From NCBI RefSeq assembly GCF_018474015.1, contig NZ_JAHCSG010000001.1:930001-994000 (forward strand): a DNA stretch of 64,000 bases, read 5' to 3'. The position numbers and the translations under genes are program-made. The stretch comes from Williamsia sp. CHRR-6. GTDB taxonomy: Bacteria > Actinomycetota > Actinomycetes > Mycobacteriales > Mycobacteriaceae. Of the stretch, positions 1 to 64,000 are shown in pieces. Each line of letters starts with the position of its first letter. The first letter of the stretch is position 1. The notes below the pieces were generated by a model, which saw only the letters and a program-made list of their open reading frames with translations, searched no databases and was not told where the DNA came from.

Positions 1-1473
1 CGACACCGCCACCGACACCGTCATCAGGGTCGCCCACGTGCGGCGGGGCGAGCGCTCGGTGGTGACCGAGGCCAACCGACCCGGTCCGCTGAACTGTCGG
101 GCGAGCCAGGTGGTGGCCGCAACAAGGATGGGTGAGAGCGCGAAGAACACCAGCAGCGAACCGATGGCGACGGCCACCGCGGCGAGGAACACCACCCGAC
201 CGGTCACGGTGAACGCGACCACGAACCCGCCGATCACCGCGAGTACCCCGACCAGCAGCGCCGCGTACTCCAGCCAGCCGGCACGCCGGTCCCGGGTCAC
301 CATCTCCCCCGGCACCATCGCCTCGATGGGCGAGAGCGAGAACACCGACCGCGCGGCGAGCAGACTGGCCGCCACACACGCGGCCACACACAGTCCCACC
401 GCGACCGGCACCACGTACAGCGGCAACGAGTAGGTGACCGTGGCACCCACCTGCCCGGTGGTGTCCTGCGGCAACGTCTTGATCACCGCCCACCCTGCCA
501 GCGCCCCCAGCGGCACCCCCAGCAGGCCGCCGACCACCCCGAACAGCGCCGACTCGGCGATGAGGTCGCGCACCAACGGCAACCGGCGACCACCGATCGC
601 CCGGATCATCGCCATGGTCTTGCGCCGCGAGGCCACCGTCATGTTCATCGTGTTGAACACCAGGAAGGTGGCGATGACCAGCGAGATCATCGACACCAGC
701 AGGGTGGAGTCGCGGGTGACGGTGCTGGCGTCCTCTACCTGTGTGGCACGGAACGCCGGGTCGTTGACCCCGGCGCGACCGGCCACCACCTTCTCCAAGG
801 CGATGCGTAGCTGCGCTTTGGACACCCCGTCGGCCTTGCGGATCAGGATGGAGTCGAGCCGCCCCTGCATGCCGGTGATCTTCTGCGCCAGCGGCAGCAG
901 CGCCGCCACGAATCGGCCGTTGTTGATCGGGTTGGCGCTCGACGACTTGACCACCTGAGCCACGGTGACCGTCACCCCGCCCAGGGTGATCTGCTGTCCC
1001 ACCGCGTATCCCAGTCCGTCACCGACGGCCACGCTGGTCGCCGGATCGGCATCGGGGACCTGCGTCGGGCCCCCGGTGGCCGAGCCCAGGGCACCGCTCA
1101 CCGCGCCGCCGAGACTCAAGATGGAGATGTCGGAGCCGAGGACGGTGACGGCTTTTCCGTCGACGAAGATCGGTCGCTGGATGAGCGGGGCCACCACCCG
1201 CGCCTGCGGCACCTGATCGCGGATCGCCGGTTCGAGGGATGCGTCCAGGCCGCTGTCGCCCACTGCGGTGACGTCGAAATCAGCTGAGCCGGAGACGGTT
1301 TGGCTCAGCTTACGCACCGAGTCGGTGACCGAGCCGTAGGCGCTGAGGACGGCGACGAGCAGCACCGAGGACACCGTGATGACCAACAGCGAGGTGATGA
1401 CGCGCAGCTTGTGGCTGCGCAGGTCACGCAGGTTGAGCACCGCGATCCGACTCAGCGCCACCCACGGCGCCAT
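1..1473 (-). CDS. FtsX-like ABC transporter permease (C-terminus beyond window)
   Basis: This is the membrane subunit of a MacB/LolCDE-type ABC exporter. Reading from an ATG at 1473 there is a transmembrane helix at about residues 22-45, then an extracytoplasmic MacB-type domain of roughly 200 residues. A cluster of FtsX helices follows from about residue 245, including the segment [14 protein letters not shown], and a second helical set begins after residue 400. The frame is still open at base 1, so at least 491 residues are present and the C-terminus is missing. The start overlaps the stop of the ATPase gene in a TGATG junction, so the two are translationally coupled. The substrate cannot be told; lipoproteins, lipids or peptides are possible. 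Confidence 0.85.
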
Positions 1474-2147
1474 CAGGCGATACGCCCGTCTCGCACGGTG
1501 ATGGTGCGGTCGGCGTACTGCGCGGCCGAGGTGTCGTGGGTGACCATCAGCACCAGCCGGGTGGCATCGTCGTGGGCCACGTCGCGAAGCAGTTCGAGGA
1601 TCGCCGCACCGGTGGCGGAGTCGAGGTTGCCGGTGGGCTCATCGGCCAACACGATCCGCGGATCCATCACCAACGACCGCGCCACCGCCACCCGCTGCAT
1701 CTGCCCACCAGACAGTTCCGAGGGCCGATGGTCGGCGCGATTGCCCAGCCCCACGCGCTCCAACAACGCCAGCGCATCGGATCGGGAACCGCGCAGCGAC
1801 TGACCGTCCAACAATCGCGGAAGGGCGACGTTCTCCCATGCCGACATGGTGGGCACCAGGTTGAAGAACTGGAAGATGAACCCGATCTTGCGCCTGCGGA
1901 ACTCGGACTGCTCATCGTCGGACATGGCGCCGAGGTCGGCGCCGTCGACCACGATGCGTCCCGAGTCGGCGACATCGAGCGCCCCGATCACGTGCAGCAG
2001 CGTCGACTTTCCCGCGCCTGAGGGGCCCACGACCGAGACGAACTGTCCGCCATCGAGTCTCAGCGTCAGCTCGTCGAGGGCGCGCACCGTCTCCTCGCCC
2101 ATCGTGTACTCGCGCACCAGATCGACAGCCTCGATCAGCGGGGTCAT
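1473..2147 (-). CDS. ABC transporter ATP-binding protein (LolD/MacB type)
   Basis: This is the ATPase partner of the FtsX-like permease. It has a Walker A motif GPSGAGKST near residue 40, a Q-loop ([11 protein letters not shown]), the ABC signature [12 protein letters not shown] and a Walker [10 protein letters not shown]. The length of about 224 residues is normal for stand-alone LolD-like ATPases. An ATG at 2147 gives an ATGA overlap with the stop of the upstream PLP enzyme and is preferred over the in-frame ATG at 2156. The two ABC genes and the PLP enzyme form one minus-strand operon. What is exported is unknown. Confidence 0.9.
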
Positions 2148-3271
2148 CCGGTCCACCTTCCAGAAGCGAAGAACTCGTCGAGCACCGCCGCCGGTTCCTG
2201 CAGCGACCAGCCCTGCGCCGAGACCCAGTCGTCGTCGAAGTAGGTGTCGCCGTATCGATCCCCACCGTCACACAGCAGCGTCACCACGCTCCCGCCGCGC
2301 CGGTGGGCCACCATGTCGGCGATCACGGTGAACGCACCCCACATGTTGGTGCCGGTGGACGCCCCGACGCGTCGGCCCAGCGTATCGCCGACCAGACGAG
2401 CGGTCGCCACCGAAGCAGCGTCGGGCACCCTGATCATGGCGTCGATCACCTGACCGACGAACGACGGCTCCACGCGCGGGCGACCGATGCCCTCGATCTT
2501 GGAACCGACCGCGGTGACCGCGGTGGCGTCACCGTTGCCGTAGCCGAGCAGAAACGCCGAGTTCTCCGGGTCCACCACACCGAGCCACGTGGGGTGGCGT
2601 CGGTAGCGGATGTAACGCCCGAGGGTGGCCGAGGTACCGCCGGTGCCCGCACCCACCACGATCCAGGTGGGCACCGGATGCCGCTCGGATGCCAGCTGCG
2701 AGTAGATGGACTCGGCGATGTTGTTGTTGCCGCGCCAGTCGGTGGCGCGCTCGGCCATCGTGAACTGATCGATGAAGTGACCGCCGCACTCGCGGGCCAG
2801 CTTGGCGGCCGCGGCCACCACCTGACCCGGATCGTCGACGAAATGACAACGGCCACCCTGCCGTTCGATCAACGCCACCTTCGATCGCGAGGTGGTGGTG
2901 GGCATGACGGCCACGAACGGTACGCCGATCAGGGCCGCGAAATACGCCTCGGACACCGCTGTCGACCCCGACGACGCCTCGATCACCGGGGTGCCCTGGG
3001 TGATCCACCCGTTGCACAGGGCGTAGAGGAACAGCGACCGCGCCAGCCGGTGTTTCAGCGATCCGGTGATGTGGGTGGACTCGTCCTTCACGTACAGGTC
3101 CACGCCGGTGTAGACACCGGAGTCGTCGATGAACTGCGACCATTCGGGCAGTGGGAAACGCAGCAGGTGGGTGTCGGCGCTGCGGGTCGAATCGGCCTCG
3201 ATCAGCCGGACCGCGTTGTCGACCCACCCACGATCACCCCGACGATCGATCCAGCGGGCCGCCGGTGGCAT
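2144..3271 (-). CDS. PLP-dependent cysteine synthase-family enzyme (CysK2/Cds1-like)
   Basis: This is a fold-type II PLP enzyme of 375 residues. The motif TGSLKHRLA places the Schiff-base lysine at K73. A substrate/PLP loop EASSGSTAV follows, and the phosphate-binding loop is [12 protein letters not shown]. The longer N- and C-terminal parts resemble mycobacterial CysK2 (S-sulfocysteine synthase, Rv0848) and Cds1 (cysteine desulfhydrase, Rv3684) rather than classical CysK or CysM. I cannot separate these two activities from sequence alone. Its stop directly abuts the ABC ATPase start (ATGA), and its start follows the DUF4229 gene with no gap. Confidence 0.75.
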
Positions 3272-3649
3272 TCAGCGACCGGTGCCGTCGGCCGGACCGC
3301 GCAGCCGTGCGTTGAGGGCCTCACGCTTGACCCGCCGTTGCTCGTCCACCTCGGCGATGGCGGTGTTGAGGTTGATCCGCAGCCGCTTGAACACCAGCAT
3401 TCCCAGCGGGAGCGCGATCACCACCGCGAAGATCGCCGCCACCACCACCGGCACCTGGGCTCCGAACACCTGGCCCAGTCCGTAGATCGCCGCACCCAGC
3501 AGCACGACCAGGCCGAGTCGGGCCAGCGTGTACAGCACGACGGCCTTGGCCAGGCGACCGCCCGCCGGCTGGGATGGGGACGACTCCGGTGCAGCTCCGC
3601 CGGAGGAGCCCGCCGGCGGTGTCTTCTTCGTCTTGTGGGGCTCGTTCAC
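3272..3649 (-). CDS. DUF4229 family membrane protein
   Basis: This is a 125-residue protein. A Lys/Pro/Ser-rich cytoplasmic N-terminus of about 35 residues is followed by two hydrophobic helices (about 38-60 and 65-90) and a basic, helical C-terminal tail rich in Arg, Asn and Ala. The arrangement is that of the actinobacterial DUF4229 family; the M. tuberculosis relative (Rv0531, from memory) also lies near the cytochrome c maturation genes. No catalytic motif is visible. It is the first gene of the minus-strand operon and its stop codon immediately precedes the start of the PLP enzyme. Confidence 0.65.
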   Translation of the reverse strand: MNEPHKTKKTPPAGSSGGAAPESSPSQPAGGRLAKAVVLYTLARLGLVVLLGAAIYGLGQVFGAQVPVVVAAIFAVVIALPLGMLVFKRLRINLNTAIAEVDEQRRVKREALNARLRGPADGTGR

Positions 3650-4162
3650 ACCTCAAGACTACGGTCCGCGACCTCGACTGCGGGGTTCCGTCGCCCACGG
3701 ACGACCCTGCGGCAGCGATGTCCTGGGCCACCCGGGAATGTGCGGCCCGGTCCGACGAATGATCGGCGACCTGTCCGAAGGATGAACGCACGGTGAACTG
3801 AGGCGGTGCTACCACGGAGACTCATCCGAGGGCCACTGTGTGCTGCAACAGTTCATGACCCGACCTACCGGACATAACCAGTTGGACCCTCGACACGCCG
3901 TTCCACCGCAGGTAGGGCGCATGTTGACCAAGTCGGACATCCCGGACATCTGTCCATCCGAGGGGTGGCGAGCCTCCGAAACCCGGGCCGGGCGGCCGAT
4001 CGCGCCCGAGATGTCCGATTCCTACTGTGTATTTACCAACAGCTTATGGTTCGAAAAACCAACCATCTCTGTGTAAACATGGTTCGTGGGTGAAACGAAC
4101 CACGCATTTCGCCCACGACCACACCGCTCCACCACACCGCCATACGACGAGGAGTCATCTCG
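3650..4162. other. 513-bp intergenic region, divergent promoters
   Basis: No convincing gene lies here. The region separates the minus-strand DUF4229 operon from plus-strand bldC. The half next to DUF4229 is GC-rich and featureless. The bldC-proximal part (about 3930-4105) carries repeated GGACAT/ATGTCC words and an A/T-rich stretch with TGGTTCG repeats, listed separately. A short plus-strand open frame at 3840-4076 has no ribosome-binding site or recognisable product. Confidence 0.6.
4080..4102. promoter_or_regulatory. Perfect inverted repeat upstream of bldC
   Basis: TGGTTCGT and ACGAACCA form perfect 8-bp arms around a 7-nt spacer, 60 bp before the bldC start. A related shorter repeat, TGGTT...AACCA, lies at 4047-4061. 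Together they give a cluster of TGGTTCG words in an A/T-rich promoter-like stretch. The likely role is operator binding, possibly autoregulation, but no consensus known to me matches exactly. Confidence 0.4.
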
Positions 4163-4384
4163 ATGACAACACTGCAGCACGCCACCTCCCTGCCCATCAC
4201 CCCTCGGGTCGCCAGCCAGCACACGCTGACCCCTGGACAGGTGGCGGCCATGTTCAACGTGAACCCCAAGACCGTCGCACGATGGGCCAGCTCGGGCCTG
4301 CTCGGAGCCATCCGCACCCCCGGTGGACACCGCCGCTTCCGCGAGGCCGACGTGGTCGCGCTGCTCAACCGCAAACTCGACTGA
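4163..4384 (+). CDS. bldC: BldC-like MerR-type DNA-binding protein
   Basis: This 73-residue regulator consists of one winged helix-turn-helix of the MerR/BldC class. The segment LTPGQVAAMFNVNPKTVARW is followed by the wing RTPGGHRRFREADVVALL, both diagnostic of Streptomyces BldC. No effector or dimerisation domain is present, as in BldC, which binds DNA as head-to-tail oligomers on direct repeats. A good ribosome-binding site (GAGGAG, 9 nt spacing) supports the ATG. The long upstream region with repeated TGGTTCG and GGACAT words suggests complex or self regulation. Its targets here are unknown. Confidence 0.85.
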   Translation: MTTLQHATSLPITPRVASQHTLTPGQVAAMFNVNPKTVARWASSGLLGAIRTPGGHRRFREADVVALLNRKLD

Positions 4385-4534
4385 CAACTACAACACTCGT
4401 CGTGTCGTCCCGCCGCCACCACGGCGGACCGGATCGCCGATGCACCACCTGAGCGTCTGATCAGCCCTAGTCGGGGGGGTACCTGTCATGCAGGTGTCTC
4501 CAGCTGCCAGCTCTCACCGGGTGCACCAAAGATT

Positions 4535-4586
4535 GCGACGCCGCATGCCAGAGTCGTCTGTTATCGATAACCGCATGCGGCGTCGC
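4535..4586. repeat. Nested palindrome: 14-bp perfect arms around a 12-bp perfect palindrome
   Basis: GCGACGCCGCATGC at 4535-4548 and its exact reverse complement at 4573-4586 flank a 24-nt loop. The loop contains the self-complementary sequence GTTATCGATAAC. The element lies between bldC and the small membrane protein gene. The loop is long for an intrinsic terminator and there is no T-run, so a protein-binding or recombination site is as likely as termination. A smaller hairpin, ACCTG-tcatg-CAGGT, lies just upstream near 4481-4495. Confidence 0.6.
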
Positions 4587-4660
4587 CGCGACGTTCGGCC
4601 GCCGCTCACCTTCCCGACACCTCCCGTAGGCTGGTGTCCGGAGGGAATGGAGGCTTCACC

Positions 4661-4996
4661 GTGATCTATCTGTTGGCCCTCATAGGGGCCGTCGCCGTCA
4701 TCTACCTGGTCTGGAAGGCGTTCGGACCACAGACCACAACCGCGCCCACGCGGCGTGGACCGATCGGTCCTGACGACGACCCGGACTTCCTGCTCGATCT
4801 CGGTCGCTCCGAACCCACGCGTCCGCAGCGGCCCACCACACGACCCGAAGGCTCCGGGCCGCACGCCGGCCCGAAAACCCCGGGTTCTGAATCCACACCG
4901 CCGTCGACACCGCCACCAACGGAGTCGTCGCGGGTCGAAGACGAGTCAGCTGACGAAGTGCAGCGACACGACGATCCTCGACCCGGAGCATCGTAA
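4661..4996 (+). CDS. Small single-pass membrane protein, Pro/Thr-rich tail
   Basis: A 111-residue protein begins with one transmembrane helix (IYLLALIGAVAVIYLVWKAF). The tail is long, hydrophilic and disordered, rich in Pro, Thr, Ser and acidic residues. I choose the GTG at 4661 because GGAGG lies 7 nt upstream; the earlier in-frame GTG at 4634 would place that ribosome-binding site inside the gene. No domain is recognised. It lies between two DNA-binding protein genes in the same direction, with gaps on both sides, so an operon is not obvious. Confidence 0.6.
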   Translation: MIYLLALIGAVAVIYLVWKAFGPQTTTAPTRRGPIGPDDDPDFLLDLGRSEPTRPQRPTTRPEGSGPHAGPKTPGSESTPPSTPPPTESSRVEDESADEVQRHDDPRPGAS

Positions 4997-5178
4997 CTTA
5001 CGATTCCGCAGATTTAAACCACACCGACAGGCGATTCCGTCTGCCCCACGCAGATTTGAATCCGCAAACGGTACGATAGCCACACGTCCAACGCGGACAT
5101 GCCCTCGCGCGCGTCCGGGGGAAACAACTGCACCGGCACGCCTCGGGCCCGTCGGTGCTGGATCGGGGAGAGCGCGAT

Positions 5179-5616
5179 ATGACAAGCACGAGCACGGTGG
5201 ACACCAGCCGTTCCTTTGCCGACTGTCTGAACGAATTGTTCGACACCGTGCGGGATGAGAACGGCATCCCGTACACCGGAAAGAAGATCGCACTCAAGGC
5301 CAACCGCCTGGGCTACACGCTCAGCGACGCCTACATCTCCCAGCTCCGCACGGGCAAGGCCAAGACGCCGAGTTTCCGCACGGTGGAAGCGATCTCGCGC
5401 GCCTTCGAGATCAGCATCACCTACTTCTTGTCCGACCCGGACGAAGACCTCAAGCGCGTCGAGCAGCAACGCGAGTACGTGGCAATGGCCGCCGAGACCG
5501 GCGCTCATCTCGCCGCGTTTCGCCACGGAGAACTCTCCGGTCCCACCATCGACGTGGTCATCGAGCTGCTCAAGCTGGTCAAACGTCAGGCGGGTTCGGA
5601 CACCCCGACGGACTGA
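5179..5616 (+). CDS. XRE-family regulator, EspR-like
   Basis: This 145-residue protein has an N-terminal helix-turn-helix. The segment SFADCLNELFDTVRDENG is followed by a helix-turn-helix with YISQLRTGKAKTPSFRTVEA. A helical C-terminal part with LKLVKRQAG probably dimerises. The layout resembles mycobacterial EspR, a nucleoid-associated regulator that binds widely spaced sites. The ATG at 5179 has a GGGGAG ribosome-binding site; an upstream in-frame GTG at 5155 would bury it. The 180-bp leader is A/T-rich for this genome and carries repeated GATTCCG and CGCAGATTT words that may be operators. Confidence 0.75.
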   Translation: MTSTSTVDTSRSFADCLNELFDTVRDENGIPYTGKKIALKANRLGYTLSDAYISQLRTGKAKTPSFRTVEAISRAFEISITYFLSDPDEDLKRVEQQREYVAMAAETGAHLAAFRHGELSGPTIDVVIELLKLVKRQAGSDTPTD

Positions 5617-5626
5617 CCGCTGCGGC

Positions 5627-5660
5627 CTGCGGGTGATCACCGGTCGGCGATCACCCGCAG
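5627..5660. terminator. Bidirectional hairpin terminator
   Basis: CTGCGGGTGATC at 5627-5638 and GATCACCCGCAG at 5649-5660 form a 12-bp perfect stem with a 10-nt loop. It lies in the 48-bp gap between the convergent stops of the EspR-like gene and ccsB, so it can serve both transcripts. There is no clear T-run, as is common in high-GC actinobacteria. Confidence 0.7.
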
Positions 5661-5664
5661 CGCG

Positions 5665-6654
5665 TCACAGACCTGCGTAGGAGTGCAGGCCGGACACGAC
5701 CAGGTTGATGATGAAGAGGTTGAACAGCATCGCCACGAAACCCGCGATGTTGATCCACGCCGCCGCCGTGTGACGCCACCCCGCCGTGGCCCGGGCGTGT
5801 AGGTAGGCCGCGTAGATGACCCAGGCGATGAACGAGACCGTCTCCTTGGGATCCCAGCCCCAGAACCGACCCCACGCCGACTCGGCCCAGATGGCACCGC
5901 AGATCACGCCCAGCCCGAACAACGGGAAAGCGAAGACGACGGTCTTGTAGGCCAGCCGGTCCAGGGTCTCGGCATCAGGCACGCGATCGAGGATGCGACC
6001 CCAGAACGAGTTCCCACCGCCCTGCGGGTAGCGCATCTTGAGCAGGTACAACCCGCTGGCCACACCGGAGACCAGGAACACCCCGGAACCGACGGACACG
6101 ATCGACACGTGGATGGCCAGCCAGTACGACTTGAGCGCAGGCACCACCGGGGCGGCCTGGGTGTAAAGCCACGTACCGGCCACGAACATCAACAGGGTGA
6201 CCGGGACCAGTACGAACGACAGCAGCGGGCGATACTCCTCACGGCGCAGTGCCACGATGCCCGCCAGCACTCCGGCCGCGCACGACAGGCTGATGAACTC
6301 GTACATGTTGCCCCAGGGGATGCGGTCGGTCGCCCAACCGCGCAACACGATCGACCCGATGTGTGCGATCACCCCGACGATCACGACCGGATAGGCCATC
6401 CGGGCCAGCCGCTCACCGAGTCCCGGGCGCACCTCGCCGACCACCTTGCCCGGCACCCGCATCGGCGGTTGCCCGCCCCCGCCCCCGGCCTTCACCAGCG
6501 CCAGCGCCTGCGCGGACTCGGCGTCGGCCTTGCTGACCACGCGGCGGCTCGACGCCAGGGAGACCAGGAACAGGATCATCGCCAGGACGTAGACGGTCAA
6601 CGTGGTCCCGAACAGTAGGTCGGAGTACCGGGAGACGTTCTCATCGATGTGCAT
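5665..6654 (-). CDS. ccsB: Cytochrome c biogenesis protein CcsB/CcsA (ResC)
   Basis: This is the haem-handling half of the system II cytochrome c synthetase. The 329-residue protein is strongly hydrophobic, with about eight helices. It carries the tryptophan-rich WWD-type motif (WGRFWGWDPKETVSF) near residue 270 and conserved histidines in helix borders (IAHIGSIV, WLAIHVSIV, GWRHTAAAW) that act as haem ligands in the family. It is the last gene of the minus-strand operon, 3 bp after resB. The product works with ResB to carry haem across the membrane and join it to apocytochrome CxxCH motifs. Confidence 0.93.
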   Translation of the reverse strand: MHIDENVSRYSDLLFGTTLTVYVLAMILFLVSLASSRRVVSKADAESAQALALVKAGGGGGQPPMRVPGKVVGEVRPGLGERLARMAYPVVIVGVIAHIGSIVLRGWATDRIPWGNMYEFISLSCAAGVLAGIVALRREEYRPLLSFVLVPVTLLMFVAGTWLYTQAAPVVPALKSYWLAIHVSIVSVGSGVFLVSGVASGLYLLKMRYPQGGGNSFWGRILDRVPDAETLDRLAYKTVVFAFPLFGLGVICGAIWAESAWGRFWGWDPKETVSFIAWVIYAAYLHARATAGWRHTAAAWINIAGFVAMLFNLFIINLVVSGLHSYAGL

Positions 6655-6657
6655 GGC

Positions 6658-8385
6658 TCACCTTTCGCCATCGGATGTGGTCGTGGGGGTGTTGGTCGCC
6701 GCGGCGCCGCCGCGTCCGGTCGAGGCGGGTGGCTCCACCAGTCGACGCGCCAGGTCACCGAAGCCCTCACCCCAGCCGGCCTGGTCGGTGCGGGCCAACC
6801 CCGCGATGCTCACCACTGTAATTCTGTTGCCGTGGGCGTCGGTGGACGGCGTGAGTCGAGCCCACACCCGGCGCCGCTTGATCAGCAGCGACACCAACAG
6901 TCCGACCAGCATCGCGATGGCCGAGATGAGCACATAGTCCTGCGCCGGGTCGTGCGAGACCTGCAGCGACACCCAGGGCTTGTAGCCGTCGAAGCTGATC
7001 GAGGTGCCGTCGGGCAGCCGGGTGGACTGGCCGATGGTCAGGTTGGTACCGCGTTGGGTACCGCCGGTGGTGACCTGCTGACGTAGCCGACCCTGGTTGA
7101 TCAGGTTTTGATCCAGGGAGTAGACGTTCTGCGGGCGACCGGTGTCCAGACCGATGTCGCCCTGGTAGATCCGGATGGCCACCGCAGGGTCACGCGCATC
7201 GGGAAACCCCGAAGACAACAGCGAGTTGTTGGGTCCGCTGTAGACCGCGGTGGGCGCGAAGATGCCCTCCAACGCGATCTGGTTCTTGCGGCGTTGCGTC
7301 TCGTCGGGGTAAAGCCCCGCAGGGGTGTCGAAGCGCGCCGCCCCCGACGACAGCAGGGTGATTGCCTCGTTGGGCGTGAAAGGCACTGTCTGCGTTCGCT
7401 TCTCGCCACCGGGGAAGGTGACGGTGAAGGTGGGCGCGTAGCCATGGCCCAGCAGGTACACCCGGTCGCCGGCCACCCGCAGCGGCTTGTTGACCGCCAG
7501 CCGGTCGTCGCGGGTGCGCCCGGTGTCGAGGTCGGTGCCCACCTGATAGCGCACCCGTGCCGAGTACGAGTCGGCCTGTCCGGTGTCGAGGTATTTCGCG
7601 GTGAAGCTGTCGACCTCCACGCAGAACGGGTTGAGCGCGGTCCCGTCGACGAGGTTGCCGCCGCGGAACGAGTCGTATACCGCGGTCGAGGTGTTGCACA
7701 GTCCCTGATTGTCGCCGGCCACCAAGATGCGGGTGCCCTCGTAGCCCCACATCTTGCCCGCCGCGATGGCCACCAACAGAGCCAGCAACGCGAAGTGGAA
7801 GACCAGGTTGCCGAACTCGCGCAGGTAGCCCTTCTCAGCCGAGACCTCGACGGTCTGGGCGCCGCCGTCTCCCCGAGTGACCGATGCCTTGCGCCACCCG
7901 CGCAGGTTCGCCATGATCCGCTCGCCGACCTCAACCGGACTGCCCGCAACCTCTAGCCGCTCGTGGCGGGGCAGACGCTCGAAGTTGCGGGGCGCGGCCA
8001 CCGGCTGAGCCCGCAATTGCTTGGCGTGCTCGATCATCCGCGGGGTGAGACAACCCACCAGCGACACGAACAACAACACGTAGATCGAGGTGAACCAGAC
8101 GCTGGAGAACACCTCGAAGAACTGCAGGCGATCGAGTATCCGCCCCACCACACCGTGGTCGGCGATGTAGGCGGCGGTCTTCTGCGAGTTGAGCTCACGT
8201 TGGGGCAGCAGCGCTCCGGGCACTGCGGCCAGCGCCAGCAGGAACAGCAACGCCAGGGCGGTGCGCATGGAGGTCAACGACCGCCACAGGTTGCGGACCG
8301 GCCAGGCCAGACGCCGCTTCCACACCGGCGCAGCGGCTGCTGCGGGAGGTGGGGTGGCCGCGGGGCGCACCTCGGTGTCGGTCAT
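6658..8385 (-). CDS. resB: Cytochrome c biogenesis protein ResB
   Basis: This 575-residue partner of CcsB has an Ala/Pro-rich cytoplasmic start and a helix near residue 35-57. A second helix near 100-120 is followed by a third near 190-210 and a large extracytoplasmic ResB domain. A last helix ([17 protein letters not shown]) precedes a cytoplasmic tail of about 65 residues. The start overlaps the ccdA stop by 4 bp (ATGA). The role is apocytochrome chaperoning and haem ligation together with CcsB. Length and context match Rv0528. Confidence 0.93.
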
Positions 8386-9185
8386 ACCGGTAACTCCGTG
8401 TTCGAGACGAAAGCGTCACGCACCCAGGTGATGAAGTGATCCCAGGCGCCGGTCACCAGGGCCACACCCACGGCGATCAGCAGCATGCCGCCGACCACCT
8501 GGATGGCCCGGGCGTGTCGACGCATCACACCGACCGCACGTAACGCGGTGGCCGACCCGAGCGCCAACACTATGAACGGTAATCCCAATCCCAGGCAGTA
8601 GGCGATGATCAACGTCACCCCCCGCAGTGCGGTGCTGCCCTCGGTGCCGCTGGCGGTGGCGATCACCGCCGCCAGCGTGGGACCCAGACACGGGGTCCAC
8701 CCCAGGGCGAAGACGGCACCGAGCAGCGGCGCGCCGATCAGGTTGGACACCAGTCGCGGCTGAAAACGCGCCTCCCGCTGCATCATCGGGATGAGACCGA
8801 TGAACACCAGGCCCATCACGATGGTGATCACACCGCCCACCCGTTGCAGCAGCTCACGATTGAGTACGAACGCCGAGGTGATACCGAACACGGTGGCGGT
8901 GGCCAGGACGAACACCACCGTGAACCCCAGCACGAACAGCGCGGCCGCACCGGCCACCCGCGCCCGACCAGAGGACGCCTTCTCCCCCGGTGACACCGGC
9001 GGCGCCTCGGCTCCCACCAGCCCAGCGAGGTAGGAGAGGTATCCGGGCACCAACGGCACCACACACGGAGAGGCGAACGACACCATCCCCGCCAGCACAC
9101 ATGCCCCCAGCGCCAACAGGATGGGACCGGAGGAGACGGTGGAGGCGAACGACGACCCGACCGACGCGACGACGTCGGCGCTCAC
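8382..9185 (-). CDS. ccdA: Thiol-disulfide transporter CcdA
   Basis: CcdA passes reducing equivalents across the membrane to keep apocytochrome cysteines reduced. The 267-residue product has six helices. The two redox cysteines are seen in [18 protein letters not shown] (helix 1) and [15 protein letters not shown] (helix 4). I place the start at the GTG 9185, which forms a GTGA overlap with the stop of the upstream thioredoxin-like gene; a longer open frame upstream lies in the coding sequence of that gene and is not used. The position between the TlpA-like gene and resB is conserved in mycobacteria. Confidence 0.92.
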
Positions 9186-9826
9186 GGGACCCTCGGCGTC
9201 GGCGGCGATTCGGCGGCCAGTCGACGCACCAGAGCGCTGAGTTCGTCGGCGGTGACAGTGCGCAGGAACACCGCGGCGGCCCGATGCGCTCGATCGAGCA
9301 CCACCGTGGTCGGCACCACCGAGGTGGGCGTGGTCAGGTCGACCAGCGTGCGGCCCGGATAGTCGAAGATCGAGGGATAGGTGATCTTGCGGTTGGCGAT
9401 GTAGTCCTGCGCGTCCTGCCGGTTGTCGCGCAGGTTGATGCCCAGGAACTCCACACCAAGATCCTTGGTGGCGGTGTAGGTGTCCTCCAGCCCGGCGGTC
9501 TCGCCCCGACACGGGCCACACCACTGACCCCACACGTTGATGACCACCACCTTGCCGGTGAAGTCGTCGAGGGACAGCTGCTGCCCGGTCACCACGTCGC
9601 TGCCGCGGATGACGCGGACCTTCTTGCGTGAGGTGGGCGGGTCGTAGGTGATGGTGGTCTTGCCGCCCGGTGAGACGAACTCGAACGTATCCCCTTGGGC
9701 CACCGCATCTTTGCCGGTTCCGCAGCCCGCCACGGCGATCACGATCGACGCCGCGGTCACGGCCACCACAGCGGCGCGCAGGCGGGAACGGGTGCGGGCG
9801 ATGACAGACATGGCAGCGCGGGTCAC
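9182..9826 (-). CDS. TlpA/ResA-like thiol-disulfide lipoprotein
   Basis: A signal peptide with the lipobox IAVAGC predicts a lipid-anchored extracytoplasmic protein. The thioredoxin fold carries the active site [11 protein letters not shown]. It probably takes electrons from CcdA and reduces apocytochrome c thiols, as ResA/CcsX do. The GTG at 9826 overlaps the phosphatase stop (GTGA); the ATG at 9811 (MSVIARTRS) is an equally plausible start that leaves a more typical signal peptide. The product is about 214 or 209 residues. Its stop overlaps the start of ccdA. Confidence 0.88.
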
Positions 9827-10452
9827 GCCCCCGTGGCGAGTGGGTCCGACGCGCCGGCGGGTTCGGAGTAGACGATGTCGACCAACGCGTCCCCGTCGTA
9901 GAGCAGGCTGGTCAACGAGGCCAGCGAGCACTGCCGACGACGCGGGTCGTGCCACAGCCGTTTGCCCTCGAGGAAACGGCGCAGCGTGTAGACCGGCAAC
10001 TGGTGGCTGACACACACCGCCTCATGGCCGCGGGCGGCGTCGCGGGCACGGGTGGCCACGGCCAACATCCGGTGGGCGATCTGGATGTAAGGCTCTCCCC
10101 ACGACGGGGTGAAAGGGTCGTGCAGCTTGGTCCAGTGCCGAGGCCGCCGCAGCGCCCCGTCGCCCACCGAGACGCGCAGTCCCTCGAAGACGTTCTCGGC
10201 TTCCAGCAGGCCGTCGTCGGTGACGATCGACAGCGCGTGGCGCGCGGCGATGGGGGTGGCAGTCTCCTGCGCACGTTGCAGCGGCGAGGCGAACACCGCC
10301 GTGATGTCGTGGTCGGCGAGCGCGTCGGACACCATGGCAGCCTGCTTGGAGCCGGTGGTCGACAACCCGAACCCGGGCAACCGCCCGTAAAGGATGCCTT
10401 CGGGGTTGTACACCTCGCCGTGGCGCATCATGTGCACGATCGTGCGGGTCAT
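9823..10452 (-). CDS. Histidine phosphatase family protein
   Basis: This 209-residue member of the phosphoglycerate mutase-like superfamily shows the catalytic MRHGEVYNP near the N-terminus, SPLQRAQET and the second histidine in [10 protein letters not shown]. Orthologues (Rv0525 in M. tuberculosis) always lie between hemL and the thioredoxin-like gene, but the substrate is not known. The ATG at 10452 has an AGGAG ribosome-binding site; a longer upstream reading is not supported. It is separate from the true glycolytic mutase at 45106-45849. Confidence 0.85.
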
Positions 10453-10475
10453 CTGGGCAGCTCCTGTGACGTCAC

Positions 10476-10520
10476 GGTCTGGGTTCTCACGATCTGGGTT
10501 GTCGCAATCTGGGTCACGGT
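10476..10520. repeat. Three 15-bp tandem units between hemL and the phosphatase gene
   Basis: The core TCTGGGT recurs every 15 bp: units start at 10476, 10491 and 10506 (GGTCTGGGTTCTCAC and variants). They occupy most of the 67-bp gap downstream of hemL within the operon. Simple slippage is the plainest explanation. Confidence 0.5.
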
Positions 10521-11860
10521 CACACCGAACCCGCCGGCGCCGAGGCAGCTGCGGCGGCCCGCGCCGCATGCGGCATGGCCTGGGCGATCTGGTCGAAAGC
10601 ATCCTCGTCCAGCGCCGCCGACACAAACCACGCCTCGAACGCGCTCGGCGGCGGGTAGACGCCGCGTTCGAGCAGCGCGTGGAAGAACGGCGCGAATCGC
10701 CAGGTCTGACTCGCCTTCACCGCGGTGTAGTCGGTGATGGGGGTGTCGGGGTCGGAGGTGAAGAACACACTGACCATGTTGGCCGCGTACTGCACCCGAT
10801 GCCCCACGCCCGCAGCGGTGAGGGCCTCGGTGATGAGGTCGCCGAGCCGGCGAGCATTCGCATCCAGAGCTGCGTAGACGGCGTCGTCGGCCAGTCGTAG
10901 CGTGGTCAGTCCGGCCGCCACTGCCACCGGGTTCCCCGACAACGTGCCCGCCTGATAGACCGGCCCGATCGGGGCCAGGTAGGACATCACATCGGCGCGT
11001 CCACCGAACGCAGCCGCAGGCAGGCCCCCGCTCATCACCTTGCCGAAGGTGTAGAGGTCGCCGGCCACCCCGTCGACGCCGAACCAACCCGAGCGCGACA
11101 CCCGGAACCCGGTCATCACCTCGTCGATGATCAGCAGGGCGCCGTGGGCGGCGGTGAGGTCTTTGAGGCCCTGGTTGAAACCGGGCTGCGGGGCCACCGC
11201 GCCCATGTTTCCCGCCGCCGCCTCGGTGATGACGCAGGCGATCTGGTCGGGGTACTCGGCGAACGCCGCAGTCACGGCGGCAAGGTCGTTGTAGGGCAGC
11301 ACCAGGGTGTCGGCAGCCTGTGCCCCGGTGACACCGGGCGAGGTGGGCAGTCCCAGGGTGGCCACCCCCGACCCGGCGTCGGCGAGCAGCGCATCCACGT
11401 GGCCGTGATAGCAGCCGGCGAACTTGATGATCTTGCTGCGGCCGGTGAAGCCACGCGCCAAGCGGACCGCCGACATGGTGGCCTCGGTGCCGGAGTTGAC
11501 CAGGCGGATCCGTTGCACCGGCGCCACCCGCCCGATGATCTCCTCGGCCAGCTCGATCTCGGCCTCGGTGGGGGCGCCGAAGGACAGGCCGGTACTTGCT
11601 GCACGTTGCACCGCGGCGACCACCTCGGGGTGGGCATGGCCCAGGATCATCGGGCCCCACGAGCTGATCAGGTCGATGTAGGTGTTGCCGTCGGCATCGG
11701 TGAGACGGCACCCGGTGGCCGAGGCCATGAAACGCGGGGTGCCCCCGACCGCCGAGAAAGCACGCACCGGGGAGTTCACCCCGCCGGGGATCACGCCGCC
11801 GGCTCGGGCGAACAGGGCGGCGGAACGATCGGTGCTCTGGTGGGTCTGCGCGGCGGTCAC
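10520..11860 (-). CDS. hemL: Glutamate-1-semialdehyde 2,1-aminomutase HemL
   Basis: HemL makes 5-aminolevulinate from glutamate-1-semialdehyde, the second step of the C5 haem pathway begun by HemA at 28018-29376. The 446-residue protein is a fold-type I PLP aminotransferase. Visible are [16 protein letters not shown], the motif [12 protein letters not shown] with the PLP aspartate and the Schiff-base lysine in [19 protein letters not shown] use the GTG at 11860 (MTAAQTHQ); the frame stays open further upstream, but that part looks non-coding. It is the first gene of the cytochrome c maturation operon, linking haem supply to its use. Confidence 0.95.
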
Positions 11861-12066
11861 CTCACCAGTGTTCCAAACCTGCCGCGGTGGACCGTCGCTG
11901 CGGGCCCTCACCAGGGCTGTTGGCGTTGTGCAGTGAGACAGACAACACCGGACAATGAGGTGAAACCGGACACTTCTGCATGTTCGTGATCCCGTCCGGC
12001 GGCTCACACTATTGAATGATGTGACCGGACGAGTCGAATCGGGCGATTCGTCGGGCGGAGATCGAG

Positions 12067-13323
12067 GTGGAGATGCAGTCGTCACGCGATTTCGCGCAAC
12101 GCGCCTTCGAGGCCGAGATGGTGCCCGCCTTCCAACCGATCGTCGATCTGCAGACCCGCACCGTGGTGGGGTACGAGTCGTTGGCGCGCTGGCCGTCGGA
12201 ACCGACGGCATCCCCGCCCGAGGTGTTCGACCACGCAGAGTCGCTGGGCAAGATGGGTGACCTGGACACCGTCTGTCGCCACACCTCGATGCGAGTTGCG
12301 ATTGGCCACGGGATGCGTTGCCCACACACGCTGTTCCTCAACCTCGAGCCCCGACGGCTCGACACCACCGAGTCGACGGAGTTCCCGGTGTCGCGGGTGC
12401 GCGCGGAGATGGGCGGTGTCCTCGACGTAGTCCACGAGCTGACCGAACGCGACCTGCTGACCGACCCCGCTGCGGTGCTGCGGGCGGTCGCGTGGTCGCG
12501 CCGCTTCCGGTTCGGGGTGGCGCTCGACGATGTGGGCGTGACGCCGGGATCGTTGGCCATGCTGCACCTGGTGTCCCCCGACATCGTCAAGCTGGATCGG
12601 CGACTGGTCCACGGCTACGAGCATTCCGGGGTGACCATCAACGCGGTACTGGACTACGCCAGCGAGAGCGGGGCGAGCATCGTCGCCGAGGGGATCGAGA
12701 CCGAGGACGACCTGGCCGCGGCCCGCATCACCGGAGCCACGCTGGGTCAGGGGTACCTGTTCGGTCGGCCCGGACCGCTGCCCGACCCGATGCCTGTCGC
12801 CGATCCCGACCTGGCGATCCGGCTGATCAGCGTCGACGATCCACCCATCCTCGACTCGCCCGCCGAGATCATCGAGCGACTGCCCTCGCACGTCACCGAC
12901 CACGAGACGATCATGCGGGTCGCCGACACCCTGGCCGACCGAAGCGGCGGCGGATACTCCACGCCCGGCTGCATGGTCACCGCTGTGCAGTATCCGGAGG
13001 TGTTCGCGCAGCGGTTCGCACGGTTCTATCCGGCGTTCGCGGCCAAACACACCATCGTCGGGGTGGTGGGCGCGGGCGACGTCCAGATCGCCGGGGTGCG
13101 CACAGCCGCCGATCCGCGCGAAGGGTTCACCGGCCAACTGGCCATGGCGATCCTCAACCAGAACTACGCCAGCGCGCTGGTCGCGGTCGACCTCGGCGAC
13201 TCCGGACCGCTGGCCCAGCGCCGATACCGTTGGGTCTACACCCATCAACGCGCCGCAGTGCGGGAGGTGGCGCGGTCGATCGTGGCCCGGCTGGCACCGT
13301 TGGCCGGCACCGACGGCGACTGA
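12067..13323 (+). CDS. EAL-domain protein with C-terminal DICT-like domain
   Basis: The N-terminal half is a cyclic-di-GMP phosphodiesterase (EAL) domain. The signature is ESL at residues 37-39 (GYESLARW). Other metal and substrate positions appear conserved: N92 (NLEP), E124/E127 (HELTE), D154-D155, K175 (IVKLD), E208 (VAEGIE) and Q228 (LGQGYLFG). Loop 6, normally DDFGTG, is DDVGVTPGS, so dimerisation or activity may be altered. Residues about 265-410 resemble the DICT sensory domain found with GGDEF/EAL and two-component proteins; this is moderate-confidence recognition. No GGDEF domain is attached. GTG 12067 has GGAG 6 nt upstream; an ATG lies two codons later. Confidence 0.78.
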
Positions 13324-13466
13324 TCGCACGCCGCACCTCACACACCGCACCGATATCGCCGACAACACGGATACGGTCGTCTGATTGCGCCTAAGCTGAG
13401 CAGATCGTCAGTGCCACACCCGCCTGACCACTCGAATCGCAGCTCACCCCGGCACGGAAGGCAGCC

Positions 13467-14870
13467 ATGAGTTCCTCGACCGTCCTGCAGAACTGGATCA
13501 ACGGCGCGTTCGTCGCCTCCGGTTCCACCGAGACCCTCGACGTGATCAACCCGATCGACGAGACCGTGGTGGCGGTGTCGCCGATCTCCACCGACGCCGA
13601 CGTCGACGCCGCCATGGCCGCGGCCACCGCGGCGTTTGCCACCTGGGGCAAGACCACCCCGTCGGTGCGGCAGACCGCGCTGTTGAAGTTGGCCGACGCG
13701 CTGGAGGCGAACTCCGATCGACTGGTGGCCGCCCAGGCCCGCAACACCGGCCAACCCGCCCAGCAGATCGCCGACGAAGAGGTGGCGGTGGGCGCCGATC
13801 AGATCCGGTTCTTCGCCGGCGCGGCGCGCATGTTGGAGGGCAAGGCCGCCGGGGAGTACATGGACGGGTTCACCTCGTATGTCCGCCGCGAACCGATCGG
13901 CGTGGTCGGGCAGGTGACGCCGTGGAACTACCCGTTGATGATGGCGCTGTGGAAGATCGGCCCGGCGCTGGCCGCAGGCAACACCATCGTCCTCAAACCC
14001 AGTGACACCACCCCCGAGTCCACCCTGGTGCTGGCCGAGCTGACCAAGGGCATCCTGCCCGACGGGGTGTTCAACGTGGTGCTGGGCAACGGCGCCACCG
14101 GCGCGGCGGTGGTCAGCCACAAGACCCCGGGACTGGTCGCCATCACCGGGTCGGTGCGCGCCGGGATCGCCGTGGCGGTGGCCGCAGCGCAGCAACTCAA
14201 GCGAGCCCACCTCGAACTCGGCGGCAAGGCACCTGCGGTGGTGTTCGCCGACGCCGATCTCGACACCGCGGTGGCCCCGATCGCCGACGCCGCGTTCTTC
14301 AACGCCGGGCAGGACTGCACCGCAGTGACCCGCATCTTGGTGCACTCCTCCATCCATGACGCGTTCGTCGAGAAGCTGGTCGCCTACACCGCCGGGGTCA
14401 CCACTCCCCCACTCAACAACGTCAACCACTTCGGCAAGGTCACCTCGGTGCTGGCAGGAGTGCCCGCGCACGCGACGGTGGCCATAGGTGGAAAGCGCAA
14501 GGGCGACAAGGGCTTCTTCGTCGAGCCCACCGTGATCACCGGGGTACACCAGGACGATGCGCTGGTCCAGGAGGAGACCTTCGGACCGGTGGTGACCGTG
14601 CAGGCCTTCGACGACGAGACGCAGGCGGTCGAGTTGGCCAACGACGTGAACTACGGTCTGGCGTCGAGTGTCTGGACTCGCGATCACGCCACCGCCACCC
14701 GGATGACCGCGGCCCTGGACTTCGGGTGCGTGTGGATCAACTGCCACATCCCCTTGGTCGCCGAGATGCCACACGGAGGGTTCAAGAACTCCGGCTACGG
14801 CAAGGATCTGTCCGGGTACGGGGTGGAGGACTACACCCGCATCAAGCACGTGATGAGTTCCACCAGCTAG
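13467..14870 (+). CDS. Aldehyde dehydrogenase (aminobutyraldehyde dehydrogenase-like)
   Basis: This 467-residue NAD(P)-dependent aldehyde dehydrogenase has a Rossmann segment TPWNYPLMMALWKIGPAL. The general base is E250 in LELGGKAP and the catalytic cysteine is C284 in FNAGQDCTAV. The sequence style is that of gamma-aminobutyraldehyde (PatD/Prr) dehydrogenases. The copper amine oxidase gene follows on the same strand after 58 bp, so a two-step route from primary amine to aldehyde to acid is likely. The ATG is preceded by GGAAGG. Confidence 0.88.
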   Translation: MSSSTVLQNWINGAFVASGSTETLDVINPIDETVVAVSPISTDADVDAAMAAATAAFATWGKTTPSVRQTALLKLADALEANSDRLVAAQARNTGQPAQQIADEEVAVGADQIRFFAGAARMLEGKAAGEYMDGFTSYVRREPIGVVGQVTPWNYPLMMALWKIGPALAAGNTIVLKPSDTTPESTLVLAELTKGILPDGVFNVVLGNGATGAAVVSHKTPGLVAITGSVRAGIAVAVAAAQQLKRAHLELGGKAPAVVFADADLDTAVAPIADAAFFNAGQDCTAVTRILVHSSIHDAFVEKLVAYTAGVTTPPLNNVNHFGKVTSVLAGVPAHATVAIGGKRKGDKGFFVEPTVITGVHQDDALVQEETFGPVVTVQAFDDETQAVELANDVNYGLASSVWTRDHATATRMTAALDFGCVWINCHIPLVAEMPHGGFKNSGYGKDLSGYGVEDYTRIKHVMSSTS

Positions 14871-14928
14871 TTGGTCTGTCGGGTTGCTCGAGACCGGGGC
14901 GCTCGCTTCTGAGATGGAGGTACCCCCG

Positions 14929-16878
14929 ATGTCGCTGTCGCATCCCCTCGATCCGCTCGACGCCGACGAGTTCCGTTCGGTGACAACCATTCTGCGGGAG
15001 CACCGGGGGGTGGGTCCGGGATGGCGGTTCTGCTCGGTGGAGATGATCGAACCGAGCAAGGCCGACTTGCGCGAGTTCGATGCCGCCGGAGCCGTCCCGG
15101 CCCGGCGCGCCCTGGCCACCCTGCTGCACTCGCCGCGCAACCTCACCGTCAAAGCGGTGGTGTCGCTGACGGCGGGCACAGTGGAATCGTTCGACGAGAT
15201 CCCCGGGGTACAGCCGAACTTCACCGTCGACGAGTACGAAGAATGCGATCAGGTACTGCGTTCGCACCCGGATGTGGTTGCCGCCCTGGCCCGGCGCGGC
15301 ATCACCGACCTGGATCTGGTGTTCATGGACACCTGGACCTACGGCGCCGCGGTGATGCCACCGGAGTGGGCCGACCGACGGTTGGGCTGGTCGGACACGT
15401 GGATGCGGGGTGAGGCCGGCGGCAACCTCTACGCGCACCCGGTCAGCGGCCTGCACTGTGTCATCGACGTCAACACGATGGAGGTGTTGCGTATCGAGGA
15501 CAGTGCCGATCGCCCTGAGGGTTTCGTGGAGCCGGCCCCGGTGATGGGCGAGTACGTGCCGTCGTTGATCCCCGAACGCATCCGGTGCACCTGGACGCGG
15601 GAACCGCTCAAGCCGTTGAAGATCACCCAACCCGAGGGTCCGTCTTTCACGCTGGAGGGCAATCTGCTGCGGTGGCAGAACTGGTCGATGCGTGTGGGTT
15701 TCAACCACCGCGAGGGAATGACGTTGCACACGGTCAGTTTTCGCGACGGAGATCGGGATCGGTCGGTGGCGCACAAGATGTCGTTCGCCGAGATGATGGT
15801 CCCCTACCGCGATCACTGCGAGGACCACTACCGCCGCACCGCCTTCGACATCGGCGAATGGGGTCTGGGCTTCATGACCACCTCCCTGGAACTGGGCTGC
15901 GACTGCCTGGGCGAGATCCGCTATCTTGATGCCACCCTGCACAATTCGGCCGGCGAGCCGTACGTGATCCGTAACGCGATCTGCATCCACGAAGAGGACA
16001 ACGCGGTGCTGTGGAAGCACGTGGACCACAACGGGACCGCCGAGGTGCGCCGTATGCGATTGCTTACGGTGTCGTTCCACGTGACCGTCGCCAACTACGA
16101 GTACCTGGTCTATTGGCGGTTCTACCAGGACGGCAACATCCAGTGCGAGGTGCGCGCAACCGGGATCATGGTCACCACCCCGGTCCGGCCCGGCGAACCG
16201 CATCCGCACGGCACCCTGGTCGACCATCGCACCTACGCCCCGTTTCACCAACATTTCCTGGTTGCGCGGCTCGATCTCGATGTCGACGGCACCAACAACA
16301 CCGTGGTGATGAGCGAGACCGAGGCGGAGCCGATGGGCCCAGGCAACCCGTACGGCCTGTCGCTGGTGCAACGCAACACGCCGCTGCGCACCGAATCCGA
16401 GGGCGCACAGGACATGAACTGGGCCAGTCAACGCAGTTGGAAGGTGACCAACCCCAACGTGACCACCGGGTTGGGGCTGCATCCGGCGTACAAGTTGGTG
16501 CCCGGTGACGCCATCCCACCGCTGTTCGACCCAGCGTCACCGATCTTCCAGCGCGCCACCGTCATCGGGCACACTCTGTGGGTCACCCCGAACGATCCCG
16601 AGGAACGTTGGCCGGCAGGCGAGTTCGTCAACCAGTCGGCCACCGACACCGGGATCGGGGCGTGGACCAAGGCCAACCGACCGATCGAGAACACCGACGT
16701 GGTGCTGTGGTACGTCTTCGGCATCCACCACATCACCCGCCCGGAGGACTGGCCGGTGATGCCGAGTGACACGGTGTCGTTCTGGCTCAAGCCGTTCGGG
16801 TTCTTCGACCGCAACCCGGCCCTGGACGTAGCCCCCACCGAAAAGGCGTGCGCCACCGACGACACCTCCTGCCACTGA
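14929..16878 (+). CDS. Copper-containing primary amine oxidase
   Basis: This 649-residue quinoenzyme oxidises primary amines to aldehydes with release of ammonia and hydrogen peroxide. The topaquinone precursor tyrosine is Y390 in VANYEYLVYW, and the catalytic base is probably D307 in AFDIGEWGLG. Copper histidines are expected in HQHFL-type and GIHHITRPEDWPVM contexts; HHITR and FHQHF are present. Length matches Arthrobacter phenylethylamine oxidase. GGAGG 8 nt before ATG 14929 sets the start. It pairs with the upstream aldehyde dehydrogenase. A 21-bp repeat array begins 3 bp after the stop codon. Confidence 0.93.
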   Translation: MSLSHPLDPLDADEFRSVTTILREHRGVGPGWRFCSVEMIEPSKADLREFDAAGAVPARRALATLLHSPRNLTVKAVVSLTAGTVESFDEIPGVQPNFTVDEYEECDQVLRSHPDVVAALARRGITDLDLVFMDTWTYGAAVMPPEWADRRLGWSDTWMRGEAGGNLYAHPVSGLHCVIDVNTMEVLRIEDSADRPEGFVEPAPVMGEYVPSLIPERIRCTWTREPLKPLKITQPEGPSFTLEGNLLRWQNWSMRVGFNHREGMTLHTVSFRDGDRDRSVAHKMSFAEMMVPYRDHCEDHYRRTAFDIGEWGLGFMTTSLELGCDCLGEIRYLDATLHNSAGEPYVIRNAICIHEEDNAVLWKHVDHNGTAEVRRMRLLTVSFHVTVANYEYLVYWRFYQDGNIQCEVRATGIMVTTPVRPGEPHPHGTLVDHRTYAPFHQHFLVARLDLDVDGTNNTVVMSETEAEPMGPGNPYGLSLVQRNTPLRTESEGAQDMNWASQRSWKVTNPNVTTGLGLHPAYKLVPGDAIPPLFDPASPIFQRATVIGHTLWVTPNDPEERWPAGEFVNQSATDTGIGAWTKANRPIENTDVVLWYVFGIHHITRPEDWPVMPSDTVSFWLKPFGFFDRNPALDVAPTEKACATDDTSCH

Positions 16879-16881
16879 CTC

Positions 16882-17026
16882 GTCGGTTGGGCGCAAACCC
16901 GCGTCGGTTGGGCGCAAACCCGCGTCGGTTGGGCGGAAACCGGTGTCGGTTGGGCGCAAACCCGCGTCGGTTGGGCGGAAACCCGCGTCGGTTGGGCGGA
17001 AACCGGTGTCGGTTGGGCGCAAACCT
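16882..17026 (+). repeat. 21-bp tandem repeat array 1 (seven units)
   Basis: Units begin at 16882, 16903, 16924, 16945, 16966, 16987 and 17008, the last being truncated. Each reads GTCGGTTGGGCG, then C or G, then AAACC, then CGC or GGT. The array fills the whole space between the amine oxidase stop (16876-16878) and the stop codon of the converging TetR gene (17025-17027), which it overlaps by two bases. Units are nearly identical and there are no spacers. The same family recurs at 18913-19080 (opposite strand) and 59129-59250. Confidence 0.9.
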
Positions 17027-17614
17027 ATGACGCCTCGTCCACCGTTGCCCGCCAGCCGGCGATCAGCACCGCCAGCCCGGAATCGAACGCGCGGTCGGCC
17101 CGGTCGGAATCTTTGGCGTGCGCCAGCGCACCGAGGAGATCGGGATCATCGGTGGCTTCGGCGGACCATACCTCCTGCGGCGCTGCGAGATCGAGGGCCG
17201 ACCCGAGCACGAAGGCGTCGCGGATGGTGATCGCGTCGAGGGTTGCAACATCGGTCAACCCAGCGGCGCGGAAGGCTCGGGCCAAAGTCTCATACGTCGC
17301 CACCGCCATCCGACTACCTACGGTCTGCCCGGTGAGCAGCGGGATCAGCCGCGGGTGCGCACAGTAGGCGTCCCGAGAGGAGCGGGCGGCCGCACTCACC
17401 GTGTCGCTCCACGACTGCGCCTGCGCCGCAGTGCGAACCAGCACCGATGCCATCACGCGGTCGCGTAGCAGCTCGATGATCTCGCCGCGCCCCCCGACGT
17501 GGTTGTACAACGACGACGGTCGAACCTGAAGCGCCGCAGCAACACCCGGCTCGGTAAGTCGCCGGTACGGTCCACCACCGCCAACGCCGCATCGACGATG
17601 AGTTCGACCGACAA
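17025..17614 (-). pseudogene. TetR-family regulator gene broken by a one-base frameshift
   Basis: From 17510 the frame encodes a TetR tail: YNHVGGRGEIIELLRDR (end of the helix-turn-helix) followed by a C-terminal ligand domain. The missing first half of the helix-turn-helix (SVELIVDAALAVVDRTGD) is present directly upstream but in another frame. A single missing base near 17556-17560 breaks TGD-LTEPGVAAALQVRPSSL. Restoring it gives one normal TetR protein from about 17614 (TTG) to 17025. The damage may be real or a sequencing error. The gene lies 45 bp downstream of the alcohol dehydrogenase on the same strand, so it may once have regulated it. Confidence 0.75.
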
Positions 17615-17658
17615 GATCGGTGAGCGCGAACGAAGCTTGCGATGAGGCTAGGCAGCGC

Positions 17659-18693
17659 TCACGGCGCGACGAGGACCTTCAACGCTTCACGGTCGGCCAT
17701 CTGCTGGTAACCCGCAGGTACCCCGTCGATCCCGACCGTCACATCGAACACCCTGCCCGGGTTGATCTTTCCCTCGAGGATGTCGGGCATCAGTTGTTCG
17801 ATGTAGGCGCGCGCAGGGGCGACGCCGCCGGTCAGGGTGATGTTGTTCATGAAGAACTGCCGCCCGGCCGTGACCTGTTGGTACTGAGGCACACCCACGC
17901 GGCTGACGGTGCCACCGGCGCGGACCACGCCGAACGCGGTGTTGAGCGCGTCCTCGTAGCCAACGCATTCCAGCACCTGACGGGTACCGTCGCCGCCGGT
18001 CAGCTCACGCACCTTCGCGATGCCTTCCTCGCCGCGTTCAGCCACCACGTCGGTGGCACCGAATTCGCGTCCGATGTCGGTACGCACCGTGTGGCGACCC
18101 ATCAGGATGATCTGCTCGGCACCGAGCCGTTTGGCGGCCAACACAGCCGAAAGACCCACTGCGCCATCGCCGATCACCGTCACGGAGCTTCCCTGGCTCA
18201 CCCCTGCGGTCACGGCGCAGTGGTGTCCAGTGGGGAAGACATCCGACAGCGTGAGCAGCGAGGGCAGCAACGCCGAGTCCGGCGCGACGGGCAGCTTGAC
18301 CAAGGTCCCCTGGGCCTGGGGCACCCGTACAGCTTCGCCCTGACCGCCGTCCACCCCGCCGAAACCCCAGCCGCCGCCGTGGCGACACGACGTGTGCAGG
18401 CCTTCGGTGCAGAAGTCGCAGGTGTTGTCGGCCCACACGAACGGGGCGACCACCAGATCGCCGCGCGACAGACCGTTCACGTCGGCACCCACGTCCTCGA
18501 TCACCCCGAGGAACTCGTGCCCGATGCGCTGGCCCTTCTCCGACGCAGGCTTGGATCCATAGGGCCACAGGTCGCTGCCGCAGATACACGACCGAACGAC
18601 CCGCACCACCGCATCGGTCGGGTCGACGATGACTGGATCAGGGACCTCCTCGACCCGTACGTCACCGGCTCCGTAGATAAGTGTCGCCTTCAT
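17659..18693 (-). CDS. Zinc-dependent alcohol dehydrogenase (MDR family)
   Basis: This 344-residue medium-chain dehydrogenase has the catalytic zinc ligands in CICGSD and GHEFLG. A structural-zinc loop with cysteines CDFCTEGLHTSC follows, and the Rossmann motif is VIGDGAVGLSAVLAAKRLGA. An aspartate-like motif after the glycine loop is not obvious, so NAD versus NADP preference is open. The ATG at 18693 follows AGGAG; the GTG two codons earlier lies in that ribosome-binding site. The adjacent broken TetR gene may be its former regulator. The imperfect palindrome at 18773-18790 upstream could be an operator. Confidence 0.85.
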   Translation of the reverse strand: MKATLIYGAGDVRVEEVPDPVIVDPTDAVVRVVRSCICGSDLWPYGSKPASEKGQRIGHEFLGVIEDVGADVNGLSRGDLVVAPFVWADNTCDFCTEGLHTSCRHGGGWGFGGVDGGQGEAVRVPQAQGTLVKLPVAPDSALLPSLLTLSDVFPTGHHCAVTAGVSQGSSVTVIGDGAVGLSAVLAAKRLGAEQIILMGRHTVRTDIGREFGATDVVAERGEEGIAKVRELTGGDGTRQVLECVGYEDALNTAFGVVRAGGTVSRVGVPQYQQVTAGRQFFMNNITLTGGVAPARAYIEQLMPDILEGKINPGRVFDVTVGIDGVPAGYQQMADREALKVLVAP

Positions 18694-18912
18694 TGCCACT
18701 CCTGTTCGTGTCGTCGAGAACCTCTCGCGCGGTGGCCTCTGCGGACATCACCCATCCGCCGACGACCAATGCACTCCCGCTTATGAGAGTACGGACGCGC
18801 GGACTCGGTTTCCGACGCTTCCAGTGGTCGCCGACGATCACCGCGTCGTTCCGCGCCACCCGGCGAGCTGTCCCACGACGCACGCGCTAGATGTTTCGAC
18901 TCCGTCGAACCC

Positions 18913-19080
18913 GGGGTTTGGCGCCCAACCGACGGGGATTAGCGCCCAACCGACGGGGATTAGCGCCCAGTCGACGGGGTTTGGCGCCCAACCGACGGGG
19001 TTTAGCGCCCAGTCGACGGGGTTTAGCGCCCAACCGACTGGGTTTAGCGCCCAACCGACGGGGATTAGCGCCCAACCGAC
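18913..19080 (-). repeat. 21-bp tandem repeat array 2 (eight units, minus orientation)
   Basis: Eight units start at 18913, 18934, 18955, 18976, 18997, 19018, 19039 and 19060 on the plus strand. On the minus strand they read GTCGGTTGGGCG or GTCGACTGGGCG, followed by CCAAA, CTAAA or CTAAT and then CCCC. The same consensus appears in arrays 1 and 3. The array lies in the gap between the alcohol dehydrogenase promoter side and the hsp20 3' end. Open frames through it give a heptapeptide repeat on both strands, but none has a ribosome-binding site or a plausible product. Confidence 0.9.
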
Positions 19081-19208
19081 GGGCCATCCTCGCCGAGGGC
19101 CTACCCCGGCGCCGCGTGGTGGGCGTCGATGCCTGCAGACTGTTCGCCCGAGGTGGCGACATCCACTGCATCACCTGTCAGCAACCCGCCCGAGACACAA
19201 CACAACGA

Positions 19209-19243
19209 ACGCTGCCCGCATCGAACCTCGATGCGGGCAGCGT
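19209..19243. terminator. Strong hairpin terminator downstream of hsp20
   Basis: A 16-bp perfect stem (ACGCTGCCCGCATCGA with its complement) closes a 3-nt loop. It begins 24 bp after the hsp20 stop codon on the minus strand. TGTTT follows on the plus side. It should stop hsp20 transcription before array 2. Confidence 0.8.
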
Positions 19244-19266
19244 GTTTCGTCGCGGCGTGATCTACG

Positions 19267-19707
19267 TCAGTGCGCCGGGGCCTCGATGGTTTTCGGTGCA
19301 TCACTGTGTGCCACCGTGATCTTGCGGGGCTTTGCCCGTTCAGCCAGCGGGATGGTCACGGTGAGTACCCCGTTGTCGTAGTCGGCGCTGATGCGATCGG
19401 AATCGACGTTGTCGCCCAGGGTGAGCTGGCGCCGGTAGGTGCCGTAGAACCGCTCACTGGTCAACCACGAGACCGAGTCGTCCGACCGCGAGGTGCGCTG
19501 AGCCGAAATGGTCAGGGTGCCGTGGTCGACGTCGATGTCGATCGACCCGGGATCGACGCCAGGCAGGTCGGCGGTCAGCAGAAAATGGTCGTCCACCTTG
19601 TACAGATCCATCGGCATGAATCGCGGTGTACGGGCCGACCCGGTCTGGCCGGACAACAGTCCACGGGTCAGGGAATCCAGTTCGTTGAAGGGATCAAAAC
19701 GCAGCAC
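19267..19707 (-). CDS. Hsp20/alpha-crystallin small heat-shock protein
   Basis: This 146-residue chaperone holds unfolding proteins in soluble complexes. The N-terminus is LRFDPFNELDSLTRG. The alpha-crystallin domain spans about residues 35-130 and contains DLPGVDPGSIDIDVDHGTLT and the closing YDNGVLTVTIPLAE motif. It resembles the actinobacterial 18-kDa antigen/Hsp16.3 family. The GTG start at 19707 is set by GGAGG 8 nt upstream. A CIRCE element lies 70-100 bp upstream, so HrcA repression is expected; a terminator hairpin follows the gene. Confidence 0.9.
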   Translation of the reverse strand: MLRFDPFNELDSLTRGLLSGQTGSARTPRFMPMDLYKVDDHFLLTADLPGVDPGSIDIDVDHGTLTISAQRTSRSDDSVSWLTSERFYGTYRRQLTLGDNVDSDRISADYDNGVLTVTIPLAERAKPRKITVAHSDAPKTIEAPAH

Positions 19708-19777
19708 AGCCACCACCTCCGGTCGTCTCTCGGGCCCGCCCTCGTTGTCGGGCTCTGTTCTCTGTGCACTACCGATA

Positions 19778-19804
19778 TTAGCACTCTCGACAGGAGAGTG
19801 CCAG
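19778..19804. promoter_or_regulatory. CIRCE element (HrcA operator) of hsp20
   Basis: On the minus strand the sequence is CTGGCACTC, nine bases, GAGTGCTAA. It matches the CIRCE consensus TTAGCACTC-N9-GAGTGCTAA in 16 of 18 arm positions and is the variant typical of actinobacterial groES/groEL promoters. It lies upstream of hsp20, and the ACOX-type gene diverges 186 bp away, so the operator could also affect that promoter. Confidence 0.85.
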
Positions 19805-19989
19805 GTCTTGGGGACGCGGCGAGAATCACCAAAGCTGCACCGCACCAACCGTTCCAGACGACCGCGACTTCGACATGGCAACGGCGCGTGATGCTTTCGT
19901 TGTCTGACCAACGACATCGGTAACGGCGCCGTGTCGAATTGTGACCGAGGTGTCTCCTCCGCGGGGTGGTGCGTCCGTACGCTGGAATC

Positions 19990-21987
19990 ATGACCATCAC
20001 AGACGCGAGCAACCGTTCAGACACAGACCAGGCCTCGTCCGGCGTCGAACCGGCGAGCCGCCTCTTGGTCGACAACCTGCGAGTCACCCTCGACGGCCGC
20101 TGGGGCGAGACCCGCGACTACGTGCGCGCCAACATCGACCGCGAGGACCTGCTGCCCGACCCCTCGTTGACCATGCAGCAGGCCCGCGACCGCACCTTCG
20201 AACACGTCGAAGAACTTGCGCGCCTTGACTTCCCATCCGACGGCTTCCGTCGCGATCATGGCGGTACCGGTGACGTGGGCGCCGCGATCACCGCCATCGA
20301 GATGCTCGGCTACGCCGATCTGTCGCTGATGGTGAAAGCTGGTGTGCAGTGGGGGCTCTTCGGTGGCGCGGTGGAAAACCTCGGCACGAAGATTCATCAC
20401 GACAAGTTCGTCAAGGGGATCATCAACCTCGACATCCTCGGTTGCTTCGCGATGAGCGAGATGGGCCATGGCTCCAACGTGCAGGCGCTGGAGACCGAGG
20501 CCACCTATGACCGCGCCACCGGGGAGTTCGTCATCCACTCCACCACGGCCGGCGCCACCAAGGAGTACATCGGCGGAGCCGCCCAGCACGCGAGGTTCGC
20601 GTCGGTGTTCGCCCAGCTGATCACCGCCGGGCCCGGCGAGGAGCCACAGAGCCACGGGGTGCACTGCTTCGTGGTGCAGATCCGCGACAACAAGGGCAAG
20701 CCCATGCCCGGCGTCACCATCGGTGACTCCGGCTACAAGGGCGGGCTCGCCGGCGTCGACAACGGTCGACTGCGGTTCGACAACGTGCGTGTTCCCCGGG
20801 AGAACCTGCTCAACCGCTACGGCGACGTGGCCGCCGACGGCACCTACAGCTCACCGATCGAGAACACCAACCGGCGCTTCTTCACCATGTTGGGCACCCT
20901 GATCCGTGGCCGTATCAGTGTCGCCGCGACGTCGGGTGCCGCAGCCCGCAAGGCATTGGCCATCGCCACCCGCTACGGCACCACCCGGCGCCAGTTCGAG
21001 GCCCCGGGCAAGCCCGAGGAGACGGTGCTGCTGGACTACCTGGTGCATCAGCGAAAGCTGTTGCCGCTCATCGCCAAGTCCTACGCTCTGGAGTTCGCGA
21101 TGAACGACGTGGTGGAGGAGTTGCACGAGGTGCAGTCCGCCGACCCTGACCTCGCTCTGCACGACGCCGAGTTCGCCAAGCGGCAGCGGCGGTTGGAGGC
21201 CAGCGCCGCAGGCATCAAGGCCATCACCACCTGGCACGCCTCGCACACCATCAACGTTGCACGCGAAGCATGCGGTGGCGCAGGCTATCTCGACGAGAAC
21301 CAGCTCTCGATCATGCGCGGCGACATCGACGTCTTCACCACCTTCGAGGGCGACAACACCGTGATGACCCAGCTGGTCGGCAAGGAGCTGCTCTCCGCCT
21401 ACGCCGAAGAGGTCCAGGGCATGGACATGGTGGGATGGGCCGGCTTCATCGCCAACACCGCTCGCGACATGTTCCTCGAGGCCACCGGTAGCCGCCAGCT
21501 CACCCAGACCCTGTTGGACGCGGGCGAGGACGACGGCAAGTCCGACTTGGCCAGCCGCGCAACGCATCTGCAGATGTTCCGCAACCGCGAGGAGCACCTG
21601 CTGCGCACTGTCGCGCAGCGGATGCAGCGGGCCAAGGAGCCCGACGCCGACGGCTTCGAGGTGTTCAACTCCGCGCAGGACCACCTGCTGGCTGCAGCCT
21701 GGGCCAGCATCGAACGGGTGGTGTTGGAGAGCTTCGTGACCCACATCAAGGATTGCGACAGCAAGGCCGCCGCCGACCTTCTGAACAAGGTGTGCGACCT
21801 GTTCGTCTACTCCACGCTGGAGAACCATCTGTCGTGGTACCTGATGCACAAGCACGTCTCGGTGGAGCGCGCCAAGGCGATTCGACGCAGCGTCAACACC
21901 GCCTGCCGGGAGCTCCGACCCCACGCCCGCACGCTGGTCGACGCGTTCGGCATCCCGGAGAAACTGCTCACCGTCGAGATGAAGTGA
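19990..21987 (+). CDS. Acyl-CoA oxidase/dehydrogenase family protein (ACOX-type)
   Basis: This is a 665-residue FAD enzyme, longer than ordinary acyl-CoA dehydrogenases (about 390) and similar to acyl-CoA oxidases. The FAD/substrate segment GCFAMSEMGHGSNVQALET and the middle beta domain are clear. The catalytic glutamate is E453 in TFEGDNTVMTQL, the acyl-CoA oxidase form. A helical C-terminal ACOX-like domain follows from about residue 490. It probably carries out the first oxidation of beta-oxidation; whether oxygen or an electron-transfer flavoprotein is the acceptor cannot be read from sequence. ATG 19990 has only a weak GGAA ribosome-binding site. Confidence 0.85.
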   Translation: MTITDASNRSDTDQASSGVEPASRLLVDNLRVTLDGRWGETRDYVRANIDREDLLPDPSLTMQQARDRTFEHVEELARLDFPSDGFRRDHGGTGDVGAAITAIEMLGYADLSLMVKAGVQWGLFGGAVENLGTKIHHDKFVKGIINLDILGCFAMSEMGHGSNVQALETEATYDRATGEFVIHSTTAGATKEYIGGAAQHARFASVFAQLITAGPGEEPQSHGVHCFVVQIRDNKGKPMPGVTIGDSGYKGGLAGVDNGRLRFDNVRVPRENLLNRYGDVAADGTYSSPIENTNRRFFTMLGTLIRGRISVAATSGAAARKALAIATRYGTTRRQFEAPGKPEETVLLDYLVHQRKLLPLIAKSYALEFAMNDVVEELHEVQSADPDLALHDAEFAKRQRRLEASAAGIKAITTWHASHTINVAREACGGAGYLDENQLSIMRGDIDVFTTFEGDNTVMTQLVGKELLSAYAEEVQGMDMVGWAGFIANTARDMFLEATGSRQLTQTLLDAGEDDGKSDLASRATHLQMFRNREEHLLRTVAQRMQRAKEPDADGFEVFNSAQDHLLAAAWASIERVVLESFVTHIKDCDSKAAADLLNKVCDLFVYSTLENHLSWYLMHKHVSVERAKAIRRSVNTACRELRPHARTLVDAFGIPEKLLTVEMK

Positions 21988-21992
21988 GACCG

Positions 21993-22024
21993 CCGGCGTC
22001 GCCGATCAGAGTCGGCGACGCCGG
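21993..22024. terminator. Bidirectional hairpin terminator
   Basis: CCGGCGTCGCCGA and its exact complement form a 13-bp stem with a 6-nt loop (TCAGAG). It starts 6 bp after the stop of the acyl-CoA oxidase-like gene and includes the stop codon and last residues of the converging small membrane protein gene. Confidence 0.75.
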
Positions 22025-22263
22025 AAGCGGGACACGGCGGCGGCGACGAACACCGATGACGCGATGACCAAGACCGTACCGAGGGCGATGAGGTCGCCAC
22101 GGTAGGTGGTCAACTCATACGGACCGGCCACCTGCCGGCCACCTGAGGTGAGCGGTGGGTAGGTGGCGCTGCTGGGCGCGGCGGCGAAGAGCACGACCGC
22201 GGCCACCACTGCGAGCACTGCGGCCAGCACGTATACACAACCGATGCGGCGGTCAGTCGTCAT
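22006..22263 (-). CDS. Small two-helix membrane protein
   Basis: This 85-residue protein starts MTTDRRIGCVYVLAAVLAV. It has a first helix at about 10-31, an extracytoplasmic loop with a Thr/Gly/Pro stretch and a second helix at about 60-80, and ends in an arginine cluster. No family is recognised. The ATG at 22263 overlaps the end of the DUF3093-like gene, so it is the last gene of the haem operon's membrane-protein tail. In mycobacteria small membrane proteins also follow hemB (Rv0513/Rv0514). Confidence 0.6.
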   Translation of the reverse strand: MTTDRRIGCVYVLAAVLAVVAAVVLFAAAPSSATYPPLTSGGRQVAGPYELTTYRGDLIALGTVLVIASSVFVAAAVSRFRRRRL

Positions 22264-22780
22264 CGTCGGCTCCCTTCGCACAACCCTTGGGGCCCAGGCC
22301 CATCTCAACGGCGAGGTGGGCCTGGACCAGCTCCGAGCGCAAGCGTTGGGCATCGCGCGCCCACGCCTGAGCCAGCTTTCCCGACGTCAGCTCGAGCCCG
22401 ATACCCGTACGCCGCCGCGGCACTGCACTCAATTCACCCAGAGCGGGGGCGCTCTCCCAGTCTTTGGCCCGATGACCGTGGTTCTCGGGATAGATGGTCG
22501 CGATGTCGCTCAACGCGATGGTGACGGTGCCCTGGGTGAGGGTGGTCTCGGTGAGCGTGACCGACACGTGGGTGCGCGCGGCGTACACCTGCACCGCAGC
22601 GAAGCCGGTGAGGATGACGAAGAAGATCGACAGCACCGGCCAGTGGATCTGTCCGGGGCCACTCGCCTCCACGGCCACCACCGCACCCACCAGCAGCGGT
22701 CCCACCGTCAGCGCCCACCAACTGCCACCGCTCTCGTGGAACAACACCTCGCCGCGCTCGTCGGCCCCGCGATCAGCCAT
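22253..22780 (-). CDS. Membrane protein with PH-like cytoplasmic part (DUF3093-like)
   Basis: This is a 175-residue protein. Two adjacent helices at about 22-60 (WWALTVGPLLVGAVVAVEA, IHWPVLSIFFVILTGFAAVQVY) are followed by a soluble beta-rich segment with VSVTLTETTLTQGTVTIALSDIA. The layout is that of small actinobacterial DUF3093 or bacterial-PH-like proteins; I am not certain of the family. It overlaps both neighbours by a few bases. The position after hemB matches Rv0513. Function unknown. Confidence 0.6.
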   Translation of the reverse strand: MADRGADERGEVLFHESGGSWWALTVGPLLVGAVVAVEASGPGQIHWPVLSIFFVILTGFAAVQVYAARTHVSVTLTETTLTQGTVTIALSDIATIYPENHGHRAKDWESAPALGELSAVPRRRTGIGLELTSGKLAQAWARDAQRLRSELVQAHLAVEMGLGPKGCAKGADDDD

Positions 22781-23201
22781 CGCCCACGGTTCGACGACTG
22801 AACCATGCGTCGGGTTCGGGTCGATACGCCATCATCGAGGCGACCAAACCGATCAGACCGCAGATCAACATGATGGGGTTGATCGCGAGCACCGAGAGCA
22901 ACATGCCCAGCACGGTGGCGATCAGGGTGAGCATGGCCAGCGCCGAACGCCACCGCGGATCCTCGCGCTGAGCCACCCGACGCGCCAGCACCCCGATGCC
23001 TACTCCGATGAGCACCGACAGCGTCCCCACCCCGATACCGAACGCGGCACCGGCGAACGCCGCGGCCACCGCGATGATCGCCCCGGTGACGGCGAACAGG
23101 GCACCCGAGGCAAACCACAACCGCAGCGACCACGTAGCCAGACTCGGCGCGATCACCGGATCAGGGTTCGACTCGTCAGGGTTGGAGACCGGCTCGCTCA
23201 T
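22773..23201 (-). CDS. Four-helix membrane protein, function unknown
   Basis: This 142-residue protein has an acidic Ser/Pro N-terminus (residues 1-25). Four hydrophobic segments follow: WSLRLWFASGALFAVTGAII, an Ala/Gly-rich pair around GIGVGTLSVLIGVGIG, and LIATVLGMLLSVLAINPIM with ICGLIGLVASMMA. No catalytic residues stand out. It starts 4 bp inside the end of the upstream proline-rich membrane gene (ATGA) and its end overlaps the DUF3093-like start by 8 bp, indicating translation as a unit with the haem operon tail. Confidence 0.6.
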   Translation of the reverse strand: MSEPVSNPDESNPDPVIAPSLATWSLRLWFASGALFAVTGAIIAVAAAFAGAAFGIGVGTLSVLIGVGIGVLARRVAQREDPRWRSALAMLTLIATVLGMLLSVLAINPIMLICGLIGLVASMMAYRPEPDAWFSRRTVGDG

Positions 23202-24241
23202 CCGGTCGTCTCCTCGTCGACCTCGCCGACCGCCACGTCGCGCACCGCGCGTTCGCGCACGTTCTCCCCGCGGGCGCGGCCGTCGGAGGTGCCTGGATCG
23301 ACGGTGCCCGACTCGGCCTTGGCCAGGCTGGGTCGGGCTTCGGTCGGCCCCGGCTCGGCCGAATCGCTGGACCCCGTCGCCTCCACCGACCCCGTCGGGC
23401 CCGCGTCGGACTCCGGGTCACCCGTCTGGTTGGTGCCACCGTTCCAGGGCGCGGGCGGCGACTCGGGCATCGGCGAATCCGGTTCCATCAGCGACGACGA
23501 CGGCAGGTCGGCGGCCGGTGCCGCTTGCTCGGCGCTCGGGGCCAGCGGATAGGACTGGGGTGGGTAGGACTGGGGTGGGTAGGACTGGGGTGGGTACGGC
23601 GGAGCCGGGTAGGACTGGCGCGGGTACGGCGGGGCCGGATACTGCTGGGGCGGGTACGGCGATCCCGGGTAGGGCGCGGGTGGGTACGGGCCACCTGGAC
23701 CCGACCCCGACCCCGCGAACGGTCGACGAGCCTGGCGATAGGCGGCCATCTCGGTGCAGTAGGTCTCACACTCCTTCTGCGCCAACAGATATGCCGCCCC
23801 CAGTGCCGCCACCCCACTGAGCACCGACGGAACGGTGACCCACCGGGGACCGACCGAGTCGAACAGGGCGAAGACGGTCTGGATGACCAGAAACGCGCTG
23901 ATGAAGGTGAGGGTGAGGCGCGCCCACTGGTACCCGTTGCGGGCCAACCACACCAGGAACAGCGAGATCACAGTCAACACCAGGGCGCCGGCGATGTAGA
24001 TGGCGATGATGAACGCGGTGTTGCTGCCCAGGTCACGTTCGGCCTGGGTGGTGGCCTCGCGCGCCGAGCGACGTACCGAGTCGGCCAGAGTGGAATACTG
24101 ACCCAGGTAGGCCACAGCCTGCCCCAATATCACCACCAGCCACAGTTCGGTGGCGATGGCCATCGCGGTCGCCAGCGTCGGCTTGGTCCGCTCCGGTTCG
24201 GGCGGGCCCGACGGGGTCGACCACGGTTGAGGGGTGGACAT
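23198..24241 (-). CDS. Membrane protein with Pro/Tyr-rich repeat tail
   Basis: The 347-residue protein has four helices between about residues 27 and 165, followed by a cysteine pair in ECETYCTEM. A long low-complexity tail contains repeats of the type PPYPxQSYP (about residues 185-230), then a Ser/Pro/Glu-rich end. At DNA level the repeats are 15-bp units with the word GACTGGGGTGGGTAG near 23545-23590. Such Pro/Tyr tails are common in actinobacterial envelope proteins and may mediate oligomerisation or wall contacts. It starts 69 bp downstream of the hemB stop and begins the four-gene membrane block. Confidence 0.65.
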   Translation of the reverse strand: MSTPQPWSTPSGPPEPERTKPTLATAMAIATELWLVVILGQAVAYLGQYSTLADSVRRSAREATTQAERDLGSNTAFIIAIYIAGALVLTVISLFLVWLARNGYQWARLTLTFISAFLVIQTVFALFDSVGPRWVTVPSVLSGVAALGAAYLLAQKECETYCTEMAAYRQARRPFAGSGSGPGGPYPPAPYPGSPYPPQQYPAPPYPRQSYPAPPYPPQSYPPQSYPPQSYPLAPSAEQAAPAADLPSSSLMEPDSPMPESPPAPWNGGTNQTGDPESDAGPTGSVEATGSSDSAEPGPTEARPSLAKAESGTVDPGTSDGRARGENVRERAVRDVAVGEVDEETTG

Positions 24242-24310
24242 GGCTACAGGGTAATGCGGGGCGGTCGGTGGCCCCGTACGCCCTCGCGGTCCGCCCTCAC
24301 CGGTGACACC

Positions 24311-25291
24311 TCACAGCAACCGGTCGGCCAGCTCGGTCGCCCAGTAGGTCAGCACGATCGATGCCCCCGCCCGCCGGATGGCGGTGACCGACTCGACGAT
24401 CGCCGCGTCACGGTCGATCCATCCGCGGTCGGCGGCCGCGGTGATCATCGAGTACTCCCCCGAGATCTGGTACGCCGCCACCGGCACGTCGGCGACCTGC
24501 GCCACGTCGCGAACGATGTCGAGGTAGCTCATGGCGGGTTTGACCATCACGATGTCGGCCCCCTCGGCGAGGTCGTGGGCCAACTCGCGCATGGCCTCGT
24601 CCCGATTGGCCGGATCCTGCTGATATGTGCGGCGATCACCGGACAGCGTCGAGCCGACAGCTTCGCGGAAGGGACCGTAGAAGGCCGATGCGTACTTGGC
24701 GGTGTAGGCGAGGATGCCCACTTCGCTGTAGCCGTTGGCGTCCAACGCTTCTCGGATGGCACCGACCTGTCCGTCCATCATGCCGCTGGGCCCCAACAGA
24801 TGCGCTCCGGCCCGCGCCTGCGCCAACGCCATCGAGACGTATCGGGCCAGCGTGGCGTCGTTGTCCACGCGGCCACCCGCATCGAGGACGCCGCAGTGAC
24901 CGTGGTCGGTGAACTCGTCGAGGCAGGTGTCGGCCATCAGGACCGTGTCCTCGCCCAGGTCGGCGCGCAGCGCGCGCAGCGCCCGGTTGAGGATGCCTTC
25001 GGAATCGTCTGCTGCAGAACCGATGTCGTCTTTCGATTCCGGCGTGGGCACCCCGAACAGCATCAGACCGCCCACGCCTGCGGCCACCGCCTCGGCGGCC
25101 GCGGCCCGCAGCGAATCCATCGAGTGCTGCACCACACCGGGCATCGAGGCGATCGGGTGAGGTTCGTCTCGGCCGTCGGCGACGAACATCGGCAACACCA
25201 GATGCCGAGGCTCCAGCGACGTCTGCGCCACCAACCGACGCATCGACGCACTACTGCGTAGTCGGCGCGGGCGGATCGGCAACGGGGTCAT
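24311..25291 (-). CDS. hemB: Delta-aminolevulinic acid dehydratase (porphobilinogen synthase)
   Basis: HemB condenses two 5-aminolevulinates into porphobilinogen. The 326-residue protein has the two active-site lysines in YTAKYAS and VMVKPAMSYLD. The metal site reads DTCLDEFTDHGHCG. Two of the three zinc cysteines are present while the middle one is aspartate, an intermediate between the zinc type (three cysteines) and the magnesium type. The start is taken at ATG 25291, 13 bp after the cobA-hemD stop; an extension further upstream has no support. It is part of the rex-hem operon. Confidence 0.94.
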   Translation of the reverse strand: MTPLPIRPRRLRSSASMRRLVAQTSLEPRHLVLPMFVADGRDEPHPIASMPGVVQHSMDSLRAAAAEAVAAGVGGLMLFGVPTPESKDDIGSAADDSEGILNRALRALRADLGEDTVLMADTCLDEFTDHGHCGVLDAGGRVDNDATLARYVSMALAQARAGAHLLGPSGMMDGQVGAIREALDANGYSEVGILAYTAKYASAFYGPFREAVGSTLSGDRRTYQQDPANRDEAMRELAHDLAEGADIVMVKPAMSYLDIVRDVAQVADVPVAAYQISGEYSMITAAADRGWIDRDAAIVESVTAIRRAGASIVLTYWATELADRLL

Positions 25292-25304
25292 GCGTTCTCG
25301 CCGG

Positions 25305-27017
25305 TCATGACCGCGAACGTCGCGCCTTCTTGCGCGGCGGCGGCAACGCACCCTCGGCACGCAGCCGGGCGGCGTGCTCGGCCAACGCATCCACCAGATC
25401 GGGCACCGAGGCGGTCTCGGGCTGCACGTCCACCCGCAGCCCGAACTCGATCGCGGTCTCGGCGGTCTTCGGTCCGATACAGGCCACGATGGTGCGCGCG
25501 TGCGGCTTTCCGGCGATGCCCACCAGATTGCGCACCGTGGAGCTGGAGGTGAAGCAGACCGCATCGAACCCACCGGTCTTGATCATCTCGCGGGTGGACG
25601 CCGGCGGCGGAGCGGCACGAACCGTGCGGTACGCGGTCACGTCGTCGATCTCCCAGCCCCGATCACGCAGACCCTCCGACAACGTCTCGGTGGCGATGTC
25701 GGCGCGCGGCAACAGGATCCGGTTCACCGGGTCGAACACGTCGTCATAGGGCGGGAAGTCCTCGAGCAGTCCCAGCGACGACTGCTCGCCACTCGGGATG
25801 AGTTCGGGGTTGATGCCGAAGGTGCGCACCTTGGCGGCGGTGGCCTCGCCCACACAGGCGATTTTGACACCACTGAAAGCGCGTGCGTCCAAACCGAATT
25901 CGGCGAACTTCTCCCACACCGCGCGCACTGCGTTGGTGGAGGTGAACACCACCCACTGGTAGCGGCCGTCCACGAGGCCCTTGACCGCACGTTCCATCTG
26001 CGCCGGACTACGCGGCGGTTCCACGGCGATGGTGGGCACCTCCATCGGGATGGCACCGTGGATCTCCAGCCGCGAACTCATGTCTCCGGCCTGGTCTTTG
26101 GTACGCGGCACCAACACGGTCCACCCGTACAGCGCCCGCGATTCCCACCACGACAGCTTGCCGCGCTGGGTGACCGCCTTGCCGATGGTGAGGATCAGCG
26201 GCCCGGGCAGCCCGGCCGCGAGGTCGTTGAGGGTGGCCAGCGTGGCCTCGACGGTGCGCTGCTGGCAGGTGGTGCCGTGGACGGTGACCGCGACCGGGGT
26301 CTGGGCGGCCACCCCGTACTCGGTCAGCGAGCTGGCCACCTCGGTCAGGTGGCTGGCGGTGGCGTGCAGCACCAGCGGCGCCGGTGAGGCGGCCAGTGCC
26401 GCCCAGTCCACCTCGCCGCGCACGTCGGCCTCGGTGTGCGATGACCCCAGTGCCATCCCGGCGTAACTGGGCACCGCGGTGGTGGCAGGCAGACCGGGGA
26501 TGATCTCGAATCCGACCGACGTGCGGGCCACGGCGTTGACCTCAGCGAGCACCGAGTCGGTGGTCAGCGGGTCACCGGAGACCAGCCGCACCACATCATC
26601 ACCGGCCTTGGCCATGGCGATCAGCGCCTTGGCCACCTCGGTCGGATCGCCCAGCGCCGGACGCACACGTCCACTGGGAGTCGACCCCTCGGGTGAAGAA
26701 TTCAACTGCGCGACAACAGGATCGGCAGCGGACCCGGGAGCCGTCGACGCGGCGGTCTCGTCGGACGCGGCGGGGTCGGTGGTGGTCGCCGGCTCGGGGT
26801 GCGTGGGTGCCGGGGCGGTGACGGGCTCGGCCGCCGGGAGTTCGGGCAGGTTGGCGCCCACCAACTCGATCACGCCGGCGGCGACATCGGAGTCGACGAA
26901 CACCATCCCGGCGTTCTGTAGCGCGTCACGGGCGCGTACCGTCAGCAGCGCCGGGTCACCCGGACCCGACCCGACGAACAGAACTCGGCCGGGGTTTGTC
27001 CTCTTCGTGCGACTCAT
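25305..27017 (-). CDS. hemD: CobA-HemD fusion: uroporphyrinogen-III methyltransferase/synthase
   Basis: The 570-residue protein has two domains. Residues 10-285 are a SUMT-like (tetrapyrrole methylase) domain with VGSGPGDPALLTVRA and IIPGLPATTAVPSYAGM. The usual RLKGGDPFIFGRG motif is changed to RLVSGDPLTTDSV, and a Pro/Ala/Thr-rich insert of about 65 residues (about 55-120) interrupts the domain, so methyltransferase activity is doubtful. Residues 300-545 form the uroporphyrinogen-III synthase domain (VLVPRTKDQAGDMSSRLEI, FTSTNAVRAVWEKF). It closes hydroxymethylbilane made by HemC. The same fusion exists in mycobacteria (Rv0511). ATG 27017 has AGGAG upstream. Confidence 0.9.
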   Translation of the reverse strand: MSRTKRTNPGRVLFVGSGPGDPALLTVRARDALQNAGMVFVDSDVAAGVIELVGANLPELPAAEPVTAPAPTHPEPATTTDPAASDETAASTAPGSAADPVVAQLNSSPEGSTPSGRVRPALGDPTEVAKALIAMAKAGDDVVRLVSGDPLTTDSVLAEVNAVARTSVGFEIIPGLPATTAVPSYAGMALGSSHTEADVRGEVDWAALAASPAPLVLHATASHLTEVASSLTEYGVAAQTPVAVTVHGTTCQQRTVEATLATLNDLAAGLPGPLILTIGKAVTQRGKLSWWESRALYGWTVLVPRTKDQAGDMSSRLEIHGAIPMEVPTIAVEPPRSPAQMERAVKGLVDGRYQWVVFTSTNAVRAVWEKFAEFGLDARAFSGVKIACVGEATAAKVRTFGINPELIPSGEQSSLGLLEDFPPYDDVFDPVNRILLPRADIATETLSEGLRDRGWEIDDVTAYRTVRAAPPPASTREMIKTGGFDAVCFTSSSTVRNLVGIAGKPHARTIVACIGPKTAETAIEFGLRVDVQPETASVPDLVDALAEHAARLRAEGALPPPRKKARRSRS

Positions 27018-27064
27018 GCGCCTGCGCTCTCCTGACCCGTGGCAAAGGTCCTTGCGGGTGGCTA

Positions 27065-28021
27065 CTACGAGCGCATGACCTCCGCGGCCCCGCGATCGAG
27101 TAGTTCTGCGGCGAGCTCCGCACCGAGTTCGACGGCTCGCTCGACCGGCCCGACCACCGAGGAACGGATCACGTCGGATCCGTCCACCGCCGCCACCGCT
27201 GCGCGGAGCGACAACTCGGTGAAGATGCGCCCGTCGTCGTCGATCGACTCCACCACCTCGGCGATCGCGCCGATCGGAGCGGTGCATCCGGCCTCCAGGG
27301 CCGTCAACACCGCGCGTTCGGCGTCGACCGACGCCCGGGTGGGGGCGTCGTCCAACTCGGCGAGAATGCTCACCAGTTCGGCATCGTCGGCGCGACACTC
27401 CACAGCCAGGGCACCTTGTGCGGGTGCCGGAAGCAACACGACCGGATCGAAGGCCTCGGTCACCTCGTCTGCGCGACCGATCCGAACCAACCCGGCACGG
27501 GCTACGACCACTGCATCCAGCTCGTTGCCGACTTTGCCCAACCGAGAATTAAGATTGCCTCGTAGGGGGCGGATTTCCAAACCCAGACCCAGTGCGTTAA
27601 GCTGCGCGATCCTGCGCGGGGCCGAGGTACCGACCGTCGCACCGGGCGGCAACTCCCCCAACACCCGTCCGCCGGAGGCCACCAGCGCGTCGCGGGGGTC
27701 GACCCGCGGCGGCACCGCAGCGATCACCAGGTCGGCCTCCGGTGCGGTGGGCAGATCCTTGTAGGAGTGCACGGCCACGTCGACCTCGCCGGCCAGCAAA
27801 GCAGCGCGGATGGCGGTGGTGAACACACCCACCCCGATCTGGGCGACGGGGTCGGCGGAGCGGTCACCGTCGGTGCTGATGACGACCAGCTCCGCGCGAT
27901 GCCCGGCCGCATTGAGGGCCTCGGCGATGCCACCGGCCTGGGTGGTGGCCAGCAACGAGCCGCGCGTCCCGATCCGGATCGCTCGCGCCGCGCCGCCGGT
28001 GGACTCGGCGCCGGCGGTCAC
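27065..28021 (-). CDS. hemC: Hydroxymethylbilane synthase (porphobilinogen deaminase)
   Basis: HemC links four porphobilinogens into hydroxymethylbilane. The 318-residue product has the N-terminal [15 protein letters not shown] motif, the catalytic aspartate in VHSYKDLPT and the dipyrromethane-cofactor cysteine in [11 protein letters not shown]. The GTG start at 28021 overlaps the hemA stop (GTGA). It is followed by cobA-hemD after 47 bp. Confidence 0.96.
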
Positions 28022-29376
28022 CGTCGCGTCCGTCCGGAGGCCGATCCGCGACCGGTCTCTGGAGCCGTGACCGATTCGGCCGCACCGGGTTTCAGTTCGA
28101 ACAGTTCACGCAACGCCTCGGCGTAGTGGTCGCCCTGCGGGGTGGAGGCGAGCTGTTTGACCCGCACGGTGGGGGCGTGCAGCAGCTTGTCGACCACCCG
28201 ACGCACCGCCTTGGCCACCTCGTCGCGTTGGGGATCGTCGAGATCGGGCAGCCGCGACTCCAGCCGCAGGACCTCGGCCTCGACCATCTCTGCAGCCCGC
28301 TGCCGCAGGGCGGTGACCGTCGGGGTCACCTCGGCCTGACGCTGCGCGGTCAGATAGTCGTCGAGTTCGGCGGCCACGATCTCACGGGCGGCAGCGGCAT
28401 CGGCGACCGCGGCCTGGGTGGCGCCGTCGGCGCGCAGGCTCTCGATGTCGACCAGGTGCACGCCGGGCAACCGGGCCGCAGCCGGATCGACGTTGCGGGG
28501 CAGGCCGAGGTCGCAGATGACCAGCGGAGTGGTCATGGTGCGCTGGGCCAGCGCCGAATGCACCTCACCGACGGTGACCACCGCGCCTACGCTGCCGGTA
28601 CAGCTGACCACCACATCTGCGGTCGACACCGCCTGCGCCAGGTCGTCGATACCCACCGCGTGCACGCTCAACCCGTGATGGGTGGCCGCGCTGTCAGCCA
28701 GTTGTCGGGCCCGTTCGAAGGTGCGGTTGGCCACCGTCAGATCGGCCACCCCCTCGCGCACCAGGTGAGCCACGGCCAGTCCGCCCATCGCACCCGCCCC
28801 GACCACCACGGCCGAGGAGATGGTCCCGGGCACGTCGTCGCGTCCGAGCAGGCGCCGAGCCCGATCAAGCGCCACCGACACCACCGAGGCACCGGCGCGG
28901 TCGATACCGGTCTCGCTGTGCACCCGTTTGCCCACCCGCAGCGCCTGCTGCGCCAGCTCGTGGAGTACCCGACCAGCCGAGGAGTGTTCGTCGGCGCTGG
29001 CGTAGGCCGATCGGATCTGTCCCAGGATCTGCTGCTCGCCGATGACCATCGAGTCCAGCCCGGCGGCCACGGTGAACAGATGCTCGACGGCAGCCTCGGA
29101 GTAGCGGACGTAGGCGTGGCGGGTCATGTCCTCCACGGTCACCCCGGAGTACTCCCCGATCACCGCTCCGACGGCCTCCAACGCCGGGTGGAAGGCGTCG
29201 ACCACGGCGTAGATCTCGATGCGGTTGCACGTCGAGACCAGCATGACCTCCGAGATCTGCGGGGTCTCCAGCAGTTTGTCGACCAGCTTGGGCCGGTCCT
29301 CATCGCTGACCGCGAGCTTCTCCAGCACCGACACCGGGGCACTGCGGTGCGACATCCCGAGCAGGAAGATGCTCAT
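28018..29376 (-). CDS. hemA: Glutamyl-tRNA reductase HemA
   Basis: This is the first committed enzyme of C5-pathway haem synthesis; it reduces glutamyl-tRNA(Glu) with NADPH. The 452-residue protein begins [13 protein letters not shown], and the catalytic cysteine is C50 in [11 protein letters not shown]. The NADPH domain follows ([17 protein letters not shown]), then a C-terminal helical dimerisation domain. The ATG at 29376 overlaps the rex stop by 4 bp, so Rex and HemA are made together. Control by Rex is indicated by the perfect operator at 30137-30154. Confidence 0.96.
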
Positions 29377-30071
29377 GCCGTCACCACCGCACCGCTGCGC
29401 TGTGCCTGCGATCCGGTCTCCTCGCAGGAGGCGTTGAAGGCCAAGATCTGCAGCTCGAGGCCCAGGTCGACCGGGCGGATGTGTACGTGCGGCGGCGCGT
29501 CGAGGGTGACCGTGGTGAGGTCGAGGATCTGACGCACACCCGCGGTCACGAACGCATCGCAGGTCTGCTGGGCGATGTCGTCGGCGGTCGCCATCACCGC
29601 GATGCCGACATCGGCGGCGCGGCAGCGGTCTACGAGTTCGGTCATGGGAGCCACGGTGAGTGCAACGTCAGGCATGGCGAAGGTCGTCCCGATGAGGTGT
29701 GGATCGGTGTCGAACATCGCAACCACCCGGAATCCGCGGCCCAGACCGGCGTGCATCAGCAGGGTGCGCCCGAGGTTGCCTGCGCCGGCCAACGCCACGT
29801 TGTGCAGGTCCTCCGAGTGCAGGGCCATCGCGATCCGAGCGGTCAGGCGAGCCACGTCGTAGCCCACGCCACGCACCCCGTTGGCGCCGACATGAGAGAG
29901 GTCTTTGCGCAGGATGGCGGGGTTGACCCCGGCCGCACCCGCCAACTGCCCACTGGAGGTGGAGAAGATGCCCGCCGCGCTCAACGACCGCAGGATGTGC
30001 AGGTAGCAGGCCAGGCGAGCGACCGAGGCTTCCGGGATGGACGCACCCGAATCGGCGGTGGATCTCGGCAT
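29373..30071 (-). CDS. rex: Redox-sensing transcriptional repressor Rex
   Basis: Rex binds DNA when NADH/NAD+ is low and lets go when NADH rises. The protein (232 residues from ATG 30071; a GTG two codons earlier is possible) has an N-terminal winged helix ([32 protein letters not shown]). A Rossmann domain with [19 protein letters not shown] follows, ending in a domain-swap helix. It heads the operon rex-hemA-hemC-cobA/hemD-hemB, the arrangement known from Streptomyces. M. tuberculosis lacks rex in the matching locus as I recall. A perfect Rex operator 65 bp upstream implies autoregulation. Confidence 0.93.
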
Positions 30072-30136
30072 CGGCACGCTTTCGACGGTGGGCAGCCCCG
30101 CATCGTTGCGAGGACCTCAACCGAGGCTATACCCGC

Positions 30137-30154
30137 TTGTGAACACCTTCACAA
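30137..30154. promoter_or_regulatory. Rex operator (ROP) of the rex-hem operon
   Basis: TTGTGAACACCTTCACAA is a perfect match to the Rex consensus TTGTGAA-N4-TTCACAA. It lies 66 bp upstream of rex. On the minus strand a possible -10 (TATAGC, near 30127) lies just downstream and TTGTGA in the operator itself could be the -35, so bound Rex would block the polymerase. The glutaredoxin-like gene ends 27 bp away on the same strand. Confidence 0.92.
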
Positions 30155-30180
30155 AAGGGTTGCCGTTCTCACACCCGAGC

Positions 30181-30438
30181 TCAGGCCCCCTGCCGCCGGG
30201 TGAGATCGGCGCGCAGCCGGGGCACGTCCACCTCGCCGTAGCCGTGTTCGGCACCGTCGATCAACACCACCGGGATCAGGTCGCCGTACTCGGCGCGCAG
30301 CTCGGGATCGGTGGCGGCGGCGGCGTCGATGTCGATCACCGACAGCTCGACCTCGAACTCGGTGCAGATCGGCTGCAGCTGCGCCAGGGCAACGGCACAC
30401 GCTGAGCAGCCCGCACGCGACAGCAGGGTGATGGTCAC
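30181..30438 (-). CDS. Glutaredoxin-like protein (DUF836 type)
   Basis: An 85-residue thioredoxin-fold protein has the redox pair CSAC in LLSRAGCSACAVAL near the N-terminus and the cis-proline motif LIPVVLIDG. It matches the short glutaredoxin-like proteins found upstream of hemA in mycobacteria (Rv0508). A role in thiol redox is likely but the partner is unknown; mycothiol, made via MshA encoded in this window, is a candidate. The GTG at 30438 is taken as start. It lies directly upstream of the Rex operator, so it is probably transcribed separately. Confidence 0.8.
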   Translation of the reverse strand: MTITLLSRAGCSACAVALAQLQPICTEFEVELSVIDIDAAAATDPELRAEYGDLIPVVLIDGAEHGYGEVDVPRLRADLTRRQGA

Positions 30439-30515
30439 CTCACGATTGTGCCGCGACCGTCCACCACGGGTGGTGCGACTAGGCTGAGCTGGTGAGTGAG
30501 GGAGGAGGCGATCAG

Positions 30516-31622
30516 GTGTCCGACACGCCCGAGGGCCCCAACCAGATCGACGCCGACCAGAACGGCCCCGGAACCGGGGCGTCCGAGCCCGCCACCACGC
30601 CCCCGGCGTCGTCGCCGGAGGTGGCGACACCCGACGGCGAACGCGACGCCGGCGGAACCGTCAGCAATTGGATCACCAGTCGCGCATCACGGTCGGTGCA
30701 CAGCGCGCGTGCCGGCCGATTCCGGCAGACCGCGGCCGAGCTGCGCCACTCGTTGGCCGGCGAGGCCAGCGCGCAGGCGGCCTACGCCGCGCTGCGGGAG
30801 CGCGTGCGCGCCGACGACACCGACGACGAGCCCGGTTCGCCGACCGAGGTGCCGCCGGATCTGACCGCAGCGGCCTTCTTCGACGTCGACAACACCCTGG
30901 TGCAGGGTGCCTCGATCGTGCACTTCGCCAAGGGCTTGGCCGCCCGCAACTATTTCTCCTACGGCGACATGCTCGAATTCCTTTGGGCGCAGGCAAAGTT
31001 CCGCATCACCGGCCGCGAAAGCGCCACCGACGTGGCCTCGGGTCGAGAGAAGGCGCTGTCGTTCATCGCGGGTCGTTCCACCGAGGAACTGGTGCGTCTG
31101 GGCGAGGAGATCTTCGACGAGACCATCGCCGATCGCATCTGGCCGGGCACCCAGGCGTTGGCGCAGATGCACCTCGACGCCGGCCAACAGGTGTGGCTGG
31201 TGACGGCCACCCCGGTGCAGCTGGCGCAGACCATCGCCAGCCGGCTGGGTTTCACCGGGGCGTTGGGCACCGTGGCCGAGAGTGTCGACGGTGTGTTCAC
31301 CGGCCGCCTGGTCGGCGACATCCTGCACGGGTTGGGCAAGGCGCATGCGGTACGCACCCTGGCCGTTCGCGAGGGCCTCAACCTCAAGCGCTGTACCGCC
31401 TACTCCGACTCGCACAACGACGTGCCGATGCTGTCGCTGGTGGGCACGGCGGTGGTGATCAACCCCGACACCGACCTACGCGAGGTGGCGCGGGTGCGCG
31501 GCTGGGAGATCCGTGACTTTCGGACCGCCCGCAAGGCGGCCAAGATCGGCGTGCCCACCGCGTTGGCGCTCGGCGCCATCGGGGGCGCGGGCGCCGTGAT
31601 CGCCCGCGGCTGGAAGAAGTAG
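30516..31622 (+). CDS. HAD-IB family phosphatase (SerB1-like)
   Basis: This 368-residue protein has an N-terminal disordered region of about 100 residues. The HAD domain follows with the nucleophile and acid D123/D125 in [11 protein letters not shown], motif II in WLVTATPVQ, and motif III/IV in [12 protein letters not shown] hydrophobic C-terminus ([15 protein letters not shown]) may anchor it to the membrane. The mycobacterial relative is SerB1 (Rv0505c). The family includes phosphoserine phosphatase-like enzymes and also proteins acting in lipid synthesis, so the substrate is unsure. GTG 30516 has GGAGGAGG 7 nt upstream; an earlier GTG at 30492 is less likely. Confidence 0.82.
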
Positions 31623-31687
31623 CCAAGCGCACCGAATTAGGCTGTGGGCGCAGCGAATTCGCACCTGAGGTCTGCTCTGGGTACGGG

Positions 31688-32872
31688 TCAGCCGAAGTAG
31701 ACCGAACCGCGCCGCGACAGCATCCGGAACAGGGTCTGCTGTATCTCTTCACGCACCTGATCGGTGAGGTCGAAGACCACCATCGGGTCTTCGGCGGCCT
31801 GGTCGTCGAACTGGTTGGTCTCGATCGGCTTGCCGAAGTGGATGTGCCACTTCGAGGGCAGCGGCACCAGCCCCAACGGACCCAGCGCCGGGAACGTCGG
31901 TGTCACCGGCAGATACGGCAACCCCAGCACCCGGGCCAGCGGCTTGAGGTCGCTGATCATCGGGTAGATCTCCTCCGAACCCACGATCGACACCGGGATG
32001 ATGGGCACCCCGGTGCGTAGCGCGGTGGTGACGAACCCGCCGCGGCCGAAGCGCTGCAACTTGTAGCGGTCCTTGTACAGCTTGCCGATGCCCTTGAAAC
32101 CCTCGGGCCACACGCCGGCGAGTTCACCACCGCGCAGCAACCGTTCGGCGTCGGCGGTGCAGGCCAGTGTGGAGCCGGTGCGCCGTGCGAGTTGGCCGAC
32201 GAACGGCGACTCGAAGGCCAGATCGGCAGCCAGCGGACGCAGGAACCGCTTACGGGGATGGTGATCGTGGATGGCCACCGACATCATCAACGCATCGACC
32301 GGGATCACCCCGGCATGGTTGGCCACCAGCAGTGCGCCGCCGTCGCCGGGGATGTTCTCCACCCCGGTCACCTCCACGCGGAACCACTTGTCGAACAGGA
32401 CCCGCATCGCGGGCAGGAACACGTTCTCGGTGAAGTGCTGGTCGAAACCGAAATCGTCGACCTCGTAGTCGCCGGTGAGCCGCTCACGCAGATATCCGGT
32501 GCTCGCGATGATGCCGTCGGCGATGGCCGATCGGATGCCGCCGAGGCTGAACAGCGGGCTACCGGTGCGGTGGACGGGCAACCCGGCCGAGTCGAGTCGA
32601 CTCGCCACATCCGGGGAGATGGGGGTGATGTCGGCGTCGGGCAGATCGTCGGGGACCGACGCCGGCGCGAACGCCGCGATCACCTCACGCTGCGACCCGA
32701 CACCCGAAGGTGGTGTCCCGACTGACTTCTGCTGCGACGGATGGCGTCGGCGCACCTGATCTCGACTCGCCGTGTCGCGCACCGGGGGGGCAGGTGGCGG
32801 TGACGAGTAGAGCTGGATGACCTTGGCCGTACGTGCATCAGACGCGCCATTGTTCTTGACCACGCCAAGCAC
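31688..32872 (-). CDS. Lysophospholipid acyltransferase family protein
   Basis: The 394-residue protein belongs to the PlsC-like glycerolipid acyltransferases. About 150 N-terminal residues are polar and partly disordered. The catalytic domain follows with VANHAGVIPVDALMMSVA, in which the His-Asp spacing is longer than the classical HX4D. WPEGFKGIGK is the acyl-acceptor motif, and FVTTALRTGVPIIPVSIVGSEEIYP follows. It matches Rv0502 in sequence style and position. It is likely to acylate a lipid at the membrane; the acceptor is unknown. It converges with the SerB1-like gene; no hairpin terminator is evident between them. Confidence 0.82.
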   Translation of the reverse strand: MLGVVKNNGASDARTAKVIQLYSSPPPAPPVRDTASRDQVRRRHPSQQKSVGTPPSGVGSQREVIAAFAPASVPDDLPDADITPISPDVASRLDSAGLPVHRTGSPLFSLGGIRSAIADGIIASTGYLRERLTGDYEVDDFGFDQHFTENVFLPAMRVLFDKWFRVEVTGVENIPGDGGALLVANHAGVIPVDALMMSVAIHDHHPRKRFLRPLAADLAFESPFVGQLARRTGSTLACTADAERLLRGGELAGVWPEGFKGIGKLYKDRYKLQRFGRGGFVTTALRTGVPIIPVSIVGSEEIYPMISDLKPLARVLGLPYLPVTPTFPALGPLGLVPLPSKWHIHFGKPIETNQFDDQAAEDPMVVFDLTDQVREEIQQTLFRMLSRRGSVYFG

Positions 32873-33072
32873 TTCCCTTGATCGATTCCCGCTGGTCCTT
32901 CACCGCTTGGGGGGGTCGCGGTGTCGGTGTGGACAAGTGTAGAAGGTCGCAGCGATGTCCGCTTTACGGCAGTGCGAACCGATGCCGTGAGATCGGACGC
33001 ATTCTGCTCGAACGTAATTCGGCTTACGGCAGGCGGATCGTAATCGGCACCCGACCCCTGGCACGGGTCGGC

Positions 33073-34131
33073 TCACGCCGAGGCGACGAAGGACCGTGCT
33101 GCGTCGGTGATGCGACGTTCGAGCCGATGCCACGCCGCCGCCGACACCACCGGGTCCAGCGGTCGGCGCGCGATGAAGTCGTCCATCGTCTCCACGCTGG
33201 TGTAGCGGGGGGCGAACCCGAGCTCGGTGCGCATCCGGGTGGTGTCGAGCACCCGACCGTAGGTGAGATAGCTGGCCTGATCGCCGTGCATGGTGGCCAC
33301 CCGGATGTTGCGGAACACCCCGGCCACCGGACCCAACAGGTTGGCCGGCACCGGCAACTCCACTCGACCGGCCCGACGGATCGCCTGGGTCAACGAGATG
33401 ACGCCGTCGGCGGCGAGGTTGTAGGTGCCCGCCCGACCGAGCAGCGTGGCGTGCTCGATGGCGGCCAACGCGTCCTCCTCATGCAGGAACTGCAGGCGTG
33501 GCTCGTGTCCGAGGACCACCGGGATCAGCGGGGACGAGAAGTAGATGCTCATCCGGGTGGAGATCTTGGGTCCCAGGATGGCGGCCGGGCGCAGGATGGT
33601 GACCGCGATGTCGGGCCGCCGCCGGGAGAGTCCGCGGGCGTAGCCCTCCACGTCGAGCAGGTCGCGCCCGTATCCGGTGGTCGGTTCGACCAACGCCGGG
33701 GTCTCCTCGGCGAAGTGGGCCGGGTCTGATGCGGTGGACCCGTAGACCATGCCGGTCGAGCGCACCACCACCCGGCGCACCGACGGCGCCCGCTGGCAGG
33801 CCGCGATGACCTGCATGGCACCGATGACGTTGAGTTCCTTGATCGCGGGCGTGTGCCCCACGGTGTCCATCACCGAGGTGGCCGCGTGCACCACGGTGTC
33901 GACCTGTGCCGAGTCGATGATGCGCGCGATGCTGGGCCGACGGATGTCGGCGCGCACGAACTCTGCGCGCCCCATCCGCCGCAGCATGTCTTTGCTGGGT
34001 ACCCGCGAGTCGACTGCAAGCACCCGCTCGATGTCGGGGTTCTGGGCCAATCGGGTGGTCAGGTATCCGCCGAGGAACGTCGACGCACCGGTCACCAGGA
34101 TGACCCGGGGCGGCGCAGTGGCGGTGTCCAT
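33073..34131 (-). CDS. NAD-dependent epimerase/dehydratase family protein (Rv0501-like)
   Basis: The 352-residue extended SDR-fold protein starts VILVTGASTFLGGYLTTRL, a normal NAD(P)-binding motif. The serine/threonine position is in VVVRSTGMVYG. The usual catalytic YxxxK appears as YGRDL, without the lysine, so classical SDR chemistry may be lost. It corresponds to M. tuberculosis Rv0501 (called galE2), whose activity is not established to my knowledge. The acyltransferase gene follows 200 bp further on the same strand, which fits envelope glycolipid or lipid metabolism. Confidence 0.75.
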   Translation of the reverse strand: MDTATAPPRVILVTGASTFLGGYLTTRLAQNPDIERVLAVDSRVPSKDMLRRMGRAEFVRADIRRPSIARIIDSAQVDTVVHAATSVMDTVGHTPAIKELNVIGAMQVIAACQRAPSVRRVVVRSTGMVYGSTASDPAHFAEETPALVEPTTGYGRDLLDVEGYARGLSRRRPDIAVTILRPAAILGPKISTRMSIYFSSPLIPVVLGHEPRLQFLHEEDALAAIEHATLLGRAGTYNLAADGVISLTQAIRRAGRVELPVPANLLGPVAGVFRNIRVATMHGDQASYLTYGRVLDTTRMRTELGFAPRYTSVETMDDFIARRPLDPVVSAAAWHRLERRITDAARSFVASA

Positions 34132-34157
34132 GCGCCCACCATAGTCAGAGCGCAGAA

Positions 34158-34180
34158 AACCCGCCGACCAGCGGCGGGTT
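34158..34180 (-). terminator. Intrinsic terminator after bS22
   Basis: AACCCGCCG and CGGCGGGTT form a 9-bp stem with a 5-nt loop. Read on the minus strand the stem is followed by TTTTCTG, a short T-run. It lies between the bS22 gene stop (34215) and the epimerase start (34131). Confidence 0.75.
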
Positions 34181-34214
34181 CTCTACGTGGAACAGGCGGC
34201 TCAGTGAGCCGAAC

Positions 34215-34316
34215 TCACTTACCGAGTTTCCTGCGCTGCACGCGAGTGCGACGGAGCAACTTGCGGTGCTTCTTCTTCGACATACGCTTGCGGCGCTTCT
34301 TGATTACCGAACCCAT
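34215..34316 (-). CDS. Small ribosomal subunit protein bS22
   Basis: This is a 33-residue, extremely basic protein: [18 protein letters not shown] followed by [15 protein letters not shown]. It matches the AURKAIP1/COX24-domain peptide seen as bS22 in mycobacterial ribosomes. It corresponds to Rv0500B and keeps its position between the excisionase-like gene and the Rv0501-like epimerase. Its size makes it easy to miss. An intrinsic terminator follows. Confidence 0.92.
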
Positions 34317-34526
34317 CTGGGCATCCTCACGATCTGACCGAGCGGTCGGGGGCGGTGGTGCGGGGTGCGCACCTCTCGCATGGAGCGGGCCGAGATGACA
34401 CGACACGCGCGCCGGTGAGCACAACGGTTATCGACATTACCGTCTGACACGGCGGGAAACGAAATCCCTCGCTTGCCCACCGCACCGGCAGCGATGTCGG
34501 TTCGACCTGTGACGCTGCCCGTCACC

Positions 34527-34775
34527 TCATCCGACGTCGAAGTACGAGGTCTCCAGGTAGTCGTGAACCGCCTTGGCGTGCACACGGAACGACCGCCCCA
34601 CGCGGACGGCGGGCAGTTCACCACTGTGTACCAGTCGATAGACCGTCATCTTGGAGACGCGCATCAGCGCGGCCACCTCGGCGACGGTCAGAAACTGCGT
34701 ACCCGAACCGGCATTGGTGGCCGGCACGCCGCTGGGCGTGTTGCTCCGGTCGCCGGGAGTGCTTGCAGGCGCCAT
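34527..34775 (-). CDS. Excisionase-type helix-turn-helix protein (Rv0500A-like)
   Basis: An 82-residue DNA-binding protein has a disordered N-terminus of about 27 residues and one MerR/excisionase-type winged helix: FLTVAEVAALMRVSKMTVYR, then the wing VRVGRSFRVHAKAVHDYL. The sequence is highly conserved with mycobacterial Rv0500A. The ATG at 34775 follows GGAGG at a long spacing of about 12 nt; the GTG three codons upstream is too close to that site. No phage genes are nearby, so it is a chromosomal regulator and not a real excisionase. Confidence 0.85.
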   Translation of the reverse strand: MAPASTPGDRSNTPSGVPATNAGSGTQFLTVAEVAALMRVSKMTVYRLVHSGELPAVRVGRSFRVHAKAVHDYLETSYFDVG

Positions 34776-35006
34776 TAAATTCACATACCTCCGGCACGCG
34801 TCGCGGCCGCGGGCTTCCCCTCCCACGGACTCCAGACACGCACGTGCTGTGGGGAGCCTACCGTGGCGGGTGGTGTCAATGCGACATGAGTGGACAACGT
34901 TTCGTGACTTTCACACCTCACCTGTCCCAGCTCACGGCGTGTCGGGACGATTGTGCGGCGTGGCGTGTCGCACAGCGAGCCTCGAATCGGGCAGATCGGG
35001 CCGCGG

Positions 35007-35867
35007 TCAGTCCTCGTCGTCGGTGCCGACCGAGCCCGATCGGCTCGATCCGCCCTGCGCGCGGGCCAACCCGACACTCGCCTTGACGTTCGCGCGCAGC
35101 GCCTCGTAGAAGCCATGGCGGAAGCCGTTGGCCTCGAGTTTGCGGATCGCCTCGGCGGTGGTGCCCGCCGGCGAGGTGACCGCCGCGCGCAAATCGACCG
35201 GGGACAGTCCCGAATCGGTCAACAGCACACCGGCACCCCGGATGGTCTGCGCGGCCAGCTCGGTGGCCATCGCTCGGGTGAGACCGAGACCGACGCCCGC
35301 GTCGATCAGCGCCTCGGCCATCAAGAACACATAGGCCGGCCCCGACCCCGACAGCGCGGTGACCGCATCCATCTGTTTCTCGCCGATCTCCACGACGCGC
35401 CCGACGGGTTCGAGCAGAGCGACCACGGTGGCCACGTGGGCGGCGTCGGCGTAACGACCCGGGCACACCGCCGACATCGCCTCGTTGACGAGCATCGGGG
35501 TGTTGGGCATCACCCGCACCACCGGAGCCCCGGCGGGCAGGGCGTCCTCGTAGTGCCGGGTGGGCAGCCCGGCCACCAGGCTGACCAGCAGGCGTTCGGT
35601 CTCCCCGGTGTCCTCGACGTCGGCGATCTGATCGAGTACGGCATCGACGTCGGCGGGCTTGACCGCGAGCACCACCACCGCTGCCCCGTCCACCGCGTCG
35701 GCGATGTCGGTGACGCGCACCGCGTACTCGGCGTTCAGCTCGGCCGCCCGATCGGCGAACCGCTCGGCCACCACCAGCTCGGTGACCGGACGCCCGGACC
35801 GGATCAATCCGGCCAACAGCGCCTCGCCGATCTTGCCGCCGCCGATGATGGCCACCCGCTGTGTCAT
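35007..35867 (-). CDS. proC: Pyrroline-5-carboxylate reductase
   Basis: ProC carries out the last step of proline synthesis, using NAD(P)H. The 286-residue protein starts VAIIGGGKIGEALLAGLIRSG (N-terminal Rossmann domain) and shows VVLAVKPADVDAVL. The C-terminal dimerisation domain has the conserved ALSGSGPAYVFLMAEALIDAG and SPAGTTAEAIRKLEANGFR. Length and context match Rv0500. It is transcribed toward the small HTH gene with 231 bp between. Confidence 0.95.
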   Translation of the reverse strand: MTQRVAIIGGGKIGEALLAGLIRSGRPVTELVVAERFADRAAELNAEYAVRVTDIADAVDGAAVVVLAVKPADVDAVLDQIADVEDTGETERLLVSLVAGLPTRHYEDALPAGAPVVRVMPNTPMLVNEAMSAVCPGRYADAAHVATVVALLEPVGRVVEIGEKQMDAVTALSGSGPAYVFLMAEALIDAGVGLGLTRAMATELAAQTIRGAGVLLTDSGLSPVDLRAAVTSPAGTTAEAIRKLEANGFRHGFYEALRANVKASVGLARAQGGSSRSGSVGTDDED

Positions 35868-36075
35868 GTCAACCGTGTCCCTTGTCTGGTCACCGTGTCG
35901 GAAAACCGTGGTGATGTCTGGTTCGCCCCCCGCGCGGCGGGCACGTCGCCACGATAGACGCGGGCGGTTCGGAGATGTCCACCGTCGGTGCCGGGTCGCT
36001 CCACGCCGACGAACACGGTCTGGGAATCGACCTCATCGCCGACGAGAAGCTGCGCGCCGACGCCCCCGCGCGCGC

Positions 36076-36954
36076 TCAGACCGCCGTGGGGATCATCGCG
36101 AGCTGCCGGGACTGGGCCACCACCGCACCGGTCGAGTCGAGGATGCAGTGATCCTCGTCGAACAATCCCTGGCCCACCTCGGTGGTGGTGGCCTGCACCC
36201 GCAGCCAACCCGGCGCAGGCACCCGGCGCAGATAGGTGGTCATCTGCAGGGTGGGTGCCCACCCGTAGAGCTGCAGGTTCATCACCACCGGCACCGACAG
36301 GTCGGCGGCGATCATCGCGAACCATTCGTCGGGTTCGGCGCCGATCGGGCGGGTCCAGAACCGGGTGGTCGGCTCGCCGCGGGAACCGTCGAGGAACGCC
36401 ACGGTCGAGGCGTCGTAGTGGACGTCGAGCACCCCGGCGAGGTTGAACAACGACGCCGTCGGCCCTTCCCGCACCGAGACGGCGTCGGCGGGCGGGGTCG
36501 GGGCCATGTCGGCCACCGCACCCGGCCGACGGTGATGCACCTCGCCCCGGTCGGGGCGGGCGAGGGTGACCGCTGAGCGCACCATCGTCCGATCCCCCTG
36601 GCGCACTTCGACATCCACCTGCGACACCCGGCGTCCACGCTTGCCCACCCGGGCCAGCACCGTCACCTCGGCCGGGTCGGGCGCGCCGAGGTACTCGGTG
36701 GACACCACCACCGGCAGCAGTTCGGCCGCCTCGGCGCGCGCTGCCGGATCACCGATGGAGTCACCGAATGCGCGCACCGCGGCATGGCCACAGATGGTCT
36801 GCAGGGCGCCGCCGTGGACCTTGGGTCCGATGGTGAAGACCGGGTCGACGGTGGCCGTGTACGCCACCGCGACCTCAGGTGACGTGCGCTCGGGAGACAC
36901 CGGATGTTCCCGGTGTAGGACGATCAGATCGTCGAACGAGACAGCCACGGACAC
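36076..36954 (-). CDS. Acyl-CoA thioesterase-like double hotdog protein
   Basis: A protein of about 292 residues is built as two hotdog folds. The first has the segment GPKVHGGALQTICGHAA, the second YDASTVAFLDGSRGEP and FWTRPIGAEPDEWFAMIAADL. It resembles TesB/acyl-CoA thioesterase family II members and the conserved Rv0499. The substrate acyl-CoA is unknown. I take GTG 36954, which has AAAGG just upstream; GTG 36948 and an earlier GTG at 36984 are alternatives. It follows the TIM-barrel isomerase gene on the same strand after 42 bp. Confidence 0.7.
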   Translation of the reverse strand: MSVAVSFDDLIVLHREHPVSPERTSPEVAVAYTATVDPVFTIGPKVHGGALQTICGHAAVRAFGDSIGDPAARAEAAELLPVVVSTEYLGAPDPAEVTVLARVGKRGRRVSQVDVEVRQGDRTMVRSAVTLARPDRGEVHHRRPGAVADMAPTPPADAVSVREGPTASLFNLAGVLDVHYDASTVAFLDGSRGEPTTRFWTRPIGAEPDEWFAMIAADLSVPVVMNLQLYGWAPTLQMTTYLRRVPAPGWLRVQATTTEVGQGLFDEDHCILDSTGAVVAQSRQLAMIPTAV

Positions 36955-36996
36955 AACGCCTTTCGTCACATGCTCACCGAGCACGGGGGTAGTGGC

Positions 36997-37839
36997 TCAG
37001 CGAGCCAGGTGTTCACGGGCAAAGGCCAGCGAGCGGGCCAGGATCGCGGCCCGCTCGGGTTTGGTCTTGGCCGAACTGGTGGTCACCTCGAGCACCACCC
37101 CACCGGCGAAGTCGCTCTCGGCCAGCCGCCGGCAGATCTCCACACACGGTTGGTTGCCGTCGCCGGGCACCAGGTGTTCGTCCACCGCGGCCCCGTTGCC
37201 GTCGGTGAGATGCAGGTGGGTCAACCCTGAACCCATTCGCTGGAACATCTCCAGCGCGTCCACGCCTGCGGTGGCGGTGTGCGAGAGATCCAGTGTGTAG
37301 TGGGCGAACCCGTCGTCGGTGGGGTCGATGGAGGTGCCGAAGGCCGACACCCCCGGCCCCGGACCGCCGCGGCGTGACATCCGCTGCGCCGCCTGGTCGT
37401 ACTTGCCGAAGACGCGGTCGAGTCGCATCGGGAACATGTTCTCCACCGCGACGGCCACCCCCACGGTGTCCTCGAGTTCCCCGACCACGTCGGCGAACTC
37501 GCGCACATAGCGGCGCTGCCACCGAAACGGCGGATGCACCACCACCGTCGCTGCGCCCAGGTCGGCGGCTGCCTGCGCCGACCGCGCCAGCTTGGCGATC
37601 GGGTCCTTACCCCAGACCCGTTGGGAAATCAGCAGACACGGGGCATGCACCGACAGCACGGGCATCGCGTACCGGTCAGACAGGTAACCGACATGGTCGA
37701 TGTCCTGGGACACCGGTTCGCCCCACACCATCAACTCCACCCCGTCGAAACCCAACTCGGTGGCGTATTGGAATGCGGCTTCGGTGTTCTGCGGGTACAC
37801 CGATGCGGTGGACAGCCCGATGGGGATGTCGAGCTTCAC
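36997..37839 (-). CDS. Sugar phosphate isomerase/epimerase-like TIM-barrel protein
   Basis: The 280-residue protein belongs to the xylose isomerase-like/AP endonuclease 2 TIM-barrel family. Segments include LSTASVYPQNTEAAFQYATELGFDGVEL, split by metal-site residues further on: VAVENMFP, YTLDLSHTATAG, LTHLHLTDGNGA with the typical histidines and acids. It corresponds to Rv0498. The substrate is unknown. It lies 7 bp after the membrane protein gene and directly upstream of the thioesterase-like gene, so they form one operon. Confidence 0.75.
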   Translation of the reverse strand: MKLDIPIGLSTASVYPQNTEAAFQYATELGFDGVELMVWGEPVSQDIDHVGYLSDRYAMPVLSVHAPCLLISQRVWGKDPIAKLARSAQAAADLGAATVVVHPPFRWQRRYVREFADVVGELEDTVGVAVAVENMFPMRLDRVFGKYDQAAQRMSRRGGPGPGVSAFGTSIDPTDDGFAHYTLDLSHTATAGVDALEMFQRMGSGLTHLHLTDGNGAAVDEHLVPGDGNQPCVEICRRLAESDFAGGVVLEVTTSSAKTKPERAAILARSLAFAREHLAR

Positions 37840-37846
37840 GAGTGGG

Positions 37847-39559
37847 TCAGCCCCCTGCCGCGAGCAACACCAACGGCCCGATGGTCACGATCAACCCGAC
37901 CCCCAACGCCAACAGCGTGCTGATCAGGTCCTGGCTGCGCCGCACCACGTGCACGGTGGTGACCAACCCGAAGATGACGACCGCACTGAGCACCAACGCG
38001 AAGTAGACGTTCCACCGCCACAACTCTGCGAACCCCAGGAACAGTCCGACCCCCAGCAGCAGACCGACGCCCACCTGGGCGCCGAGGACGGCCCACTGAC
38101 GACCCGGGGAAGCCTCGTCGCCGCCGGCCCGGGCACCGACGCGCTCGCGTCGCACCGACACCCCCGGCCCGGCGGCGCGAACCGGCTGGGTGACCGCGGT
38201 GTCGGGGCCACCGCTGTCGTGGCCGGTGTCGCCGTAGGGACCGAGATGGGCTCGATCCAGGTCGACCACCTCGGTGTCGGGGTCACCTCCCGAATCCGAC
38301 CAGCCGACGGTGCTCGGGGTGTCAGACCAGCCGACGGTGCTCGAGGTGTCGGGCCGGCCGACGGTTCTGGTCGCGTTCTCCTTCGACCACGGCGACGCAT
38401 CTGCCGCCGCCGGCTTGTCGGTCGCCCGGTCTGGGGTCGGTCGGTCTGGGTTCGCCCGATCTGGGGTAGCGGGTCGGGCGAAGTCGAAATCGCTGGAGTC
38501 GCGCAGTTGATCGTGCAGGCCCACACCTGCTCCCCCGGCCGCAAACCGGCCCTGTGGGTCGGTCGGGAAGGTCTCGTCGGGCCCGAGATCGGGTTGCGGA
38601 GCGCGGTTCCAGGCGGGGGTGCCGGCCGGGTCGGGGGCCGAGCCTGGCTCGGTGCCCTCGTCGGGGCTGCTGTCGTCGGACCGCAACAGCGACCGCAAAC
38701 GACCGAACAGTCGACCCGACGCGGGGGCGGGATCGGGCTCGGCGGGGATGTCCTCGAAGTTGCGGTACCGCTCGAACTCCCGCTCCCGCTCCTCCGGTGA
38801 GAGCCGATCCAGATCGGGCACGTCCACCAGCGGACGCGCGTCGTCGGCAACCGTCCGGTCCGCGGGGGTGTCGTAGCGCGGGATGATGCCGGTCCGTTCC
38901 TCGGCGTCGGTCTGGCGGAACCTTTCGGCGATAGCCCCCCGGTTGATGTCGCGCGTGGCGGGCTGTTCGGTCCAGCCGGGCTGCAGGTCACCGCGGACCG
39001 GGACATCACGGTGGGTCGAGGTATCGCGGCGGACCGGGGGCTCGGACGGCAGCAGCGCGTCCGGCTCGTCGGTGGGCAGCGGCGGATCGGCCCGCGGGAA
39101 CGGCACCGCGGCTCCAACCGGTCCGAAATCGGTGGAGTACCCCCCAGTCGCAGGATTCGACACCGGCGGGGTGGATGCAGGCGGGGTGGATGCAGGGGCA
39201 GTGGACGCGCCGGCCGAGCCGACCTCGGGAGCCGGGTGAAACGATCGCGGCGGCTGCACCGACGGCGCCGGCGTCGGGTCGAACGCCGGTGGCAGGGGTG
39301 ATGCGGGTTGGGCAGGGAATCGGCCCGAGTGGGTGCCGGGCCGATCGGAGGAGCGGGGCACCTGCCCGGTCAGGTCGGACACGCTCAGCGACCCCGATCC
39401 GCCGCGTCGCCGACGACCGCCGGCGTCGTCGTCGGAGTCGGTGGGGTCAGACGGTGCCGGCGCGCCGCCACGTGCGGCCGCCTCGGCGTCGGCCCGACCG
39501 CGCGCCAGGATCTCGGCGACGGAGATCGGCCGCGACTCGGGGTCGGATTCTCTGGCCAT
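37847..39559 (-). CDS. Membrane protein with long disordered N-terminus (Rv0497-like)
   Basis: The product has about 570 residues. A conserved start ([20 protein letters not shown]) precedes some 450 residues of low-complexity Pro/Asp/Arg/Ser sequence. The C-terminal 85 residues hold three closely spaced helices ([55 protein letters not shown]). The tail before the membrane part includes degenerate repeats such as TVGWSD. M. tuberculosis Rv0497 is much shorter, so the linker has expanded here. The position between ppx and the isomerase is conserved. Function unknown; a cell envelope scaffold role is only a guess. Confidence 0.75.
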
Positions 39560-39596
39560 CACGTACGACCGCCTTTCGGTGCGGAGTGGACGGCTC

Positions 39597-40535
39597 TCAC
39601 GGGGTCGAGCCGATCTCCAAGTCGAGCCTGCGCAGGATCACGCCCTCACGCAGAGCCCAGGGACAGATCTCGAGGATATCGACCGAGAGCGCCCGCATGG
39701 CCGCCTCGGCGACCAGCGCGCCCGCCACCAACTGCCCGGCGCGATCCTCGCTGACACCTTCGAGCTCGGCACGATCGCGCACCGACATCCGTGAGATGAA
39801 CGAGATGAGTTGGCGCAGACCGTTACTGGTCAACGTGCGGGTCACCCGGGGCCCGGCGCTCGACGGTGCGGCGCCGGTCAGCCGGGCCAGACTGCGAAAG
39901 GTCTTGGACGTGCCCACCACCAGATCGGGTTTTCCGGGTTCGCGTAGCTCCTTGGCCGGACCAGCCAGCTCGGCGTCCAACCAGTCGCGCAAGACCGACA
40001 CCCGGCGCTTGCCGGGCGGGTCCTCGCTGAGCCACTCGCGGGTCAGCCGGCCCGCACCCAGCGGCAGCGACAACGCCACGTCGGGTTCCTCGTCGACGCC
40101 GTTGGACATCTCCAAGGAGCCGCCGCCGATGTCGAGGGCCAGGATGCGGCCCGCGCTCCAGCCGAACCAGCGGCGCACCGCCAGCGAGGTGAGACGAGCC
40201 TCGTCGGCCCCGGTCAACACCTCCACCCGCACACCGGTGGAGGCCTGCACCTTGGCCAACACCTCGTCACAGTTGACGGCGTCGCGCACGGCCGAGGTGG
40301 CGAACGCCATCACCTGCTCACACCCTGAGGACCGCGCGATGGTGGTGAACTCGCCCACCGACTCGATCAGCGACCGCGACCCTCCCGCGGTCAAGCGCCC
40401 CGAGGCGTCGATCTGCTCGGCCAGCCGCAGCGTCGACTTCGACGAGCTCATCGGGGTGGGGTGCCCACCGCGGTGCGCATCGACGACCAACAGGTGGACG
40501 GTATTGCTGCCCACATCCAGAACTCCTAAGCGCAC
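39597..40535 (-). CDS. ppx: Exopolyphosphatase / Ppx-GppA family (Ppx1-like)
   Basis: The 312-residue enzyme has the actin-like ATPase fold of Ppx/Gpp[18 protein letters not shown] (phosphate 1), [13 protein letters not shown] (phosphate 2). The short length, lacking the C-terminal HD domain, is the Ppx1 (Rv0496) form, which degrades short polyphosphate; relatives hydrolyse (p)ppGpp. It starts at GTG 40535, only 34 bp from the divergent cysteine-rich gene. SenX3-RegX3, the phosphate-responsive pair, is encoded nearby, which fits phosphate metabolism. Confidence 0.88.
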
Positions 40536-40553
40536 GCACTACAACCTAGTGCG
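40535..40553. promoter_or_regulatory. Inverted repeat in the 34-bp gap between divergent ppx and cysteine-rich gene
   Basis: CGCACTA-caacc-TAGTGCG has perfect 7-bp arms. It fills half of the very short space between two divergent starts, so each transcript must begin in or beside it. It could be a shared operator, or one gene may use a promoter inside the other. Confidence 0.45.
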
Positions 40554-40569
40554 TCTACGGTTGGCAGTT

Positions 40570-41430
40570 GTGCAGGCAGGTAACAACTCATCGGGCCGAT
40601 CCGCGACGCCGACGCCGGAGGTGCCGCTCGATTTCCCCCGCGAGTGGTTCGAGTTCATCGATCCCGACAACTCCGAACACCTCATCAGCGCCGACCTCAC
40701 CTGGTTGCTGTCGAACTGGACGTGCGTGTTCGGCACACCCGCCTGCCAGGGGATCATCGAAGGCCGCGAGACCGACGGATGTTGCAGCCACGGCGCGTAC
40801 CTGTCCGACGACGACGACCGCGCGAAGCTGGCGGCCGGGGTGGCCATGCTCACCCCCGCCGACTGGCAGTTCCACCACAAGGGCAGTGGCCGTGACCCGT
40901 TGGGCAAACGCGGCTACCTCGTCGAGGACGACCTCAACGACGAGCCCGCCATCAAGACCCGAAAGCACAAGGGCGCCTGCATCTTTCTCAACCGCCCAGG
41001 GTTCGACGGCGGCCCCGGATGCGCGCTGCACTCGATGGCGCTACGCAAGGGGCTCGAGCCGCTGACGGTCAAACCCGAGGTGTGTTGGCAGCTTCCGGTG
41101 CGCCGCGAACAGGATTGGGTCCAGCGCCCCGACGGCACCCAGATCCTCAAGACCACCATCACCGAGTTCGACCGACGTGGCTGGGGCGAGGGTGGGCACG
41201 ACCTGCAGTGGTACTGCTCGGGTTCCCCTGATGCCCACGTCGGGGCCACCCAGGTGTGGCAGTCCTACGCCCCGGAGCTGACCGAGCTGATCGGCGCGGC
41301 CGCCTACGCCGAGCTGGCTGCGGCGTGTCGTCGCCGAAACGGTTTGGGGCTCATCGCCATCCACCCCGCCACCGCCGCGGCCACCACCCGCCGCGACACC
41401 GACATCAAATACGAGCTCCACCCCGAGTGA
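40570..41430 (+). CDS. Conserved cysteine-rich protein (Rv0495c-like)
   Basis: This 286-residue protein is conserved in Mycobacteriales next to ppx. Residues about 50-75 carry [12 protein letters not shown] and [13 protein letters not shown]. Later come [23 protein letters not shown] and [10 protein letters not shown]. Together they make a cluster of spaced Cys/His that could bind zinc or an iron-sulfur centre, as in YkgJ-type proteins. No enzymatic role is known to me. I place the start at GTG 40570, 34 bp from divergent ppx; the frame extends far upstream through ppx but that part is antisense. Confidence 0.75.
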
Positions 41431-41439
41431 CCACCCGCA

Positions 41440-42438
41440 GCTGCTGAAAACTGCGCCCTGACGACTGGCGGAGGGACAGTTCCCCTCCGTCGCTGCCTAC
41501 TCCGGATTTTTCGGCAGGGGTGGAACCGGAACCCTGTGTCTAGGCGTCCAACCCGAGATGACCACCAACGTGTATTCCCGCTCGGAGCTGCTGTGCCGCG
41601 GCACCGACGACTCCGACATTCGCGCTGCGATACGCGACGGACATCTCGTCCGGCTGCGACGAGGCTGGTACGCCACCCCCGAGGCCGACCCGGACACCGT
41701 TGCCGCCGTCCGGGCCGGCGGGGTACTGGCGTGTGTATCCGCGCTCGCCGCGCACGGCCTGTGGATCCCGCCGGGCCACGACCGTCTGCACATCAGGTTC
41801 TCGCGCCACGGCGAGCGCGCCGGCCGGTGGGGTTGCCACGGATACGGCTCGACATTGCCGTGTGCCGCAGCGGTCGACACTGTGCCGGTGGCGTTGGACT
41901 GCGCGGGGCGCTGCCTGGGCCGAGAGGACTGGATCGTGGTCTGCGATTCGGCCCTGAACAGCACCGGGATGTCGCCGACCGAGCTGCGATCACAGCTGCC
42001 CGCATGCGCTGCGCACGTAGGGCGGTGGATCAACGACAGCGACCGACGCTCACAGTCGGGCACAGAGTCGATGGTGCGCCTGCGCCTGCGCGCCCTGGGA
42101 TACGCCGTGGAGGTGCAACCGGAGATCCCCGGGGTCGGTCGAGTCGATCTGCGCGTGGGACGACTGCTCATCGAATGTGACAGCCGGGCTCACCACACCG
42201 GCCTGGACACCTACTGCACGGACCGGCGGCGGGACCGCGCCGCATTGGTCGGCCGATGGATGACCATGCGGCTGACCTATTCCGACGTCGTATCCGACTG
42301 GGACGCAGTCCTCGCTGACATCGCGGCCATTGTTCGCCGAGACCGACATCGCCTGCGCCCCGGCCGAAAACTGCCGCTGGGTGTGCACTGAAGGGGAATC
42401 GTCCCCCCAGACCCCGCCACGGCGCAGTTTTCAGCAGC
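41440..42438. mobile_element. Single-gene unit with terminal inverted repeats (AbiEi/DUF559 cargo)
   Basis: GCTGCTGAAAACTGCGCC at 41440-41457 is matched exactly in reverse complement at 42421-42438, giving a 999-bp unit. Inside each arm the next 31 bp are also related (about two thirds identical by eye) and each includes a small hairpin: CGGAGGG/CCCTCCG at 41469-41489 and GGGGA/TCCCC at 42393-42406. The unit begins 10 bp after one conserved gene's stop and ends one base before the regX3 stop codon. The only gene inside is the AbiEi/DUF559 protein. There is no transposase, and I see no target-site duplication. It could be a non-autonomous mobile unit, a MITE-like cassette, or paired transcription signals. 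Confidence 0.5.
41558..42391 (+). CDS. AbiEi-like N-terminal plus DUF559/Vsr-type nuclease-fold protein
   Basis: The 277-residue protein starts with a winged helix of the AbiEi antitoxin/transcriptional regulator type (SRSELLCRGTDDSDIRAAIRDG, LVRLRRGWYA). The middle resembles the AbiEi C-terminal region. The last 110 residues resemble the Vsr-like restriction-endonuclease fold of DUF559: SGTESMVRLRLRALGY, then VGRVDLRVGRLLIECDSRAHH and DRRRDRAAL. Such proteins are widespread in actinobacteria and often annotated as type IV toxin-antitoxin components; I see no AbiEii-like nucleotidyltransferase toxin beside it. It stands alone inside an inverted-repeat-bounded unit, suggesting transfer. Confidence 0.75.
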   Translation: MTTNVYSRSELLCRGTDDSDIRAAIRDGHLVRLRRGWYATPEADPDTVAAVRAGGVLACVSALAAHGLWIPPGHDRLHIRFSRHGERAGRWGCHGYGSTLPCAAAVDTVPVALDCAGRCLGREDWIVVCDSALNSTGMSPTELRSQLPACAAHVGRWINDSDRRSQSGTESMVRLRLRALGYAVEVQPEIPGVGRVDLRVGRLLIECDSRAHHTGLDTYCTDRRRDRAALVGRWMTMRLTYSDVVSDWDAVLADIAAIVRRDRHRLRPGRKLPLGVH

Positions 42439-42439
42439 G

Positions 42440-43129
42440 TCAGGGCTCCAGCTTGTAGCCCAGGCCGCGCACGGTGACCAGGTGTTTGGGGTTGCCGGGG
42501 TCGGCTTCGATCTTCGAGCGCAGCCGTTTGACGTGCACGTCGAGGGTCTTGGTGTCGCCCACATAATCCGCACCCCACACCCGGTCGATCAACTGTCCGC
42601 GCGTCAACACGCGTCCGGCGTTGCGCAACAGATACTCCAGCAGGTCGAACTCCTTGAGCGGCAACGTGACCGGCTCGCCGGAAACCTGCACGATGTGGCG
42701 GTCGACGTCCATGGTGACCGGTCCGGCCTCCAGCAGACCGCCATCGATGCCCAGGTCGTCGGTGTTGTCCACGCCGCGTCGCAACACCGCGCGGATACGC
42801 GCGATCAGCTCGCGCGCCGAATACGGCTTGGTCACGTAGTCGTCGGCGCCGAGCTCGAGGCCCACCACCTTGTCGATCTCGCTGTCGCGCGCAGTCACCA
42901 TGATGACCGGCACACTCGACTTGGCGCGCAACGCTTTACACACCTCGGTGCCCGAGACCCCGGGCAGCATCAGGTCCAGCAGCACGATGTCGGGGCCTAC
43001 CCGGTCGAACTCGCCCAGGGCCCGGGACCCGTCGTTGACCACCGTGGTCTCGAAGCCTTCTTTGCGCAGCAGAAACGCCAGCGGATCAGCCAGAGACTCT
43101 TCGTCTTCGACAATCAGGACATGGGTCAC
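42440..43129 (-). CDS. regX3: Two-component response regulator RegX3
   Basis: This is a 229-residue OmpR/PhoB-type regulator. The receiver domain (1-120) has the acidic pocket in VEDEE, phosphorylation site D52 in LLDLMLPG and K in YVTKPYSA. The C-terminal winged helix includes [20 protein letters not shown] and [14 protein letters not shown]. With SenX3 it controls the response to low phosphate in mycobacteria. GTG 43129 overlaps the senX3 stop (GTGA) and follows AAGGA. Its stop codon lies one base from the right inverted repeat of the AbiEi unit. Confidence 0.95.
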
Positions 43130-44571
43130 CTGTTGATTTCCTTCGTCTCGAGAACCCGACGATCCGGATTCGGTCGCATGGTCACCGGTCGGATCCGACC
43201 GGACGTCTCGGCCGCGGGGGTGGCGGCTCGCTGATCGACGGCGCGCCCGTCGGCCGACCCCGTCGCCGTACCCGACCCAAGCGAGCGCGGGATGGACAAC
43301 GTGAACGTCGACCCGGTGCCAGGCTTGGACCACAGTCGGATGGACCCGTCGTGGTTGGCGGCGACGTGTTTGACGATGGCCAATCCCAGACCGGTGCCGC
43401 CGGTGGCGCGCGAGCGCGCCTTGTCCACCCGGAAGAACCGTTCGAAGACCCGCTCCTGATCGCGCGGGGCGATGCCGATGCCGCGGTCGGTGACCGCGAT
43501 AGCCACCATCTGCCGGGTGGTGTCGCTGCCGGGGACCAGCTCGGCAACCACTCGTCGACTCACCGACACCGGCGAGTTGGCCGGTGAGTAGGCGATGGCG
43601 TTGGCGATGAGATTGTTCAACGCGGTCAGCAACAGGGTCCGGTCACCGCGGACCACCAGCCCGGTCGGCGGGTCGGTGGTCAGAGTGATCCCGGCAGCCT
43701 CGGCGCCCACCTGCGCGCGGTGGATCGCATCGTCGAGCAGATCGTCGACGTCGACGTCCTCGGTGTCGGGCAGCTTCTCGGCACCCTGCAGCCGCGACAG
43801 GGCGATCAACTCGTTGACCATGTTGCCCATTCGGTTGGCCTCGGTGATCACCCGTTCCCCGAAGTGCCGCACCGACTCCGGGTCGTCGTGCGACTCCAGC
43901 AGCGCTTCGGTCAGCAACCCGATGGCCCCGACCGGGGTCTTCAGTTCGTGGGACACGTTGGCCACGAAGTCGCGCCGAGTGGCCTCCAGCCGCACCGTGT
44001 CGGAGTCGTCGTCGCCGAAGGCCACGGCGTACCGCTCGGTACCGTCACCGACCAGTCGGATCCAGACCCGAACGGCCACGGCGTGATCCACGGCGCGACC
44101 GGTGGAGACGAAACCGCTCACCGAACGCTCGGGGGCGAGCTCGAGATCTGCGTCGGTGCCGGTCCGCAGCACCGTCTGCGCGGCCTCCCACACCTGGTCG
44201 TTGAGCAGTCGGGCGTGCACCAGTCCGAGTTCGTCGGCGCGCCGGTTGTAGAGCACCACGTCGCGGTGTTCGTCGACGACGGCGATGCCGGTGTCGTCGG
44301 ACTGCATGATCAGCGCCAGCAGCGCCGCCTTGGACATCCGCCCGTGCACTGCCTCGGCACCGGGTTCGAGGAGTTCGTGGGGGCGCAGATCGGCACCGAC
44401 CTCATCGCCGGCAGGCGCGGGGCTGGAGGTGGCGGCGTGCAGGCGGGTCAGCGCCGACGCTGTGGCCTCACCCGAGCGTCGACCCAGCCGCCAGCCCACC
44501 CAGGCTGCGACACCGATCAACGATGCGACGCCGATCAACAGCACGACGCCGGGCCCGATCGCCACGGTCAT
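43126..44571 (-). CDS. senX3: Sensor histidine kinase SenX3
   Basis: The 481-residue kinase has one N-terminal helix ([20 protein letters not shown]) and little outside the membrane. A PAS domain (about 85-205) follows, then the H-box [16 protein letters not shown], the N-box [12 protein letters not shown], and the G-boxes [10 protein letters not shown] and [13 protein letters not shown]. The small extracytoplasmic part and PAS sensor match mycobacterial SenX3, which works with the phosphate transporter system. Translation is coupled to regX3 by a 4-bp overlap. Confidence 0.95.
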
Positions 44572-44751
44572 GCCGTCAGCTCATCGATCTTGCGGCTGGC
44601 TGAACGCGACACCACGCAAGAATGGGGCCTGGGGGCCGTCGGTAACAAGCCAGGTCTGTCTTGTTGGCACGAAGTTCACCGTGATTTCGCCAGGAGTCCC
44701 TCGCGGAACGCGGTCGACGTGGATCGAGGGGTCGCGAGGTGCGCGAGGAGC

Positions 44752-45093
44752 TCAGCGCGAGGACGAGACCTGCACGGCCGCGTACTGCGGGTTCTTGTCG
44801 ATGAACTCGGCGACGTAGGAGCACAACACCAGCACCGAACGCTGCGAGGCGACCATGTCGTCGAGCACCTGGCGCACCAGCTCCGCGCCGTGACCGTGGT
44901 GGGCGTGCAGGTCGTGGATGACGGTGTGGGTGATGACGACGTGCTTGTCCCCGCCGGACTGGTCGTGTTCGTCGACGTAGTCGAGATAGCCGATCAGCTC
45001 GTCGCCCAGGAACGCCTCGTACCGCTCACGCGCGGCCGAATGCGAAACCCGCAGCGACTGCTCTCCGTTCGATGAGTGTGTGATCTGCGCCAT
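44752..45093 (-). CDS. Small GNAT-fold N-acetyltransferase-like protein
   Basis: The 113-residue protein has the YidJ/Gtn1-like minimal GNAT fold (Gcn5-related). The strand YEAFLGDELIGYLDYVD leads to VITHTVIHDLHAHHGHGAELVRQVLDDM with a shortened acetyl-CoA loop (HHGHGAELV), and VLVLCSYVAEFIDKNPQY is the usual C-terminal motif. These proteins acetylate unknown small substrates. It starts between gpmA and senX3 in the same direction: 12 bp after the gpmA stop, with 180 bp before... the senX3 start on its other side, so it may share the gpmA transcript. Confidence 0.8.
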   Translation of the reverse strand: MAQITHSSNGEQSLRVSHSAARERYEAFLGDELIGYLDYVDEHDQSGGDKHVVITHTVIHDLHAHHGHGAELVRQVLDDMVASQRSVLVLCSYVAEFIDKNPQYAAVQVSSSR

Positions 45094-45105
45094 ATCCCAT
45101 CGTAG

Positions 45106-45849
45106 CTACTTCTGTCCCTGCGCGGCTACCGCTGCCGCACCCTTTGCCGCGGCCTCGGGGTCCAGGTACTCCCCGGCCCCGGTGGGGTTCAGGGCGTCGT
45201 CGAGCCGATACACCCGCGGGTTGCCGGTGGGGATGTTGAGCTCGGCGATGTCGGCGTCGGAGATGTTCTCCAGGTGTTTCACCAACGCGCGCAGAGAGTT
45301 GCCGTGCGCGGCCACCAACACCGTCTTGCCCGCACGCAGATCGGCGGCGATCACGTCGGTGAAGTACGGGATCATCCGGGCCACGACGTCTTTGAGGCAT
45401 TCGGTGAGCGGGACCGCGGCCAGTCCGGCGTAGCGCGGGTCGTCGGTCTGGCTGAACTCGGCCTCGGCGTCGATGGCCGGCGGCGGGGTGTCGTAGCTGC
45501 GGCGCCACTTCTGGAACTGCTCGTCGCCGTACTTCGCCTTGGTCTCGGCCTTGTTCAGACCCTGCAGCGCACCGTAGTGCCGCTCGTTGAGCCGCCAGTC
45601 ACGGATCACCGGGATCCAGTGCCGGTCGGCGACATCGAGAGCGATCTGTGCGGTGGAGATCGCGCGTCGCAACAGCGAGGTGTACAGGACGTCGGGCAGC
45701 AGATCCTTCTCGACCAGCAACTCCCCTGCGCGCCGCGCCTCGGCCTCGCCTGCGGCGGTCAGCCGCACGTCCACCCACCCGGTGAACTGGTTGGAAGCGT
45801 TCCATTCGCTCTCGCCGTGCCGCATCAGGATCAGGGTTCCGGTAGCCAT
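45106..45849 (-). CDS. gpmA: 2,3-bisphosphoglycerate-dependent phosphoglycerate mutase
   Basis: This glycolytic enzyme interconverts 3- and 2-phosphoglycerate. The 247-residue protein starts [21 protein letters not shown] with phosphohistidine H11. It includes [16 protein letters not shown] and the second histidine in [16 protein letters not shown]. Length is standard for dPGM. ATG 45849 is used; the frame extends upstream without support. The order gpmA followed by senX3-regX3 is conserved in mycobacteria (Rv0489-Rv0491). Confidence 0.95.
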
Positions 45850-45884
45850 GGGAAGCAGTTTTGCACATGTGACGTAGAGCATAG

Positions 45885-45924
45885 TAGTTGCTTGTAACCC
45901 CCACCTACGTGCAACATACAACTA
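45885..45924. promoter_or_regulatory. Inverted repeat between gpmA and the MFS gene
   Basis: TAGTTGC at 45885-45891 is mirrored by GCAAC at 45911-45915 and CAACTA at 45919-45924, just before the MFS start. The MFS gene has no visible ribosome-binding site. TTGCTT, 18 nt, CAACAT then 7 nt to the ATG would fit a leaderless transcript. A drug-responsive operator is plausible; no regulator gene adjoins. Confidence 0.35.
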
Positions 45925-47457
45925 ATGAAGATCTCGACTACGACTCATAAGCCTCAGGCCTCCCCGACCACGCTGATCATCGTGCTGTGTCTGGGCGGTC
46001 TCCTCGCCTCCTACATGCAGACCCTGGTCGTGCCGATCTCCGGACGACTACCCGGATACCTGCACACCTCCGCCGACAACGCGTCCTGGATCATCACCGC
46101 CACCCTGCTGGCCGCAGCGGTCACGATGCCCATCGCGGGTCGACTGGCCGACATGTTCGGCAAGCGCCGGGTGATCCTGGTCAGCCTGTCGCTGCTGGTG
46201 CTGGGGTCGGTGGTGTGCGCCACCTTCACCGGACTGCTGCCGATGATCGTCGGTCGCACCCTGCAGGGGCTGGCCATGGGGATCATCCCGGTGGGCATCA
46301 GCCTGCTGCGAGACGAGCTGCCGCCCAGCCGCGTCGCCGGTGCGGTGGCCACCATGAGCGCCACCCTCGGTGTCGGAGGCGCCATCGGCCAACCCATCGC
46401 GGCCTACATCGCCGAGCACTACAACTGGCACCTGCTGTTCTGGACCGCGGCCATCCCCGCCGCCATCACGTTCGTCCTGGTCTTCGCCCTGGTGCGCGAG
46501 TCGCCGGCCCGCTCGGGTGGGACCTTCGACGCCGTCGGCGCGATCGGGCTGTCCGCAGCACTGATCTGCCTGCTGCTCGCCGTCAGCAAGGGCCACACCT
46601 GGGGCTGGACCAGCACCACCACCATCGGCCTGGCCGTCGCCGGCGCCGTCGTACTCGCCGTCTGGGTGGTCCACCAGCTCAAGGTCACCTCGCCCATGGT
46701 CAACATCCGAGTGGCCTGCATGCCGCGGGTTGCCCTGACCAACCTCACCTCTGTACTGGTCGGCTTTGCGCTGATGGGCATCACGCTCGCCGCCCCGCAG
46801 CTGCTGCAGATCCCGCACATCCCCGGCGTGCTCGACTACGGCATGGGCCGCTCCATCCTGGAGGCGGGCCTGTGGATGGCCCCCGGCGGCATCATGATGA
46901 TGCTGCTCTCGCCGGTCTCGGCTCACCTCAACATCTCCATCGGCCCCAAGCTCACCCTGATGATCGGTACCGCCGTCATCGGCGCGGGCTACCTCTTCGG
47001 CATCTTCGAGACCAACCATCCGTGGGAGATCGCCGTGGCGGTGATGATCGTCAGCTCGGGCGTCGGCATCGCCTACTCGGCCATGCCGTCGCTGATCATG
47101 TCGTCGGTCCCGCTGGCCGAAACCGCCTCGGCCAACGGACTCAACTCACTGATGCGCACCCTGGGCACCTCCATCTCCTCGGCTCTGCTGGCCACCATCC
47201 TGGCCAGCTCGACGGTGTCGGTGGCCGGTCGCTCGGTGCCGGATCACTCGGCGTTCCGGATGGTCTTCATCATCGGAGCCATCGCAGCGATCCTGGCCCT
47301 GGTCGTGATCGCCTTCATCCCCAAGGACCCCACTCCCGAGGCGGTCACCCATGCTGTCGTCGACCCGCCGGTCAAGGGCAGCTTCGACGACGAGTCGCTG
47401 GCCCAGGAGATCGACGAAGGCCTGGTGCGTCCCAACGGGGTCCCCACCCGCGGCTGA
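45925..47457 (+). CDS. MFS transporter, DHA2 (14-helix) drug-exporter type
   Basis: The 510-residue protein has about 14 hydrophobic segments. The first is LIIVLCLGGLLASYMQTLVVPI. Motif A is present in GRLADMFGKRRVILVSL and motif C-like in ATLGVGGAIGQPIAAYI. A charged tail of about 40 residues ends it. The architecture is that of proton-driven multidrug exporters of the EmrB/QacA class. Substrates are unknown. It lies between gpmA (divergent) and a ROK regulator (convergent), so its regulator is not obvious. The start at ATG 45925 lacks a ribosome-binding site. Confidence 0.88.
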   Translation: MKISTTTHKPQASPTTLIIVLCLGGLLASYMQTLVVPISGRLPGYLHTSADNASWIITATLLAAAVTMPIAGRLADMFGKRRVILVSLSLLVLGSVVCATFTGLLPMIVGRTLQGLAMGIIPVGISLLRDELPPSRVAGAVATMSATLGVGGAIGQPIAAYIAEHYNWHLLFWTAAIPAAITFVLVFALVRESPARSGGTFDAVGAIGLSAALICLLLAVSKGHTWGWTSTTTIGLAVAGAVVLAVWVVHQLKVTSPMVNIRVACMPRVALTNLTSVLVGFALMGITLAAPQLLQIPHIPGVLDYGMGRSILEAGLWMAPGGIMMMLLSPVSAHLNISIGPKLTLMIGTAVIGAGYLFGIFETNHPWEIAVAVMIVSSGVGIAYSAMPSLIMSSVPLAETASANGLNSLMRTLGTSISSALLATILASSTVSVAGRSVPDHSAFRMVFIIGAIAAILALVVIAFIPKDPTPEAVTHAVVDPPVKGSFDDESLAQEIDEGLVRPNGVPTRG

Positions 47458-47487
47458 GCGAACAACGGCGCCGAGGGCAAACCTGGA

Positions 47488-48663
47488 TCAGGGCACGGGC
47501 AACCACCGCACGGGATCGGAGATCACCTGCGCCAGCAGGGAATACGCCACCCCGGTGGCTCCGCCGGCGATGTCGACCCGGTCCACCTGAACCCGAGGGG
47601 GCGTGGTGTGTGCCGAGAGCACCCGAGGGTTCAGGTGGGCGCTGATCTGCTCGCTGAGCTCGTCGGCGAGGTCGGCGAGGTGCCCACCGAGCACCACCAC
47701 CGGCAGGTCCAGCACGTTGATCGCACCGGCCAACGCCACGCCCAGCGCCCAGGCCGCCCGATCCAGGGCGGCGCGGGCACGCTCGTCGCCGCACCGCGCG
47801 CGCGACACCACCTCGCGCATCGTGGTGTCGGGGTCGGCTCCGGCGGCCCCCACCACCGCACGGTGTCCGGCGTAGACCTCCAGGCAGCCGGTCGACCCGC
47901 AGCGGCAGCTCGGACCGTGTGGATCGACGGTGAGATGTCCAATCTCCCCCGCGAAACCGTTGCGGCCGCCGAACACCTCACCGCCGAACACCGCAGCGCC
48001 ACCGATCCCGGTCTCGCCGGACAGGTAGAGGAAGTCCTGCAGCGGACCGGGCCGTCCGGGCGCGGTCTGCGCGACGGCCACCGCCGCACAATCGGCCTCG
48101 TTGCCCACCCGTAACGCCAGGTCTCCCACGGGCAGCAGCGTGGGTACGTGCACGTCGGTCCACCCGAGGTTGGCCGCCAGGGCGACCGTCGAGGTGTCGG
48201 CGACCACGATGCCCGGCACGGCCAGCCCGACGCCGACCACCCGCGTCCTGGGATCGAGGTCGGCGCGCAACTGCTCGGCCAGCGCGGCCGCGCGCGCCAA
48301 CACGACGACCGGATCCGAGCTGCGGAAGTCGCCGGGGTGCACGGTCTCGGCGATCACCTCGCCGGTCAGCGCGATCACCCGCCCCACCAGCGAGGCGGTG
48401 TTGATCTGCAGACCCAGCGCGGCCACCCACGGAGAGGGACCCAGCGGGGTGGCCGGGCGGCCGCGTCCACTCGGCGGCGGCGGGTCGGATTCGACCAACA
48501 GCCCCGCAGCCACCAGGTCGTCGACCAGCCGGGCCGCGGTGGCCCGGGTGATCCCGGCCGTCTCGGCGACCCGGGCACGCGAACACCAGCCGGTCGCGGT
48601 GATCACCGCCGACATCGCCAGCGCTAGGTTGCTGGCCCGCAGAGTGGATTGGCGGGCGCCCAT
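47488..48663 (-). CDS. ROK-family transcriptional regulator (XylR/NagC type)
   Basis: The 391-residue protein has an N-terminal winged helix ([33 protein letters not shown]). The ROK sugar-kinase-like domain follows, with the segments [17 protein letters not shown], the [20 protein letters not shown] block and CLEVYAG. The cysteine/histidine zinc motif [10 protein letters not shown] is intact. It is divergent from xylA with 77 bp between, so it most likely represses xylA and responds to xylose or a related sugar. Confidence 0.88.
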
Positions 48664-48740
48664 CCGTTGACCTTAACCCCGCGCGACGTTTATGTTCTAC
48701 GCAAATACTTAATAGTGCTCGACGACCCAAGGAGCCCGCG

Positions 48741-49919
48741 ATGACGCGCGTCCCCACCCCCTCGGACAAGTTCTCCTTCGGCTTGTGGACGGTCGGCTGG
48801 ACCGGGGCCGACCCGTTCGGCGTGGCCACCCGCCCCAGCCTGGACCCGTGTGAGTACGTCGAACGCCTCGCCGAGATCGGCGCGTGGGGAATCACCTTCC
48901 ACGACAACGACGTCGTCGGCTTCGGTGCCGACGCCGCGACCCGCGAGAAGCTGCTCACCCGCCTCAAGGACACCGCCGACCGTGTGGGCATCACCATCGA
49001 GATGGTCACCACCAACACCTTCACCCACCCGGTCTTCAAGGACGGCGCGCTCACCTCCAACGACCGCGGGGTGCGCCGGTTCGGCCTGCGCAAGGTGCTG
49101 CGTGCGGTCGACACCGCAGCGGCGATGGGCGCGCAGACCTTCGTGATGTGGGGCGGACGCGAAGGCGCCGAGTACGACAGTTCCAAGGATCTGCACGCCG
49201 CGTTCGACCGCTACCGCGAGGGCATCGACACCGTCGCCGCCTACATCAAGGCCCAGGGCTACGACCTGCGAATCGCGTTGGAGCCCAAGCCCAACGAGCC
49301 CCGCGGCGACATCTTCCTGCCCACCGTCGGGCACGCGCTGGGGCTCATCGCGCAGCTCGATCACGGCGACATCGTGGGACTCAACCCCGAGACCGGCCAC
49401 GAGCAGATGGCCAACCTGAACTTCACCCACGGCATCGCCCAGGCGTTGTGGGCGGGCAAGCTGTTCCACATCGACCTCAACGGCCAGAAGGGCCTCAAGT
49501 ACGACCAGGACCTCGTCTTCGGCCACGGCGACCTGCTGTCGGCGTTCTTCACCGTCGACCTGCTGGAGAACGGGTTCCCCAGCTGCCCCGACGGACCGCG
49601 CTATACCGGCCCCCGCCACTTCGACTACAAACCCTCACGAACCGAACACCTTGCCGGCGTGTGGGATTCGGCGCGCGCCTGCATGCAGACCTATCTGCAG
49701 CTGGCCGAGAAGGCGCACGCGTTTCGCGCCGATCCGGCCGTCAAGGAGGCCATGGCATATGCCGGCATCCACGATCTCGCCGCACCCACCCTGGGCGACG
49801 GCGAGACCATCGAGGCATTCCTGGCCGCCGACGACGACTTCGATCCCGAGCGGGCCGGGTCGCGCGACTACGGCTTCGTGCGCCTGCACCAGCTGGCTCT
49901 GAGCCACCTCATCGGCTGA
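48741..49919 (+). CDS. xylA: Xylose isomerase
   Basis: XylA interconverts D-xylose and D-xylulose (also glucose and fructose). The 392-residue TIM-barrel enzyme has the catalytic histidine in [11 protein letters not shown], the WGGREG motif, the metal ligands in [21 protein letters not shown] and HIDLNGQKG. It is of the shorter group I type known from Streptomyces and Arthrobacter. AAGGAG precedes the ATG by 7 nt. No xylulokinase or xylose transporter gene lies in the window, so the rest of the pathway must be elsewhere. Control by the divergent ROK regulator is expected. Confidence 0.95.
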
Positions 49920-49940
49920 CTTCTCCAGGCACCCCGCCCA

Positions 49941-49956
49941 GCAGGCTCGGGCCTGC
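49941..49956. terminator. Short hairpin between convergent xylA and acyl-CoA ligase genes
   Basis: GCAGGC-TCGG-GCCTGC forms a 6-bp GC stem with a tetraloop, embedded in longer weaker pairing (CCAGGC...GCCTGG). It sits in the 42-bp space between two converging stop codons. No T-run follows. Confidence 0.5.
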
Positions 49957-49961
49957 CTGGC

Positions 49962-51575
49962 TCAGGCGCGCACCCGCAGATCCTTGCGCAAGATCTTGCC
50001 CGAGGCCGACTTGGGGATGGCGTCGATGAACTCGACCTGGCGGACCTTCTTGTAGGGAGCCACGTGCGCGGCGACGAACTCCATCACCTCCTCGGCGGTG
50101 ATCTCCTCGGTACCGGCCTGGCGCACCACGAACGCTTTGGGCACCTCCTCGCCCTCGGCGTCGTGCGCGCCGACCACGGCGGCGTCGGCGATGCGGTCGT
50201 TGGTCAACAGCAGCGCCTCCAGCTCGGCCGGGGGCACCTGATAACCCTTGTACTTGATCAGCTCCTTGAGCCGATCGACGATGTAGACGCAGCCGAACCG
50301 GTCCACCTGCGCGATGTCGCCAGTGTGCAGGAACCCGTCGGAATCGATGGTCTCGGCGGTGGCCGACGGATTGTTCAGGTACCCGGCCATCACGTTGGGC
50401 CCCCGGAACAGCAACTCGCCGGGCTCACTGAGTCCTTCTGTGGGCAACGGGATCTCGGCTCCGGTGGCCGGATCGATCAACTTGCTCTCGGCGTTGGGCA
50501 CGGTGAATCCCGACGAGCTCAGCGGCACCTCCTCGCCGGCCACCGCCACGCCGCCGTCGGAGGGGATGACATGGCTGACCGGGCTGAGCTCGCTCATGCC
50601 GTAGCCCTGCACCATCCGACACCCCAGTCGGGTGGCCACCTTGGAACCCAGCTCGGCGTCCAGCGGCGCCGCGCCCGACATCATCACCTTCATGGAGGAC
50701 AGGTCGTAGTCGTCGACCACCGGGTGTTTGGCCAACGCCACCGCCACCGGCGGGGCGATGAAGCCCATCGTGATGCGGTAGGTCGCGATGTTGGACAAGA
50801 ACTCCACCAGGTCGAAGCGCGGCATGATGACCAGCCGCGAGCGCGCGTGCAGGGCGGCGTTGAGCAGCACCGTCATCCCGTAGATGTGGAAGAACGGCAG
50901 CACGGCCAGGATCACATCGTCGGGTGTCATGCCCTGCAGCGGGCGGATCTGGGCGACGTTGGCCACCAGGTTGCGATGGGTCAACATCACCCCCTTGGGA
51001 TCGGCGGTGGTCCCCGAGCTGTAGGGCAGCACCGCCAGGTGCGTGGCTGGATCGAATTCCACCTGCGGCGCAGGCAGATTCGGCCCAAGCAGGTCGGCCG
51101 CACCGGGGTGACCCGACTCGGCCTCACCGGGTCCGTCGAGGACGATCACCGCTGCGACCGGGATGCCGACCTGCTCGGCGGCTACCCGCGCGGTGTCGGC
51201 CAGGGCACTGATGGTGACGATCATCGACGCCGCCGACGCCGTGAGCTGCTTGGCCACATCGGCCGGGGTGAACAGCACGTTGATGGTGGTCGCGGTGGCC
51301 CCGGCCCGCAGGATGCCGTGGAAGGCCACCGCGAACGCCGAGGAGTTGGGCGCGAGCAGCCCCACCACCGACCCCACGCCGATCCCGCGCGCGGCCAAGC
51401 CACCGGCAAAGGCATCCACCCGCGACCGCAACTCGCCGTAGGTGGTGGTGGTGTCGGAGAGGGCGTCGGTCAGCGCGGGCAGATCCAGCTCTGCATCACT
51501 CAGCCCGCCGAACAGGTAGTCGTAGACGTTCGACTCCGGAATGGTCACCGGGGGGTGCGGACTGGCGAAAGTCAT
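49962..51575 (-). CDS. Acyl-CoA synthetase / 4-coumarate-CoA ligase-like (AMP-forming)
   Basis: The 537-residue enzyme belongs to the ANL superfamily. The AMP/ATP motif is LPYSSGTTADPKGVMLTHRN, followed by VQGYGMSELSPVSHV, GFLHTGDIAQVD and the C-terminal catalytic lysine region IPKSASGKILRKDL. The overall style is 4-coumarate-CoA ligase/FadD-like. The acid substrate is not predictable. ATG 51575 has GGAGG just upstream; an earlier in-frame start is not needed. It is the last gene of a minus-strand run that includes mshA, but 64 bp separate it from the YbjN-like gene. Confidence 0.88.
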   Translation of the reverse strand: MTFASPHPPVTIPESNVYDYLFGGLSDAELDLPALTDALSDTTTTYGELRSRVDAFAGGLAARGIGVGSVVGLLAPNSSAFAVAFHGILRAGATATTINVLFTPADVAKQLTASAASMIVTISALADTARVAAEQVGIPVAAVIVLDGPGEAESGHPGAADLLGPNLPAPQVEFDPATHLAVLPYSSGTTADPKGVMLTHRNLVANVAQIRPLQGMTPDDVILAVLPFFHIYGMTVLLNAALHARSRLVIMPRFDLVEFLSNIATYRITMGFIAPPVAVALAKHPVVDDYDLSSMKVMMSGAAPLDAELGSKVATRLGCRMVQGYGMSELSPVSHVIPSDGGVAVAGEEVPLSSSGFTVPNAESKLIDPATGAEIPLPTEGLSEPGELLFRGPNVMAGYLNNPSATAETIDSDGFLHTGDIAQVDRFGCVYIVDRLKELIKYKGYQVPPAELEALLLTNDRIADAAVVGAHDAEGEEVPKAFVVRQAGTEEITAEEVMEFVAAHVAPYKKVRQVEFIDAIPKSASGKILRKDLRVRA

Positions 51576-51639
51576 GGATCCTCCATCGTCGGGGTGTGCC
51601 GCCCACGTTAGCAACGTCACACCGCCCACCCGACGCTTC

Positions 51640-52281
51640 TCAGTCGAACGAACTCGACTCCGGTGCCGCAGTTGCCTTCTCGGTCACCGACGGCACCACC
51701 TCAGCTGGCCCCGACCCCGCCGGCCCCGACCCCTTGAGCGGCGGTATCTCCGGCAGCGATTCCTTGTCGATCAGGTGCTCGAAGGCGAGCAGATTGTTCA
51801 GCGACTCGCCCCGCGCGGTTCGCCACGCCCATTCCCGTCGGATGCTGGTGTGGAACCCGATCTCCAACAGGGTGTTGAAGTCGCCGTCGGCTGCCTCGAG
51901 GACCTGACCGAGCAGCCGATCGAGCTCATCGGCGGTCACCGAGTCCGCCGCCACCCGACCCACCAGGTAGATGTCGCCGATGTTGTCGATGGTGTAAGCC
52001 ACGCCGTAGAGCCGCCGGTTGCGCTTGAGCAGGAACCGGTAGACCTTCTCGTGGTCCTCGTCGGGTCGGCGACACACGAACGCCTCGATCCGCACACCCG
52101 GCTTGCCCACCGTCAGCAGCACGTTGGTGCGCAGCTTGCGTTCGCCGGGCAGCTCCACCAGCAGGTGCTCGGTGTCGGCACCGCCAGAGTTCTTGAGCTC
52201 GAAGATGATCCCGCGATCGAAGAGTGCCTTCTGAATGCGGTCGGACTGTTCGACGATGCCCGGTGGTCGTTGCGAACTCAT
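51640..52281 (-). CDS. YbjN-domain protein (Rv0487-like)
   Basis: The 213-residue protein contains a YbjN/type III secretion chaperone-like fold: [38 protein letters not shown] and [19 protein letters not shown] Pro/Gly/Ser-rich tail of about 45 residues ends it. The order mshA then ybjN-like then gpmA exists in mycobacteria (Rv0486-Rv0489); here the block is interrupted by xylA and other genes. The ATG at 52281 overlaps the mshA stop (ATGA) and has AGGAG. A role in mycothiol metabolism is a contextual guess only. Confidence 0.82.
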
Positions 52282-53645
52282 GCTCGTACTCCTGACCGGC
52301 GACGTCCCCATCGCCGTGTTGCGCGCCCGGGTGCTGCAGGCGCGGTGGTTCGATCCGATCGCGGTGCCGCCGACGACGCGAACGACGTCATCGCACGGCG
52401 GTAGCTGTCCAGCAACGCATCTGCGGTGCGCTGCCAGGAGAATCGTCGGGCGTGCGACACCGCCGCGCGGCCCATCGCGGCCAGGCGTTGCGGGTCGGCC
52501 AACATCGCCTGCAGGGCCGCAGTCCAGTCCTCGATCCGGTGCCCGTCGACCAGGACCCCGGTCTCCCCGTGCGCCACCGCCACCCCGAGCCCGCCCACGT
52601 CGGCGGCCAACACCGGGGTGCCACACGCCTGGGCCTCGATGGCCACCAGGCCGAAGCTCTCCGAATAGCTGGGCACCACAACAAGATCCGAAGCTCGGTA
52701 CACCTGGGCCAGTTGCTCGGGGCGTTGCGGCGGGATGAAGGTGACGGCGTCGGCGACACCGAGTTGCCCGACCAGATCGATCAGGGCGGTGGGTCGCGCC
52801 AACCCCGACCCCGACGGACCACCGACGATGAGAACGCGAACCGGATGCTCGGTGTCGCGGCGCGCAGCGATGATCGGCGCCGCCGCCTTGATCAACACAT
52901 CCGGCGCCTTGAGCGGCTGGATGCGCCCGACGAAGGTCAGCACGCTCTCGTGCTCGGCGAGGCCGAACTCGGCGCGCGCCGCCGCCCTCGATCCGGGCCG
53001 GTAGGTGTCCAGGTCGACTCCGGGGGTGGCCACGTCCACCCGCTCGGGCGCTGCGTCGTGAATGGAGATCAGTTGCTGCGCTTCGGTGTCGGTGTTGGCC
53101 ACCAGTCGATCGGCCTCGGCCACCACCTGCTGCTCACCGATCTGACGCAGCATCGGTTCGGGTTCGTCGCCCTCGGCCAGCGAGGCGTTCTTGACCGCGG
53201 CCAGGGTGTGCGCGGTGTGCACCAGCGGCACACTCCACCGATCACGCGCCAGCCACCCCACCTGACCCGAGAGCCAGTAGTGCGAATGGATGACGTCGTA
53301 GTGCCCGGGGGGATGCATGGCCTCTGCCCGCAACACCCCCGCGGCGAAGGCGCACAGCTGGGTGGGCAGGTCCCGCTTGTCCAACCCCTCGAACGGCCCG
53401 GCCACCACGTTGCGCACGGTGATCCCGTCGCCCGCGGCGACCACCGGGGCATCGGCCGACGAGGTGGCGCGCGTGAAGATCTCCACCTCGATTCCCCGGC
53501 GGGCCAGGTTCACCGCGGTCTGCCAGACGTAGACGTTCATGCCGCCGGCGTCGCCGGTCCCGGGTTGGGCCAACGGCGAGGTGTGCACCGAGATGACCGC
53601 AACTCGGCGGGGATCGGCCGCGCCCCGTGGGATGCGGGCGCTCAC
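52278..53645 (-). CDS. mshA: D-inositol-3-phosphate glycosyltransferase MshA
   Basis: MshA starts mycothiol synthesis by joining GlcNAc from UDP-GlcNAc to inositol-3-phosphate. The 455-residue GT-B enzyme has [21 protein letters not shown] and [16 protein letters not shown] at its N-terminus, the inositol-binding [11 protein letters not shown], and the C-terminal EX7E motif region [21 protein letters not shown]. The basic C-terminal tail is poorly conserved. GTG 53645 overlaps the stop of the upstream hydrolase (GTGA). Mycothiol is the main low-molecular-weight thiol of actinobacteria and supports the taxonomic call. Confidence 0.95.
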
Positions 53646-54559
53646 TCGCGGCTCCCCAGATCGGCGACGAACGCCTCGATCTCGTCGGCGAAACGCGCCG
53701 CGTCCTCCACGAACGGCGCGTGCCCGGCACCCTGCCAGTAGCTCGGACGCGGGTCGGTCAACAACGACTCGGCGTGGCGCGCGGCCGACACGTCCACCAC
53801 CTGATCGTCGGTCCCGTGCAGCACCAGCACCGGCATCCCCAGCTCGCGCAGCAGCTGATCGTAGGCCGCGGTGCGGGCGAACAACCCGGCTCGCGCCGAG
53901 GGCGCGGTGGCCAACGAGGTACCGAAGAACAGTTGGCTCTGCGCACCGAGATCGGGGCGACCGGCGGGCACCAGCGCGGTCCCGAACGCACCGAGCGCAC
54001 CGATGGCGGTACGCGGATCGGGCGAACAGGCATCAGGCAGTGCGGCTCGCATCGCTGCGCCCACGCGGCCACCGGCCTGACCGCGGCCGATGGAGGTGAT
54101 GGCACCGACCAGGACCACCCCGCGCACGTCGGCGAGGTCGCCGCCGTGGGCCATGCGATGGGCCAGGTGGTCGCATATCACCAGTCCGCCATAGGACCAT
54201 CCGATCGGCACCACGCCGCCCACACCCACCGCCGGCAGGTCGAACAGGGCGGTGTCGGCGCTGGTCTCGGCCGCCAGAACCGCGGCCACATCGGCCGCGA
54301 AATCGATTGCTGCGTAACCACTGTCATCAGGCAGCCCGGACGCACCGTGACCCCGCAAGTCCAGGGCGATCACCCGGTGGCGCGCGGCCAACCGTGCCAG
54401 CAGCCCGGCCCCCCAGGCGGCCGAGGACTGCGCCCAGCCGTGGATCAGCAGCAGGGTGCTCGATTCAGCGGGCTCGAGCAGAGCCGACGGGGAACTGACG
54501 CGGTAGGCGATCTCGACGTCGCCGGCACCACGCGTCGACCCCAGCCGAAATGCGCTCAT
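53642..54559 (-). CDS. Alpha/beta hydrolase
   Basis: The protein has about 305 residues. [14 protein letters not shown] gives the oxyanion region, [10 protein letters not shown] is the nucleophile elbow (serine in GWSYGG), and [13 protein letters not shown] carries the aspartate. The catalytic histidine is probably in [11 protein letters not shown]. It has the size of esterases/haloperoxidase-like or BioH-like hydrolases. Its stop overlaps the mshA start, so the two are translated together, but a link to mycothiol is not known to me. ATG 54559 is preferred over GTG 54568. Confidence 0.82.
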
Positions 54560-54587
54560 GTGGTCCACCCTAGTCAGCGCGGCGCGA

Positions 54588-55577
54588 TCACCACCGCGAG
54601 TGGATCTGCGCGCGTAGCCGGGTGTCGTAGAGGTCGGTGACCGCGGCCAGCAACTCGGCCGACAGCGGTGGCAGCTGCGCGGCGGCGGCGTTGGCCTGTG
54701 CCTGATGCGGTGAGCGGGCGCCGGGGATCACCGTGCTCACCCCGGCCTGATCACGACACCACGCCAGCGCGACCTGCGCGGGGGTGGCATCGGGCGGGCC
54801 CAGCCGTGCGACCAGCTCGGTGAACGCCTGCGCCACCTCCAGACCACGCGCAAAGCCCAGCCCGCTGAACGTCTCGCCCACGTCGAAGGCGGCACCGGAC
54901 TCGTTGTAGTTGCGGTGGTCGTCTGAGGCGAAGGTGGTCGCCGAGGTGTAGCGCCCCGAGAGCAGCCCCGAGGCCAACGGCACCCGCACGATGATGCCCA
55001 CCCCGGCGGCCTGCGCGGCCGGCAACACCTCCTCGAGTGGCTTGTGGCGCACCGCGTTGCAGATGATCTGCACGCTCGCGACGTGCGGACGCGCGATGGC
55101 TGAGAGCGCCTGGGCGCAGGTCTCCACGCTCACCCCGTAGGCAGCGATCACGCCGTCGGCGACCAGGGTGTCCAGCGCGTCGTAGGTGGCGTCGTCGTCG
55201 ATCACCGCACTCGGCGGGCAGTGCAACTGCACCAGGTCCAGGGTGTCGACGCCGAGGTTGGTGCGGGAGCGATCGGTCCACTCGCGAAACGCCTCGAGCC
55301 GATAGTTCGCCGGCACCTGCTCCACCCGCCGCCCCATCTTGGTGGCCACCATCAGCCCCGGGTGCGAGCGCAGGAAAGCTCCGATGACGGTCTCACTGCG
55401 ACCGTCGCCGTAGACATCGGCGGTGTCGAGAAAGGTGACTCCGGATTCGACGGCGGCCTCCAACACGGCCAGCGCGTCGGAGTCGCTCACCTCACCCCAG
55501 TCCGCGCCGAGCTGCCAGGTGCCCAACCCGATGACCGAGACGTCGCGGCCGGTGCGTCCGAGGATTCGCTGTTCCAT
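54588..55577 (-). CDS. Aldo/keto reductase
   Basis: The 329-residue (alpha/beta)8 oxidoreductase has LGTWQLGADWG, the catalytic aspartate and tyrosine in FLDTADVYGDGRSE, the lysine in VATKMGRR and the histidine in VQLHCPPS. The C-terminal NADPH motif is VIPGARSPHQAQANAAA. It most resembles the AKR11/YghZ-like bacterial group. Substrate unknown. It is the first gene of the minus-strand run leading to the hydrolase and mshA, with 28 bp to the hydrolase, and is divergent from pirin. Confidence 0.88.
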   Translation of the reverse strand: MEQRILGRTGRDVSVIGLGTWQLGADWGEVSDSDALAVLEAAVESGVTFLDTADVYGDGRSETVIGAFLRSHPGLMVATKMGRRVEQVPANYRLEAFREWTDRSRTNLGVDTLDLVQLHCPPSAVIDDDATYDALDTLVADGVIAAYGVSVETCAQALSAIARPHVASVQIICNAVRHKPLEEVLPAAQAAGVGIIVRVPLASGLLSGRYTSATTFASDDHRNYNESGAAFDVGETFSGLGFARGLEVAQAFTELVARLGPPDATPAQVALAWCRDQAGVSTVIPGARSPHQAQANAAAAQLPPLSAELLAAVTDLYDTRLRAQIHSRW

Positions 55578-55678
55578 GCCTCGTTTCTACTCGCCCGCCG
55601 AGTCGGGGGAATGAAACGGACCAAGGTCCGGTTGAGTCGGGCGTAGGGTTTGCCACATCGGATTTCCAGGAGGTCGCC

Positions 55679-56653
55679 ATGCCCGCCATCACCGCCGACA
55701 CATTGACGCTGGACCGGATCGCCGGACCCGCCGCCGGCGACACCGAACGGCCCGTCCGGTCGGTCACCACCGGCCCCCGCGGCCACGAGGGTGAGGGCTT
55801 CCCGGTGGTCCGCGCGTTCGCAGGCGTCGACCACGCCGACCTCGACCCGTTCATCCACATGGACCAGATGGGTGAAGTGGACTACGAGCCCGGCGAGCCG
55901 CGCGGCACCAGCTGGCATCCCCACCGCGGCTTCGAGACCGTCACCTACATGATCGACGGACGCTTCGAACACCAGGACAGCCACGGTGGCGGCGGACTGA
56001 TCGAGAACGGCGCCACCCAGTGGATGACCGCGGGCTCCGGCATCTTGCACATCGAGACCCCGCCCGCCGAGCTGGTCGCCAGCGGCGGGTTGTTCCACGG
56101 CGTGCAGCTGTGGGTGAACCTGCCCCGCACCGAGAAGTTCGCGGCCCCGGCGTATCAGTCCATCGAGGGCACCGAGGCCACGCTGCTCGCCTCGGCCGAC
56201 GGCGGCGCGCTGGTGCGCATCATCGCCGGCGAGATCGACGGTCACCGCGGCCCGGGTAGCACCCGGACCCCGATCACGTTGTCGCACGCCACCGTTGCGC
56301 CCGGCGCACAGGTGAACCTGCCGTGGAACCGCGACTTCAACGCCCTGGTCTACGTGCTGTCTGGGGCCGGCACGGTGGGTCCGTTGAAGAACCCGGTCCG
56401 CGAGGGCCAACTGGTGGTGCTGGGACCGGGCGATCGGATCACGGTGGCCGCCGACGCCGACCAGGATTCCCACCGGCCCGCCCTCGAGGTGTTGTTGCTC
56501 GGTGGACGACCCATCCGCGAACCGGTGTTCGCCTACGGACCGTTCGTGATGAACACCAAGTCCGAGGTCGTCGCCGCCATCGAGGACTTCAACGCCGGCC
56601 GGTTTGGCGTCATCCCACCCGACGCCCTCATGCCGCACCACCACGTGCGCTGA
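55679..56653 (+). CDS. Pirin family protein
   Basis: The 324-residue bicupin contains the pirin metal site: FIHMDQMGEVDYEPGEP, then SWHPHRGFETVTYMIDGRFEHQD and GSGILHIETP, which provide the His/Glu ligands. The C-terminal cupin includes NALVYVLSGAGTV. Bacterial pirins can act as quercetinases or bind metabolic enzymes; the role here is open. AGGAGG is present 6 nt before the ATG, a strong ribosome-binding site. It is divergent from the aldo/keto reductase gene with 101 bp between. Confidence 0.9.
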   Translation: MPAITADTLTLDRIAGPAAGDTERPVRSVTTGPRGHEGEGFPVVRAFAGVDHADLDPFIHMDQMGEVDYEPGEPRGTSWHPHRGFETVTYMIDGRFEHQDSHGGGGLIENGATQWMTAGSGILHIETPPAELVASGGLFHGVQLWVNLPRTEKFAAPAYQSIEGTEATLLASADGGALVRIIAGEIDGHRGPGSTRTPITLSHATVAPGAQVNLPWNRDFNALVYVLSGAGTVGPLKNPVREGQLVVLGPGDRITVAADADQDSHRPALEVLLLGGRPIREPVFAYGPFVMNTKSEVVAAIEDFNAGRFGVIPPDALMPHHHVR

Positions 56654-56857
56654 GCGTGTCCGAATTGCCCGATCAGGTTCAATCTGTGAGGTAGATCACC
56701 GCCGCAGCGCTGTCGCGTGGGTCACAGCGCTGCGACCTGGTGTTCTTTACATTCCCTTTACTTGAAACTGACGATTCGATTACCGACGCTGACCGTTTTG
56801 CAACCTTTGGTAAAGACTTTAAGAATCCTTTAACTTTGCGGCGGTACGTTCCCCTGC
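56654..56857. promoter_or_regulatory. A/T-rich leader of the SulP-carbonic anhydrase gene
   Basis: This 204-bp gap is unusually A/T-rich in its last 120 bp and contains repeated CTTTA/TTTAC words and CTTT-ggt-AAAG at about 56812-56821. TTTAACTTT near 56826-56834 could be a -10 region, leaving a leader of about 15 nt. No ribosome-binding site precedes the ATG at 56858. Stress or growth-phase control is possible but not shown. Confidence 0.4.
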
Positions 56858-59059
56858 ATGCATCTGACAGCAGCTGCCCGAACCCCCGCTCTACGTGATC
56901 TGATCCGCTACGACCTACCCGCGTCGCTGGTCGTATTCCTTGTGGCGCTACCACTTTCGCTCGGTATCGCCATTGCCTCGGACGCACCGGTGATGGCAGG
57001 CCTGATCGCCGCAGTGATCGGCGGCATCGTCGCCGGTGCACTCGGCGGCTCGGCTCTGCAGGTCAGCGGACCTGCCGCCGGCCTGACGGTGGTGGTGGCC
57101 GAACTGGTCGCCAGCGTCGGCTGGAAGGTGACGTGTCTGATCACCGTCGGCGCAGGCATCCTGCAGATCGTGTTCGGCCTCAGTCGAATCGCCCAGTCTG
57201 CCTTGGCCATCGCCCCGGTGGTGGTGCACGCGATGCTGGCCGGTATCGGCGTGACCATCGCCCTGCAACAGATCCATGTGCTGCTCGGAGCCACCTCGCA
57301 GAGTTCGGCGATCGAGAACGTGCTCGCCCTGCCCGGCTCGATCAGCTCGGTGCAGTTGCCCGAGTTGCTGATCGGCGGCCTGGTCATCGTCACGATGATC
57401 GTCTGGCCCAAGCTGCCTGCGGGAGTCCGCAAGATCCCCGGCCCGTTGGCCGCCATCACCCTGGCCACCGTCGTAGCCCTGATCGCCGGCCTCAACATCG
57501 ACCGGATCACGCTGAACGGCGACTTCTTCGACGCGATCTCGCTTCCCGAGCTGCCGTCGGGCAACTGGGGCGCGGTGGCCCTGGGCGTCGTCACCGTCGC
57601 GCTGATCGCCAGCGTCGAGTCGCTGCTGTCGGCGGTCGCGGTGGACAAGATGCACACCGGACCACGCTGCGATTTCAACCGCGAACTGCTGGGTCAGGGC
57701 AGCGCCAACATCCTGTCCGGCCTGGCCGGTGGGCTGCCCGTCACCGGCGTGATCGTGCGCAGCTCCACCAACGTCGCCTCCGGTGCGCGCACCCGCGCCT
57801 CAGCGGTCCTGCACGGCGTGTGGGTGCTGGTGTTCGCGGTGCTGCTCACCGGATTGGTCGAGCAGATCCCGATGGCCGCCCTGGCCGGGTTGCTGGTCAT
57901 GATCGGTGTGCAGCTGGTCAAGATCGCCCACATCACCATGGCTCGCCGCACCGGCGACCTGCTGGTCTACCTGACCACCATCGCCACGGTGGTGTTTCTC
58001 AACCTGCTCGAAGGGGTGGCGATCGGCCTGGCGCTGGCGGTCATCATCGTGGTGTGGCGCGTTGTCAGGGCCGGCATCACCTCCGAACCGTTCGGAGCTC
58101 CCGGCTCGCGTCAGTGGGCGGTGCGCATCACCGGCTCGATGAGCTTCCTGTCCCTGCCACGCTTGTCCAAAGCGCTGAGCATCGTCCCCGGCGGCGCCCA
58201 CGTCACCCTCACGATCGACGCGGACTTCCTGGACAACGCGGCCGGCGAGATGATCGCCGACTGGCGACGCGCCCACGAGGCAGGTGGCGGCACCGTGGCG
58301 GTCGAGGAACTGGGCAAGGCCCGACTCGCCGACGCCCCCGTGGCCCCGCCCAAGCGACATCCGGTGAGTTCGACCCTGGTCGGGTTCACCCCGTGGAAGG
58401 AGAAGTCCCGCAGCCCGGTCGATCCCGCCGAGCCGGCCACACTGCGCACCCTCAAGAGCGGCATCGCCGAATACCACCGCGACGCAGCCGATTTCATGCG
58501 GGAGCTGATGACGGGCCTATCCGACGGTCAAGATCCCGACACGTTGTTCCTCACCTGCTCGGACTCGCGGTTGGTGCCCAACGTGATCACCTCCAGCGGT
58601 CCCGGCGACCTGTTCACCGTGCGCAACGTGGGCAACCTGGTGCCCACCGACGCCAGCACCGACGTCTCGGTCGCCGCGGCGTTGGAGTTCGCGGTCGGTC
58701 ACCTGGGCGTCAGCTCGATCGTGGTGTGCGGGCACTCCGGGTGCGGCGCGATGAACGGCCTGCTCGCCGACACCCCGCCCGCCGGGGCGGTCGGGGAATG
58801 GCTGGCCAACGCCACCCCCAGCCTGGCCGCGTTCCGTAGCGGCCACCCGGCCGGACGCAGCGCCGCCGAGGCCGGCTACGGGCCCGCCGACCAGCTGGCC
58901 ATCGTCAACGTGGCCATCCAGGTGCAGACCCTGCAGCGCCATCCGCTGGTCGGACGCGCCATCGCCGACGGGATGGTGCGGGTGGTGGGACTGTTCTTCG
59001 ACATCGCATCGGCCAAGGTGATCGAGGTCAGCACCACGGCGGTGTCCATCCCGGCCTGA
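56858..59059 (+). CDS. SulP anion transporter fused to beta-carbonic anhydrase
   Basis: The 733-residue protein has three parts. Residues about 15-410 form a SulP/SLC26 transporter with about 12 helices (LSLGIAIASDAPVMAGLIAA, VVHAMLAGIGVTIALQQ). Residues about 425-500 resemble a STAS domain (AVRITGSMSFLSLPRLSK). From about 535 a beta-carbonic anhydrase follows with zinc ligands in FLTCSDSRLVPN and VVCGHSGCGAM. The natural fusion suggests bicarbonate transport coupled to CO2 hydration. A similar fusion exists in M. tuberculosis (Rv3273). A strong terminator follows. Confidence 0.93.
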   Translation: MHLTAAARTPALRDLIRYDLPASLVVFLVALPLSLGIAIASDAPVMAGLIAAVIGGIVAGALGGSALQVSGPAAGLTVVVAELVASVGWKVTCLITVGAGILQIVFGLSRIAQSALAIAPVVVHAMLAGIGVTIALQQIHVLLGATSQSSAIENVLALPGSISSVQLPELLIGGLVIVTMIVWPKLPAGVRKIPGPLAAITLATVVALIAGLNIDRITLNGDFFDAISLPELPSGNWGAVALGVVTVALIASVESLLSAVAVDKMHTGPRCDFNRELLGQGSANILSGLAGGLPVTGVIVRSSTNVASGARTRASAVLHGVWVLVFAVLLTGLVEQIPMAALAGLLVMIGVQLVKIAHITMARRTGDLLVYLTTIATVVFLNLLEGVAIGLALAVIIVVWRVVRAGITSEPFGAPGSRQWAVRITGSMSFLSLPRLSKALSIVPGGAHVTLTIDADFLDNAAGEMIADWRRAHEAGGGTVAVEELGKARLADAPVAPPKRHPVSSTLVGFTPWKEKSRSPVDPAEPATLRTLKSGIAEYHRDAADFMRELMTGLSDGQDPDTLFLTCSDSRLVPNVITSSGPGDLFTVRNVGNLVPTDASTDVSVAAALEFAVGHLGVSSIVVCGHSGCGAMNGLLADTPPAGAVGEWLANATPSLAAFRSGHPAGRSAAEAGYGPADQLAIVNVAIQVQTLQRHPLVGRAIADGMVRVVGLFFDIASAKVIEVSTTAVSIPA

Positions 59060-59080
59060 GCACCTCACCGACCGTCCACA

Positions 59081-59115
59081 CGAACGGCGCCCGCGACTCT
59101 CGCGGGCGCCGTTCG
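59081..59115. terminator. Strong hairpin terminator after the SulP-CA gene
   Basis: CGAACGGCGCCCGCGA and its exact complement form a 16-bp stem with a 3-nt loop, 21 bp after the stop codon. The design (16-bp stem, 3-nt loop, no T-run) is the same as the hairpin after hsp20, and in both cases a 21-bp repeat array lies just beyond. Confidence 0.8.
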
Positions 59116-59128
59116 CCGTCCCACACCC

Positions 59129-59250
59129 GTCGACTGGGCGGAAAACCCCGTCCAGTGGGCGCTAAACCCCGTCGACTGGGCAGTAAACCCCGTCGGTTGG
59201 GCGCCAAACCCCGTCCAGTGGGCGGAAAACCCGGTCGACTGGGCGGAACC
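59129..59250 (+). repeat. 21-bp tandem repeat array 3 (six units)
   Basis: Units start at 59129, 59150, 59171, 59192, 59213 and 59234, the last shortened to about 17 bp. They read GTCGACTGGG, GTCCAGTGGG or GTCGGTTGGG, then CG or CA, two variable bases, and AAACCCC. Variation between units is greater than in array 1. The array lies between the SulP-CA terminator and the promoter of the metal ABC transporter. Confidence 0.9.
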
Positions 59251-59287
59251 ATCGCCTCGGACGACACCTCAGGTCGGCGGCTCTGTC

Positions 59288-59307
59288 GGAAACGGTTACC
59301 ATTAGCA
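59288..59307. promoter_or_regulatory. Possible Zur-type operator before the metal ABC operon
   Basis: GGAAACGGTTACCATTAGCA contains an imperfect palindrome AAcGGTtACCaTT at 59291-59303, 31 bp before the znuA-like start. It is A/T-rich against its surroundings. Position and shape suit a zinc- or manganese-dependent repressor, but the match to a Zur consensus is from memory and loose. Confidence 0.35.
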
Positions 59308-59337
59308 TCCATCCTCACTCGAATGGAGTCATTGCCG

Positions 59338-60261
59338 ATGTCGTCGCGTCGCTTGCCCCTGCTCTCCGCCGTCGTCACCGTGACGGTGGGCGCCTCGATT
59401 CTCAGCGGTTGTTCCAACTCCGACGGCGACGGCACCAGCGGTGGCAAGGTCTCGGTTGTCACCTCGACCGACGTGTGGGCCTCGGTGGCCACCGCGGTCG
59501 CCGGGGACAAGGCGACCGTGCAGGCCCTCTACACCTCGCCCGACGGCGACCCGCACGAGTTCGAACCGACCGCCAAGGACACCGCGAAGGTCTCCGACGC
59601 GGGCATCGTGGTCCTCAACGGCAACGACTACGACCCGTACATGGAGAAGGCCCCCAAGGGTCAGCGGGCCACCGTCATCAACGCCTTCGACGTCTACAAG
59701 TCCTCCGGCGGTGACGGCTCCACCAAGGCCGGCGAGGTGAACGAACACTTCTTCTACAACCTGTCGGTAGTGGGCAAGGTGGCCGGCCAGATTGCAGATG
59801 CGTTGGGCAAGAAGGACTCCGACAACGCCGCAACCTACACCGCCAACGCCAAGGCCTTCACCGACAAGCTCGACGCCTTGCAGACCAAGCTCGCCGCGGT
59901 CAAGGCCGCGCACGCCGGCGACAAGGTGGCTCAAACCGAGCCGCTGGCCGCCTACCTGCTCGCCGACGCCGGGCTCACCGACGCCACCCCCAGCGCGTTC
60001 ACCGACGCCGTCGAGGCCGGCCAGGACCCGCCCGCCTCGGCCATTGCCACCACCGAGGACTTGATCAACAAGAAGACGGTCAAAGCGCTGCTGTACAACA
60101 CGCAGGCCGTCGACGAGACCACCAAGCGATTGCTCGCTTCCACCGCCACGGTGGGCCTGCCCGTGGTGAAGTTGACCGAGACCCTGCCCGCCGGGGTCAC
60201 CGACTACGTGGCCTGGCAGACCGCCAACGTCGACGCCATCGCTGCCGCCGTGAACAAGTGA
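59338..60261 (+). CDS. Zn/Mn ABC transporter substrate-binding lipoprotein
   Basis: A 307-residue cluster A-I binding protein with signal peptide and lipobox ILSGC. Expected metal ligands: histidine in SPDGDPHEFEPT, histidine in GEVNEHFFYNL, glutamate in VAQTEPLAAYLLADAGL and an acid in LYNTQAVDETTKRL. Glutamate in the third position is the manganese-type (PsaA-like) choice, although zinc binders with this set exist. No histidine-rich zinc loop is present. It is the first gene of a three-gene importer operon; the ATG at 59338 follows GGAG by 10 nt. Confidence 0.85.
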   Translation: MSSRRLPLLSAVVTVTVGASILSGCSNSDGDGTSGGKVSVVTSTDVWASVATAVAGDKATVQALYTSPDGDPHEFEPTAKDTAKVSDAGIVVLNGNDYDPYMEKAPKGQRATVINAFDVYKSSGGDGSTKAGEVNEHFFYNLSVVGKVAGQIADALGKKDSDNAATYTANAKAFTDKLDALQTKLAAVKAAHAGDKVAQTEPLAAYLLADAGLTDATPSAFTDAVEAGQDPPASAIATTEDLINKKTVKALLYNTQAVDETTKRLLASTATVGLPVVKLTETLPAGVTDYVAWQTANVDAIAAAVNK

Positions 60262-60265
60262 GAGC

Positions 60266-61135
60266 ATGATCGACCCCCATCCATCCGCCCCTCCGAAGGC
60301 TCCCGCCTCGCCTGCTCCGGCGATCGAGATCACCGGGGGACGTCTGGCATTCGGTGATCGCGTGCTGTGGAGCGACTTCGACCTGTCGGTGGCCCCCGGC
60401 GAGTTCGTCGCGATCCTGGGCCCCAACGGATCTGGTAAGACCTCGTTGCTGCGCACGCTGCTCGGTCAGTACCAGCTCGACGCAGGTCACATCACCATCG
60501 GCGGGCGCCGCCCCGGCAAGGGTGCGGCCATCGGCTATGTGCCCCAACAACGTCCGCACGACGAGGGCGTTCCGTTGCGCGGTCGCGACCTGGTGGGCTT
60601 GGGTGTCGACGGACGGTCGTGGGGTATCGGATTCCGACATCGCAAGGCCCGCAAGGACATCGTCGACCACGCCATCGCCCAGGTCGATGCCGGAGCATTT
60701 GCCGACGCGCCGCTGGGCCTGCTGTCCGGTGGCGAGCAGCAGCGGCTGCGGGTGGCCCAGGCCCTGGCCGGCGACCCGGTGGTGTTGCTGTGTGACGAAC
60801 CGCTGCTGAGCCTCGACCCGGCCAACCAGGCCCGGGTGGCCGGCCTGATCGACCGCCGCCGTCGAACTGCGTCCACCGCCGTCGTCTTCGTGACCCACGA
60901 GATCAATCCTGTTCTGCCGTATGTGGATCGGGTGGTGTACCTGGTGGACGGGCGGTTCCGGATCGGTACCGCCGACGAGGTGATGACCTCGGACACCCTG
61001 AGCGAGCTGTACCGCACCAACGTCGAGGTGGTGCGGGTGCAGGGACGTCTCATCGTGGTCGGCGCCGACGAGGACGTACTGGCCGCCGACCACCACCATC
61101 CGGTGGCCGGGATCGATCGGTCGGTGACGCGGTGA
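60266..61135 (+). CDS. Metal ABC transporter ATP-binding protein
   Basis: The 289-residue ATPase has Walker A GPNGSGKTSLL, the Q-loop YVPQQRPHD, the signature LLSGGEQQRLRVAQAL, Walker B VVLLCDEPLLSLD and switch histidine in FVTHEINPVLP. The sequence is of the ZnuC/MntB family. The gene lies 4 bp after the binding-protein gene and its stop overlaps the permease start (GTGA). It powers import of zinc or manganese by the adjacent permease. Confidence 0.92.
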   Translation: MIDPHPSAPPKAPASPAPAIEITGGRLAFGDRVLWSDFDLSVAPGEFVAILGPNGSGKTSLLRTLLGQYQLDAGHITIGGRRPGKGAAIGYVPQQRPHDEGVPLRGRDLVGLGVDGRSWGIGFRHRKARKDIVDHAIAQVDAGAFADAPLGLLSGGEQQRLRVAQALAGDPVVLLCDEPLLSLDPANQARVAGLIDRRRRTASTAVVFVTHEINPVLPYVDRVVYLVDGRFRIGTADEVMTSDTLSELYRTNVEVVRVQGRLIVVGADEDVLAADHHHPVAGIDRSVTR

Positions 61136-62037
61136 GTGTCACCTGGTCGTCGTTTTTCGATGTAGCCACCACCGCCGATCTGTTGCAACGTCCGTTCGTC
61201 CAGCAGGCCCTGGTCGCACTCGCATTGCTGGGACTGCTGGGCGGGGTGCTGGGCACCCTGGTGGTCTCGCGGCAGATGTCGTTCGCCGTACACGGCACCG
61301 CAGAGTTGTCGTTCACCGGCGCCGCCGCGGCGTTGTTGGCCGGGGTGAGCGTGAACCTTGGCGGTCTGCTCGGCTCGATCGTGGCCGCGGTGGTCTTCGG
61401 GCTGCTGGGAAACCGTATCCGCGAACGAGATTCGGTGATCGGCGTGGTGATGGCCTTCGGGTTGGGTCTGGGCGTGCTGTTCATCGCGCTCTACGGTCGC
61501 ACCGGCACCGGGTTCAACCAGCTGACCGGTCAGGTGGTCAGCGTCGGATCCGGCGGGCTCACCGCGGTGTCGATCACCGCGGTGGTGGTGCTCGGCGTGC
61601 TGGCGGTGGTCTATCGGCCGCTGTGGTTCTCCAGCACCGACCCGGTGGTCGCCGAGGCGCTCGGCGTGCCGATGCGCACGATGTCGATGGTGTTCGCCAT
61701 CCTGTTGGGCGCCACGGTGGCTCAGGCTGCCCAGATCATCGGTGCCCTGTTGGTGATGTCGCTGCTCATCACCCCCGCCGCCGCGGCCGCGCGGGTCACC
61801 TCCAATCCACTGACCGTGGTGGTGCTCTCGGTGGTGTTCGCCGAGATCGCCGCAGTGGGCGGGGTTCTCATCTCGCTGGCCCCGGGCCTACCGGTGTCGG
61901 TGTTCGTCACCACCATCTCGTTCGTGATCTACGTGATCTGTCGCATCGCCGGACGCCATCGCCTCGGGCGAAGTGGGCGTTCCGCCCCCGTGCGTGAGTC
62001 TGGAGGGCCCGCCCTCCACATTCACGCACGGGGGTAG
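61132..62037 (+). CDS. Metal ABC transporter permease (ZnuB/MntC family)
   Basis: The 301-residue integral membrane protein has about eight helices; LVALALLGLLGGVLGTLVVS opens the core and SFAVHGTAELSFTGAAAALL is the family's conserved segment, followed by IIGALLVMSLLITPAAAA, the coupling region. The last 17 or so residues (VRESGGPALHIHARG) are encoded by a palindromic repeat at 61985-62034, so the true conserved C-terminus ends earlier and has been extended by the repeat. It starts with GTG overlapping the ATPase stop. Confidence 0.9.
   Translation: MSVTWSSFFDVATTADLLQRPFVQQALVALALLGLLGGVLGTLVVSRQMSFAVHGTAELSFTGAAAALLAGVSVNLGGLLGSIVAAVVFGLLGNRIRERDSVIGVVMAFGLGLGVLFIALYGRTGTGFNQLTGQVVSVGSGGLTAVSITAVVVLGVLAVVYRPLWFSSTDPVVAEALGVPMRTMSMVFAILLGATVAQAAQIIGALLVMSLLITPAAAAARVTSNPLTVVVLSVVFAEIAAVGGVLISLAPGLPVSVFVTTISFVIYVICRIAGRHRLGRSGRSAPVRESGGPALHIHARG
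61985..62034. repeat. Two-part palindrome, copy A
   Basis: Outer arms CCCCCGTGCGTGA and TCACGCACGGGGG (13 bp, perfect) and inner arms TGGAGGG and CCCTCCA (7 bp) around a CCCG loop are separated by 3-nt bulges on each side. It covers the last codons of the permease gene and ends at the 3' end of the converging CDF gene (stop 62022-62024), so it can act as a bidirectional terminator. A near-identical copy lies at 63454-63497. Confidence 0.85.
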
Positions 62038-63020
62038 GCGTGCACCAACACGCTGGTCACCCGCGGGATGTGTTCGGTCAGCTCATGTTCGGCTTGATGA
62101 GCCACCGCGTGGGCGTGGGCCAACGTGATCTGTTCGTCCACGTCGAGTTCGGCCTCGGCGTGCAACGTATGTCCGACCCACCGCATCCGAACCCCGGCCA
62201 CCGCCTGCACCCCCGGCACCGACGCCAGCACCGACTCCGCTGAGGTGACCAACGCCGGATCGACGGCATCCATCAAGCGCGCGAACACGTCTCGGGCCGC
62301 CGACCGTAGCACCACCAGGATGGCGAGGGTGATGATCAGTCCAACGACCGGATCAGCCATCGGCAATCCCAGCGCCACTCCCCCCGCCCCGAGCACCACG
62401 GCCAGCGAGGTGAACCCGTCGGTGCGAGCATGCCGGCCGTCGGCGACCAGCGCCGCCGACCCGATCGCACGACCCACCCGGATGCGGTACTGCGCCACCA
62501 CCTCGTTGCCGACGAATCCGATCACACCGGCGGCGGCCACCCACCCCAGGTGATCCAGGGGTCGCGGATCGATCAGTCGTGAGATCGCCTGCCACCCAGC
62601 AACAATGGCCGACAACGCGATCATCGCGATGACGAACAGGCCGGCCAGATCCTCGGCACGGCCGTAGCCGTAGGTGTGTCGCCGGGTGGGTGCGCGGCGA
62701 CCCAGGACGAAGGCGATCCACAGTGGCACCGCGGTCAACGCGTCGGAGAAGTTGTGGACGGTGTCGGCCAACAATGCCACCGATCCCGACGCGGCCACCA
62801 CCGCCGCCTGCGCCAGCGCGGTGATCAGCAGCACCGCCAGGCTGATCTGCACCGCCCGGATGCCCACCGCGCTCGATTCCATTGCGTCGTCGACCTTGTC
62901 GACAGTGTCGTGGGAATGCGGCCGCAGCGCGTGCGGGATGAGCCGACCCCAGCCTGACTCATCATGGTGGTGCCGATGATCGTGATCGTGCGGGTGATCC
63001 GGCCGGTGCGGATGGCTCAT
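62022..63020 (-). CDS. Cation diffusion facilitator (CDF) metal efflux protein
   Basis: The 332-residue protein has a histidine-rich N-terminus (HPHDHDHRHHHDE). Six helices follow, with the CDF metal site in LLADTVHNFSDALTAVP (HxxxD) and in ALVADGRHARTDGFTS. The C-terminal cytoplasmic metal-binding domain ends it. It likely exports Zn, Co, Ni or Cd in exchange for protons. Its ATG overlaps the arsR stop by 4 bp (ATGA). The last residues are encoded within palindrome copy A. Control by the linked ArsR repressor is expected. Confidence 0.92.
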   Translation of the reverse strand: MSHPHRPDHPHDHDHRHHHDESGWGRLIPHALRPHSHDTVDKVDDAMESSAVGIRAVQISLAVLLITALAQAAVVAASGSVALLADTVHNFSDALTAVPLWIAFVLGRRAPTRRHTYGYGRAEDLAGLFVIAMIALSAIVAGWQAISRLIDPRPLDHLGWVAAAGVIGFVGNEVVAQYRIRVGRAIGSAALVADGRHARTDGFTSLAVVLGAGGVALGLPMADPVVGLIITLAILVVLRSAARDVFARLMDAVDPALVTSAESVLASVPGVQAVAGVRMRWVGHTLHAEAELDVDEQITLAHAHAVAHQAEHELTEHIPRVTSVLVHAYPRA

Positions 63021-63439
63021 GCGCCGCCCACCTCACGCACCACCGCGATCGACGGTTCGATGGGCGGGGCGGCCTCCACCCCGCGATGAGCGTCGGCCCG
63101 GTGATGGCCGGGCACCCCAGGTCCGGCGTGCTCGGCGTTGCGCACCGCGTCGAGAACCACCTGACGGATGTGGTCGTTCTCCAGACGGTAGAAGACGCTG
63201 GTGCCCTCCTTGCGAGTGTGCACCAGACGTGCCATCCGCAGTTTGGCCAGGTGTTGACTCACCGATGCCGCCGGTTTGCCCACCCGCTCGGCCAGATCGT
63301 TGACCGAACGCTCGTCGTCGATCAGCGCCCACAGCAGCTGCACGCGGGTGGCGTCGGACAACATGCGGAACACCTCGACCACCAGCGCCACCTGGTCGTC
63401 AGCCAACCGCCGTCGGCAGACCTTCTTATCTGCATTCAT
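63017..63439 (-). CDS. ArsR/SmtB-family metal-responsive repressor
   Basis: The 140-residue repressor has the winged helix VFRMLSDATRVQLLWALIDDE followed, after a break, by VNDLAERVGKPAASVSQHL, then the wing LVHTRKEGTSVFYRL. Candidate metal ligands are D/H residues in the alpha-5 helix (ENDHIRQVVLDAV) and the C-terminal GHHRADAHRG. It lacks the CxC arsenic motif in the recognition helix. Operon order arsR-cdf implies response to zinc, cobalt, nickel or cadmium. ATG 63439 lies inside a perfect operator-like palindrome, so repression would also cover the translation start. Confidence 0.88.
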   Translation of the reverse strand: MNADKKVCRRRLADDQVALVVEVFRMLSDATRVQLLWALIDDERSVNDLAERVGKPAASVSQHLAKLRMARLVHTRKEGTSVFYRLENDHIRQVVLDAVRNAEHAGPGVPGHHRADAHRGVEAAPPIEPSIAVVREVGGA

Positions 63440-63447
63440 ATGCAGAT
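63428..63447. promoter_or_regulatory. ArsR/SmtB-type operator over the arsR start
   Basis: ATCTGCATTCATATGCAGAT is a perfect inverted repeat (8-bp arms, 4-nt centre), A/T-rich in a GC-rich background. It covers the arsR start codon. Size and symmetry fit an SmtB/NmtR-like operator for the arsR-CDF operon. Confidence 0.65.
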
Positions 63448-63453
63448 AGTAGA

Positions 63454-63497
63454 CCGTGCGCGAAAGTGGAGGGCCCGCCCTCCACACTCACGCACGG
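63454..63497. repeat. Two-part palindrome, copy B
   Basis: Outer arms CCGTGCGCGA and TCACGCACGG (one mismatch) and inner arms TGGAGGG and CCCTCCA around a CCCG loop, with 3-nt bulges, repeat the design and sequence of copy A at 61985-62034. It lies just after the DUF2599 gene stop and before the arsR operator, so it can terminate the former. Confidence 0.85.
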
Positions 63498-63498
63498 G

Positions 63499-63957
63499 TC
63501 ACTCCTCGGCGCCGCCGGGATTACATCGGGTGGCGATCATCTCTTCAGCGCTGACCACCGGCCGCCAGGGTTCCAGGTTCCAGCTCGGCTTGTCGGGTGC
63601 GACCAGCCGCGCGAACGTCCAATGGCAGTCGAACTGCGCCCGCATACCCGGAGAGTCGGCGGTGGCATCATCGGCCACCACCTCCGCCCAGGCCCGGTCG
63701 TCGTCATCGGCTCCCGCCGCCCGCCGACCCGACGGCGTGGGATACACCTGCAGGCTGCGGCCCGACGCCAACGTCACCCACGTGACGTGGTCGATGAACG
63801 GCGGACGCGCCGGCGGCGCGGTCACCACATCGGGAACGAACGTGGCCGTCGGACCGGCCGCCGCACCCGAGTTCGGGCTGTCCCCGCAGGCCGTCGTCGC
63901 CACCAGCACCGAGCCGAGCATCACACTCACGCCGATGTGCTTGCGCAACAAGCTCAT
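63499..63957 (-). CDS. DUF2599-like lipoprotein
   Basis: The 152-residue secreted protein has a signal peptide with the lipobox VATTACG. A conserved C-terminal domain contains GMRAQFDCHWTFARLV, then DKPSWNLEPWRPVV and TRCNPGG; two cysteines (DCHW and RCNPGG) may form a disulfide. The domain matches the actinobacterial DUF2599 pattern, function unknown. Its ATG overlaps the stop of another minus-strand frame that enters from the right edge. Confidence 0.75.
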   Translation of the reverse strand: MSLLRKHIGVSVMLGSVLVATTACGDSPNSGAAAGPTATFVPDVVTAPPARPPFIDHVTWVTLASGRSLQVYPTPSGRRAAGADDDDRAWAEVVADDATADSPGMRAQFDCHWTFARLVAPDKPSWNLEPWRPVVSAEEMIATRCNPGGAEE

Positions 63958-64000
63958 CCGGCCGAGACGTCGTCGAACGTCAGATGGTTGTGGCCGCGGT
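63954..64000 (-). CDS. 3' end of a minus-strand gene (product not recognisable)
   Basis: An open frame enters from the right edge and ends at a TGA whose last bases overlap the ATG of the DUF2599-like gene (ATGA). Only about 15 residues are visible (ending HLTFDDVSAG), too few to identify the protein. The stop-start overlap is the only support. Confidence 0.4.
   Translation of the reverse strand, partial: RGHNHLTFDDVSAG

Follow-up and report, generated by a model that had tools for sequence, protein, structure and literature searches.

Beside the stop codon of the regX3 gene of Williamsia sp. CHRR-6, a single gene lies between two inverted copies of an 18-bp sequence. The question that this arrangement raises is whether the gene is cargo between repeats that some other element moves, or whether gene and repeats belong to each other. 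The window analyzed here is a stretch of 64,000 nt (contig NZ_JAHCSG010000001.1, positions 930,001-994,000; its genome is designated G000). The answer that we favor, with a probability of about 0.55, is a partnership of nuclease and palindrome that works like the REPIN-RAYT systems and is run by a non-homologous enzyme.

The 18-bp repeat, GCTGCTGAAAACTGCGCC, occurs exactly at 41440-41457 on the + strand and in inverted copy at 42421-42438 on the - strand; this much of the initial annotation holds without change, the pair itself being the only 2 matches in the whole window at up to 3 mismatches, against 0.05 expected by chance. The inverted arms can be extended to 47 nt, over which 77% of positions are complementary. 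Both ends of the unit are entire palindromes of ~78 nt, designated R, which consist of terminal repeat, unpaired spacer, central hairpin, spacer and terminal repeat. The 5' R occupies 41440-41517 and has the same architecture as solo copies found elsewhere; the 3' R, at 42361-42438, is recovered as a single unit (G000:C1:972366-972434) by the double-ended pattern CTGAAAACTGC-N30-60-GCAGTTTTC. In the window R, a spacer of ~14 nt separates the outer terminal repeat from the central hairpin (GAGGGAC..TTCCCCTC type), which is a predicted stem at 41466-41492 in the 5' R and is placed at 42392-42408 in the 3' R by sequence and RNA folding; the inner terminal repeat, a degenerate copy, lies on the gene side of each. 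The subterminal hairpins that had been noted at both ends are indeed there, as the middle of this larger palindrome and not as the whole end structure. Because each end is complete in itself, the unit is R-gene-R and not a simple terminal-repeat element. Only one gene is enclosed (41558-42391, + strand), as had been seen, and the 3' R overlaps its last ~9 codons and stop. The placement between the stop codons of two genes also stands: the 5' R begins 9 bp past the stop of the upstream gene (41428-41430, +), which has no Pfam match in the stretch searched, and the 3' R ends 1 bp from the stop of regX3 (42440-42442, -).

The enclosed gene encodes a protein of 277 amino acids, in which an AbiEi-like module (residues ~6-162) precedes a Vsr/EDxHD-type nuclease domain (~166-264). 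The N-terminal module resembles AbiEi (6y8q) over residues 6-162, and PADLOC AbiEi models match this part (best 1.8e-6). The C-terminal domain has a Vsr-like fold, for which the reference structures are 1cw0 (Vsr endonuclease) and 3r3p (I-Bth0305I, which we take to be an EDxHD homing endonuclease). Residues E170, D197, E206, D208 and H213 are invariant in 16 of 16 family members, and these acidic residues and the histidine are presumably catalytic. The only Pfam models that the window gene matches, all of them weakly, are MTES_1575, AbiEi and DUF559. The 16 members match five Pfam families at E ≤ 0.1, with MTES_1575 found in all 16 and a dimerization domain matched weakly in one; the Y1 transposase model is not among the five, and neither the 16 members nor the window gene match any transposase in Pfam. 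A plain-sequence PDB search gave nothing useful. The gene is under constraint to judge from dN/dS values of 0.14-0.21 in nine gene pairs. No AbiEii (DUF1814) toxin gene adjoins it, and it is the sole gene inside the unit.

The gene family is actinobacterial, and its members often have their own palindromes on the flanks. Carriage by phages was considered and rejected (71 pattern matches in viral contigs yielded 0 relatives, and a single phage record stands at 29.6% identity), as was carriage by plasmids (four plasmid records hold family members, and 4 of 4 are typed as non-mobilizable). Three Tsukamurella tyrosinosolvens sequences recorded as plasmids, NZ_LR134468.1, NZ_LR134454.1 and NZ_LR134466.1, carry members at 39-43% identity. 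Four family genes (L099, L105, L128 and L134) are found in contigs of the Acidobacteriaceae metagenome-assembled genome BOG_194; these contigs are probably misbinned actinobacterial ones, since L105 aligns at 73% to L107 of Tsukamurella. Many of the more distant family genes (many of L097-L138) have an upstream TTATCCACAG/TTGTCCACAG motif, mostly 60-150 bp before the matches, that resembles what we take to be the DnaA box consensus; TCCACA occurs in 47 of 159 flanks and in 3 of 156 background stretches. None of three distant nuclease paralogues in G000 (L003-L005) has a clear flanking repeat.

R also exists without the gene. In the 4.0 Mb of G000 (14 contigs), a search with the 16 bases of the end, 2 mismatches being allowed, gives 11 matches, and a reversed-pattern control gives 0. 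Two of the 11 make up the window pair, eight fall in six solo R (two solos being matched at both ends), and one, at L016, is taken as chance, R being absent around it. The six solos lie outside the window, are ~78-79 nt long and are empty inside. The initial annotation had suggested a possible mobile unit, to be checked by a search for inverted end pairs ~1 kb apart and for other cargo between the same ends. The unit is discrete, empty sites exist (see below) and its ends do recur in inverted pairs; those other pairs are ~79 bp apart, each a solo palindrome, and none of ~1 kb is found, nor does any other cargo lie between window-type ends in G000. The tally for the window type in this genome is six solos to one gene.

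How closely repeat and gene keep company is seen by comparing genomes, in the first place the eight of the genus set (G000-G007), all of which have family members. By the double-ended pattern, the window type is present as gene plus solos in G000 and in G002, where the gene matches in two frames, and in 0 of 6 other genus genomes. A second type, GAGATCGTCCG (type II), is found at 23 places in G000, G002, G003, G004 and G006 (by our count 7 beside genes and 16 solo, with at least 2 solos per genome in all five) and at none in G001, G005 and G007, where the gene of the corresponding clade is not found. A third, TCACAAACG (type III), accompanies its gene, with solos, in G001 and G005 and is absent from five others; G007 has three copies (C1:138960, 195017 and 1014969) and no cognate gene that was found, so that these are either relics after gene loss or companions of a gene that escaped detection. 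One Gordonia type numbers 8 copies in G. polyisoprenivorans, of which 2 adjoin the gene; G. oryzae has a single copy, and 18 other Gordonia genomes, in which absence of the cognate gene was judged from one locus per genome, have 0. Pooled over these four types and counted as genome-type pairs, in genomes that are related to one another, solos accompany the cognate gene in 11 of 11 pairs (9 distinct genomes) and occur in 1 of 33 pairs that lack it, the exception being G007. In the lineages examined, the R type goes with the gene lineage.

The gene tree bears on the same point. The genes at L002, L018, L019, L020, L021, L024 and L026 form one clade (clade II, support 100/99). The R type beside them is GAGATCGTCCG, which at L020 takes a variant form with GAGATCTGCCG as one of its arms; both this type and that of the window gene occur in G000. 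Neither site nor close kinship fixes the type: the gene at the regX3 site of G007 (L017) is 62% identical to the window gene, yet its R is of a different type. Because members of this family of predicted nucleases are found time and again with a palindrome type of their own, the window gene is likely to be the cognate enzyme of R and not a passenger, and the initial view of a unit that has no enzyme of its own and is mobilized in trans is probably the wrong way round.

A broader survey covers 80 family loci, which are partly orthologues of each other. Inverted similarity between upstream and downstream flanks exceeds the 99% level of 948 cross-paired flanks at 29 of the 80. A palindrome above the 95% background level is present on at least one side at 64 of 79 loci and on both sides at just 18 of 79, counts that are not specific by themselves because intergenic flanks are richer in hairpins generally. 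In 23 loci inspected by eye, most have palindromes on one or both sides and a few (L032, for example) have none; the terminal repeats differ between gene lineages. A pair that is 98% identical, L064 and L065, differs by 139 bp downstream of the gene, which by eye is a second R in tandem, as if R copies recombine. The record that holds L065 is titled Kitasatospora arboriphila; over 4.7 kb its contig matches Williamsia muralis at 98% identity, and so the title is probably wrong or the assembly contaminated.

Within a type, the length of R is constrained to a variation of at most 1 nt, although the search patterns allowed far more. All 23 type II places measure 64 nt over the pattern (allowed gap 30-60), every type III match measures 62 nt (gap 30-58), window-type matches measure 68-69 nt (gap 30-60) and those of the Gordonia type 85-86 nt (gap 45-75). 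In type II, the type tested for it, the central stem covaries: 22 copies have 35 both-sided changes, against 13.6 in shuffled data (reached in 0 of 500 shuffles), and a covariation score of 0.469, against a maximum of 0.193 when the partners are slid. Neither the number of pairs nor that of pair types is remarkable (reached by 148 and 37 of 500 shuffles, respectively), and pairing between the spacers is not clearly above cross-pairing; the terminal repeats, fixed as they are by the search pattern, are uninformative on covariation. RNA folding yields z scores of -5.2 to -10.2 in four solos and of -1.5 and -3.5 in the 5' and 3' window R, respectively. Rfam has 0 matches at gathering scores (8 sources). 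A type II covariance model run over the window finds nothing at the window R, which are of a different type, and weak matches otherwise (best E 0.006).

A blind test of the link between gene and palindrome comes from Gordonia. The flank of one Gordonia solo held a different repeat, TACGAATACAG..CTGTATTCGTA, which occurs at about ten places in the same genome. Nine further places were chosen by flank match, the genes there not being known beforehand, and taken together with the original. The repeat is present in 8 of the 9, the ninth (L312) having matched another part of the flank. One of these 8, L306, has a family gene enclosed by two copies, one of which lies ~11 bp past the stop of the gene; this gene is 39-48% identical to the 16 family members (best E 9e-69). 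The remaining seven and the original are solos. This second palindrome family of G. polyisoprenivorans (at L304-L311 and L313) is ~85 bp long, and its placement at gene ends is weaker than that of the other types, since 2 of its 8 solos have a stop codon within 40 bp. As for the solos of the first type, four of five tested are shared between G. polyisoprenivorans (G008) and G. oryzae, one more was found by pattern in both, and the fifth of those tested has no match in the sister species; because these solos are old and shared, the pair furnishes no clean empty site.

Solos of R sit mostly at the ends of genes. By heuristic ORF calls, 24 of 34 are within 40 bp of a stop codon, 8 are within 40 bp of a start, 5 lie between divergent genes and 2 are inside a called ORF; the type II terminal repeat contains TGA and can provide its neighbor's stop. 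Filled and empty regX3 sites, which the initial annotation had proposed to compare, both exist: the site is filled in three of the eight genus genomes (G000, G002 and G007), empty apart from a small hairpin in G001 and G005, and occupied by other sequence in G003, G004 and G006, with R absent from the 330 bases inspected. Solo sites vary likewise. The solo L163 is found in G004 and G006, and G003 (flanks 92-94%), G005 and G007 lack it; L140 is complete in G003, and what remains of it in G004 is a truncated scar of decay; L146 is common to G003, G004 and G006. L141 is present in G003, G004 and G006 and was not seen in G000, G001, G002, G007 or the inspected part of G005. At L151, a solo in G004 and G006 corresponds to 5 kb of other DNA in G003; at L152, a solo confined to G006 corresponds to 2 kb of other DNA in G003 and G004, R being absent at this site in G000, G001, G002 and G007; and at L160, where G004 has a solo, both G003 and G006 have 1.27 kb of other DNA, and G000 has nothing. 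Solo R and R-gene-R are thus present or absent at orthologous sites, in comparisons that do not separate gain from loss. Neither a very recent insertion nor, by eye, a target-site duplication was detected, among sites that do not combine a recent insertion with a clean empty site. The L141 site also has a different palindrome, GAACCCGC..GCGGGTTC, in G003 (L233) and G002 (L236), possibly of another repeat family; L237 (G000:C3:45060-45320), between two gene ends, is a tandem repeat with a unit like TTTCGGCACGGTCGACGCC; and at L170 (G006:C6) an assembly gap of Ns has R sequence on both sides, probably an artefact of scaffolding at a repeat.

Whether genomes break at R was examined in seven 20-kb pairs from G004 and G003, chosen around solos before the search for breaks and aligned over 123 kb. 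Of five R junctions in G004, four fall at large indels (525-4997 bp), compared with 8 of 94 other junctions (p 0.0006), the latter 8 stemming from 6 breaks, one break being able to touch two junctions. When convergent junctions alone are compared, the numbers are 1 of 2 and 4 of 21 (p 0.40, not significant), and the sixth R site, which is held by G003, has no break. On both counts the association of R with breakpoints is a hint only.

A working scheme for the partnership of nuclease and palindrome can be composed from these elements. The AbiEi-like module would recognize R, through its terminal repeats, its hairpin or both. This is the simplest reading because AbiEi and Rv2827c each recognize inverted repeats of 23 bp, either protein binding its cognate repeat but not that of the other, as described in PMC7319586. 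The Vsr-fold domain would then cut or nick at R, and host repair would capture the cut R elsewhere, mostly at the 3' ends of genes, where it may do least harm; broken R sites might sometimes lose or exchange adjacent DNA. The gene would persist at a few ancestral sites under purifying selection, with R as its non-autonomous partner, spreading and decaying. In its most specific form, the proposal is of an undescribed class of repeat dispersal, in which a reader of the AbiEi type joined to a hydrolytic nuclease of the Vsr/homing type cuts its own ~80-bp palindromes and host end joining or annealing re-inserts them. This specific form is offered tentatively, at rather less than even odds.

The simplest competing account makes R a host transcription terminator or mRNA 3'-end hairpin and the gene an independent nuclease, with the upstream R at most its operator. 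The crowding of solos at stop codons (24 of 34, against 8 of 34 near starts) is what one would expect of it, as are the strong folding of the four solos tested (z -5 to -10) and the presence of other hairpins at the same spot in several relatives that lack R. However, a terminator has no need of terminal repeats of 13-20 bp that are peculiar to one nuclease lineage, differ between paralogues of a single genome and are mostly missing from genomes without the lineage. The outcome of the blind test, a family gene between two copies at L306, also counts against it, as does the second Gordonia family, just 2 of whose 8 solos have a stop within 40 bp. We consider this account unlikely. The nuclease might instead be a selfish gene of the homing type, cutting solo R or R-less sites into which R-gene-R is copied by break repair; R would supply the homology, and solos would be its targets or the remnants of gene loss. 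That solos outnumber R-gene-R (6 to 1 for the window type in G000), that the genes keep to few conserved sites, and that no site compared between genomes has solo R in one and R-gene-R in the other make homing distinctly unlikely.

Two further explanations were weighed. In the one to which the initial annotation inclined, the R elements would form a family of MITEs, R-gene-R would be a cassette carried as passenger, and an unrelated transposase would mobilize both in trans. In its favor are the inverted ends, the non-coding copies at dispersed places and the lack of the element at some orthologous sites. Against it, only this gene family has been found between R copies at the loci examined, each R type examined goes with it, and window-type ends in G000 enclose no other cargo, so that the MITE reading is very improbable. 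The other takes the protein for a solitary AbiEi-like nuclease directed against phages or plasmids, with R marking self or regulating the gene. The matches of its N-terminal part to the PADLOC AbiEi models are in its favor, but the AbiEii toxin partner is missing from the unit and the dispersal of R to the 3' ends of unrelated genes is left unexplained, and the lack of relatives in viral contigs weighs neither for it nor against it; we give this account hardly any credence.

The preferred reading is that of a REPIN-RAYT-like partnership, RAYT standing for REP-associated tyrosine transposase. REPIN-RAYT systems keep their gene at few conserved sites, their dispersed repeats decay and their repeats are rare without the gene, and the system described here resembles them in all three. 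The comparison is with the systems treated by Bertels and Rainey (2011, PMC3116915), who describe short palindromes dispersed outside genes, often as inverted doublets that form hairpins; Di Nocera (2013, PMC3733652) adds that RAYT genes are flanked by REPs. R likewise consists of dispersed extragenic palindromes of fixed architecture (with only 2 of 34 solos inside a called ORF), located downstream of genes, near a dedicated gene that is flanked by the same repeat, and its type tracks that gene across genomes (11 of 11 with, 1 of 33 without). The differences are that the enzyme is an AbiEi-like module joined to a Vsr-fold nuclease and not an HUH/Y1 protein, that a single palindrome, nearly constant in length and with a hairpin inside, makes up each R, and that the hosts are Actinobacteria. 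Since the enzymes are not homologous, the window system is not a RAYT. The CGTC-tagged REPs, which PMC3733652 describes as palindromes with a CGTC motif, with no known transposase and mainly in Alphaproteobacteria, offer another parallel in that type II R contains ATCGTCCG; no homology is claimed. The words Actinobac-, Mycobacterium, Rhodococcus, Gordonia and Nocardia are absent from the text of that paper.

Other known systems share single parts with this one. The N-terminal module of the window protein resembles the AbiEi antitoxin, which like Rv2827c binds cognate inverted repeats; unlike these two, the window protein is fused to a nuclease, has no DUF1814 toxin adjacent, and has repeats on both sides of its gene as well as dispersed ones. 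Vsr and EDxHD enzymes share the fold, the conserved acidic residues and the histidine, but the intron or mismatch-repair context of Vsr and I-Bth0305I is not seen here, and the window protein is paired with a palindrome family. In contrast to insertion sequences and transposons, the unit encodes no DDE, serine, tyrosine or HUH transposase. The attC sites of integrons are imperfect palindromes with conserved outer boxes, placed directly after stop codons and at breakpoints, in all of which they are like R, the breakpoints of R being a hint only; unlike attC sites, the R of any one type have a common sequence in addition to a common structure. The MTES_1575 domain has been described in giant HEPN fusion proteins (PMC3710099), in passages that do not mention repeats. 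Among the matches listed for the open-access literature, no title or abstract opening links the gene family to a repeat.

Dispersed palindromes are common in bacteria, and to our knowledge no enzymes other than the HUH-type RAYTs have been tied to them. If a second, non-homologous enzyme is at work here, partnerships of palindrome and enzyme would have arisen more than once. If the scheme of cutting and re-insertion is correct, REPIN-like spread would take place across Actinobacteria without transposase chemistry, and genes would be lost and exchanged exactly at the edges of R. The widespread and poorly explained AbiEi/DUF559-like genes of Gordonia, Williamsia and other Actinobacteria would then have a function, regulators of toxin-antitoxin systems would be linked to the dispersal of repeats, and the gain and loss of genes at the ends of other genes would have a cause that can be tested directly.
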